A stretch of 34,020 bases of DNA from a virus: IMG/VR virus record IMGVR_UViG_3300017967_000097, positions 1-34,020 of that record. One strand, 5' to 3'. Numbering within the stretch: position 1 is the stretch's first letter; the number at the start of each line of letters is the position of its first letter. The notes under the pieces are model-generated. The model was not told the DNA's origin. It worked only from the letters and a program-made list of their open reading frames with translations, and did not search any database. Shown here piece by piece: positions 1 through 34,020 of the stretch. The translations under genes were made by a program, and so were the position numbers.

Positions 1-120
1 CATCCCTAACTTTGGTTTGTAGTGGTCAACGACTGGAGAATAGAACGCATAATTGTCCCCACTTGTTTTCTTGGATTTCCCAAGAACGGACTCTAATAAT
101 TCAAGTAGTCTATCTTCCAT
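1..120 (-). CDS. N-terminal fragment of a primase-like protein (runs off the window edge)
   Basis: An ATG at 120 opens a frame of 40 codons with no stop before the window edge. It is shorter than a normal ORF cutoff but sits in the right place, 19 bases after the endonuclease gene. The fragment begins MEDRLLELLESVLGKSKK and continues through SGDNYAFYSP and DHYKPKL. From memory this spacing resembles the start of T4/cyanophage-type DNA primases, where an LLE-VLGK helix is followed by a CHC2-type zinc-finger segment ending in HxKPKLE. Here the residues expected to be the first zinc-binding cysteines read as YSPVVDHY, with no Cys. A primase beside a junction-resolving nuclease would fit a replication/recombination module. 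The call is tentative because most of the protein is outside the window. Confidence 0.45.
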   Translation of the reverse strand, partial: MEDRLLELLESVLGKSKKTSGDNYAFYSPVVDHYKPKLGM

Positions 121-138
121 AACTACTAATATACAAAA

Positions 139-570
139 TTATTTTGAGAAATCAAAAAAATCTTGTTTAGGTTTTTCATCCAACCATTCTTGGGGGATTT
201 CTTTCTTAGCCCATTTGAATCCATTCTTATCACACCATTGTGCGTATGTGGTCTTTGAACCTTTATAGATTTTACCATTGGGTGACTGAAGAACAAATCT
301 TAAATCGATTTCAGGATGTTGTTCTTTAATAAGGGTGTGTTTCTTTCGGTCTTCAGGCAAGAACCAACCTTTGGATTCAATATAGATTCCATTGGGTAAC
401 CTAAAGTCTGGTTTGTAAGTGTGATGAGTTGCAGGAACAACATATGGAATTTCGTGTTGTTCGTATTCCCCATCAATACCTTGAATTCGTAATTGTTCGT
501 TGATTTTTGTTTCAAGGCCGGACTTGTGTCCTTTTGATTTTTGGATGTGACTCCAATTTCCTTTTGCCAT
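139..570 (-). CDS. T7-type endonuclease I (Holliday-junction resolvase)
   Basis: The 143-aa product matches phage T7 endonuclease I (gp3) along its length. It has the SGLE start of the nuclease core, YVVPATHHTYKPDF, LPNGIYIESKG, DRKKH, EQHPEIDLRFV and a C-terminal IPQEWL segment. The four catalytic residues fall at Glu20, Asp55, Glu65 and Lys67, the same numbers as in T7, so the PD-(D/E)XK active site looks intact. T7 endonuclease I cuts four-way junctions and branched DNA during recombination and packaging. T4-like phages normally use gp49 (endonuclease VII) for this, so a T7-type enzyme here is a replacement or import. The start ATG lies two bases beyond the stop of the upstream tail gene (TAATATG), so translation is probably coupled. 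The family call is very secure. Confidence 0.93.
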   Translation of the reverse strand: MAKGNWSHIQKSKGHKSGLETKINEQLRIQGIDGEYEQHEIPYVVPATHHTYKPDFRLPNGIYIESKGWFLPEDRKKHTLIKEQHPEIDLRFVLQSPNGKIYKGSKTTYAQWCDKNGFKWAKKEIPQEWLDEKPKQDFFDFSK

Positions 571-571
571 A

Positions 572-2251
572 TTAATCTATATCAAATCTGACATTGATGG
601 TTACATCAACATCTTGTCGTTTTTTTAAGGGTGACCCAAGTTTAGCGACTGCAAGTAATTCAAGGTCATCATTGTATAATCCAATCTGAGTAATATATGG
701 TCTAAAATCAGAACCTGTTACCATAGGTAATAATCGTTCTTCTTTGTCGTTGGCCGTTACCCTTAATGATGGGTTTGATGACACATTAAATTCGTCTCTA
801 TTTAGTTCACACAAAATGGACACTTCTTCAACAGTCTTAGTCGCTCTATAATTGAATTCAAATGGTTTATTTGTATAATCCCAGTTACCATTACCTAAAA
901 ACATATTTTGATATTTTGGACGGGGGTCGGTGATTATTACCATTCCCTGTTTGTAAAATATATGCCCAATTGTGTTTGTTTGTGTAAAGGAACCACTATA
1001 CCAATGGTTGTTTGTTAGAGATGATATGTTGTCCGATGTTAGTGACCTTCTGTATATTCGAACTTCGTCAAAAGAACCACTTGTTGATGTGTAGTCTTTT
1101 TTTGCGGTAAGTCTACTACTGAATATTGTGATGTCTTGTTCATTATTTGTACTTTTTATTGAACTTGCATCAAGTGTGGATTCCACAACACCATCTACAT
1201 ATAATTGATACGAACTTCCTGATTTATTTACAATTACAGAGTGCCAATTATTGTCATTGATAGGGGTAGATGAAGTTATGTATAACTTTGACACATCTAC
1301 ATCTTTTCTACCATCCGAAATACTAAATTTAAGTTTACCACTATTTGTCACATCCGATTGGTTAAAAATAGAAAGGTCAAATGGATAATTAGTTGTGTTA
1401 GCATATACTTGACTATTTCTAACTGCGTCCAATTTATTCCATCTTTTTGAAATAATTGGATTTGACGATTCAGATGTCCATGATTGTGATTCTGGTAGTT
1501 TTACCCAAGTAGAAATAGACCAATCATCGTAGTTATTTAAACAATCAAATAATTGCGTATGTCTAACTATAAATGAAGACGAGATTGTAGATTCTGCCGA
1601 CCTACCAACTGGGGATGATAATCCACCTGTGGTTGTTGGTCCATTACCAATTAATATAGCAGATGATTTTACTATGTTATCATAAGTTGAATCATCCGTT
1701 GGATTATTCCAACCCTTACCAATATTTGTATCATCAAATGATAATTTTACAATTGCGTCAGCACTTCTGGGTAAAGTTGATGTAGAAACACTTCGGTCCA
1801 CAATATTACCATGTTCATTATCCACCTTAACATCATATATGTAAGATGCAGTTGTGGCTGCACTACTACAAGTTGCATAAAAAGAACCTGGCTTTATACC
1901 ATCGCCAAATTTGTTTTGGGGTATTGATATAATAGATGCGGTGTCATATAACTTTCGTGGTTCTCTTTTATAGAATTGTGAATTTATAGAATTCCAAACA
2001 ATTTTTTGTGGAATGGAATTTAATTCACTTGTAAATGCACCTGACCCTGTTAATATATCGTTTGATTTTGCAATTTGCCCATTTACTGAAGTTGATACTT
2101 CTGTCAATATACCATTATCAGATATACCTCTTAAAATAGAAATTTCAAACGAAGACGAATAGTTGACATTGGTCACTTCATATCGTTTATGAGCTTTAAA
2201 GGGTCGTTCTTGGACTCCCCCATTGAAGATTCGTTTGTAGACTATTCCCAT
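572..2251 (-). CDS. Virion structural protein with LamG/concanavalin-like domain
   Basis: The 559-aa protein has three visible parts. Residues about 80-150 carry a motif I know from T4-like marine phage structural proteins (QFYKREPRKLYDTAS, then SIPQNKFGDGIKPGSF). Residues about 168-405 look like a LamG-like jellyroll, with DDWSISTWVKLP, then NWHSVIVNKSG, YQLYVDGV and SFDEVRIYRRSLT, all typical strands of the fold. The last 70 residues (SNPSLRV, YITQIGLYNDDLELLAVAKL) match the C-terminus of the next gene. LamG domains bind sugars or matrix, so a role in tail-fibre or baseplate adhesion is likely but inferred. It is the last gene of the tail block before endonuclease I. No clear Shine-Dalgarno precedes the ATG, unlike its upstream neighbours. 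Confidence 0.75.
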   Translation of the reverse strand: MGIVYKRIFNGGVQERPFKAHKRYEVTNVNYSSSFEISILRGISDNGILTEVSTSVNGQIAKSNDILTGSGAFTSELNSIPQKIVWNSINSQFYKREPRKLYDTASIISIPQNKFGDGIKPGSFYATCSSAATTASYIYDVKVDNEHGNIVDRSVSTSTLPRSADAIVKLSFDDTNIGKGWNNPTDDSTYDNIVKSSAILIGNGPTTTGGLSSPVGRSAESTISSSFIVRHTQLFDCLNNYDDWSISTWVKLPESQSWTSESSNPIISKRWNKLDAVRNSQVYANTTNYPFDLSIFNQSDVTNSGKLKFSISDGRKDVDVSKLYITSSTPINDNNWHSVIVNKSGSSYQLYVDGVVESTLDASSIKSTNNEQDITIFSSRLTAKKDYTSTSGSFDEVRIYRRSLTSDNISSLTNNHWYSGSFTQTNTIGHIFYKQGMVIITDPRPKYQNMFLGNGNWDYTNKPFEFNYRATKTVEEVSILCELNRDEFNVSSNPSLRVTANDKEERLLPMVTGSDFRPYITQIGLYNDDLELLAVAKLGSPLKKRQDVDVTINVRFDID

Positions 2252-2262
2252 TGGGTTTCATT

Positions 2263-3465
2263 TTAAAAATCTAATTTTACCTTAATCAAAATCTCATTTG
2301 AGAATGATTTTAGCAAAGGTTTTGATAATTTAGCGATTGCTAAAAGTTCGTTATCGTTGTTGTACAAACCAACGGTAGTAATATAGGTTTTAGGGTCACC
2401 AACAAAAGTTTGTTGTTTTAATTGACCAGTAGAACCCGTTACATAAGATGGGTTGTTTGAGAAATTATATTCAGCATTCTTTGCTCTTACAAAGAAGAAT
2501 GTTGATTTAACTTCTTCTTCACTACGAGCTTGGAAACCATCTGCTGCGTTTTCAACTGCGGCGCCACTAATAGCCAAGAATAATTTGTTATGGTTTTGTG
2601 CATCCGTGTTACTTGCTCTATTAGTACCCAATGATGCAGATGTGTCAAGTGCCGCGGCGCTTAATACAATACATCCGAATTGTGGGTAAACTGCACCAAA
2701 TACAGGAGTGGTTGCGTGTACACCATTAACTAATGAACCCGATACAACATTGTAAAATGCTTCAGTAGAACTTCCCAATTGATTTGTGTCACCACTATTA
2801 TCAATTAATCTTAATGTTTCACCAGATGAACCTGACAAAACCAATTCCCAGTTTCCTGGGTCAAGTTTGTCTTTTAACCTTGCTCTATTAATTGTGATGA
2901 TATAAACATCTTCTTGACTCACACCACCAAATGAAAATGTTCTTTGTGTAGATGGTAACAAGATTTGTTGGAATTGTGAATAAATTGCGTTTGATGGTGA
3001 GTCTTCATTTGTTCCTAAAGAACCACTACCAACTGCGTTACCATATGCGATTGAGAATTGAGCATACTTTGTAGAGTCCGTTGGGTCACCATTGTAAATC
3101 TCGTAATAGTATTGCTTTTGAGTAGAGGACTGATATGAGGATGTCCAGAAGGTACTTAATTCACCAACATTCCCACTCCACAAACCACGAGTAATCCTTT
3201 GAGAATCACCTTCAACCACATCTTCGATTGTGAATGCGGTAAATACTTTACCACTACCATAATCATATGCACCAGCAGGAATTACGGGTGTGGTATCATT
3301 TACTCTATCTGCAGCCGCTAACTCAGCTACTGCTACTCTTGTTCCAGTAGGGTCTTGAACATTTCCAGTAGTGGATATGCCCGTACTCGACCCTATTGAA
3401 CCTACATTTAGGCCTGATGAATTTCCACCACCATTGCCTGTTTGACCTATTGGACTAATTGCCAT
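2263..3465 (-). CDS. Virion structural protein (tail/baseplate-associated)
   Basis: The 400-aa protein starts with a Gly/Ser/Thr-rich stretch (about residues 1-45). A middle region then contains YYYEIYNGDP, AQFSIAYGNAVGSGS, IYSQFQQILLP and LDPGNWELVLSG, features I associate with structural proteins of T4-like marine phages. The C-terminal 70 residues (YNFSNNPSYV, YITTVGLYNNDNELLAIAKL, ILIKVKLDF) are homologous to the C-terminus of the downstream 559-aa protein. The two genes therefore share a domain that may dock both proteins to the same tail component. A good Shine-Dalgarno (GAGGGA) lies 6 bases before the ATG. There is no enzymatic motif, and the exact place in the virion is unknown. Confidence 0.65.
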   Translation of the reverse strand: MAISPIGQTGNGGGNSSGLNVGSIGSSTGISTTGNVQDPTGTRVAVAELAAADRVNDTTPVIPAGAYDYGSGKVFTAFTIEDVVEGDSQRITRGLWSGNVGELSTFWTSSYQSSTQKQYYYEIYNGDPTDSTKYAQFSIAYGNAVGSGSLGTNEDSPSNAIYSQFQQILLPSTQRTFSFGGVSQEDVYIITINRARLKDKLDPGNWELVLSGSSGETLRLIDNSGDTNQLGSSTEAFYNVVSGSLVNGVHATTPVFGAVYPQFGCIVLSAAALDTSASLGTNRASNTDAQNHNKLFLAISGAAVENAADGFQARSEEEVKSTFFFVRAKNAEYNFSNNPSYVTGSTGQLKQQTFVGDPKTYITTVGLYNNDNELLAIAKLSKPLLKSFSNEILIKVKLDF

Positions 3466-3477
3466 GTTTTATCCCTC

Positions 3478-4149
3478 TTACGCGTTACTTATAGTGTTTG
3501 TTGCCAATTGTACATCTGATACAGGATTAACTACAATATCTACTTCAACTCTACCACCAGTTTCGTTACCAATAATAATCATACGGGTAGATAACGAAGC
3601 TCTATCTGCAAGATACGATGCTGACCTAAATGTAAACTGACTTCTACCAACAACAGTTTGTGATTGATTTGTATTATATGAACTCACATTTATAATAGGT
3701 GAGACATTTCCAGGAACACCAGGATTTCCTTGAATAGTTCCAGCGTCTTTGTTTAATAGAATTGCGGTGTACCCCAAATCTGCATTTCCGCCATTACGAG
3801 TACTTACATTAATTCCTGTAAGAACCTGCCCTTCGTTAATTGTGATTGTAGTTGGACTTGCCGTAATTACAGGTAATTTGGTTGTTGTTTTTGGAAGTGA
3901 CAACAATTTATACTTCATTGAGTAGTTCTCATCCGTGATTGCTTCAACCACCGGCATATTCTCAATTACGATACCATAATAGTCAGAACCCAACGAGTGT
4001 GCTGGATTCCAAAGTTCGTAATCAACCTCATCGTCTGCTAATGCAAACTGAGTGATTTGAAATTTATCACGACCCTGTGCCAACAACTCTCTACCCTTCT
4101 TGGTAAGGATGGCGTCTACTGTTACTGATGAATTATCTAAAAATCCCAT
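3478..4149 (-). CDS. Virion structural protein, conserved in T4-like marine phages
   Basis: The 223-aa product opens with MGFLDNSSVTVDAILTKKGR and continues ELLAQGRDKFQITQFALADDEVDY. This start is familiar from uncharacterised structural genes of marine T4-like phages. Residues about 95-215 are a beta-rich, Ig-like region (VITASPTTITINEGQ, then TFRSASYL). The ATG has a strong Shine-Dalgarno (TGAGGAAAC). It stands between the 1811-aa tail protein and two other structural genes, 12 bases from the next start, so it belongs to the same operon. The 52-base gap upstream holds AT-rich sequence but no clear promoter or terminator. Function beyond virion structure cannot be read from the sequence. Confidence 0.6.
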   Translation of the reverse strand: MGFLDNSSVTVDAILTKKGRELLAQGRDKFQITQFALADDEVDYELWNPAHSLGSDYYGIVIENMPVVEAITDENYSMKYKLLSLPKTTTKLPVITASPTTITINEGQVLTGINVSTRNGGNADLGYTAILLNKDAGTIQGNPGVPGNVSPIINVSSYNTNQSQTVVGRSQFTFRSASYLADRASLSTRMIIIGNETGGRVEVDIVVNPVSDVQLATNTISNA

Positions 4150-4201
4150 AATGTTTCCTCATTTATGTATATAAATATGGTTTTATTTCTTTTTAATGTT
4201 T

Positions 4202-7200
4202 TTATGTTGATACAACTACTCTAACTTCTAAATCAAATGGATTATATCCATATGTAAATGTTTTATCATATGCGTTAACAGGATTTTCTTGAGTATAAAG
4301 AATTGTACCCGTTGACTTTTGTATTAAGTAAACTCGATGGATTATCAAAGTACTTTGGCCAACATATGAACCCCCTTGTACAAAACTTACATTTCTAACT
4401 TGGATTGTGTTTGATGGTAACATACTTCCCTTTGTGGTTGATATACCATTAACAATCATATCAAATGATGCGCCTGCAACTCTTGTTAGTTTTTTCCAAT
4501 CAAGTCCGTCCCAATCTGGGTCTAATAAATATACATGCGTTCCACCATAAATACTATATGGTTGTGAAAGTAACCTTGAAATAATCAATGGTTCGTTCTG
4601 AGGCGCTGGTCTTAACACAATACCAGTTGATGTCTTAGGTTTAAACGAAAGTGGATTTAACACCTTAAACTCAGTTGCTTTTGTAATTACCGAAGTATTC
4701 TTGCGTTTTTTGTTTTTAAGATTCACGGATTGTAATACATCATCTGGTGTCTTTTTAACATTGCCAGATGAAGAAGTACCCCCAGAGGTTCCAATTTGTG
4801 TACCTGAGTCCGAAATTGTTTGTGTAGAGTAGACCAATACATTTGGGTCAACCGTTGTTATTTCAACAACAGGCCCACCATCCGGTGTGTCGGTTGAGTC
4901 AGTTGTAAGTGAATCACTTGATATTCTACATCCGTTATAATATAAATTTTCAAGAGCCAATGGTAGTCTATCGTCCTGACCTTCCCACCATTCCATTGAT
5001 GATGAACTTGGAAGTTTTAAACTTGCAGATATGGACGATGTATAGAAGTATTTTGGAACTTTATAAATTTTAGAACTTCTATGATTTAAAACCGTAGACC
5101 CAGTTGGTGAATACTGCCAATATCCATTTGGTACATTTATATATGTTGAAGAAGACACACAAGTAGGATTTGGATTATTTGTATATATAACCTTCTCCTG
5201 ATAGGTCGATGATGTGTACTCATATTCAGCGGATACTGCTGATGAACCACTTGTATTGGGTGCGTATGATGATGTATCAATTCTAATAATTCTATCGGTA
5301 ATTCTATCGGTAATTTGATATGTTTTATCACCACTACCATCATTAAAAGAAATGTTTCCAAACTGGTCAACATCTGGGTGCCAATTTGGTTCGCCTGTTT
5401 TAAGTAGAATGTATTCACTACTCTCATTATAGGATGCGACACTCGAAGATTCGAAATCAAGTCTAAGCTGAAGGTCAAGGTCGCCTAATACTGCGGGGTC
5501 TATACCATTGTTTATTGTAAGTGGATTTCCACTTAAATCTATACTAAATGCCCCACCTGCGTATGTAAGGGTCCCCGAACCCGTTGAACTACCTGCAAAT
5601 ATATTTGTATTAGCACCAGGGAAAGTTGCGTCATTTAGTTTACAAATAATATTAACAGGTCTAGCGTCATAATATGGGTTAGTAAGTGTATGTGGTGGTG
5701 ATTCATACCCCCATGTACTTATATTAAAGTTAAGAGTAGAATCTCCATCGCTGATTATACCCGAACTTGAAACCGAACTTGTGTAACTAATTGTAGTTGT
5801 TATTGATGAAGTTACTGCATTTCCATTGATATCCGCATTTGTTATAAGAGTGCTTGGTCCATCAAACGATGAACTATAATAAAATCTTGCGGTTGACCCA
5901 CTACTATATGCAGCGGGTGTAAACTCAAATAATGGTTTAGTGGGATGTTGGTATGTTATATTATACACCTGACTATTATACAACATATAGTCTATACTGC
6001 CAGATGGTGGTAGTGAAGACCCAGTTGCCCCATTTGCACTTGAGGTAGTACAAGTCACACTTGAAGTTAGTGTTGGTATTAAATACTTGTATGTTGATGG
6101 TAAGTAATCATATAAATCAATTTCTGCAGGGTCGTAGTCATTTCGAGATGCGGTTAATTCATGATTAATCATAGATATTGACCCATCGTACATATGTCGT
6201 GAAATTGTTATATCACGATTTCTGCGATATTTATTTCTTTCAAAAATATGTGGTTCAATCAAGATACCCTTATGCCAATCAACACGAGCTGGTAAGAGTT
6301 GTTTGATTTGTTCAAATACGGACATATCATATCTTGATAACATATCTAAAATCAAATCAATTGCAGTACCACTTGTGTACTTTTGAAAATAATTCTTTGC
6401 TCTAAATTTAACTAATGGGTAATCATCGTTATATCTTTTATCGGGGTCACCTACCCAATCATCTGCCTCAAAGTAACCCTCAGAATTGTATATGTCAAAG
6501 TTTACCGTATCGGTTGTTGTAAAGTAGGTTCCTAATAAATTTGAATCAACTGGTGCATAATCAAACTCACTTAATTCATATGATTTGTCAGGATTCAATT
6601 GTCCCTTTAATGACGTGGACTCAATACGAATCTTATTATTCATTAAGTTAAGTGCACCCATGGATGGTACTGTTACAAACTGAGTGTCAACTTCTCCAAC
6701 CAATTGGTTGGATGTTATATTTGTTAATGATGCGGATAATACTAAACCACTATCAGATTGTGTGATTCTTTGATTTGGATGTGCTGATGAAATATAACTT
6801 GATGTAGTAGCCACCTGACTATCAGGGAATATTCTAAACATCAATTTATCAAATGATGTATCAATATCCAAATCAGTAGTATTATCATCGCTAAAGTATG
6901 CTTCAGTATTTCTTGCGTGTTCTGTTACAATCTCGTTTGTAATTGAGTCACGATAATATCTAACTTCTTGAATACTTGCAGTTTCATATGAGTTAACATT
7001 TGAATCTGCAGTTGGTCCAGGAACTTGTAATGTTCCTGTTGAGGTCCAAACTGAATTAAATGTAGAGTTTGGGCTAACTAATGATGCCGTTGGATTTGCG
7101 AGAAGATTCCCCCAATCATCAACCCAACCCGCTTGAATGTCAATACTACCAGAGGTTAATACAAAAACAGCATCTCTTCTTAATTTGTATGGTACATATG

Positions 7201-9637
7201 ATGATGATATGATATTTGTACCATTTATAGCAAGTCTAATTCTTGCGGTGTCATTTACATAGTCCCAAAAATAATCAATGTTATCACCACCATCACTAAG
7301 TCTAAAAATGTGATAATTTTGTTTTGGCATTTTACCAATTATCTCAATCGAGTTTGGTCTATCCGAATTGATGTCATCCCACGGTGTTGTCAAATATTTT
7401 GAAGGTGATAGTTCTAACTTGTTTATAAATCGTTCGTGTTCATATACATTTTTACGAGTTGATATTGTAGGACCACCCCACTCACGAATCTTTAAAAATG
7501 CCTGTGGAATACCATATGCGGATAGGATTGCTTTGATTGACCTAGCACTTCCTTTTGTTTTATATAACATAGGAAGGTTGTTTAGAATCCGTCTCCAAAT
7601 CTCCTCGGTGATTTGTTGTCTTGCTTTTGATTCTAAATTTCCTGATTGGTATTGTGTTCCATCTGATTCTACACCAAGTGCATATTTCCACAATGAAACA
7701 TCTGAATATCCGTTTGATAATTTCCATCCGAAAGACTCAGCAACTGATTTTAAAATCTCATCTGCCATACCATCTTTAGGGTGTTCTTCTCTACGATTGA
7801 TATCCGTTAATGATTTAATGTAGGTCCATTGAATATCAAAGTGTTGACCAATCATATCTACAAATGTGATATATTCTGAATTTCGTTCGTCTTCTTGTAG
7901 ATGAATCGGAATCATATTTCTCAAACGAGCATCATTAAATTCATCGTATAAAGATGCAGATGAATAAACACCACTATACCACACTTCGCCTTGAGATGAT
8001 GTGGATGGGTGTAAAACATGAGGGAATGTAGATGCCTTTGGATATGGTTCAATTATATTAGCAGATGAAGACCAATGTGTATAATTGTTACTAATTGATG
8101 AATAGTATAGGTAATGTTCGAAATCATCAAACCCACCAATTAATCGGTCTCTACGAACAACTGATTGTGATATATTTGTAATTGCCTCAGAACCACTTAC
8201 ACTTTGTAGTGTGTTTATTCTATTGTTATAAGTTTCGATTTGTTGTACTTTGTAAAAAAAGTTATCAACTCGTTCCGTTGCTGATGAAAAGTGTATAAAG
8301 TTTGTAAAGTCTGAATAATCGATGTTTAACTTAACATTTCCAAGAGACCCACTAAAATAGTGGTCTATTAGTTGTTGAGATGTGGTTGCGTTTACATCCA
8401 GTAAAGTATCCCAAGTTTTCCATCCAGTTCCCTCAGCCCCCTTTAGGTCGGACATATCTAATGAAAAGTCTGGTTGGGAAAAGTCCTCTCTATTTTGTTC
8501 GGTTACAAGTGGGAATGCTACAATTTTTTCAATATAAGAATCATACACCTGACCATCCACATCTAAGGTATCATTGACTTCAATACTATTTGCAAGTGGT
8601 CTATCTAATTTTACGATAAACTCATCAAGAGATGATGGGCCCCATGCATATTTTTCGTATTCTAAACTCAATATGGTATTTGGAGTAATTGGATTAGAAA
8701 CTACAATGTTCCCATACGGGTCAAATGTAACTTCAGGAGGTAAGGGTAAACCACCAGTACCAAATATATTTGTACCCTGTTGCCAGATTACATCTCCATC
8801 CGAATTTTGATTTATTTTTAATAAAAACTTTCTTGCTCGGCCGGTTGGTGTACCATAGTTTAATCCGGATGGTAGGGTTTCACCTATTGCGGGTGTATAT
8901 ACTTCTATAAAAGTTCTCCAGGTACCAAGTTGTTGAACTCCCGTATCAATTGGAACATATGTTGTCGAAAGTACTGCAGTACCATATGAGAAAAACCCAC
9001 GGGGATATTGTAAAGTTTGATTTATGATGCCAGTCGATGGTCCACCAAATCTATAATTAATAACATTATATATCTCATTATTTTTAAAATTCAATATCAC
9101 ATTTGGTAAAATTCCGGTTTGCGAAAATGAATTCAAGATACTATCATTTGAAAGAATTGTATTTAAATCCTCAAATGCATTTGGTAAATTCCTCGTTGCT
9201 CCCTTAGGTAATTCTTCTGGGGCGATTAGTTTTTTTACCAATTTAACCTCAGTTCGGTCACTACTTATTTGAATAATCTTACAATCTTTTACAAACTTAT
9301 TTAAAAAGTTATAATTTATTGAATAGACTCCCTGTGTGATTCCGAGGTCTCTAATATCTTTTTCAGGCGTTACTTTTAAAACAGGATAAGTACCATTGTC
9401 ATTGTATTTTATAGGGGAAGCATATGAGGATTGAATTAAGACTTCGGAAGAATACACATGAACTTCTTGACTGGTATCAACTTTTATACCACCAATGAGT
9501 TCACCCGTAACATCTCCCATCCGTAATTCAGTTTCTTGTTTTATTACGGACGATACATCGTCAGGAGAAATAGATTGACCATATGTCGGAGTATTTCCCT
9601 TAACTTGTTCTTTATTATAATATCTGTCTAATGACAT
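4202..9637 (-). CDS. Very large tail/baseplate structural protein
   Basis: At 1811 aa this is the longest gene in the window. It has no signal peptide, membrane segment or enzymatic motif. It is rich in Ser, Thr, Asn and Tyr, as beta-rich virion proteins often are. One segment near residues 685-715 (ILNNLPMLYKTKGSARSIKA, followed by LSAYGIPQ and IREWGGP) resembles a motif in phage tail proteins that begin a tail-tip or wedge domain. Another near residue 1140 (DLILDMLSRYDMSVFEQIKQ, then LLPARVDWHKG) is a helical conserved-looking block. The C-terminal third is low-complexity Ser/Thr. Its place after gp25 and gp6 suggests a baseplate wedge or tail-fibre attachment role, perhaps covering work done by T4 gp7 or gp10, but I see no direct homology. 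AAGGA 8 bases before the ATG acts as Shine-Dalgarno. Confidence 0.7.
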   Translation of the reverse strand: MSLDRYYNKEQVKGNTPTYGQSISPDDVSSVIKQETELRMGDVTGELIGGIKVDTSQEVHVYSSEVLIQSSYASPIKYNDNGTYPVLKVTPEKDIRDLGITQGVYSINYNFLNKFVKDCKIIQISSDRTEVKLVKKLIAPEELPKGATRNLPNAFEDLNTILSNDSILNSFSQTGILPNVILNFKNNEIYNVINYRFGGPSTGIINQTLQYPRGFFSYGTAVLSTTYVPIDTGVQQLGTWRTFIEVYTPAIGETLPSGLNYGTPTGRARKFLLKINQNSDGDVIWQQGTNIFGTGGLPLPPEVTFDPYGNIVVSNPITPNTILSLEYEKYAWGPSSLDEFIVKLDRPLANSIEVNDTLDVDGQVYDSYIEKIVAFPLVTEQNREDFSQPDFSLDMSDLKGAEGTGWKTWDTLLDVNATTSQQLIDHYFSGSLGNVKLNIDYSDFTNFIHFSSATERVDNFFYKVQQIETYNNRINTLQSVSGSEAITNISQSVVRRDRLIGGFDDFEHYLYYSSISNNYTHWSSSANIIEPYPKASTFPHVLHPSTSSQGEVWYSGVYSSASLYDEFNDARLRNMIPIHLQEDERNSEYITFVDMIGQHFDIQWTYIKSLTDINRREEHPKDGMADEILKSVAESFGWKLSNGYSDVSLWKYALGVESDGTQYQSGNLESKARQQITEEIWRRILNNLPMLYKTKGSARSIKAILSAYGIPQAFLKIREWGGPTISTRKNVYEHERFINKLELSPSKYLTTPWDDINSDRPNSIEIIGKMPKQNYHIFRLSDGGDNIDYFWDYVNDTARIRLAINGTNIISSSYVPYKLRRDAVFVLTSGSIDIQAGWVDDWGNLLANPTASLVSPNSTFNSVWTSTGTLQVPGPTADSNVNSYETASIQEVRYYRDSITNEIVTEHARNTEAYFSDDNTTDLDIDTSFDKLMFRIFPDSQVATTSSYISSAHPNQRITQSDSGLVLSASLTNITSNQLVGEVDTQFVTVPSMGALNLMNNKIRIESTSLKGQLNPDKSYELSEFDYAPVDSNLLGTYFTTTDTVNFDIYNSEGYFEADDWVGDPDKRYNDDYPLVKFRAKNYFQKYTSGTAIDLILDMLSRYDMSVFEQIKQLLPARVDWHKGILIEPHIFERNKYRRNRDITISRHMYDGSISMINHELTASRNDYDPAEIDLYDYLPSTYKYLIPTLTSSVTCTTSSANGATGSSLPPSGSIDYMLYNSQVYNITYQHPTKPLFEFTPAAYSSGSTARFYYSSSFDGPSTLITNADINGNAVTSSITTTISYTSSVSSSGIISDGDSTLNFNISTWGYESPPHTLTNPYYDARPVNIICKLNDATFPGANTNIFAGSSTGSGTLTYAGGAFSIDLSGNPLTINNGIDPAVLGDLDLQLRLDFESSSVASYNESSEYILLKTGEPNWHPDVDQFGNISFNDGSGDKTYQITDRITDRIIRIDTSSYAPNTSGSSAVSAEYEYTSSTYQEKVIYTNNPNPTCVSSSTYINVPNGYWQYSPTGSTVLNHRSSKIYKVPKYFYTSSISASLKLPSSSSMEWWEGQDDRLPLALENLYYNGCRISSDSLTTDSTDTPDGGPVVEITTVDPNVLVYSTQTISDSGTQIGTSGGTSSSGNVKKTPDDVLQSVNLKNKKRKNTSVITKATEFKVLNPLSFKPKTSTGIVLRPAPQNEPLIISRLLSQPYSIYGGTHVYLLDPDWDGLDWKKLTRVAGASFDMIVNGISTTKGSMLPSNTIQVRNVSFVQGGSYVGQSTLIIHRVYLIQKSTGTILYTQENPVNAYDKTFTYGYNPFDLEVRVVVST

Positions 9638-9647
9638 ATCTTATTCC

Positions 9648-10064
9648 TTATACTGCTTCTACTTGGCCGGTTCCTACATCAAAGGTATAATTACCCGTAG
9701 ATGCGGGTGAACTCGTAGATGCGGGTGTTGATGTTGGTGATGTTATATCAAATCCGGAGGCCACTTCGCTTAAATTTGCTATGTAACTAAATTCAATATT
9801 AGGCGTGAGTGGTACATACAATTGTTCGGTATTCGTTATTTCAACGCTTAGATTGGCATCTTCTAAATCCTGCCTTTGTGTAATAGATTTAATTTCGGCA
9901 TCAACATTATCAAAAAATGAAGACTTACTATACTTTGTTAGTGGTTGTCTATTAGTATCTGATAATAATATAGGGGAATATGTGGCGGTATTTTCTACAC
10001 CATACGAAATGATTTGCCCCCTACCATTTCTCTTAACATCAATTTTTGCGTTAATATCTGCCAT
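9648..10064 (-). CDS. Small virion-associated protein of unknown function
   Basis: The 138-aa product starts MADINAKIDVKRNGRGQIIS and ends in a Ser/Thr/Pro-rich segment (TSPTSTPASTSSPASTG) followed by a short beta-like tail. Its ATG overlaps the stop of the 690-aa gene by one base (TAATG), and its stop is 10 bases before the 1811-aa gene, so the three are translated together. I recognise no domain. The low-complexity linker near residues 110-128 suggests two parts joined flexibly, as in small tail connector proteins. The position inside the baseplate block supports a structural role. Nothing more specific can be said. Confidence 0.55.
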   Translation of the reverse strand: MADINAKIDVKRNGRGQIISYGVENTATYSPILLSDTNRQPLTKYSKSSFFDNVDAEIKSITQRQDLEDANLSVEITNTEQLYVPLTPNIEFSYIANLSEVASGFDITSPTSTPASTSSPASTGNYTFDVGTGQVEAV

Positions 10065-12136
10065 TATCTAACCACCTTAAAGTAGAAGTTATCATCAAAG
10101 TATTTAGTTGTTCCGTTTTGGTCAACTCTAAATATAAATTTATAGAATCTTTCAGGTTGTAAACCATTAAACCAGAAGTTAAAATAGTTACCTTCAGAAT
10201 CACAACTTACCTTAGTATAATTAGTATCGAACGGAATAATTACTTGTTCCGTTTCAGCGTCAACTACCGAATAATACGAGGTAGTTGGGAGATATTTTAC
10301 TAATGTATAGTTTGATGAGGTTGTAAATGTTCTTGCTGGGAATCTTTCTCTTGCATAAACTCTAATCTTACCTTTAGAAGTTTCTTTATATTCAGTCGAT
10401 AGATTCTTAACATACACAATCATATCATCAGTATTAAGTGCCTCTAATGACCCCGTTACGAATGATGAATCATCCCAACGAGTTTCAAGAACTGGTGGAT
10501 AAATTGTATGGGTATCCGATGAGAAGAATTTGATTGACCCAAACTTAGTGGTGGATTCTTCGTCTGTTTTTGATTTCTTTACAATAAATCCATTATTGGT
10601 TCGTGTACCATTTAACCACTCATTTACATACTCAGTAACCTCAACATTTAGATTATCAGTATATTTTGTAAATGATTGTTTATAGTGTTTACCGTTTGTG
10701 AATGACGATGTAAACCAAGTACCACCACCCTGATTTTTCTTCCAATGAGCATCATAATATAAGTCATTATATACGGCACTGGTATTATCGTGGTCTGATG
10801 AATCAAGTCTCACATTATCTAATGATGCGGAATATTGACCACTACCACTTCCGAAGAAAGCCCAACGGAACATATACTCACCATCTTGTCTTGCTTGGAA
10901 TTTTACGGATGGTGAACTACTTGCGCTTATATATTTTGAATATCCTGTAATATCATTTTCATCAACAAGTTTACCATCAGGTGCCATGATTGTAAATTCA
11001 ATAGAACCTGTGTTTTCACCATTAATTTCTGGAAAAGTTCCATAGTCTAAATCAAAACTTGCGGTGTAGTTTGCGTCCGACTGAAGCGTATATAATCGAT
11101 TTAAGGTTGCTCCACCATAGTTTGATGATGTTAGATATAATTTATAATCACGGATACTGGCTGACCCACTTATTCCATCGATATTTTCAATTCCCTCATT
11201 TATAATATATGTTGTAGGTAATGTTGATAGATTTGATGAAAACTGGTCAAATATAAGTGTTGATGATGGAACCCGTGTATATAGGTAGAAGTTATCAATA
11301 GAACCCTGCGAACCATCACTTCCATTATTATCAAAGAATGTAAATTGTAATTTATAAACACCACTTACACTTGCAGTAAATGACATATTGTAAGTCGTAG
11401 TGCTTGCCAATGATTGTTGGAATCCACTAATTGTATCATCTAATTCATATCCTGTTGGGTCTATTACATTAAACTCAACACCTGACAATGTACCTCGGTT
11501 AAAGTCAAAGTCTATGTTGTATACTGAGCCAGACTCAAGTGATGCTGATAGATTTGCAGTACCACCACTATAATCCGAAGATGACATTGCCATCTTTGCA
11601 CCTGATACAATTAATAGTGGTCGATTACCTCTAACACCTTTGATTTCGTCAACGAGTTCAAAATCACCAATTGATGCCGCAAAGTTATAATATGCCTGTA
11701 ATGATGCTATTAAATCGGGGTTGGTTGGTTTACCTACCGTAGAATTGGTAACATCCCAAGTTTGATTTGTATTTTTATTTACCCATGTAACATTCGACTG
11801 ATTATGTGGTGTGTCAGGTTCCGAACCTATACCCTCCTCCCATGACTCTTTTACAGGAAATACATATAAATCATAATCGGATTGGATTGACGCATTTTCA
11901 ACATTTTCCAATCTAAGTCTGTATTGTGGTAATGTTATGTCACCACTCACAATTGAAGATGAAATTGAGGTAATATCAAATTCTATCAATGCTCTACTAT
12001 TACCTAACAATGAAGTATTGTCGGTGTCGTATAATTTTACTATTTCAAGAACCTCATCCTTACCTGTATTTTGGTCTTTCCGAGAAGAATCCTCGTAGAT
12101 AGTAGCGTCTTTATTTGGATATATTCTATAAATCAT
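10064..12136 (-). CDS. Tail protein with DNRLRE-like and duplicated jellyroll modules
   Basis: The 690-aa product begins with a pattern typical of DNRLRE-type surface modules: KDATIYEDSSRKDQN, GNSRALIEFDITSI, YRLRLENV, and ESWEEG followed by VTWVN. Inserted at about residues 180-290 and 330-450 are two related modules. The first has MAMSSSDYSGGTANLSASL, FDFNRGTLSGVEF, GVYKLQFTFF and SIDNFYLY. The second has LTSSNYGGATLNR, FDLDYGTFPEING, GEYMFRWAFF and SLDNVRL. They look like tandem carbohydrate-binding jellyrolls. The N-terminal module then resumes (YVNEWLNG, GFIVKKS, ETRWDD), and the C-terminus is a beta-rich domain. This suggests an adhesion or decoration role on the baseplate. It sits directly after gp6 with a Shine-Dalgarno (AGAGGT). 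Homology to T4 gp7 or gp8 is not visible. Confidence 0.6.
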   Translation of the reverse strand: MIYRIYPNKDATIYEDSSRKDQNTGKDEVLEIVKLYDTDNTSLLGNSRALIEFDITSISSSIVSGDITLPQYRLRLENVENASIQSDYDLYVFPVKESWEEGIGSEPDTPHNQSNVTWVNKNTNQTWDVTNSTVGKPTNPDLIASLQAYYNFAASIGDFELVDEIKGVRGNRPLLIVSGAKMAMSSSDYSGGTANLSASLESGSVYNIDFDFNRGTLSGVEFNVIDPTGYELDDTISGFQQSLASTTTYNMSFTASVSGVYKLQFTFFDNNGSDGSQGSIDNFYLYTRVPSSTLIFDQFSSNLSTLPTTYIINEGIENIDGISGSASIRDYKLYLTSSNYGGATLNRLYTLQSDANYTASFDLDYGTFPEINGENTGSIEFTIMAPDGKLVDENDITGYSKYISASSSPSVKFQARQDGEYMFRWAFFGSGSGQYSASLDNVRLDSSDHDNTSAVYNDLYYDAHWKKNQGGGTWFTSSFTNGKHYKQSFTKYTDNLNVEVTEYVNEWLNGTRTNNGFIVKKSKTDEESTTKFGSIKFFSSDTHTIYPPVLETRWDDSSFVTGSLEALNTDDMIVYVKNLSTEYKETSKGKIRVYARERFPARTFTTSSNYTLVKYLPTTSYYSVVDAETEQVIIPFDTNYTKVSCDSEGNYFNFWFNGLQPERFYKFIFRVDQNGTTKYFDDNFYFKVVR

Positions 12137-12146
12137 ATTTTACCTC

Positions 12147-14060
12147 TTAAAATAACGATACCACTTTACCACGAATATCAGTATCTAAATATTTCACTTC
12201 AAAACAGGTTGGGTCTTTGGGTGGGTATATAATACCATTACGAGTTGCGTTTTTAATATCGTATTTGTTTGATGAATAGTTACCATCAAATTTATTTACA
12301 ATTTGCAAACCACCATTACCATCCTTGTCAGGCCTTACAACAGTTTGTACACCATCTATCTTGTCTAATAATACATAAATATCAGATAGTATAATTGGTT
12401 TGTTAATTCCCATCATCTCAATTCTAAAATACTTTTTAAGAGCATCGATACATTTTAGAAGCACTTCGTTTGAATTGTAATTTGGAAGAACAACGATTTC
12501 AAAATCAACTCCAACATTTACTATATATGCGTTTTTAATATTTACGGCATCGGTCAAGATACGATAGTAAGATAAATAGTTTTGTAAATTTTGTTTAGTC
12601 GCTGGATTTAGATTTTTTAAATTTTTGTTTTCATCGTATCCAAGAACATAGAAATTAATGGCCAATGGATTTGGAATTGGGTCTGGCCCATCGTCCAACA
12701 AAGTATTGATTTGAAAATCAGGAGCCGCGTATGCTTTTGCCACCGACCCAAATTGTGGTGGTAGTGCGTATGCTCTTAATAGATAGTCCTCTTTGGTTAC
12801 TGCTCTATTTTGTGCTCTAAAATATCCGAGTGCGTTATTACGAACTTCTTCAATTTCCTCTTCATATTTACCACCACCAGCAGCTACTTCGTTTGTTACC
12901 GCAATGGATGATTGTACAATATTAAATACATCGGTCACTAAGTTTGTAGAAGGTGTCTCTATCACCCGTTCCACTATGTTTGTTAAATCCTGTGATTGTA
13001 CATTATCAACAACACCATTACCAATACGATAAGTTACAGTCAATGTGGTATTAGATGGCGCAACACCATATGTCTTTGTATACATAAAGTTAGATGGGTC
13101 AATACCTTGGTCAAGATTTCCACTTGCACCATATAATGCAGAACCCACATTATCAGGATTAGGTAAAATTTCTTCATCTGAATTTTGAGATACACCTGAC
13201 CCGAATTGTATATCAATTGCACCATCATCGGTAATACGAGTTATAAATCGTTTTGGTACTTTTTTTAATTTAAGTAACGATGGTGTTTCATTTGCATATG
13301 CAGACATTGCAATTGAGTAATCCGTTGTATTAGGTAATTCTTCAAATACAGTATCCTGTGCAAGGTAATCTACCTTTGTCCACTCGTCACCATCATCATC
13401 CATAATTTTTATTACATCAATCAAACCATCTTCATCTTCAAGTCGTATCTTATCATATGGTTTTGGTGAACCGAATGTAAATGTTTTTGTCTTCTCGGTT
13501 CCACTAACTGCTTTTACATATTTTTTTAACAAATAGTAAACTGGTTCGTTTGTTGTTTCATCAATTTGATAAACTGATACTTCGGTTGAGTCAAATGATG
13601 ATGAGAATCCAAATCTAACTTTATTAATGGTTGAGAACTCAACATCACCATTTGATGTAGAACCAACTTTCATATTTTCTGCAATTGTTAATGCGTAGTC
13701 CCAGTTTGGTTTTACATTGTCACCACTACCCATAGAAGGTATAATTTGATAAACAGTTAAATTTGTAGTGGCTGGAACAAGTAACTTTGGTTTATATCCC
13801 AACGATTGTGCGATAGTAAAAATGTTTTTCTTTTCCTGTGCGCCTTCTAATATAGATTCTCTTAATTGAACATCTGTGTAATAAGAGAGAACATCACCAA
13901 CATACGAAGCCATTTCCATAAACATCATACCAGGAGATGATTCGTTAAAATCATTGTAGGTTTGTGGGAAATAGTTTTTTGTAAAATCAATTAGGTTTTT
14001 ACGAATATCCGCAAAATCCTTACCAATTAAGTTTACTTCTTTTTTTATTTTATCTGCCAT
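12147..14060 (-). CDS. Baseplate wedge protein gp6-like (Baseplate_J family)
   Basis: The 637-aa product has the hallmarks of T4 gp6/Baseplate_J proteins. The N-terminal helix region reads DFADIRKNLIDFTKNYFPQT, then NDFNESSPGMMFMEMASYVG, DVLSYYTDVQLRES and AQSLGYKP. The central region carries YRIGNGVVDNV and the family signature NRAVTKEDYLLRAYALP. The C-terminal part has YVLGYDENKNL and IVNVGVDFEIVVLPNYN. In T4, gp6 forms the dimeric ring that ties the six baseplate wedges together and rearranges at sheath contraction. T4 gp6 is 660 aa, close to this length. It directly follows gp25 (9 bases apart), the usual T4-like order. GAGGA before the ATG is a good Shine-Dalgarno. Confidence 0.9.
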   Translation of the reverse strand: MADKIKKEVNLIGKDFADIRKNLIDFTKNYFPQTYNDFNESSPGMMFMEMASYVGDVLSYYTDVQLRESILEGAQEKKNIFTIAQSLGYKPKLLVPATTNLTVYQIIPSMGSGDNVKPNWDYALTIAENMKVGSTSNGDVEFSTINKVRFGFSSSFDSTEVSVYQIDETTNEPVYYLLKKYVKAVSGTEKTKTFTFGSPKPYDKIRLEDEDGLIDVIKIMDDDGDEWTKVDYLAQDTVFEELPNTTDYSIAMSAYANETPSLLKLKKVPKRFITRITDDGAIDIQFGSGVSQNSDEEILPNPDNVGSALYGASGNLDQGIDPSNFMYTKTYGVAPSNTTLTVTYRIGNGVVDNVQSQDLTNIVERVIETPSTNLVTDVFNIVQSSIAVTNEVAAGGGKYEEEIEEVRNNALGYFRAQNRAVTKEDYLLRAYALPPQFGSVAKAYAAPDFQINTLLDDGPDPIPNPLAINFYVLGYDENKNLKNLNPATKQNLQNYLSYYRILTDAVNIKNAYIVNVGVDFEIVVLPNYNSNEVLLKCIDALKKYFRIEMMGINKPIILSDIYVLLDKIDGVQTVVRPDKDGNGGLQIVNKFDGNYSSNKYDIKNATRNGIIYPPKDPTCFEVKYLDTDIRGKVVSLF

Positions 14061-14069
14061 CTTTTATCC

Positions 14070-14504
14070 TCAGACAATAGAAACATTACCTTGGTCGGTA
14101 ACGAGTATTGTTATTTGTGTATTTGCGCCTGTATTTGTAACTTTGACCGATAATGATATATCAAGTCTATTTAAGTCTTCGTTTGGTGTTACTATTAATT
14201 CAGATATAATAATATATGGCAACCAGTATTTTATATCATCCCTTAGTGACGACTCTAATGATGTTTGTGTATCGGTTTCTAATTGTTCAAATAATATGGA
14301 ATATATATCCGTACCAAAGTTTGGTTGAAATGGCCGTTCACCCTTACGAGTTAATAACAAATTTTTTAAATTAGAAATTGCCTGCTCTTCCGTAGTATAG
14401 GATGATTTGAATATAGGAGTTCCACCCAATGGTAACATTACTCCAATTGCGGTATTTGGCTTTAAATCTAAAGGGTCTACTCTATATTCTTTTCTGATAG
14501 CCAT
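14070..14504 (-). CDS. Baseplate wedge protein gp25-like (GPW/gp25 family)
   Basis: The 144-aa product fits the GPW/gp25 family, about 130 aa in T4. It has an AIGVMLPLGG start, then KSSYTTEEQAISNLKNLLLT, RKGERPFQPNFGTDI and YSILFEQLE, and the terminal strand region LDISLSVKVTNTG. The RKGER-PxFG signature is diagnostic. gp25 belongs to the conserved inner baseplate that contacts gp6, gp53 and the first sheath ring, and homologues occur in type VI secretion (TssE). Its ATG overlaps the stop of the upstream 157-aa gene, and gp6 follows after 9 bases. The family is often labelled lysozyme-like, but the role is structural. Confidence 0.93.
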   Translation of the reverse strand: MAIRKEYRVDPLDLKPNTAIGVMLPLGGTPIFKSSYTTEEQAISNLKNLLLTRKGERPFQPNFGTDIYSILFEQLETDTQTSLESSLRDDIKYWLPYIIISELIVTPNEDLNRLDISLSVKVTNTGANTQITILVTDQGNVSIV

Positions 14505-14977
14505 TATCTACCCTTCTTCTTATCAATAGCTTTCATCAACGCCGAATAATCTCGTGTAACTGCATTTACAACTGCCTGACCTGCTTCGGTTTGTTGAAGT
14601 TGTTGTGCTGATACTTGTCCACCTTCAGCAGTTTGGAATACCGATTGTTGTGTGTTTAATCCACCACCCCAACCTTGTGCTTGTGATGCGTTAAATACAC
14701 CACCAGGTCCGTTGATACTTTTCCACTCACCACCTTGTGCGGTTTCATTCAACAACTCATTTAGTGTTGAATTGTTAGTGAACGACTTTTTAGTTTCTTG
14801 TTTTGTCTCAAAGATGTGGTCTACATCAAGCGGGTCTTTCTCAACAACTTTTGGTTGTGATTGTTTTACTTCTTTAAGGATAGATTCACGAATGACTTTT
14901 TCTCGTTTGGTCACTTCCTTCTTCACTTCTTCCTTAACGATAAGTTGAATTGCTTTAATTAGTTTCTTTGTATCCAT
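14504..14977 (-). CDS. Small baseplate-block protein with N-terminal coiled coil
   Basis: The 157-aa product begins with a strongly charged amphipathic helix (MDTKKLIKAIQLIVKEEVKK, then EVTKREKVIRESILKEVKQS), likely a coiled coil over residues 1-45. The middle is polar, and the C-terminal half is Gly/Gln-rich (NASQAQGWGGGLNTQQSVF, VSAQQLQQTEAGQAV) ending in a basic helix. I recall short proteins with this start in other T4-like marine phages near gp25, but no function is known. The stop overlaps the gp25 start. The 44 bases upstream are AT-rich and contain TATAGATA on the minus strand (14994-15001), one base from the T4 late promoter TATAAATA. That match is weak evidence for late transcription. 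Confidence 0.55.
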   Translation of the reverse strand: MDTKKLIKAIQLIVKEEVKKEVTKREKVIRESILKEVKQSQPKVVEKDPLDVDHIFETKQETKKSFTNNSTLNELLNETAQGGEWKSINGPGGVFNASQAQGWGGGLNTQQSVFQTAEGGQVSAQQLQQTEAGQAVVNAVTRDYSALMKAIDKKKGR

Positions 14978-15021
14978 AGTAATAAATATATTTTATCTAT
15001 AATTATCAGTTTATTTAATAA

Positions 15022-15468
15022 TTAAATCCAGAATCCCACAGCACCACCTGTATAAGTTACTGTTCCTGTTTTAAACCAAAAATGTAATGCCGTTCCAAAG
15101 CTTTGCGCAAATACATCTTTAGATTGGGGTACTGCGAATATTGGTGTTACTATTGAGGTTGCTGGTACGGGTGGTGGGATTGATGCAAGGATAGTACCAC
15201 TACCCTTTGCTACCATAATCCCAGCTAATGCCGACTTATATACATCTAATGCCGTACCAAGCGTTGGTGGTAGTGGTACAAGAAAATTGGATTTGTTAAG
15301 TGCTTCGATAAAAACACTATCAGCTGCCGTTTTTAATCCACCCGCCACAGGAGGTACTAATGTATTTGTATATATTGTAATTGCCTTTCCAATAGTATCA
15401 CCAACACCATCGGAGTTTTCTGACATATTCTTTAGTGTTTGAACTAAAAGTGATTGTAGTAAAGGCAT
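15022..15468 (-). CDS. Small hydrophobic-patch virion protein, function unknown
   Basis: The 148-aa product starts MPLLQSLLVQTLKNMSENSD and contains several Ala/Val/Pro/Gly-rich stretches (NTLVPPVAGGLKTAADSV, FLVPLPPTLGTALDVYKSAL, ILASIPPPVPATSIVTP). None is long enough to be a convincing membrane helix. It ends with a Gly/Thr-rich aromatic tail (FWFKTGTVTYTGGAVGFWI). The start follows the gp5-like gene by 2 bases, so it is probably co-translated and a partner of the spike/hub. Comparable short genes occur next to hub genes in related phages, but I cannot name a family. A PAAR-type tip was considered and rejected because the His/Cys pattern is missing. Confidence 0.5.
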   Translation of the reverse strand: MPLLQSLLVQTLKNMSENSDGVGDTIGKAITIYTNTLVPPVAGGLKTAADSVFIEALNKSNFLVPLPPTLGTALDVYKSALAGIMVAKGSGTILASIPPPVPATSIVTPIFAVPQSKDVFAQSFGTALHFWFKTGTVTYTGGAVGFWI

Positions 15469-15470
15469 TT

Positions 15471-16436
15471 TTACCCAACTCCATTTTTAATTTTAGCTAA
15501 AATTTGGGCAACCTGTGGATGTGGTCCAGTTGGTCCCACTGCAGTTGGGAAAGTTCCTTGTGCTAAAGTTTCAATTGCAGATATTAATAAATCTATTGTA
15601 GTTTTATTTTTTGCGGTACTAAAACTTATATCTTTTTTTGAACTAAGAATGACATTATCATCTTTTGCATTTAATACAATTCTATCTGAATTAAGTATTA
15701 TTTGCGGACTCTTATATGACATTGGTGGTAAAATACCTGTTGCTGCGTTTGATGCTAATGTTATCTTAACAGTTTGTTTATCAGTTAACCATATGGATGA
15801 TGAATCTTTATCAATATCTTCTATAACATATTTGTTATAACCACGAGAGTCACCTGCACCATTCCTGATAATTGTGATTGGTGATTCGTCAGTTTGTGAT
15901 TCCCAAGTTGGTTTTTGATTTGACTTAGCTTGCTTTGGTGTATAACCTAATCTAATAGATTGACCAAACCTTCCTTCAAAAATAACATCACCGGCAAATG
16001 GTTGTAATTGTGATAAATCAGTAACCTCTTTAAATTCTTTATTTTTCTTATCACCTGCAGCTGGGTTTGTAGATACCGATATACCGGCCCCTGCGGACGC
16101 ATAATCACCACCTACTCCACTTGCTTCAAGCTGACCTGCATTCTCTAATATATTGTTATTTATATTTTTTTGTAATGCAAGTGGGGTGGTATAATAAAAT
16201 GTAGTTCTACCAAATCCAATTCCAGAATTAAAATCAGATGGTCCCTTTTGTACCCCCACATATTCACCAACAACAGGAATATATTTTTCATGTATATTTA
16301 GTGGTGTTGCAAGAATGATTTGACTTGAAGAACCTTGTTTTAATAATGCCTGTATCGTGTATGGTCCATTATCAATTCCTTCAATTTTAGGTTCGTCTTC
16401 GTTTAAGTATACTTCAAGAACTTGTGCGAATTTCAT
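15471..16436 (-). CDS. gp5/gpV-like baseplate spike or hub protein (no lysozyme domain)
   Basis: The 321-aa product looks like a central spike protein. The N-terminal part (residues 1-85) resembles an OB-fold domain (AQVLEVYLNEDEPKIEGI, IPVVGEYVGVQKGP). Next comes GDVIFEGRFGQSIRLG near residue 150-165, a motif I know from gp5/gpV-like proteins of T4-like marine phages. The C-terminal part (about 240-300) has short repeating beta units (PQIILNSDRIVLNAKDDNV, ILSSKKDISFSTAKN) typical of a trimeric beta-helix needle. Unlike T4 gp5 there is no lysozyme insertion. The last residues form a helix, possibly a tip or binding site. The start overlaps the upstream 120-aa gene by ATGA. A spike role is inferred from fold pattern and location. 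Confidence 0.65.
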   Translation of the reverse strand: MKFAQVLEVYLNEDEPKIEGIDNGPYTIQALLKQGSSSQIILATPLNIHEKYIPVVGEYVGVQKGPSDFNSGIGFGRTTFYYTTPLALQKNINNNILENAGQLEASGVGGDYASAGAGISVSTNPAAGDKKNKEFKEVTDLSQLQPFAGDVIFEGRFGQSIRLGYTPKQAKSNQKPTWESQTDESPITIIRNGAGDSRGYNKYVIEDIDKDSSSIWLTDKQTVKITLASNAATGILPPMSYKSPQIILNSDRIVLNAKDDNVILSSKKDISFSTAKNKTTIDLLISAIETLAQGTFPTAVGPTGPHPQVAQILAKIKNGVG

Positions 16437-16795
16437 TCATCATCTCCATCTTCTTTAGGTAAGTCTTTTTCAACTTCATCAATTGCATCCATTAATTGTC
16501 TTTTTTCTTCCTCAGAAAGAACAAATCCACCTGATTCAGCGGTTGTATTATCTTTCATCATTCGTTGAACGATTGCTGCAAGTTTAATTAGTGCATCGTC
16601 ATTTCGTACAGAGATGTCGAGATATTCTTTAATCAAAGGCACAACAACTGCGGCCTGGTCAAGTGTTTTGACCATAGGTTCAAGTTGTGCAATTAACAAC
16701 TTTATTTGTCGGTCTTTCTTTTTCTGATTCGAATAGATGTCTGACATCAAATCAGCAAACGACTTACCTTTAAAAACTTCATCGTCTTTAGTCAT
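16433..16795 (-). CDS. Small acidic helical protein, function unknown
   Basis: The 120-aa product is mostly helical with many charged residues. It has FKGKSFADLMSDIYSNQKKK, KTLDQAAVVVPLIKEYLDIS, LSEEEKRQLMDAIDEVEKDL and a very acidic end (KEDGDDE). Its ATG lies inside the end of the sigma-factor gene (8-base overlap), and its stop overlaps the start of the spike gene (ATGA). It is therefore translationally coupled on both sides. Similar helical genes next to gp55 are found in related phages, but I know no function. The position between a late sigma factor and the first baseplate gene leaves either a transcription or an assembly role open. Confidence 0.5.
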   Translation of the reverse strand: MTKDDEVFKGKSFADLMSDIYSNQKKKDRQIKLLIAQLEPMVKTLDQAAVVVPLIKEYLDISVRNDDALIKLAAIVQRMMKDNTTAESGGFVLSEEEKRQLMDAIDEVEKDLPKEDGDDE

Positions 16796-17510
16796 TGAAT
16801 TCCTCCAATCGGTGTGTAATGCTCAATATGTCACCTTTCATATAGTCACTATATAGTTCAGCGTATATTAATTTTAATTTACCTACTACACGGGTTATAT
16901 ATTGGGTTTGAACATTAGTCCGCTCTCTAATAAGTATGTAGAGTGCCTTTTTGTTATATGAATATAAATTGTCTCGTGTTCTAAATAATTCGGCTAATGA
17001 ATCGGCGATTTGTCGGTCCCTTTCCTTTTGAAACAAATTAAATACATTGTAGTCAATATATCTTACAAAATAGTCCATAAAGTCAGATAACATTTCTTTG
17101 TTTTGTTTATCATATACTTCATTTACTATGTTTCTACTATTGTCAATTGAGTCTACCTCATCACGAGATTTCATACGAGCATAATTTGCATTGTTCTCGT
17201 TAAATAGATAGTTTCTGGCAATTACCGTAAAATAAGAAAACGCTCTACCATTCTCACCTTTAAATTTATGAATTTTTTCATTTAAGAATGCAACGACATT
17301 CATCTTTACATCCTCATATGGTACATCAAAGTAATAAGTCTTGTAGGTATGAATTACATTCTCTGCGAGTTTGTCAAATGGATAATGAATAAAACGATTG
17401 TAAATTTTATTTTTCAATCGCTGGTCATCACACCGATTATATGCATTAATGGCAATTTCGGTTATAGATGTAAAATACCTTTTACTTCTCTTCTTGCGTG
17501 TCCGTGCCAT
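16788..17510 (-). CDS. Late-transcription sigma factor, T4 gp55-like
   Basis: The 240-aa product has a very basic start (MARTRKKRSKRYF) and then a sigma-70 region 2-like core: NVVAFLNEKIHKFKGENGRA followed by FSYFTVIARNYLFNENN, the part that binds the beta-prime coiled coil and melts the -10 region. T4 gp55 (185 aa) keeps only this region and directs RNA polymerase to TATAAATA late promoters with gp33 and the sliding clamp. The C-terminal half here is helical (YVRYIDYNVFNLFQKERDRQ, ALYILIRERTNVQTQYITRV) and may hold DNA- or clamp-binding segments. It overlaps the upstream membrane-protein gene by 29 bases. The call rests on the region 2 pattern and phage context and is fairly secure. I found no clean TATAAATA promoters on this strand. 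Confidence 0.75.
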   Translation of the reverse strand: MARTRKKRSKRYFTSITEIAINAYNRCDDQRLKNKIYNRFIHYPFDKLAENVIHTYKTYYFDVPYEDVKMNVVAFLNEKIHKFKGENGRAFSYFTVIARNYLFNENNANYARMKSRDEVDSIDNSRNIVNEVYDKQNKEMLSDFMDYFVRYIDYNVFNLFQKERDRQIADSLAELFRTRDNLYSYNKKALYILIRERTNVQTQYITRVVGKLKLIYAELYSDYMKGDILSITHRLEEFND

Positions 17511-17772
17511 AATATTCTTCTAATTGTGAAATGATGTCGTATATGTTTTTAAAAATGTATCCTGTTTCATCGTCTGCTTCAAAGGAACCAATTCGGTCAA
17601 TTTCTTTCATTTGTTTCATTGATAAATCAACTCGTTCTGCGGTTAGTGCGATGACCACCTCTTGTTCCTCAACAACATCTTCAAGAGCTTCGTTCTTACG
17701 AAGTAAATTATATGTTGTGTATCCTAATACTAAGGTTGAAACTGATAATATGATTATAAATAATAACTCCAT
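17482..17772 (-). CDS. Small membrane-anchored protein with coiled coil
   Basis: The 96-aa product has one N-terminal transmembrane segment (residues 2-22, LLFIIILSVSTLVLGYTTY). A coiled-coil-like helix follows (RKNEALEDVVEEQEVVIALT), and a conserved-looking acidic end (FEADDETGYIFKNIYDIISQ, then LEEYYG). The end of the gene overlaps the first 29 bases of the sigma-factor gene, so the two products should be made together. No known family is recognised. The soluble end should face the cytoplasm if the N-terminal anchor follows the positive-inside rule (Arg and Lys right after the helix). It could tether a phage complex to the membrane, but that is a guess. Confidence 0.6.
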   Translation of the reverse strand: MELLFIIILSVSTLVLGYTTYNLLRKNEALEDVVEEQEVVIALTAERVDLSMKQMKEIDRIGSFEADDETGYIFKNIYDIISQLEEYYGTDTQEEK

Positions 17773-17774
17773 GA

Positions 17775-18563
17775 TTAATCCTCCACGATATCTTTAAATG
17801 CGTCAAACACACCACCCGTATTAAACTTTGATTCGGTTGTTGCAAAAGTTTCCGTTAATTTCCCTTTGGTCGATGGTCGACCATTTGGGTTTCGAGTTGA
17901 CTTAACAGGATTTAGTTGAGTAGACCATCTTTCAAACTCATATCGAGATGCGTTGATATCAGCTTGGTGCATAATATGTGGTAATGGTGTCTTTAGAGTT
18001 TGGTCCTTATCATATTTAATATAATACTCTTTATTATTTTCATCATAAAGACCATCGGTTAATTTAATACCAATCCACTCTTCCTCAGTACATTTTATTC
18101 CAAAGTAGTTTAAGTTATAAAAAGTTCTATCATTCAAATTCATCCAATGAATTTTTGGATTGTACTTATAAATCTTACCTTGATTTTTAACATGCCACTC
18201 CGAGTCATTTTTAATATATAAATCTTGAGTTGGTGTTCCTAATTTACCAAGGTCATGATGAAGGGCTGTAAATATTACGGACTCTTTTGTTAAGTCACCC
18301 ATGTTTAAACCCCACTCTTGATTAAGTTCAAACAACTTAACTGCGTTTCGAGTTACACGGAGAACATGGTCGATGTATCCACCAGGAAATGCATTATGAA
18401 AATGTTCAGTTGAAGATGCGGGTGTGTATAACATCCGTTCTTCAAAATGGTCATACATTTTGTTAAGGGATTCCAATCGTTCGCCTGTAAAGGTTTGATT
18501 GATTAGTTTACGAAACTTTTCGTAGTTCTCTACGAGTTCCTCAGCGGTGAAGAAATTTTCCAT
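17775..18563 (-). CDS. HD-domain metal-dependent phosphohydrolase
   Basis: The 262-aa product contains the HD-superfamily metal site: His66 (GGYIDHVLRVT), His103-Asp104 (FTALHHDLGKLG) and Asp202 (HIMHQADINASRYE). HD proteins hydrolyse phosphate esters of nucleotides or nucleic acids, including (p)ppGpp, dNTPs, cyclic dinucleotides and 2',3'-cyclic nucleotides, and the substrate cannot be read here. The loop between the sites carries YIKNDSEWHVKNQGKIYKYN, similar in my memory to phage HD proteins found near nucleotide metabolism genes. The C-terminus is basic and polar (TRNPNGRPSTKGKL). It starts 10 bases after the ClpP gene and ends 2 bases before the membrane-protein gene, so all share the clpP promoter. 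No Shine-Dalgarno is seen before its ATG. Confidence 0.8.
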   Translation of the reverse strand: MENFFTAEELVENYEKFRKLINQTFTGERLESLNKMYDHFEERMLYTPASSTEHFHNAFPGGYIDHVLRVTRNAVKLFELNQEWGLNMGDLTKESVIFTALHHDLGKLGTPTQDLYIKNDSEWHVKNQGKIYKYNPKIHWMNLNDRTFYNLNYFGIKCTEEEWIGIKLTDGLYDENNKEYYIKYDKDQTLKTPLPHIMHQADINASRYEFERWSTQLNPVKSTRNPNGRPSTKGKLTETFATTESKFNTGGVFDAFKDIVED

Positions 18564-18573
18564 TTATGTTTAA

Positions 18574-19218
18574 TTAAATAATTTTGTCGATAATTCCCAA
18601 TTCTAAAGCTTTCTCTGCGGACATAAAGTAATCTGAAGATGAAATGTTTTCCCAATATGCCTTGTCCATCTTTGAGTTGTCGGCCATTAACTGATTACAC
18701 TCGTGTTCTAACTCTTCACTAAATTTGGCGTTAGATTTAACATCACTCAATTTACCTACTACAATGGTAGATAATTGGTGAACCATAATCTTGGAGTGTT
18801 TGGATGCAGCACGAAGGCCAGTTCCACAAGTCAATAATAAAGCAGCTGCCGACATTGCGGCCCCTCGAACAATAATGTTAAACTTGATACCTTGTTCTTT
18901 TTGTGAATTCATGAAATCAATAAGACCAAGTGTTTCTATAACATCTCCACCCGGCGAATTCAATAGAATGTTTATGGTAGTTACTTCACCATTTATTTTT
19001 TTAATCAATCTGACCTTAGATATAATATCAAATATAAGACCTGCTTGAATTTCATCCTGAATTAAGATTACACTGTCGGTAGTGTCAATACCATAATCGA
19101 ATTCACGATAGTATTTACGATGGTTATCGTTTTCATCATTTTGTTCGTAACCCACTCTTAAATCTCCAGCACTTGTGGTACTTCCATATAATTCATCCAT
19201 AAGTTTATTTTTGTTCAA
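18574..19218 (-). CDS. ClpP-like serine protease (S14 family)
   Basis: The 214-aa product matches ClpP proteases in length (E. coli 207 aa) and motifs. It has ILLNSPGGDV (oxyanion region, about 85-93), RGAAMSAAALLLT with the nucleophile Ser123, IMVHQ with His147, and SSDYFMSAEKALELGIID with Asp196. The triad looks complete. Residues 1-45 are polar and lack the usual ClpP start, so the pore-side N-terminus is divergent. ClpP needs an AAA+ partner (ClpX, ClpA or ClpC), and none is seen in this window, so it may use the host unfoldase. Some tailed phages use ClpP-type enzymes as prohead protease, but no capsid genes are nearby. It is driven by a near-perfect Bacteroidota-type promoter (19259-19290) that leaves a leader of about 35 bases. 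Confidence 0.9.
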   Translation of the reverse strand: MNKNKLMDELYGSTTSAGDLRVGYEQNDENDNHRKYYREFDYGIDTTDSVILIQDEIQAGLIFDIISKVRLIKKINGEVTTINILLNSPGGDVIETLGLIDFMNSQKEQGIKFNIIVRGAAMSAAALLLTCGTGLRAASKHSKIMVHQLSTIVVGKLSDVKSNAKFSEELEHECNQLMADNSKMDKAYWENISSSDYFMSAEKALELGIIDKII

Positions 19219-19258
19219 ATTTTTATACTATTAGTATTAATACAATCAATATATTAAA

Positions 19259-19290
19259 CAAATATACAAAAAATAATCTAATAATCCAAA
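19259..19290 (-). promoter_or_regulatory. Bacteroidota-type promoter upstream of the ClpP gene
   Basis: On the minus strand TTTG (19290-19287) is followed by exactly 20 bases and then TATATTTG (19266-19259). This equals the Bacteroidetes consensus (TTTG at -33, TAnnTTTG at -7). The upstream box begins just one base after the stop codon of the membrane-protein gene. The predicted start site near 19253 gives a leader of about 35 bases before the ClpP ATG. Two further promoters in this window (26405-26436 and 33053-33083) share the extended form TTTGGAT...TTTTGTATATT. Confidence 0.75.
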
Positions 19291-19291
19291 C

Positions 19292-20401
19292 TTATTTTCC
19301 CTTTACCTTTACAGTTGATAAATAAGTGTGTTTTGGTGTTTGTCTAACTTGCTTTTCACCATAAAAGTTTCTAGCCTCTTCATCCGTTGGAACAAATGTT
19401 ACTTCTTGTTTTTCTTTTTTGATTGTTTTAGGGATTGTTTCAATCTCCTTTTTTGGAGTTTCGTTTCTTTCTTCTCCCATTTGTTTTGTAGATATTGGTA
19501 TTTGTTCCCCATTCGATTCATCGTTGGTATCATAATTAGAATCAACATTGACGCCAACGATGCCATTGTCAATAATACTATCAGTTCTTTCATCACTATC
19601 CTTATTTGTTAGTTTATTTAATGCGATTACCATTGAGATTGCAAGTGGGTCAAATACAAATACAATCAAAAGGGTAAACCAATTTACAATTACATTCATA
19701 GGTTTGCCTGTTATTTCGGCCATATATCTCAATGGACCTACTTCGGCTGCAACCTCATTGTTGGATTCTAAATCTAATACTTGTAAATCAAGTGAGGTAA
19801 GTGAATCCGTTAATACCTCAATCTTCCTTGCCACTTCATCACGAGATTTTACCGCCGAGTTTAGTTGATTCTCCAACGACTTTCGTTGTGATGAAGATGT
19901 TGTCGTGATAATTTGACCAGTTTCTCTATCACGATACTGAACTTGGTTGTTTGATAATCCGTTCCTTAATTCAGTAATAGACTCACTAAGTTCTTTCTTC
20001 TCTACATTGAAGTAATCCAATTGCTCTTGGAATCGTTCCTTTTTCAATTCAACTACTTGAACTTGTTTATCCATTATACCTAATTGGTCTGCAGTCTTTT
20101 GGTATGCGGATGTTAAGAATCCATATATACCGGCAGAGGTGATTATCATTAGCACACCAACTGCAAGAGTGAGATACCATTTCATCCAACCGGCTTTGTT
20201 CCAATGGTTATGTAAGTAAGATGCAATAATAAGTTTACTAAACTCAAGTGCAGCTGCCATTATAATAACTTCAGTTTTTGCTCCTGCAAATAGAGAGCTT
20301 AAACCAAATACAGAATAGTATGCGGCTGAACCTGCTAATGCAAGAGTACTGATAATCATCAGTATTACAAACCCCGTTTTTTTGTTGAAAAGTTTTTTCA
20401 T
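19292..20401 (-). CDS. Four-helix membrane protein with central coiled coil
   Basis: The 369-aa product has three N-terminal membrane segments (about 9-29, 43-62, 74-96; for example ILMIISTLALAGSAAYYSVF and LTLAVGVLMIITSAGIYGFL). A coiled coil follows over residues about 105-215 (KKERFQEQLDYFNVEKKELS), then a fourth membrane segment near 237-258 (VNWFTLLIVFVFDPLAISMV) and a polar, charged tail. I recall similar membrane-coil proteins in marine T4-like phages, always unassigned. Even membrane crossings put both ends on the same side, with the coil enclosed in one soluble loop. A strong Shine-Dalgarno (AGGAG) precedes the ATG, and the ClpP promoter begins right after its stop. It may remodel or sense the host envelope; this is a guess. 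Confidence 0.65.
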   Translation of the reverse strand: MKKLFNKKTGFVILMIISTLALAGSAAYYSVFGLSSLFAGAKTEVIIMAAALEFSKLIIASYLHNHWNKAGWMKWYLTLAVGVLMIITSAGIYGFLTSAYQKTADQLGIMDKQVQVVELKKERFQEQLDYFNVEKKELSESITELRNGLSNNQVQYRDRETGQIITTTSSSQRKSLENQLNSAVKSRDEVARKIEVLTDSLTSLDLQVLDLESNNEVAAEVGPLRYMAEITGKPMNVIVNWFTLLIVFVFDPLAISMVIALNKLTNKDSDERTDSIIDNGIVGVNVDSNYDTNDESNGEQIPISTKQMGEERNETPKKEIETIPKTIKKEKQEVTFVPTDEEARNFYGEKQVRQTPKHTYLSTVKVKGK

Positions 20402-20535
20402 ATTTCTCCTAAAAAGTTAACTTTATTAACTTATAAACCTGTACTTATTAAAACAAGATTTTATCTTTAAGCTTTTAAGTAATCAAGCAACTTGTTAAGA
20501 ATAAATATTAAATATCTTAATAATAACAAGTATTA
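20402..20535 (-). other. AT-rich intergenic region with inverted repeats before the membrane-protein gene
   Basis: This 134-base gap holds a 7-base inverted repeat AAGTTAA-TAAAG-TTAACTT next to the AGGAG ribosome site of the 369-aa gene. A larger CTTGTTA...TAACAAG repeat of about 40 bases lies just after the UvdE stop. The latter may be a weak terminator, though it lacks a GC-rich stem. A poor promoter match exists (CTTG at 20457-20454, 20 bases, TAAGTTAA at 20433-20426), with one TTAACA further upstream. I do not consider it proven. Confidence 0.35.
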
Positions 20536-21465
20536 TCAAGCATTCCCCATACTATGCCCTAATGTGTGTATACCATAATTGGACAAATAATCCAACACGG
20601 TCAGCTCTTTCATCTTAGCTTCTACCTCAATATCGAGAGAATGACCATATGTGTTAATCTCAGAGTAAATGTAATCTGAGTGTGCTTGGGGTTTTACACC
20701 TTCTTCTTCCAATGTTCGAGATTCAGAATAATGAACCAATGGTTTGTAATCACCCCAAGTCGATATAGCCAACTCAAGTGCATCTTGTTCAGATAATCCA
20801 CCAGTATTAAACTTGTGGTGGTGATAATCAAATGTAATTGGAATGCCGATGTGTTCGTGTAGGTACATAAGGTCTTTCACCGAATACATACTTGCTTTAT
20901 CATCGTTCTCTACGACCAATCGAGATTGTACCGACATTGGTAGTCGTTTGAAGTTATCAATGAAACGATTCATTGCAGATAACTTATCACCATACACACC
21001 ATTACAATGGATGTTGATTGGATTCTGATAACTCCGTTCCAATCCCATAAGGTCGAATATTTCACCATGAAGAGAAAGGTCATTAATTGTGTTCTTAACG
21101 ACTTTCTCGTTAGGAGAAACTAAGACATTGAATGGACCGGGATGTGATGTTATTCGTTGCCCATATGATTTAGCAAGAGTTCCTGCACCTTTAAGTATAT
21201 TACTAAATCTTTCATAGTCAGGCATATCGGACAAATTAAACTCACTTGCCCAAGGTACAATGTCAGATGACATACGAAATAAATTGAAACCATTCTTGTG
21301 ATTCCACTTAATAATTTCAACAAGGTCTTTTACATTTTGTAGAGCGAGGTCAGATGACTTACTAATACCCTCCTTGAGGAATGTCTTTCTAATCATACTA
21401 CGATTGGTAGTAATCTTATTTTTACGAAGACTCATGTTGATACAACAGTATCCTAAATTTGTCAT
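20536..21465 (-). CDS. uvsE: UV-damage endonuclease UvdE/UvsE
   Basis: The product (309 aa from the chosen start) has the TIM-barrel pattern of UV damage endonucleases: MTNLGYCCINMSLR at the start, FNLFRMSSDIVPWASEF, SYGQRITSHPGPFNVL, LVVENDDKASMYSV (metal-binding Glu-Asn), IPITFDYHHHKFN and VHYSESR. These enzymes nick DNA 5' of pyrimidine dimers and abasic sites, giving a photolyase-independent repair route. I chose the ATG at 21465. The frame extends 16 codons upstream, but that part is translated from a terminator hairpin and lies before the predicted transcript start. The same artefact occurs before the 54-aa gene. UvdE is a plausible counterpart of T4 DenV, protecting phage DNA from sunlight in surface water. 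A promoter inside the upstream hairpin drives it. Confidence 0.92.
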   Translation of the reverse strand: MTNLGYCCINMSLRKNKITTNRSMIRKTFLKEGISKSSDLALQNVKDLVEIIKWNHKNGFNLFRMSSDIVPWASEFNLSDMPDYERFSNILKGAGTLAKSYGQRITSHPGPFNVLVSPNEKVVKNTINDLSLHGEIFDLMGLERSYQNPINIHCNGVYGDKLSAMNRFIDNFKRLPMSVQSRLVVENDDKASMYSVKDLMYLHEHIGIPITFDYHHHKFNTGGLSEQDALELAISTWGDYKPLVHYSESRTLEEEGVKPQAHSDYIYSEINTYGHSLDIEVEAKMKELTVLDYLSNYGIHTLGHSMGNA

Positions 21466-21482
21466 AATTAAATCTTTATACC

Positions 21483-21540
21483 TAAAGATAATAAAAAAGG
21501 GGGACTTATCCAAGCCCCCCTATGTTAAGTTTATGTTAAA
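21483..21540 (-). promoter_or_regulatory. Composite promoter of uvdE with duplicated TTAACA box
   Basis: Reading the minus strand: TTTAACA (21540-21534), 5 bases, TTAACAT (21528-21522), 7 bases, CTTG (21514-21511), exactly 20 bases, TATCTTTA (21490-21483). CTTG and TATCTTTA match the Bacteroidota -33 and -7 boxes with one change each. The TTAACA pair is 11 bases apart, one helical turn. The -33 box lies in the stem of the dnaK terminator, and the upstream box overlaps the dnaK stop codon. The same architecture recurs at 28249, 30424 and 30641. Confidence 0.65.
21493..21520 (-). terminator. Rho-independent terminator of dnaK, overlapping the uvdE promoter
   Basis: On the minus strand GGGGGGCTT (21520-21512) pairs with AAGTCCCCC (21507-21499) around a GGAT loop, giving a 9-bp stem with one G-U pair, followed by six T (21498-21493). 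It lies 15 bases after the dnaK stop. A near-copy ends the 254-aa gene at 30651-30678. Confidence 0.88.
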
Positions 21541-23383
21541 TTTCTTCGTGAGGAATATCTTCCGTACTATTACCACTTGCATCTGGTGGTACTTGGTATA
21601 TTCTTGATGTAATTTTATTCCAAGATTCTTCAAGAACCTCTCTTGTCTTACGAATCATTTCAACATCCCTACTTTCCAAATGAGGTTTAACATCATTTAT
21701 CATTTGTGTAACACTTGACTTCTCCTCATCTGATAACTTATCACCCAATGTCTCAAGATTTTTTTCCAATCCATAAACATAACCATCGGTAGAGTTTATA
21801 TAATCAATATCCTCTCTTCGTTTTGCATCATCCTCTCGATTCTTCTCAGCTTCATCACGCATTCTTTGAATATCATCATCAGTCAAACCTGTGCCTGATT
21901 TAATTGTAATATCCTTACTCTGACCCGTTCCGAGGTCTTTAGCCGTTACATTTAAAATACCATTTGCATCTATGTCAAGTGTAACCTCAACTTGAGGTAT
22001 TCCCTTAGGTGCCATTGGTATACCATTTAAATTAAAAAATCCAAGAGTTCTATTGTCTTTAGCTAATGGTCTATCCCCTTGTAAGATATGAATATCTAAT
22101 GATTGTTGATTGTCAGCCACCGTTGAAAAGTTCTGAGATTTACGAACTGGTATGGTAGTGTTTGATTCTATGATAGTTGCCATTACACCACCAATTGTTT
22201 CAATCCCCAATCCAAGTGGTGTTACATCCAATAACAAAACATCGGTAACATCACCACCAAGAATACCACCTTGAATAGCAGCTCCAAGAGCAACTACTTC
22301 ATCTGGGTTCACTCCCTTACTTGGTGTCTTACCAAAATAATCTTTTACCGCGTCTTGAACAATTGGTATACGAGTAGAACCCCCAACAAGAATAACTTCA
22401 TCAATCTCACTAATGTCAATACCGGCATCTTGTACGGCTTGTTTACATGGTTTGATACATCGGTCAATTAAATGAGATGTCATTCTATCAAACTCAGCAC
22501 GAGATAAATTTCTATCAAAATGGATTGGACCACTTGAATTACTTGTAATGTATGGCAAATTAATTGTAGTCGTAGTTGCTGAAGAAAGTTCAATCTTAGC
22601 TTTTTCAGCGGACTCTCTAACTCGTTGTAACGCCAACTCATCATTTTTTAAGTCAATGTTTGATTGTCCTTTAATTGCATCTAAAATCCAATTTGTTAAA
22701 CAATCATCAAAGTTATCACCACCAAGTTGAGTATCTCCATTGGTAGACAAAACTTCAAATACACCATCTCCTAATTCAAGGATTGAAATATCAAATGTAC
22801 CACCACCTAAATCAAAAACAGCCACCTTAGAATCCGAATCTTTTTTATCCAGACCATATGCCAATGCAGCCGCAGTGGGTTCGTTTACAATACGCAAAAC
22901 TTCCAATCCTGCAATCTCACCGGCCTCTTTAGTTGCCTGTCGTTGTGAATCGTTGAAATATGCCGGTACTGTTATAACGGCCTTGGTAACTTCCTCCCCA
23001 AGATATTCTTCAGCAGACCTCCTAATATTTTGAAGGACCATGGCTGAAATTTCTTGTGGGATATAATCTCTATCATTTGCTCTGATATACACTTTGTCAC
23101 CATCTCCCTTAACAACATCATATGTAACATTCAAATGTTCTTTATTTAGTTCAGAGTATCTCTGACCAATAAATCGTTTTACCGAGTATAATGTACTTTT
23201 AGGATTTGTTATAGCAACTCGTTTAGCCGCAGCCCCAACTTTTATTTCACCTTTATCAAATGAAACGATTGAGGGGGTCGTTCGGTTCCCCTCTTGATTA
23301 ATTATAACTTGTGGTTCACCACCTTCAACTACTGCGATACACGAGTTGGTAGTACCTAAGTCAATTCCAATAATTTTAGACAT
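21536..23383 (-). CDS. dnaK: Hsp70 chaperone DnaK
   Basis: The 615-aa product (E. coli 638) is a complete DnaK. The ATPase domain has [10 protein letters not shown], then [31 protein letters not shown] and [14 protein letters not shown]. The interdomain linker is [13 protein letters not shown]. The substrate domain has [23 protein letters not shown] and [20 protein letters not shown] helical lid runs to residue about 595, and the tail ends IPHEEI, not the usual EEVD-like end. I set the start at [10 protein letters not shown] (23383); a longer frame adds 16 residues from the intergenic terminator. Full-length DnaK is rare in phages. No DnaJ or GrpE is visible here, so it may use host cochaperones. 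Hsp20 lies upstream, separated by a terminator-like hairpin that may lower readthrough. Confidence 0.97.
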
Positions 23384-23405
23384 ATTATTTCTTTTTAATA
23401 TAAGT

Positions 23406-23436
23406 ATGAAAATGGGTGGAATAAAACCCACCCATT
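23406..23436 (-). terminator. Terminator-like hairpin between hsp20 and dnaK
   Basis: On the minus strand AATGGGTGG (23436-23428) pairs perfectly with CCACCCATT (23419-23411) around an 8-base loop, and TTTC follows. The T run is short, so it is probably a partial terminator or mRNA-end stabiliser. It would let some transcription reach dnaK, since no clear promoter exists between the hairpin and the dnaK ATG. Confidence 0.6.
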
Positions 23437-23452
23437 AATCACACATTCATAA

Positions 23453-23800
23453 CTACTTAACTTTTACATCAATCTTTTTTGCTTTTCTATCTTCATACTT
23501 AGGAATAGTAACGGAGAGGATACCATCCTTAGCGATTGCAGATGTTTGGTTAATGTCAAACGCATCGTGAATTTTGTATCTCTTATGGAATGACCGACTT
23601 TCCTTCTCAGCCTTAACTTGTAGCGTTCGGTCTTCAACCGTCACCTCAATATCTTTGTTGGACAAACCTGGAACTTCGAACTCCATAGTCAATACATCAT
23701 CCTTTAGATACGCAGTGTGGTCTGAAATTCTTTGCGAATCCCAACCACCAGAAACCATGTCTGAAATCATGGTATGAAATGTTGAATCAAATAGTGTCAT
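23453..23800 (-). CDS. Small heat-shock protein Hsp20
   Basis: The 115-aa product is an alpha-crystallin-type small heat-shock protein. It has a short N-terminal arm, then DDVLTMEFEVPGLSNKDIEV, TLQVKAEKESRSFHKRYKIH and the family signature AKDGILSVTIPK (A-x3-G-x-L) near residues 90-101. The C-terminal extension is short and ends KKIDVKVK, with a weak IxV-type motif. Small heat-shock proteins hold unfolding proteins until DnaK can refold them, and dnaK follows directly. T4-like cyanophages often carry Hsp20, usually without DnaK. The ATG has a strong Shine-Dalgarno (AAAAGGAG) 6 bases upstream, which a leader hairpin can cover (23809-23837). An E. coli-like promoter with two palindromes precedes it. 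Confidence 0.95.
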   Translation of the reverse strand: MTLFDSTFHTMISDMVSGGWDSQRISDHTAYLKDDVLTMEFEVPGLSNKDIEVTVEDRTLQVKAEKESRSFHKRYKIHDAFDINQTSAIAKDGILSVTIPKYEDRKAKKIDVKVK

Positions 23801-23808
23801 ATATTACT

Positions 23809-23837
23809 CCTTTTAATGTTAATGTGTTATTAAAAGG
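23809..23837 (-). promoter_or_regulatory. Leader hairpin covering the hsp20 Shine-Dalgarno (possible RNA thermometer)
   Basis: In the transcript CCUUUUAAU (23837-23829) pairs perfectly over 9 bp with AUUAAAAGG (23817-23809), with an 11-base loop. The 3' arm contains most of the AAAAGGAG ribosome site, and the ATG follows 8 bases after the stem. Seven of nine pairs are A-U, so the stem should melt easily. This is the layout of RNA thermometers that control small heat-shock genes in bacteria. The sequence does not match ROSE or fourU elements by eye. Confidence 0.55.
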
Positions 23838-23855
23838 ACAAAAGTGATACCAATT

Positions 23856-23898
23856 GTGTATTATAATACACTTTGTCATGTTTAGTGACAAGTTGTCA
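23856..23898 (-). promoter_or_regulatory. hsp20 promoter region with two operator-like palindromes
   Basis: On the minus strand TTGTCA (23891-23886), 17 bases, TATTAT (23868-23863) resembles a sigma-70 promoter, unlike the Bacteroidota-type boxes elsewhere in this window. A perfect 16-base palindrome GTGTATTATAATACAC (23856-23871) covers the -10 box, and TGACAAGTTGTCA (23886-23898) covers the -35 box. A further half-site TTTGTCA is at 23873-23879. These look like repressor sites. The CIRCE element is not present. Confidence 0.45.
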
Positions 23899-24246
23899 GT
23901 TTACCGAAAATGGTTGTGAAGTTCCGATGAATTTATATACACGGGCATTATGCATTTTAGATTGTGGTATTAAAATCATTCCATCCATTTTAAGCATTTC
24001 AATAGTTCGGTCAATTAACTCGGAATCATCACATGAAATAGTTAAATGAGTATCGGTTATAGTAACATCAACCACTCGTTTGTATTCAGCATCATCTACC
24101 TCAGGAACAAACTCATATATTTGGTCAAAATCTTCATCGGTTAGATTAAAAAAATCAAACACATATTCAAGTTTATCCACATCGTTCAAACTCATAAAGA
24201 AGTTGTATTCAGCTTCATCCCAAACCCAATCACCATAATCTTCCAT
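23896..24246 (-). CDS. Acidic protein of unknown function
   Basis: The 116-aa product is strongly acidic in its first half (MEDYGDWVWDEAEYNFFMSL, FNLTDEDFDQIYEFVPEVDD). The second half looks like a small alpha/beta fold (KRVVDVTITDTHLTISCDDS, ELIDRTIEMLKMDGM). GGGAGG is a strong Shine-Dalgarno before the ATG. Its stop codon lies inside the TGACAAGTTGTCA palindrome of the hsp20 promoter, so it is the last gene of the upstream cluster. Its acidity is compatible with a nucleic-acid mimic or protein-binding role, but I have no homology for either. Confidence 0.55.
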   Translation of the reverse strand: MEDYGDWVWDEAEYNFFMSLNDVDKLEYVFDFFNLTDEDFDQIYEFVPEVDDAEYKRVVDVTITDTHLTISCDDSELIDRTIEMLKMDGMILIPQSKMHNARVYKFIGTSQPFSVN

Positions 24247-24268
24247 AGATAGGACCTCCCTATTATAA

Positions 24269-24640
24269 TTATTTGGGAAGTTGTTTATTCAATTCGTTTA
24301 AGTACGATAATGCAGACTTTGATATCGCGGTATTATTCTCTTTGACATATTCTAAACAAATCTCCACGAAGCTTTTTTCAAAGGTATCCGACATGGTATC
24401 CGATATTCTAAAATACATACGATTCAAACGCTCAACCATTTTAGTTTTATACTCTTCGTCAATTTCAGTATCTGACCATAGATAGTAATCTTTTATCTTG
24501 GTCTTTACAATAGTATAGTAGGGGTCGACCTTACTACGAATGATTTGGTCAACCCCACTACTGATGTAGTCAGATAATTCAGTATGTTCATTTGAATCGT
24601 CTTTAAACAACCTTCTAAATAAATCCGATTCCTTTGGCAT
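24269..24640 (-). CDS. Helical protein of unknown function
   Basis: The 123-aa product is charged and predicted helical throughout (MPKESDLFRRLFKDDSNEHT, YTIVKTKIKDYYLWSDTEID, KTKMVERLNRMYFRISDTM, SYLNELNKQLPK). It lies 6 bases after the 99-aa gene and 22 bases before the 116-aa gene, all in the same direction. No domain is recognised. Confidence 0.55.
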   Translation of the reverse strand: MPKESDLFRRLFKDDSNEHTELSDYISSGVDQIIRSKVDPYYTIVKTKIKDYYLWSDTEIDEEYKTKMVERLNRMYFRISDTMSDTFEKSFVEICLEYVKENNTAISKSALSYLNELNKQLPK

Positions 24641-24646
24641 ATTATA

Positions 24647-24946
24647 TTATGATAAAATACCGAGTCTGTATCTTTTCTGAGAAGATTGGATTGCGTCATG
24701 CATAGTGTACATTATCTTTTCACACTCTGCTTTAGTAAGAGGAATCTCCACATTTCCAACAATTAAACTACCAAGAGTAGTTGCGTTTCGAATGGGGAAG
24801 TCCTCCTCTCTCAAGTCAGGATTAAATCCAAAATCAATAGATGAATAATTTGGACCGAACGCCTTTACTTGTCTTTCTTGTTCGGATGAGGTAACTGCGT
24901 CAGACATATTAACATATCCTCGCATCTTGTTTTTGTATGGTCTCAT
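24647..24946 (-). CDS. Conserved phage protein of unknown function
   Basis: The 99-aa product contains FPIRNATTLGSLIVGNVEIP followed by LTKAECEKIMYTMHDAI and ends SQKRYRLGILS. I recall this IRNATTLG...IPLTKxE arrangement from short T4-like phage proteins with no known role. Two starts are possible. The ATG at 24946 gives the full frame but has no Shine-Dalgarno. The ATG at 24907 (MSDAVTSSEQ) has GAGGA about 9 bases upstream and may be the true start, giving 86 aa. Confidence 0.6.
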   Translation of the reverse strand: MRPYKNKMRGYVNMSDAVTSSEQERQVKAFGPNYSSIDFGFNPDLREEDFPIRNATTLGSLIVGNVEIPLTKAECEKIMYTMHDAIQSSQKRYRLGILS

Positions 24947-25007
24947 AACAATGATTTATTTGTTTACAATAAATATAGTTACAAAACTATATAACCTCAA
25001 ATTGAAA

Positions 25008-25307
25008 TTATTTTTTTCTATTTCTACGGGAAATTCTATTAAACTTTTTCTCGTCAATTTGCATATCATGTTTCATGGGATGTGTTCTATCGATATTTTG
25101 CTTCAACCTAACGGCCTCAGCGGCCCACTTCCATGCATCAATAACATTCGATTGAGGTGGAATCATGAAGTCATCACCAATATAACCACCGAAACCATCA
25201 GATATATAATATCGACCATCATTGGTTATCTGAGTTTTTGCTTTAGGAAACTTCTTTAAAACCCGTTTCTTTAATCGATTAAATATTTTCTTCGTGTCGG
25301 TCTGCAT
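25008..25307 (-). CDS. Basic protein of unknown function
   Basis: The 99-aa product is rich in Lys/Arg at both ends (KKIFNRLKKRVLKKFPKAKT, KKFNRISRRNRKK). The centre contains DGRYYISDGFGGYIGDDFMI and DAWKWAAEAVRLKQNIDRTH. The basic ends suggest nucleic-acid contact, but no known fold is recognised. Its ATG lies within the end of the upstream 76-aa gene (29-base overlap), so the two are coupled. An AT-rich gap of 61 bases follows before the next gene. Confidence 0.55.
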   Translation of the reverse strand: MQTDTKKIFNRLKKRVLKKFPKAKTQITNDGRYYISDGFGGYIGDDFMIPPQSNVIDAWKWAAEAVRLKQNIDRTHPMKHDMQIDEKKFNRISRRNRKK

Positions 25308-25509
25308 TTTTTAATGTTTTAGTAAGACCGCGAATAATATGGCAGTCAGATAGTTCTTTATTAACGGAACATGAGTCCATTGTTTTTCCATTTTCAAGAT
25401 GTACTGAATATGTCCATCCCTTTTTTAATCGACTTCGTGAAGTAATGATACCCACTCGGTGAGTACCATTTACTTTCACTACCACTTGTTCGCCTCTTTC
25501 AAATATCAT
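25279..25509 (-). CDS. Small protein with SH3-like barrel pattern
   Basis: The 76-aa product begins MIFERGEQVVVKVNGTHRVG and IITSRSRLKKGWTYSVHLEN. This is the strand-turn pattern of a small SH3/KOW-like barrel that often binds RNA or protein. The fold is inferred from hydrophobic spacing only. Its ATG overlaps the stop of the 66-aa gene (ATGA), and its end overlaps the 99-aa gene, so three genes form one translational unit. Confidence 0.55.
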   Translation of the reverse strand: MIFERGEQVVVKVNGTHRVGIITSRSRLKKGWTYSVHLENGKTMDSCSVNKELSDCHIIRGLTKTLKNADRHEENI

Positions 25510-25706
25510 TGAATAACCTTAACTAATTTAGTTTCAATAACCGCCGTCACCTCAAATTCAAGACTTGACCCATCAAACTCTTCAACAACTTTTACCTCAG
25601 CATCAGTTACTGATACTGCGTCAACAAGGTATTGTTCGGTAACCTTCTTAACTCGTCCTTTGTCATCTTCATGATGAACTTTTACTTTAGCAATGTAATA
25701 CGCCAT
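25506..25706 (-). CDS. DUF4494-like small protein
   Basis: The 66-aa product reads AYYIAKVKVHHEDDKGRVKK, VTEQYLVDAVSVTDAEVKVV and LEFEVTAVIETK. This resembles the N-terminal part of DUF4494 proteins, which I remember as (KVTEPYLVDALSFTEAE), a family common in Bacteroidetes and their phages. The family is usually longer, so this is a short form. Function is unknown. It supports a Bacteroidota host. It overlaps the next start by 4 bases (ATGA). Confidence 0.65.
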   Translation of the reverse strand: MAYYIAKVKVHHEDDKGRVKKVTEQYLVDAVSVTDAEVKVVEEFDGSSLEFEVTAVIETKLVKVIQ

Positions 25707-25715
25707 AATTTAAAT

Positions 25716-25946
25716 TTAGATTTGATTGATATAATTATTGTTTAAAATTTCTTTAAGTTCAAACTCGTCTACAAGTTTGTGTTCTCCATTGGGACCTACC
25801 CAATGGAAGTCCTCAAAAATAAGATGATACCATTTTACCATCTTTTCACCATCATGTCGTGTTCCTGCGGGAACCACAATGTATCCATAGTTACCACCCT
25901 GGTCTTGGTACATCTTTGCTGGAATTGAATGTTCTTCGTGTGTCAT
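25716..25946 (-). CDS. Small protein of unknown function
   Basis: The 76-aa product contains YGYIVVPAGTRHDGEKMVKW and YHLIFEDFHWVGPNGEHKLV, a compact beta-rich pattern with several His and Trp. Its ATG overlaps the stop of the 58-aa gene upstream (ATGA), which supports both being real. No family is recognised. Confidence 0.5.
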   Translation of the reverse strand: MTHEEHSIPAKMYQDQGGNYGYIVVPAGTRHDGEKMVKWYHLIFEDFHWVGPNGEHKLVDEFELKEILNNNYINQI

Positions 25947-26119
25947 TTTTTATTTGATTTTATAATATTTTGAAGTGAATGTAAATACTCAATACTATTT
26001 GAAGGTCCAATTAACGCATCCGCGGATTCATATATCCGAACAACATATTCAGCACCATGGTCATATACCATTTGTTGAAGTTGATATTTTTCTGGAAGAT
26101 ATTTTTTATTAAACCCCAT
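25943..26119 (-). CDS. 58-aa protein of unknown function
   Basis: A short frame fills the gap between two neighbours. It starts at the ATG at 26119 just after the stop of the 92-aa gene and ends with a TGA that overlaps the next ATG (ATGA). The product starts MGFNKKYLPEKYQLQQMVYD and continues HGAEYVVRIYESADALIGPS, ending in a basic SNKK. The tight fit on both sides is the main evidence that it is a gene. No family is recognised. Confidence 0.6.
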   Translation of the reverse strand: MGFNKKYLPEKYQLQQMVYDHGAEYVVRIYESADALIGPSNSIEYLHSLQNIIKSNKK

Positions 26120-26120
26120 T

Positions 26121-26399
26121 TTAGTTATCTTGTGATTTTATATTATCAATAATTCGTTTTTGATTTAAAGCATCACCCTCTTTACCAATCTTTTTTACGG
26201 ATTCAAATTCATCGTTGGTAAGAGTTCGTCCCTGATGTGCAGCTGACATGGACGCGTATCGTTTGGTATGATACTCACCCAATGGTCGAGTAAATTGTTT
26301 TAGATACTCGGCCTTAGTGTCCAAGTACTTAAAAAAGTCATCTTCAGACAACTGAGACAATTGTTCATCAGTTAATTCGTTATTAGGGTCGTAAATCAT
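26121..26399 (-). CDS. Acidic helical protein of unknown function, possibly leaderless
   Basis: The 92-aa product starts MIYDPNNELTDEQLSQLSED and continues DFFKYLDTKAEYLKQFTRPL, ending IIDNIKSQDN. It is mostly helical and charged. Its ATG is only 5 bases downstream of the -7 box of a near-perfect Bacteroidota-type promoter (26405-26436). The transcript would therefore begin at or almost at the start codon. The next internal Met is near residue 50, so a later start is unlikely. No domain is recognised. Confidence 0.55.
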   Translation of the reverse strand: MIYDPNNELTDEQLSQLSEDDFFKYLDTKAEYLKQFTRPLGEYHTKRYASMSAAHQGRTLTNDEFESVKKIGKEGDALNQKRIIDNIKSQDN

Positions 26400-26404
26400 C
26401 GATA

Positions 26405-26436
26405 CAAATATACAAAATAATTATTAAACATCCAAA
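26405..26436 (-). promoter_or_regulatory. Bacteroidota-type promoter upstream of the small-gene cluster
   Basis: On the minus strand TTTG (26436-26433), exactly 20 bases, TATATTTG (26412-26405). Both boxes match the consensus fully, and the extended sequence resembles the ClpP promoter (TTTGGAT start, TTTTGTATATTTG end). The first box lies at the very end of the 137-aa gene. It probably drives the chain of small genes down to 24.0 kb. Confidence 0.72.
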
Positions 26437-26837
26437 CCATTTCTACGCATTTTTTCAGTACAATAGTAATCATACAACTCCTCAAGGTTCATGGGGGGTT
26501 GTTCCATCATTTCGTCCCAAAGGTCAAATCCAAACTGAAGTTGAAGTTCATCACGAAGTTGTTTTAGAATACGGAACTCATCTTTATGTCCCTCATCATC
26601 CAACTTGAGAGCCCGTACATTCTTCATCTTTGCCGCTTGACGGGCCATTGAGTATGTACCTGTTTCTTTCATTGTTTGTTGGAAGATGGAGGCGTACTCT
26701 TTACGAGCCGCCTCCGCTTCCGTGAAATAATGAGAGTAATCAAAGTCCCCATTTTGAATCTTGTCAAACAAGTGAGCGCTCGGGGCCAAGCGTTTCTTTT
26801 TACCTTTAGTATACCACTTAAATGGATTATATCCCAT
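26424..26837 (-). CDS. Protein of unknown function
   Basis: The 137-aa product has a basic start (MGYNPFKWYTKGKKKRLAPS) and a helical body (FTEAEAARKEYASIFQQTMK, MARQAAKMKNVRALKLDDEG, QLRDELQLQFGFDLWDEMME), ending LEELYDYYCTEKMRRNGLDV. Codon use appears more GC-tolerant than in the small genes downstream and resembles the MoxR/VWA pair. It follows tRNA-Met by 16 bases. No family is recognised. Confidence 0.55.
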   Translation of the reverse strand: MGYNPFKWYTKGKKKRLAPSAHLFDKIQNGDFDYSHYFTEAEAARKEYASIFQQTMKETGTYSMARQAAKMKNVRALKLDDEGHKDEFRILKQLRDELQLQFGFDLWDEMMEQPPMNLEELYDYYCTEKMRRNGLDV

Positions 26838-26853
26838 AGTTAATTTTTATTAG

Positions 26854-26927
26854 TGGACCTTGTAGGACTTGAACCTACGACCAATTGATTATGAGTCAAC
26901 TGCTCTGACCAACTGAGCTAAAGGTCC
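26854..26927 (-). tRNA. tRNA-Met (CAU)
   Basis: A canonical cloverleaf reads from GGACCTT, with D-arm GCTCAGTTGGTCAGAGC, anticodon loop CTCATAA, T-loop TTCAAGT and matching AAGGTCC, discriminator A. CCA is not encoded. The CAU anticodon could also be tRNA-Ile with lysidine-modified C34. It sits alone between the MoxR gene and the 137-aa gene. Confidence 0.95.
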
Positions 26928-26948
26928 ATGGTGAAGAATCCCCAATCC

Positions 26949-28238
26949 TTAGAAAGGATTAGAGATATCTTCGGTTTCAATGTTGAACAAGTCCTCATCA
27001 GAAGGGCGTTCACCCAAGAACTTTTGAATGTATTGTTTCATGTAAACTCGTTCTGATTGAGCACCACCACTTTGGTCAAACAAAGGATAGATAGTAATCT
27101 CAGCAGCCTCAGCCAAAGTAAACCCATCGTAGAGTAGAGAACCAATCTCAACTGCGGTACGAGTCGAAAGTGCGTTGGTTAACTTTGGAGTCTCTGACAT
27201 TAAATCATCACGAGTCATCGAAGTAATCTCAGCAACATTATTAAGGGTGTCAATATCAACTGAAGGATACATCATCTGAAGAAGTGAAGTCTCCTCTGAC
27301 TGATTCAGAGTATCCATTTCAATAACCGTGAATCGGTCAAGGATAGCTCGGTCAAGGGCTCGAGTGGCCGTGTATTCATTACCAATGTTGGCGGAAGCGA
27401 TGAAGGAAACACCATCAGCAACATTGACAACAGGAGCGTCAGACGCTTCATCCAAACGGAGGTATCGTTGACCTTGGTCAAGAACTGACATCAAGATGTT
27501 GTGAGCCTCAGGGTGAGCTCGTGTCAACTCATCAAGGATGATGACTGTGTTTGGAGTTTGAATCGCTTTGACAAACGGACTGGCGTTGAAAACCGTACCT
27601 TTCTTGGATTCAAACTGAGTGTTCCCAATCAAAGTGGTTCGTGGGTCTTGAGTAGCACCCAAGTTAATGATAAAGGTTTCGTAACCCTCAAGTGAATTTG
27701 CAGCCGCTTTAGCCGCCATGGTCTTACCACAACCGGCAGGACCAGTCATCATAATGTTCTTACCACGAATGATGTTACGAACCAAGTATTTCCACTTGAG
27801 AGGATTCATGAACAACATCTTAGGTTTCAACCCTTCAGAAGTTTCGTGAATAAACTTCAAGACATCATCACCCATCTCAGGAGCGGAAACGGCGGGTGGT
27901 GTGTTTGGTTCATACATCATGGAAACAAGACCACCATTTGGAGCGGTGAAGTTACCAACTGCCTCAGGGTTTTCTTCCATTTTTTCAATCGGAACACGAG
28001 TGTGACCAATCTCACCATTTTTCAAAGTACCAACCACACGAACTTTCCAACCCCATTTAGATGGGTTGTTTGCCGCGGCTCGAGCCCGCTTGTAAAGAGA
28101 AGAACCCTTCTCATTCAATTCCTCAATAAGGAAGTTAACTCCATTGGAGTCTTGGAACATCAAAAGACCATCAACCTCGACAATCTTTCCAAAAACTGAT
28201 TTTTGTGCTTTCATACGATTACTATTATTATTTCTCAT
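26949..28238 (-). CDS. MoxR-type AAA+ ATPase
   Basis: The product (429 aa from 28238) has a substrate/adaptor N-terminal part and a MoxR/CbbQ-like AAA+ module. Walker A is GPAGCGKT near residues 166-173, Walker B is VIILDELTRAHP near 233, and a sensor and arginine-finger region reads FIASANIGNEYTATRALDRA followed by ILDRF. MoxR ATPases work with VWA proteins as chaperones that insert cofactors or remodel complexes (RavA-ViaA, NorQ-NorD, CbbQ-CbbO), and a VWA gene lies immediately upstream. Start choice is open. A GTG at 28271 is unlikely, and ATGs at 28238 (GAG 5 bases before) and 28214 are possible. The predicted transcript start near 28243 would leave about 5 or 29 bases of leader. The gene has its own TTAACA-class promoter. 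Confidence 0.88.
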   Translation of the reverse strand: MRNNNSNRMKAQKSVFGKIVEVDGLLMFQDSNGVNFLIEELNEKGSSLYKRARAAANNPSKWGWKVRVVGTLKNGEIGHTRVPIEKMEENPEAVGNFTAPNGGLVSMMYEPNTPPAVSAPEMGDDVLKFIHETSEGLKPKMLFMNPLKWKYLVRNIIRGKNIMMTGPAGCGKTMAAKAAANSLEGYETFIINLGATQDPRTTLIGNTQFESKKGTVFNASPFVKAIQTPNTVIILDELTRAHPEAHNILMSVLDQGQRYLRLDEASDAPVVNVADGVSFIASANIGNEYTATRALDRAILDRFTVIEMDTLNQSEETSLLQMMYPSVDIDTLNNVAEITSMTRDDLMSETPKLTNALSTRTAVEIGSLLYDGFTLAEAAEITIYPLFDQSGGAQSERVYMKQYIQKFLGERPSDEDLFNIETEDISNPF

Positions 28239-28248
28239 TATTACTCTG

Positions 28249-28305
28249 TAAAGATAGTGATTTAGGTTCACAACGCCAAATTTCTAATGTTAACAAATTG
28301 TTAAA
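28249..28305 (-). promoter_or_regulatory. TTAACA-class promoter of the MoxR gene
   Basis: On the minus strand TTTAACA (28305-28299), 5 bases, TTAACAT (28293-28287), 6 bases, TTTG (28280-28277), 20 bases, TATCTTTA (28256-28249). A 30-base block (28277-28306) is identical except for one base to that in the VWA promoter. The first box overlaps the end of the VWA gene. Confidence 0.68.
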
Positions 28306-30403
28306 TATTTACTTCGAACTTTTTATTTAAGGTCTTAGCCAGTAGGGTGACATTCTCAACATCAATGAACTCAGCATCCTTACCATACATCTCACGGAAT
28401 GAATCACTTCCCCAACCATATCCATCTGAGATGAAGTAGGAAAGAATCTTGACTCCGGCTTGACGAATCTTTTTAACTTGGTCGGCTGTGTGTTTCACTG
28501 CGTATGGTCCACCGTAACTAATTTCGTTATTATCAAACCCAGGGTAACCATCGGAGAAGTTGATTAAGTAAGTATCTTCTCCATTCTTAGTTTGAGTTAG
28601 TTGTTTTAAAATAGCTTCGTAACACAATCCCTCAGGAGTAGTACCATCATAATTGATGTACTTGAAGAGTTGTTGAATCTTTGAGAACTTGTCTTTTCGA
28701 GAATCATAAGCCACCATCATAAGTGGCTGACACCCAGTTCCATGTGCGTAGTATACACCTCGATAAGAAATCACAACCTTAATGTTTTCAGTCATTGAAG
28801 CTGCTTTAGCGATGGCGACTGCGGCCGTTTGAGTTGATGACCACTTCTTACCACTCATAGAAGAACTTGCGTCAATCGAGATGTGGAGAAGAACTGGCGT
28901 TGATTTAGAAACTAATGTTTGTTCAAAGATGTTGAAGTTACCAAACCCAATCTCGTGAATCATGCGACCACTCAATTTACCACTTTTCATTCGTGGTGTA
29001 GTTAAACTTCTTTCCTCATTACGAGTCTTCAACTTCTTACCAAGTAGTGTACCCAACTGAATACCCTTTTTCACATTGGTCTCATTTCGGTCAATGCTCC
29101 ATGATGAAGTACACAACATACCAACCATACCAGCGTCAATTAATCCTTTTGTTAGATTATTGATAACATAGGTTTGAACCCCTTGTGACTGATGTCTCCA
29201 ATGACCTTGGTCAAAACCTTTACCTGTCACCTCACTTCGAATATCAGCTTTGTCAAGTTGTTCAATTTTATTTTTATCACCTTTGGAGATTTTTTTCTTC
29301 TTAATCTCACCCTCCATAAACTCATTTTGTTTTTCGATGGCGTTCTCCAACATTTTTCGTTGGCGGTCTGAAAGTGGTTCATACTCACCACCGGCACCAT
29401 TTTGATTTGATGAAACATCACCATCACCACTTGAGTCAATTTGTTCATCAGACTCATTACCATCATTTGAATTACTTGGAGAAGATTGACCTTGACCCTC
29501 ACCACCCATTGGACTACCATTGGTGGGTGTGGTTTCCATGTCACCACTCATTGGAGCGTTACCATTTTCTTCACCTTCTTGAGGATTACCCTCATCATTT
29601 GTAGATGATTCACCTTGATTAACCTCAGCGAGATTTTTTTCAACAATCATAAGAATCTGACCAGCCACATCAAGTGCATCCCACGATGTTTTAAGTCGAG
29701 AGATGTTACGAAGGTCAAGTACATTCCAAATCTCACGAAGACCCTTGACGGCGTTAAGGTCACGATTTTCATTCGTCAAGTTGATGATACGGAACATATA
29801 AGAATCCCAATCTTCATTTCGTTTCTCAGAAGACTGAAGACCTTTGTCAATCACTTTTGAGTGGAAGTATTTATCATACATAGACTGGTAGTAACCACGA
29901 TAGCCAGGAGCCGTAGTGTAAATGTGGTTATCGATTCTTCGGTCTTCAACATAGTTGAGTAACGACTTGAGGTTATTAGAGATGACCATAGAAACTTGGT
30001 CAACCTCACATTGGTAACGATTAGCTAACCACTCTTTATCAATAGTGTGTGGTAGGTAACCACTTTTCATTTGAGTCAAGGTATCGAAATCAGTTAATGC
30101 GATGTGAGACCCCTCATGAAGAGCCAGACCAACTACGGGGTCAAACTCTTTGTCATCTAATTTAGCAGAGATAACCACTTGGTTACCATCGGTATAAGAA
30201 TCCTCACCACGACCATCAAAGGTCACGGGGATTGACTTACCTGTCACAATGTTTACGAAGTTACCAATGCTTCGTTTGTAAGACATCAACCTCATAAGGT
30301 CGGATGACTTTCGTTCAGTTTTACTCATGTCGACTGAATCGTCTTCAAAGATTGAAGAGTCGAGCCAGAACGAAGAATAGGACATTTGGGTTTTATTAGA
30401 CAT
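28301..30403 (-). CDS. Metallopeptidase-like protein with C-terminal VWA (MIDAS) domain
   Basis: The 700-aa product has three parts. The N-terminal region has a zinc-peptidase-like HEGSH at 96-100 (LALHEGSHIAL) and a later NYVEDRRIDNHIY that may supply the third ligand, the pattern of DUF2201/CobT-like proteins. Residues about 263-345 are a Gly/Ser/Asp/Glu-rich linker. The C-terminal VWA domain has a full MIDAS: DASSSMSG (Asp511, Ser513, Ser515), the Thr pair in YDGTTPEG near 588 and NFSDG near 618. VWA-MIDAS proteins of this kind partner MoxR ATPases, and that gene follows 62 bases downstream. An intact HExxH suggests possible proteolysis, although related domains are often inactive. The start is the ATG at 30403 with AAGAG close upstream. 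Confidence 0.85.
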   Translation of the reverse strand: MSNKTQMSYSSFWLDSSIFEDDSVDMSKTERKSSDLMRLMSYKRSIGNFVNIVTGKSIPVTFDGRGEDSYTDGNQVVISAKLDDKEFDPVVGLALHEGSHIALTDFDTLTQMKSGYLPHTIDKEWLANRYQCEVDQVSMVISNNLKSLLNYVEDRRIDNHIYTTAPGYRGYYQSMYDKYFHSKVIDKGLQSSEKRNEDWDSYMFRIINLTNENRDLNAVKGLREIWNVLDLRNISRLKTSWDALDVAGQILMIVEKNLAEVNQGESSTNDEGNPQEGEENGNAPMSGDMETTPTNGSPMGGEGQGQSSPSNSNDGNESDEQIDSSGDGDVSSNQNGAGGEYEPLSDRQRKMLENAIEKQNEFMEGEIKKKKISKGDKNKIEQLDKADIRSEVTGKGFDQGHWRHQSQGVQTYVINNLTKGLIDAGMVGMLCTSSWSIDRNETNVKKGIQLGTLLGKKLKTRNEERSLTTPRMKSGKLSGRMIHEIGFGNFNIFEQTLVSKSTPVLLHISIDASSSMSGKKWSSTQTAAVAIAKAASMTENIKVVISYRGVYYAHGTGCQPLMMVAYDSRKDKFSKIQQLFKYINYDGTTPEGLCYEAILKQLTQTKNGEDTYLINFSDGYPGFDNNEISYGGPYAVKHTADQVKKIRQAGVKILSYFISDGYGWGSDSFREMYGKDAEFIDVENVTLLAKTLNKKFEVNI

Positions 30404-30423
30404 ATCTCTTAATGATTACAGTA

Positions 30424-30480
30424 CTAAAGTAGTGAAAATATTTGACTTAAACAAATTTCTAATGTTAAGAAATTGTTAAA
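30424..30480 (-). promoter_or_regulatory. TTAACA-class promoter of the VWA gene
   Basis: On the minus strand TTTAACA (30480-30474), 5 bases, TTAACAT (30468-30462), 6 bases, TTTG (30455-30452), 20 bases, TACTTTAG (30431-30424). The -7 box differs from TAnnTTTG by one base. The upstream TTAACA boxes overlap the last codons of the 54-aa gene. The predicted leader is about 15 bases. Confidence 0.65.
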
Positions 30481-30629
30481 TCTTTTTTGTGTTTTTCTTT
30501 ACGGGAATAAGTTTTTTTGCTCTTATGCGTCTTTTCGGTAGTTTTTTTACCAATATGATGAGATGCTTCACCAACTGACCATGCGCCATTGAAGTCTAAC
30601 TTATCTTGGTATTTTTTCTTCTTTCCCAT
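30465..30629 (-). CDS. 54-aa very basic protein of unknown function
   Basis: From the ATG at 30629 the product starts MGKKKKYQDKLDFNGAWSVG and continues EASHHIGKKTTEKTHKSKKT, ending in a Lys-rich tail. It has far more Lys/Arg than acidic residues and probably binds nucleic acid or ribosomes, but no family is known to me. The frame extends 14 codons upstream into a terminator hairpin (MYKSPFF...), which I reject because it lies before the predicted promoter -7 box. The same false extension occurs before uvdE. It has its own promoter (30641-30697) with a very short leader. Confidence 0.6.
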   Translation of the reverse strand: MGKKKKYQDKLDFNGAWSVGEASHHIGKKTTEKTHKSKKTYSRKEKHKKDLTIS

Positions 30630-30640
30630 ATTGATACATA

Positions 30641-30697
30641 CAAATGTAACAAAAAAAGGGGACTTATACAAGCCCCCTATGTTAAATAATTGTTAAA
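30641..30697 (-). promoter_or_regulatory. TTAACA-class promoter of the 54-aa gene, inside a terminator
   Basis: On the minus strand TTTAACA (30697-30691), 5 bases, TTAACAT (30685-30679), 6 bases, CTTG (30672-30669), 20 bases, TACATTTG (30648-30641). The -7 box fits TAnnTTTG exactly. CTTG is part of the stem of the terminator that ends the 254-aa gene. The structure matches the uvdE site. Confidence 0.68.
30651..30678 (-). terminator. Rho-independent terminator of the secreted-protein operon
   Basis: On the minus strand AGGGGGCTT (30678-30670) pairs with AAGTCCCC plus T (30665-30657) around a GTAT loop. The last pairing T is the first of a seven-base T run (30657-30651). It is a near-copy of the dnaK terminator, and the shared TTAACATAGGGGG flank shows common descent or reuse. 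Confidence 0.88.
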
Positions 30698-30707
30698 GTT
30701 ATTAACA

Positions 30708-31472
30708 TTAATGTTGTATGATTTTGCGTGTAGACCCATCATCATACAATAAAATCATAATTTCATCTTCCTTAATAGCATCATACTTTCGACCCATCAT
30801 ATCATAGATACCAATCAGTTTCGGTTGGGGGTTGTTAAACTGAATAGTATTCATTGTAGTGGAATCACAATAGATGTCGAAATCGATTCCATAAAAAGTA
30901 TCCTGACTCAAACACTTATTCCACCATTGACAGTAAACTTCAAACTTACCTTCCCAAGGGAATGTGTAATCCATTCTATAACCAGAATCAATGTGTATAT
31001 CGTTTCCAACATTATCGTAGACATACCAATACACTTTAATACACTTTTCATCTTGGTTAGTGAGTTTGTTGGCTTCAAAGATATGTCGTTTACAATCCTG
31101 CATTCCATACGACCATTTTGCGTTTTGGAATGTTACCTGTTGAAGATAGAACGACCAAGTGGTATCACATTTATCACACTTATCGATAGCGCGTAATCGT
31201 AACTTAAACTCACCCTTCAGATTAATCTCAAATTCTGCAATGTTACTATTGTACGCAAATGTATCAGTCAACAATTGACCTTTAGTATTACGATAAGTAA
31301 ACATCCAAAAGAATTCAGTACACGAATCCCATTCCAATCCTTTAGCGTAATACTTGTAGTAATTACGATTTTGGACATTTTGTGTGACATTGACTTTAGA
31401 CCAATCACACTTTGCGTTTGCGGTTGTCATCAAGGAGGCCAAAGACAACAACCCTACTATGTATTTTTTCAT
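30708..31472 (-). CDS. Secreted protein with type IX secretion sorting-domain-like C-terminus
   Basis: The 254-aa product has a clear signal peptide (MKKYIVGLLSLASLMTTANA, probable cut before Lys21). The body carries several paired cysteines (KCDKCDTTW, YGMQDCKRHIF, CQWWNKCLSQ) and many Trp/Tyr, like an extracellular beta-rich protein. The last 38 residues (PKLIGIYDMMGRKYDAI, then IMILLYDDGSTRKII) closely follow the type A sorting domain of Bacteroidetes type IX cargo: xLxGIYDxxGRxV...YDDGxxxKxI. Such cargo crosses the outer membrane and is usually anchored or released at the surface. The gene overlaps the DUF2061 gene by ATGA and ends in a terminator. A phage could use it to change the host surface, for example against superinfection, but the role is unknown. 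Confidence 0.72.
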   Translation of the reverse strand: MKKYIVGLLSLASLMTTANAKCDWSKVNVTQNVQNRNYYKYYAKGLEWDSCTEFFWMFTYRNTKGQLLTDTFAYNSNIAEFEINLKGEFKLRLRAIDKCDKCDTTWSFYLQQVTFQNAKWSYGMQDCKRHIFEANKLTNQDEKCIKVYWYVYDNVGNDIHIDSGYRMDYTFPWEGKFEVYCQWWNKCLSQDTFYGIDFDIYCDSTTMNTIQFNNPQPKLIGIYDMMGRKYDAIKEDEIMILLYDDGSTRKIIQH

Positions 31473-31678
31473 TTGTTTTTAATTCCATATGGTATCCATT
31501 TATACCAAGCTCGTTCGTGAACAAAATATAAAACTGATTTAGTTATTACTTCAACTCCACCAATAACCAACCCCGTATTAAGTTCACCTGTAATTAACCA
31601 ACCTAAAAAGATGGTATCAAGTGTACCTATTATTCTCCAAGAAATTGTTTTTGCAATATGTCGTTTATAACTTACCAT
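31469..31678 (-). CDS. DUF2061 membrane protein
   Basis: The 69-aa product fits DUF2061 end to end: MVSYKRHIAKTISWRIIGTL, DTIFLGWLITGELNTG, VIGGVEVITKSVLYFVHERA and a WYKWIPYG end. It has two short membrane segments with a conserved Lys/Arg start and HERAW. Family members often lie beside sulfate-assimilation genes (cysC, cysN), and a CysC-like kinase is two genes away here. It overlaps the nucleotidyltransferase gene by 14 bases and the secreted-protein gene by 4. The biochemical role is unknown. Confidence 0.88.
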   Translation of the reverse strand: MVSYKRHIAKTISWRIIGTLDTIFLGWLITGELNTGLVIGGVEVITKSVLYFVHERAWYKWIPYGIKNK

Positions 31679-32015
31679 CGTTCCTCATTTGTTCACGAAT
31701 CTTGGTAGCTGATATTTCAGATACCTCTTGTGGTGGGATGTGTTCAATTACTTGATACCCAACACCACGACCATAGTTAACTGAATCAATATCAGGTATA
31801 ATCATTAGTTTAATCTTACCCTGTTTAATTAAGTCGTAATGAATTTTGGATAAATTCTTATACACTTGGTCTGCGGTCCATGGATTCTTAATATCGGTAG
31901 GAACATCTCTAATTGCAAGTAGTACTCGATTACCCTCATTTAGTTGTTGGTCAATCAACCATTGATGACCATCGTGCCAAGGTTGCCACCTACCTATATA
32001 CAAAGAGTATTTCAT
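31665..32015 (-). CDS. Small HIGH-family nucleotidyltransferase
   Basis: The 116-aa product has the nucleotidyltransferase signature HDGH in YIGRWQPWHDGHQWLID, the same layout as GRFQPFHxGH in NadM-type adenylyltransferases. A later ISATKIREQM is the ISxTxIR motif. The segment IIPDIDSVNYGRGVGYQVIE is characteristic of a group of short phage and marine bacterial enzymes. The family transfers AMP or CMP to small phosphorylated substrates (NMN, glycerol-3-phosphate, pantetheine phosphate). At 116 aa it is shorter than most but contains both motifs. The CysC-like gene overlaps it by 26 bases, so the two probably act in one pathway. The substrate cannot be named. Confidence 0.78.
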   Translation of the reverse strand: MKYSLYIGRWQPWHDGHQWLIDQQLNEGNRVLLAIRDVPTDIKNPWTADQVYKNLSKIHYDLIKQGKIKLMIIPDIDSVNYGRGVGYQVIEHIPPQEVSEISATKIREQMRNDGKL

Positions 32016-32424
32016 TCAACGCCTCCAGTATTGATTTTTTCGTGGTGTCAATTTTAACATCAACATCATTAATCTCCATATCATCCGTAAAGAAGTTTTC
32101 ACGACCTCGTGTTTCGGTGGTATGGACATAATAAAATTGTACATCTAAATCACGAAGTTCATCTCTTGTTTCCGAATAGGGTGATACCATAGACACCACT
32201 ACATCGAATCCTTTGTGATTTAGAAACCTTACAATTGAATTTGCATTACGAAGATTTTGCAATCTCCCTTCCTTGGAATAATCTTTGTTATCAAAGATGT
32301 GTCTCAAATCGTCACCATCAATGTGATGAACCACACGATGATTATTTAATTCCAAGTGTTCTTTTAACGATTTTGCCAATGTGGTCTTTCCAGCACCAGG
32401 TTGGCCATATAAAAAATATATCAT
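31990..32424 (-). CDS. CysC-like (adenylylsulfate kinase-like) P-loop kinase
   Basis: From the ATG at 32424 the product is 144 aa. It has a P-loop GQPGAGKTTLAKSL, then DGDDLRHIF and DYSKEGRLQNLRNA, and VSMVSPYSETRDEL, matching the pattern of APS kinases (DGDxLR, FSxxDR, ISPxxxxR). APS kinases turn adenylyl sulfate into PAPS, the sulfate donor. The enzyme here is shorter than CysC (about 200 aa) and has SKEGR where CysC has SxxDR, so the substrate may differ. A GTG codon at 32454 could extend it by 10 residues, but that overlaps the 94-aa gene, and the ATG 5 bases after that stop is more natural. Only a weak AAAG precedes it. Confidence 0.8.
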   Translation of the reverse strand: MIYFLYGQPGAGKTTLAKSLKEHLELNNHRVVHHIDGDDLRHIFDNKDYSKEGRLQNLRNANSIVRFLNHKGFDVVVSMVSPYSETRDELRDLDVQFYYVHTTETRGRENFFTDDMEINDVDVKIDTTKKSILEALNEILFVYR

Positions 32425-32429
32425 GTTCT

Positions 32430-32714
32430 TTAAAAAGGTGGTTCTAACAACCACTCTTTAATTTCTTCTTTTACCGAATCATCTTTTTGTTCCACCCAAA
32501 CAAGTTGCCACTCATCTCGTAGATATCTTCTATGATGTTCCAACAACTCATCACCTCTATCAAGGTAAGTAACAATACCTTTCAGAACTGCAAAGGTCTT
32601 TTTCTTTTCGACCTGACTCCATTTAGAGTTCTCTATAAGTTGGTACATCACCAACACGATTTCAGCTGGTGATTTATTTAACCATAGTTTCTTTATGTAG
32701 TCTTTTTTATTCAT
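32430..32714 (-). CDS. 94-aa helical protein of unknown function
   Basis: The 94-aa product is helical and charged (MNKKDYIKKLWLNKSPAEIV, LVMYQLIENSKWSQVEKKKT, DELLEHHRRYLRDEWQLVWV). It is the first gene of the operon that continues with the CysC-like kinase (5 bases to the next start), and begins 10 bases after tRNA-Gly. It probably shares a transcript with the tRNA array. No family is recognised. Confidence 0.5.
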   Translation of the reverse strand: MNKKDYIKKLWLNKSPAEIVLVMYQLIENSKWSQVEKKKTFAVLKGIVTYLDRGDELLEHHRRYLRDEWQLVWVEQKDDSVKEEIKEWLLEPPF

Positions 32715-32724
32715 TGATACTTTG

Positions 32725-32797
32725 AGCGAAAGACCGGGTTCGAACCGGCGACCCTGACCTTGGCAAGGTCATGCTCTACCAACTGAGCTACTTTCGC
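32725..32797 (-). tRNA. tRNA-Gly (GCC)
   Basis: A canonical cloverleaf: acceptor GCGAAAG/CTTTCGC, D-arm GCTCAGTTGGTAGAGC, anticodon loop TTGCCAA, T-loop TTCGAAC, discriminator T. CCA is not encoded. It is the normal glycine tRNA next to two glycine-tRNA-like RNAs. Confidence 0.97.
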
Positions 32798-32803
32798 TTA
32801 TAG

Positions 32804-32875
32804 AGCGGAGAGGTGGCTCTGCCCCACCATCTTCGTACTGGAAGTACAACGAGTTTCTCTTAACTCCTCCCCCGC
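32804..32875 (-). ncRNA. tRNA-Gly(UCC)-like RNA, copy 1 (non-canonical D- and T-loops)
   Basis: The 72-base element folds with exact tRNA spacing: acceptor GCGGGGG/TCTCCGC (7 bp), AG, D-stem GAGT/ACTC with 8-base loop TAAGAGAA, G, anticodon stem TTGTA/TACGA with loop CTTCCAG, AGAT, T-stem GGTGG/CCACC with 7-base loop GGCAGAG, discriminator T. Acceptor, U73 and anticodon UCC fit tRNA-Gly. The D-loop lacks G18G19, T54-T55 of the T-loop are GG, and U8 is missing. The strand is fixed by G-U pairs that would be A-C on the other strand. A diverged twin lies at 32971-33042. No CCA is encoded. Confidence 0.65.
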
Positions 32876-32970
32876 ATTGTTGGGTAGTAATAACCGGTAG
32901 CCCATACTTTAGGCAAGGCCTTTAGCAATTGATGTAGCGGTTTTATCCACACCTTTAATTACTACCCTTG
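32876..32970 (-). ncRNA. Structured spacer between the two tRNA-Gly-like RNAs
   Basis: A perfect 10-bp inverted repeat GGGTAGTAAT (32882-32891) and ATTACTACCC (32958-32967) closes an 86-base segment. Inside it the minus strand can form AGGC-CTT-GCCT and a GTGTGG/CCGC(T)AC stem. No ORF, no tRNA fold and no known riboswitch or ribozyme core was recognised. It may be a separate stable RNA or a processing spacer. Confidence 0.4.
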
Positions 32971-33042
32971 AGCGGAAGGTTGGAACTGCCCCAACTCCTT
33001 CTATCTGGATGATAGACGACTTTCTTTTAAGTCTTCTCCCGC
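32971..33042 (-). ncRNA. tRNA-Gly(UCC)-like RNA, copy 2 (non-canonical D- and T-loops)
   Basis: The 72-base element has the same geometry as copy 1: acceptor GCGGGAG/CTTCCGC, AA, D-stem GACT/AGTC with loop TAAAAGAA, G, anticodon stem TCTAT/ATAGA with loop CATCCAG, AGGA, T-stem GTTGG/CCAAC with loop GGCAGTT, discriminator T. Relative to copy 1, about six stem pairs change on both sides and stay paired, while loops are nearly constant (TAARAGAA, CwTCCAG, GGCAG). U33 is A here. Transcription from 33053-33083 would start within a few bases of its 5' end. Confidence 0.65.
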
Positions 33043-33052
33043 GTATTGGTTA

Positions 33053-33083
33053 CAATATACAAAATAAATTTTATATATCCAAA
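33053..33083 (-). promoter_or_regulatory. Bacteroidota-type promoter of the tRNA-like array
   Basis: On the minus strand TTTG (33083-33080), exactly 20 bases, TATATTG (33059-33053), one T short of TAnnTTTG. The extended sequence TTTGGAT...TTTTGTATATT matches the ClpP and small-cluster promoters. The likely start site near 33046 is a few bases before the first tRNA-Gly-like RNA. It probably also serves tRNA-Gly and the CysC operon. Confidence 0.55.
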
Positions 33084-33120
33084 TCGTAACCCAACATTTA
33101 AAGAACATCTGACTGCGTTG

Positions 33121-33193
33121 AGCCTCCAGTCGGACTTGAACCAACGACCATCTGATTACAAATCAGAAGCTCTACCAGCTGAGCTATGGAGGC
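33121..33193 (-). tRNA. tRNA-Thr (UGU)
   Basis: A canonical cloverleaf: acceptor GCCTCCA/TGGAGGC, D-arm GCTCAGCTGGTAGAGC, anticodon loop TTTGTAA, T-loop TTCAAGT, discriminator T. CCA is not encoded. Confidence 0.97.
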
Positions 33194-33272
33194 GTCAGGT
33201 AGTTGATTGGGGTTCTACTACCAAAACCCATAGGCTAGACTCAGAGTCTTTCCAACCTTGACAGGGCAGATG
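33194..33272 (-). other. Structured spacer between tRNA-Thr and tRNA-Ser
   Basis: The spacer can be closed by GTCAGG (33194-33199) and CCTTGAC (33256-33262). It holds AGACT-CAG-AGTCT (33237-33249) and GGGTT/AACCC (33210-33214, 33225-33229). It is neither a tRNA nor an ORF. It may be a processing spacer or a small RNA. Confidence 0.3.
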
Positions 33273-33357
33273 CGGAGAGTCAGGGATTCGAACCCCGGGT
33301 ACCTTTCGGTACGCTGGTTTTCAAGACCAGTGCATTCGACCACTCTGCCAACTCTCC
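33273..33357 (-). tRNA. tRNA-Ser (UGA)
   Basis: A class II cloverleaf: acceptor GGAGAGT/ACTCTCC, D-arm GCAGAGTGGTCGAATGC, anticodon loop CTTGAAA, long variable arm with GTACC-GAAA-GGTAC, T-loop TTCGAAT, discriminator G. CCA is not encoded. Confidence 0.97.
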
Positions 33358-33364
33358 GTAATTG

Positions 33365-33631
33365 TTATCCTTTTAACAATTCCTTTTGTTCCGCGTTTGT
33401 AAACTCCCGTCCACCATACTCTTCACCGAAGTTGGCACGGAGAGTCTCCAACTTATCAGTCGCATCAGTAAGTTGTGTTACTAACAAATCCATTTCTTCA
33501 GTATGTTGTGGGTGTTCACCAATTGCAACGGGTGATTCAAAGTATACGGAAATTCGTGCTCGTGCATCCATAATCTCTGCAGTATACTTGGCTTCCAACG
33601 CTTGGAATAGTCTTCTTGAAATTTTATTCAT
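33365..33631 (-). CDS. Small conserved helical phage protein
   Basis: The 88-aa product reads [20 protein letters not shown], then [20 protein letters not shown] and [19 protein letters not shown] recall this arrangement, with a PVxIGEHP motif between two long helices, in small genes of many marine T4-like phages. The function is unknown. It stands alone inside the tRNA array, 7 bases from tRNA-Ser. The helices suggest a coiled-coil dimer. Confidence 0.72.
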
Positions 33632-33684
33632 AACTTTCGTTTTTAATATTATATAAATATGTTTCTCAACATTAATAAATGTAG

Positions 33685-33756
33685 TAGCCCGTAGGAGAAT
33701 CGAACTCCTCTCTCATCCGTGAAAGGGATGTGTCCTAACCGATAGACGAACGGGCC
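33685..33756 (-). tRNA. tRNA-Glu (UUC)
   Basis: Acceptor GGCCCGT/ACGGGCT with a G-U first pair, D-stem GTCT/GGAC, anticodon stem CATCC/GGATG with loop CTTTCAC, T-stem AGGAG/CTCCT with loop TTCGATT, discriminator A. The anticodon is UUC. CCA is not encoded. Confidence 0.95.
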
Positions 33757-33764
33757 ATCGAATG

Positions 33765-33837
<73 letters not shown>

Positions 33838-33930
33838 AACTGGTTGTTTTAGGACAACCATAACCTGCCTACTTTAGCTCCACCTTATTTTTCCAAGGAA
33901 CAAGGAAACCTTCGGTACACGCCTGGGTTG
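33838..33930 (-). other. Structured spacer between tRNA-Pro and tRNA-Arg
   Basis: A hairpin GGTTGT/ACAACC lies at 33842-33859, and CCAAGG/CAAGG-type repeats lie near 33893-33906. The segment ATAACCTGCC...ACTTTAG (33860-33877) resembles ATAACCGG...ACTTTAG in the spacer at 32890-32913. No tRNA or ORF is visible. Confidence 0.3.
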
Positions 33931-34004
33931 TACACCCAGCAGGAATCGAACCTGCAACCTACGCATTAGAAGTGCGTTGCTCTATCCAATTGAGCTATGG
34001 GTGC
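33931..34004 (-). tRNA. tRNA-Arg (UCU)
   Basis: Acceptor GCACCCA/TGGGTGT with G-U first pair, D-arm GCTCAATTGGATAGAGC, anticodon loop CTTCTAA, T-loop TTCGATT, discriminator A. The anticodon is UCU, reading AGA/AGG. CCA is not encoded. Confidence 0.97.
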
Positions 34005-34020
34005 TCGTTAATAAGTCGGA

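Follow-up and report, generated by a model that had tools for sequence, protein, structure and literature searches.

The window, by which we mean the whole stretch of DNA that was analysed, corresponds to a 34,020-base IMG/VR virus record, and the gene under study, hereafter the tagged gene, thus belongs to a phage genome. Its reading frame opens with ATG and specifies 254 amino acids (Table 1). The product starts with MKKYIVGLLSLASLMTTANA, followed by KC, which we read by eye as a Sec-type signal peptide whose n, h, and c regions are KK at the N-terminus, a run of hydrophobic residues, and an end of the form ANA/K. The peptide has no lipobox. The product closes with PKLIGIYDMMGRKYDAIKEDEIMILLYDDGSTRKIIQH, an exact instance of the pattern GIYDxxGR...YDDGxxxKxI. 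Both features had been proposed in an earlier, sequence-only reading of this DNA, and both were borne out: the signal peptide by these N-terminal features together with a modelled helix at residues 3-15, and the C-terminal pattern by its exact presence and by its recurrence above chance, as seen in 48 viral loci and with a hidden Markov model (HMM) built from bacterial tails only (both discussed below).

Table 1. Features of the tagged gene and its surroundings in the window, with the evidence for each.
Feature	Position	Strand	Evidence
MoxR/CobS-like AAA ATPase	26949-28271	(-)	gene pair with the MIDAS-motif protein, 26949..30403
MIDAS-motif protein, VWA-like (by eye)	28301-30403	(-)	pair partner of the AAA ATPase
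Predicted exported phage protein with short T9SS-type C-terminal tag, 254 aa	30708..31472	(-)	ORF; 29-member alignment; tail HMM
Putative short-form C-terminal T9SS sorting signal (three-stranded; residues 216-254)	30711..30827	(-)	tail searches, HMMs, model
Tandem pair of Ig/PKD-like beta domains (residues ~21-112 and ~113-204)	30861..31412	(-)	AlphaFold strands, Foldseek, weak Pfam PKD
Sec signal peptide, residues about 1-20 (MKKYIVGLLSLASLMTTANA)	31413..31472	(-)	by eye; modelled helix 3-15
DUF2061 membrane protein	31469..31678	(-)	Pfam PF09834, E 1.8e-22
NMNAT/cytidylyltransferase-like enzyme	31665..32015	(-)	PF01467, E 2.4e-4; phrog_10255
CysC-like P-loop kinase	31990..32454	(-)	PF01583, E 4.3e-16

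Homologues of the tagged protein on viral contigs share approximately 28-40% identity with it, with the addition of one sister (L001) at 96%. Across a 29-member alignment of this family (A6), seven cysteines are invariant (C22, C51, C99, C102, C127, C144, and C187), which suggests disulfides formed in the periplasm, and the tail is strongly conserved, with G227 and K250 invariant and R228 retained in at least 90% of members. AlphaFold2, run on this alignment (mean pLDDT 79.7, pTM 0.46), predicted two beta domains followed by a C-terminal three-stranded element, the strands of which (residues 219-223, 238-243, and 248-253) lie in a block with a pLDDT of about 78-89. Foldseek matched the model to generic tandem Ig/FnIII proteins, and Pfam PKD was weakly matched in four of seven family members. 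Searches of PHROGs and PADLOC returned no match for the tagged protein, no PDB chain matched the tail profile, and among GenBank phages both the full protein and the tail consensus were unmatched, one homologue giving chance-level matches only. Weak NCBIfam matches to Shiga-toxin B were obtained with some homologues (best 0.0011) and with none in the window protein; by judgement, we set this similarity aside as a likely leader-peptide resemblance.

The top Foldseek matches were Ig-like domains of the lambda tail tip and fibre, and LamG fibre-like genes stand beside some relatives of the tagged gene, as might be expected if the protein were virion-associated and its tail a structural domain rather than an export signal. 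We regard that explanation as highly improbable, given that the family carries a signal peptide and the seven invariant cysteines, and that its tail is common to hundreds of bacterial proteins.

The tail behaves as a module. A tail-only search of viral contigs recovered 48 loci (some near-duplicates), in all 48 of which the tail ends the reading frame; 34 encode homologues of the window protein, while 14 have unrelated bodies, two representatives of which carry GEVED, CUB, fn3, or GBD_T9SS_assoc domains. When compared as profiles, the tails of the homologue set and those of the unrelated-body set aligned over 39 columns with 98.7% probability, and an N-terminal hydrophobic stretch was present in 46 of 47 tail-bearing phage proteins. 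The pair of window genes encoding an AAA ATPase and a MIDAS-motif protein is conserved beside tagged genes in L001, L082, L084, and L086, and in the last three it directly adjoins tagged genes that are unrelated to the window's. As the same gene pair is found beside unrelated tagged proteins, these loci present a comparable genomic slot, in which the cargo differs and the tail is the same. The tail HMM was silent in the nearest three phages searched (Microcystis phage Mel-JY01, Flavobacterium phage immuto, and one uncultured phage).

Another protein family with the same short T9SS-type tail is encoded at no fewer than 78 additional viral loci (L191-L270), most of them on 30-95 kb contigs; its members are about 620-1030 amino acids long and have GCMDxxAxNYNxxANxDDGSC-type repeats. 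The tagged genes of L191 and L228 have an ATGA overlap with a gene for a beta-barrel-like protein of 358-365 amino acids, and a peptidase-like gene lies near the repeat-family tagged gene of L228.

The sequence-only reading had attributed the C-terminus to the type IX secretion system (T9SS), and had proposed a search with TIGR04183-type models as a check on that assignment. The check failed: neither TIGR04183 nor PF18962 matched the tagged protein or any of seven aligned family members, and among 15 tail proteins put to the TIGR04183/PF18962 test, sub-threshold matches were seen in 2/15 and 1/15 (0.14 and 0.1). Although the earlier reading would have counted such a failure against the tag, it is not decisive; the models are silent because they describe a long signal of about 72 positions (72 for TIGR04183), whereas the window tail is short, at about 39-43 residues. 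The tail resembles type A C-terminal domains (CTDs) of the kind described by TIGR04183/PF18962 in its YDxxGR motif B region, its C-terminal position, and its last-strand lysine, which supplies the conserved basic residue of motif E, and the phage-tail HMM matches long CTDs in bacterial genomes. It differs from them in length (39 versus about 72 residues), in scoring below the cut-off, and in the model, where three strands replace the seven-stranded Ig-like CTD of type A. Motif D (GxY) is missing from the window tail, which has [IL]Y[DS]DG in its place; several phage tails with unrelated bodies have a glycine ahead of the strand. A profile comparison between the phage tails and 30 long CTDs of one metagenome-assembled genome (MAG) aligned the motif-B region only, and weakly (33% probability), and no conclusion here is drawn from it.

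A phage-tail profile run blind over 296 genomes, from the phylum of a Bacteroidetes MAG, gave 26 matches, of which 22 fell in the motif-B region of long T9SS CTDs, at a distance of 61-73 amino acids from the stop. The remaining four were short-form tails located at the stop, including one on a Bacteroidetes MAG homologue of the window protein and another on a secreted enzyme that looks GH16-like by eye and is encoded in a chromosomal context. On a Bacteroidetes MAG contig (L012:5640-7789), a homologue of the window protein (5998-6909) sits between two fragments of a rimO-like gene (by eye) that lacks its middle part, an arrangement that reflects either a chimeric assembly or a real insertion.

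Within one Bacteroidota order, short tails were found in 72 of 196 genomes, with at least 966 matches, a median of 12.5 per tail-positive genome, and a highest count of at least 36; the tail-positive genomes are mostly 0.8-2 Mb in size. With one exception, the bacterial tails that were extracted have the same pattern no more than 50 residues from the stop. This order is presumably Flavobacteriales with endosymbionts, because it includes genomes of 0.3-0.6 Mb without SprA. In the set G480-G636, where short tails reach at least 36 per genome of 1-2 Mb, annotation based on TIGR04183/PF18962 would probably miss them. The T9SS translocon gene sprA (TIGR04189) was present in 69 of 72 tail-positive genomes versus 92 of 124 others (Fisher p 7e-5, a value to be read as a guide only, as the genomes are related), and long CTDs were found in all eight of the tail-rich genomes tested (25-64 each).

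An HMM built from 29 bacterial tails only, and searched against 1,280 proteins together with reversed decoys, matched the window protein with 43.4 bits (E 1.2e-12), subject to the caution that these bacterial tails had originally been found through the phage profile. All of its matches up to E 10 were to tagged proteins, with no reversed decoy and no other window protein among them. In addition, 8 of the 36 tail-carrying phage records contain a second, separate gene that scores above the TIGR04183 cut-off. The six of these long-tag genes that were read (L146-L151, encoding about 580-650 amino acids) have canonical C-terminal domains, one product being beta-helix-like and five being related to one another and cohesin-like (by eye).

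The failure of the curated T9SS models, together with the missing canonical GxY of motif D, could also be accounted for if the resemblance of the tail were convergent and the tagged protein only periplasmic. We consider this very unlikely in view of the score obtained with the bacteria-only HMM, the presence of SprA in nearly all tail-positive genomes, and the canonical T9SS cargo in related phages. Judged from its sequence, the tail is a copy of the short-form signal carried by T9SS-positive Bacteroidota with small genomes, and the tagged gene very probably encodes phage cargo for the host T9SS, a degree of confidence that we attach to export only. What stands of the original claim of T9SS export is therefore its substance, carried by a short tail shared with T9SS-positive bacteria and by the cargo of related phages, and what did not stand is the expected match to a TIGR04183-type model. 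A Bacteroidota host is likely for the window phage, the baseplate gene of which (12147-14060) matches the baseplate wedge of Flavobacterium phage immuto at 40% and also has a match in Microcystis phage Mel-JY01 at 51%.

Short CTDs have been described in Prevotella intermedia, which has 48 of them, each of 43-55 residues; typical predictions give them three strands that correspond to strands 3, 6, and 7 of long CTDs, and have them docking to PorV as long CTDs do, and both cleavage and glycosylation of short-CTD cargo were observed (PMC11969387). Set against that published description, the window tail is alike in being a C-terminal signal of about 40-55 residues with three predicted strands on signal-peptide proteins, and in having a motif-B-like loop with a glycine and then a basic residue, as well as the conserved basic motif E. 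It is unlike the P. intermedia signals in having [IL]Y[DS]DG instead of the GxY of motif D, in belonging to a phage gene, and in that the bacterial relatives found here are apparently in another order. P. intermedia was described as the sole species reported with both long and short CTDs (PMC11969387); the genomes searched here suggest that it is not alone. In P. gingivalis, HBP35 depends on the final 22 residues of its CTD to be translocated to the surface (PMC3120885).

Phage-encoded T9SS cargo itself is already known from Cryophage (Bellas et al. 2020), in which recognised type A sorting domains are borne by an endoglucanase, a GH39 protein, and a PA14 protein (PMC7468147). The window phage is like Cryophage in encoding putative T9SS cargo that would use the host system, and in that the cargo is variable; unlike the type A domains of Cryophage, the tag described here is short, is missed by curated models, and is attached to an Ig/PKD protein family. 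New here are the occurrence of the short form in phages, the large numbers in which small-genome bacteria carry it, and the failure of standard models to see it. No earlier account of phage short CTDs came to light in our literature search, which was incomplete.

Beside the tagged gene lies a cassette of four overlapping genes, encoding a 94-amino-acid protein, a CysC-like kinase, an NMNAT-like nucleotidyltransferase, and, last, a DUF2061 protein. The kinase scores below the apsK equivalog cut-off (TIGR00455, 58.8 bits versus 138.7). The sequence-only reading had held that the tagged gene is translationally coupled to this CysC-like cassette, and had taken this to suggest that the two modify the surface jointly. 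The coupling calls for one correction: the start of the tagged gene has an ATGA overlap with the stop of the DUF2061 gene, the last of the cassette, and none with the kinase gene itself. A joint function was rejected on synteny: the cassette adjoins the tagged gene in the window and L001 only, being absent from that position at all 27 other family loci, and in L001 an extra gene stands between them. This gene (L001:4576-5004) lies between those for DUF2061 and the tagged protein, encodes a hot-dog thioesterase-like product of 142 amino acids (by eye), and again shows an ATGA overlap.

Comparison of the window with L001 gave a dS of 0.22 for the tagged gene versus about 0.75 each for the DUF2061 and nucleotidyltransferase genes (0.74-1.13 across the VWA-like, AAA, DUF2061, and nucleotidyltransferase genes), and an identity at four-fold sites of 90% for the tagged gene versus 47% for the kinase gene. 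Because its divergence from L001 is much the lower by dS and at four-fold sites, the tagged gene appears to move independently of the cassette, and it has probably been exchanged recently between the phage lineages of the window and L001. Its dN of 0.017, against a dS of 0.22, indicates that it is under purifying selection. Elsewhere in the window (20536-23800) are UV-damage-endonuclease-like, DnaK-like, and small-heat-shock-like genes (by eye), the first two of which have relatives in L072 and L068.

We infer both T9SS-dependent export and a role at the cell surface. The tagged protein would be exported by Sec and would fold in the periplasm, after which the T9SS translocon and a PorV-type shuttle would recognise its tail through the YDxxGR motif-B-like loop and the basic residue of the last strand. 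The host T9SS would then release the protein or display it at the outer surface, where it would most likely alter the binding targets available to other phages or surfaces. Because the tail matches a compact form of the Bacteroidota label for surface export, the phage probably covers or modifies the exterior of the cell that it infects. Of the 27 other family loci, 11 have an SGNH/GDSL hydrolase gene no more than three genes away, and LamG-type fibre-like genes are near some; such neighbours fit a role in a receptor or surface-modification module.

What the protein would do once exported is a matter of more tentative choice. Our leading guess, to which we give rather less than an even chance, is superinfection exclusion, in which the displayed protein would mask or bind either the phage receptor or the lectin-type tips that competing phages carry. 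A phage-made protein destined for the surface, with the hydrolase and fibre-like neighbours just described, would suit such a role, and a precedent exists in the llp gene of phage T5, which encodes a lipoprotein beside the receptor-binding gene. The likeness to Llp-type exclusion lipoproteins is that of a phage-made outer-membrane protein, in possible function only; Llp takes a different export route as a lipoprotein, and we know of no sequence relation between proteins of that type and the window protein. Competition or superinfection exclusion has likewise been proposed for the variable T9SS cargo of Cryophage (PMC7468147). However, the tagged protein has no homology to known exclusion proteins and, as noted, no PADLOC match, the window gene does not adjoin fibre genes, and nothing specific favours exclusion above other surface roles. 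Display of the Ig/PKD domains might instead alter the adhesion, aggregation, or carbohydrate binding of infected cells, and thereby help virions to spread or to persist on particles. This possibility, which also presupposes export and which we think somewhat unlikely, is consistent with the tandem Ig/FnIII fold, with the biofilm scaffold RbmA among the Foldseek matches, and with the adhesive-type domains (F5/8, CUB, GEVED, and MAM) on unrelated tagged phage proteins, but the resemblance to Ig-like proteins is of a generic kind (identity of about 8-12%, with a low TM-score) and no ligand site was identified in the tagged protein.

Taken more broadly, we consider the chances evenly balanced that the short three-strand T9SS signal, unseen by curated models, ranks among the major export tags of small-genome Bacteroidota, and that their phages use it widely, setting interchangeable cargo behind a tail that stays constant, to rewrite the surfaces of infected cells. 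If this is true, then (i) the T9SS secretomes of abundant small-genome Bacteroidota would be larger than current counts show, since the short tag escapes standard models, and (ii) phages of these hosts would commonly send proteins to the surface of the infected cell by means of the host's own machine. A natural signal of approximately 39 amino acids would also offer a compact tool for the study of minimal T9SS recognition.
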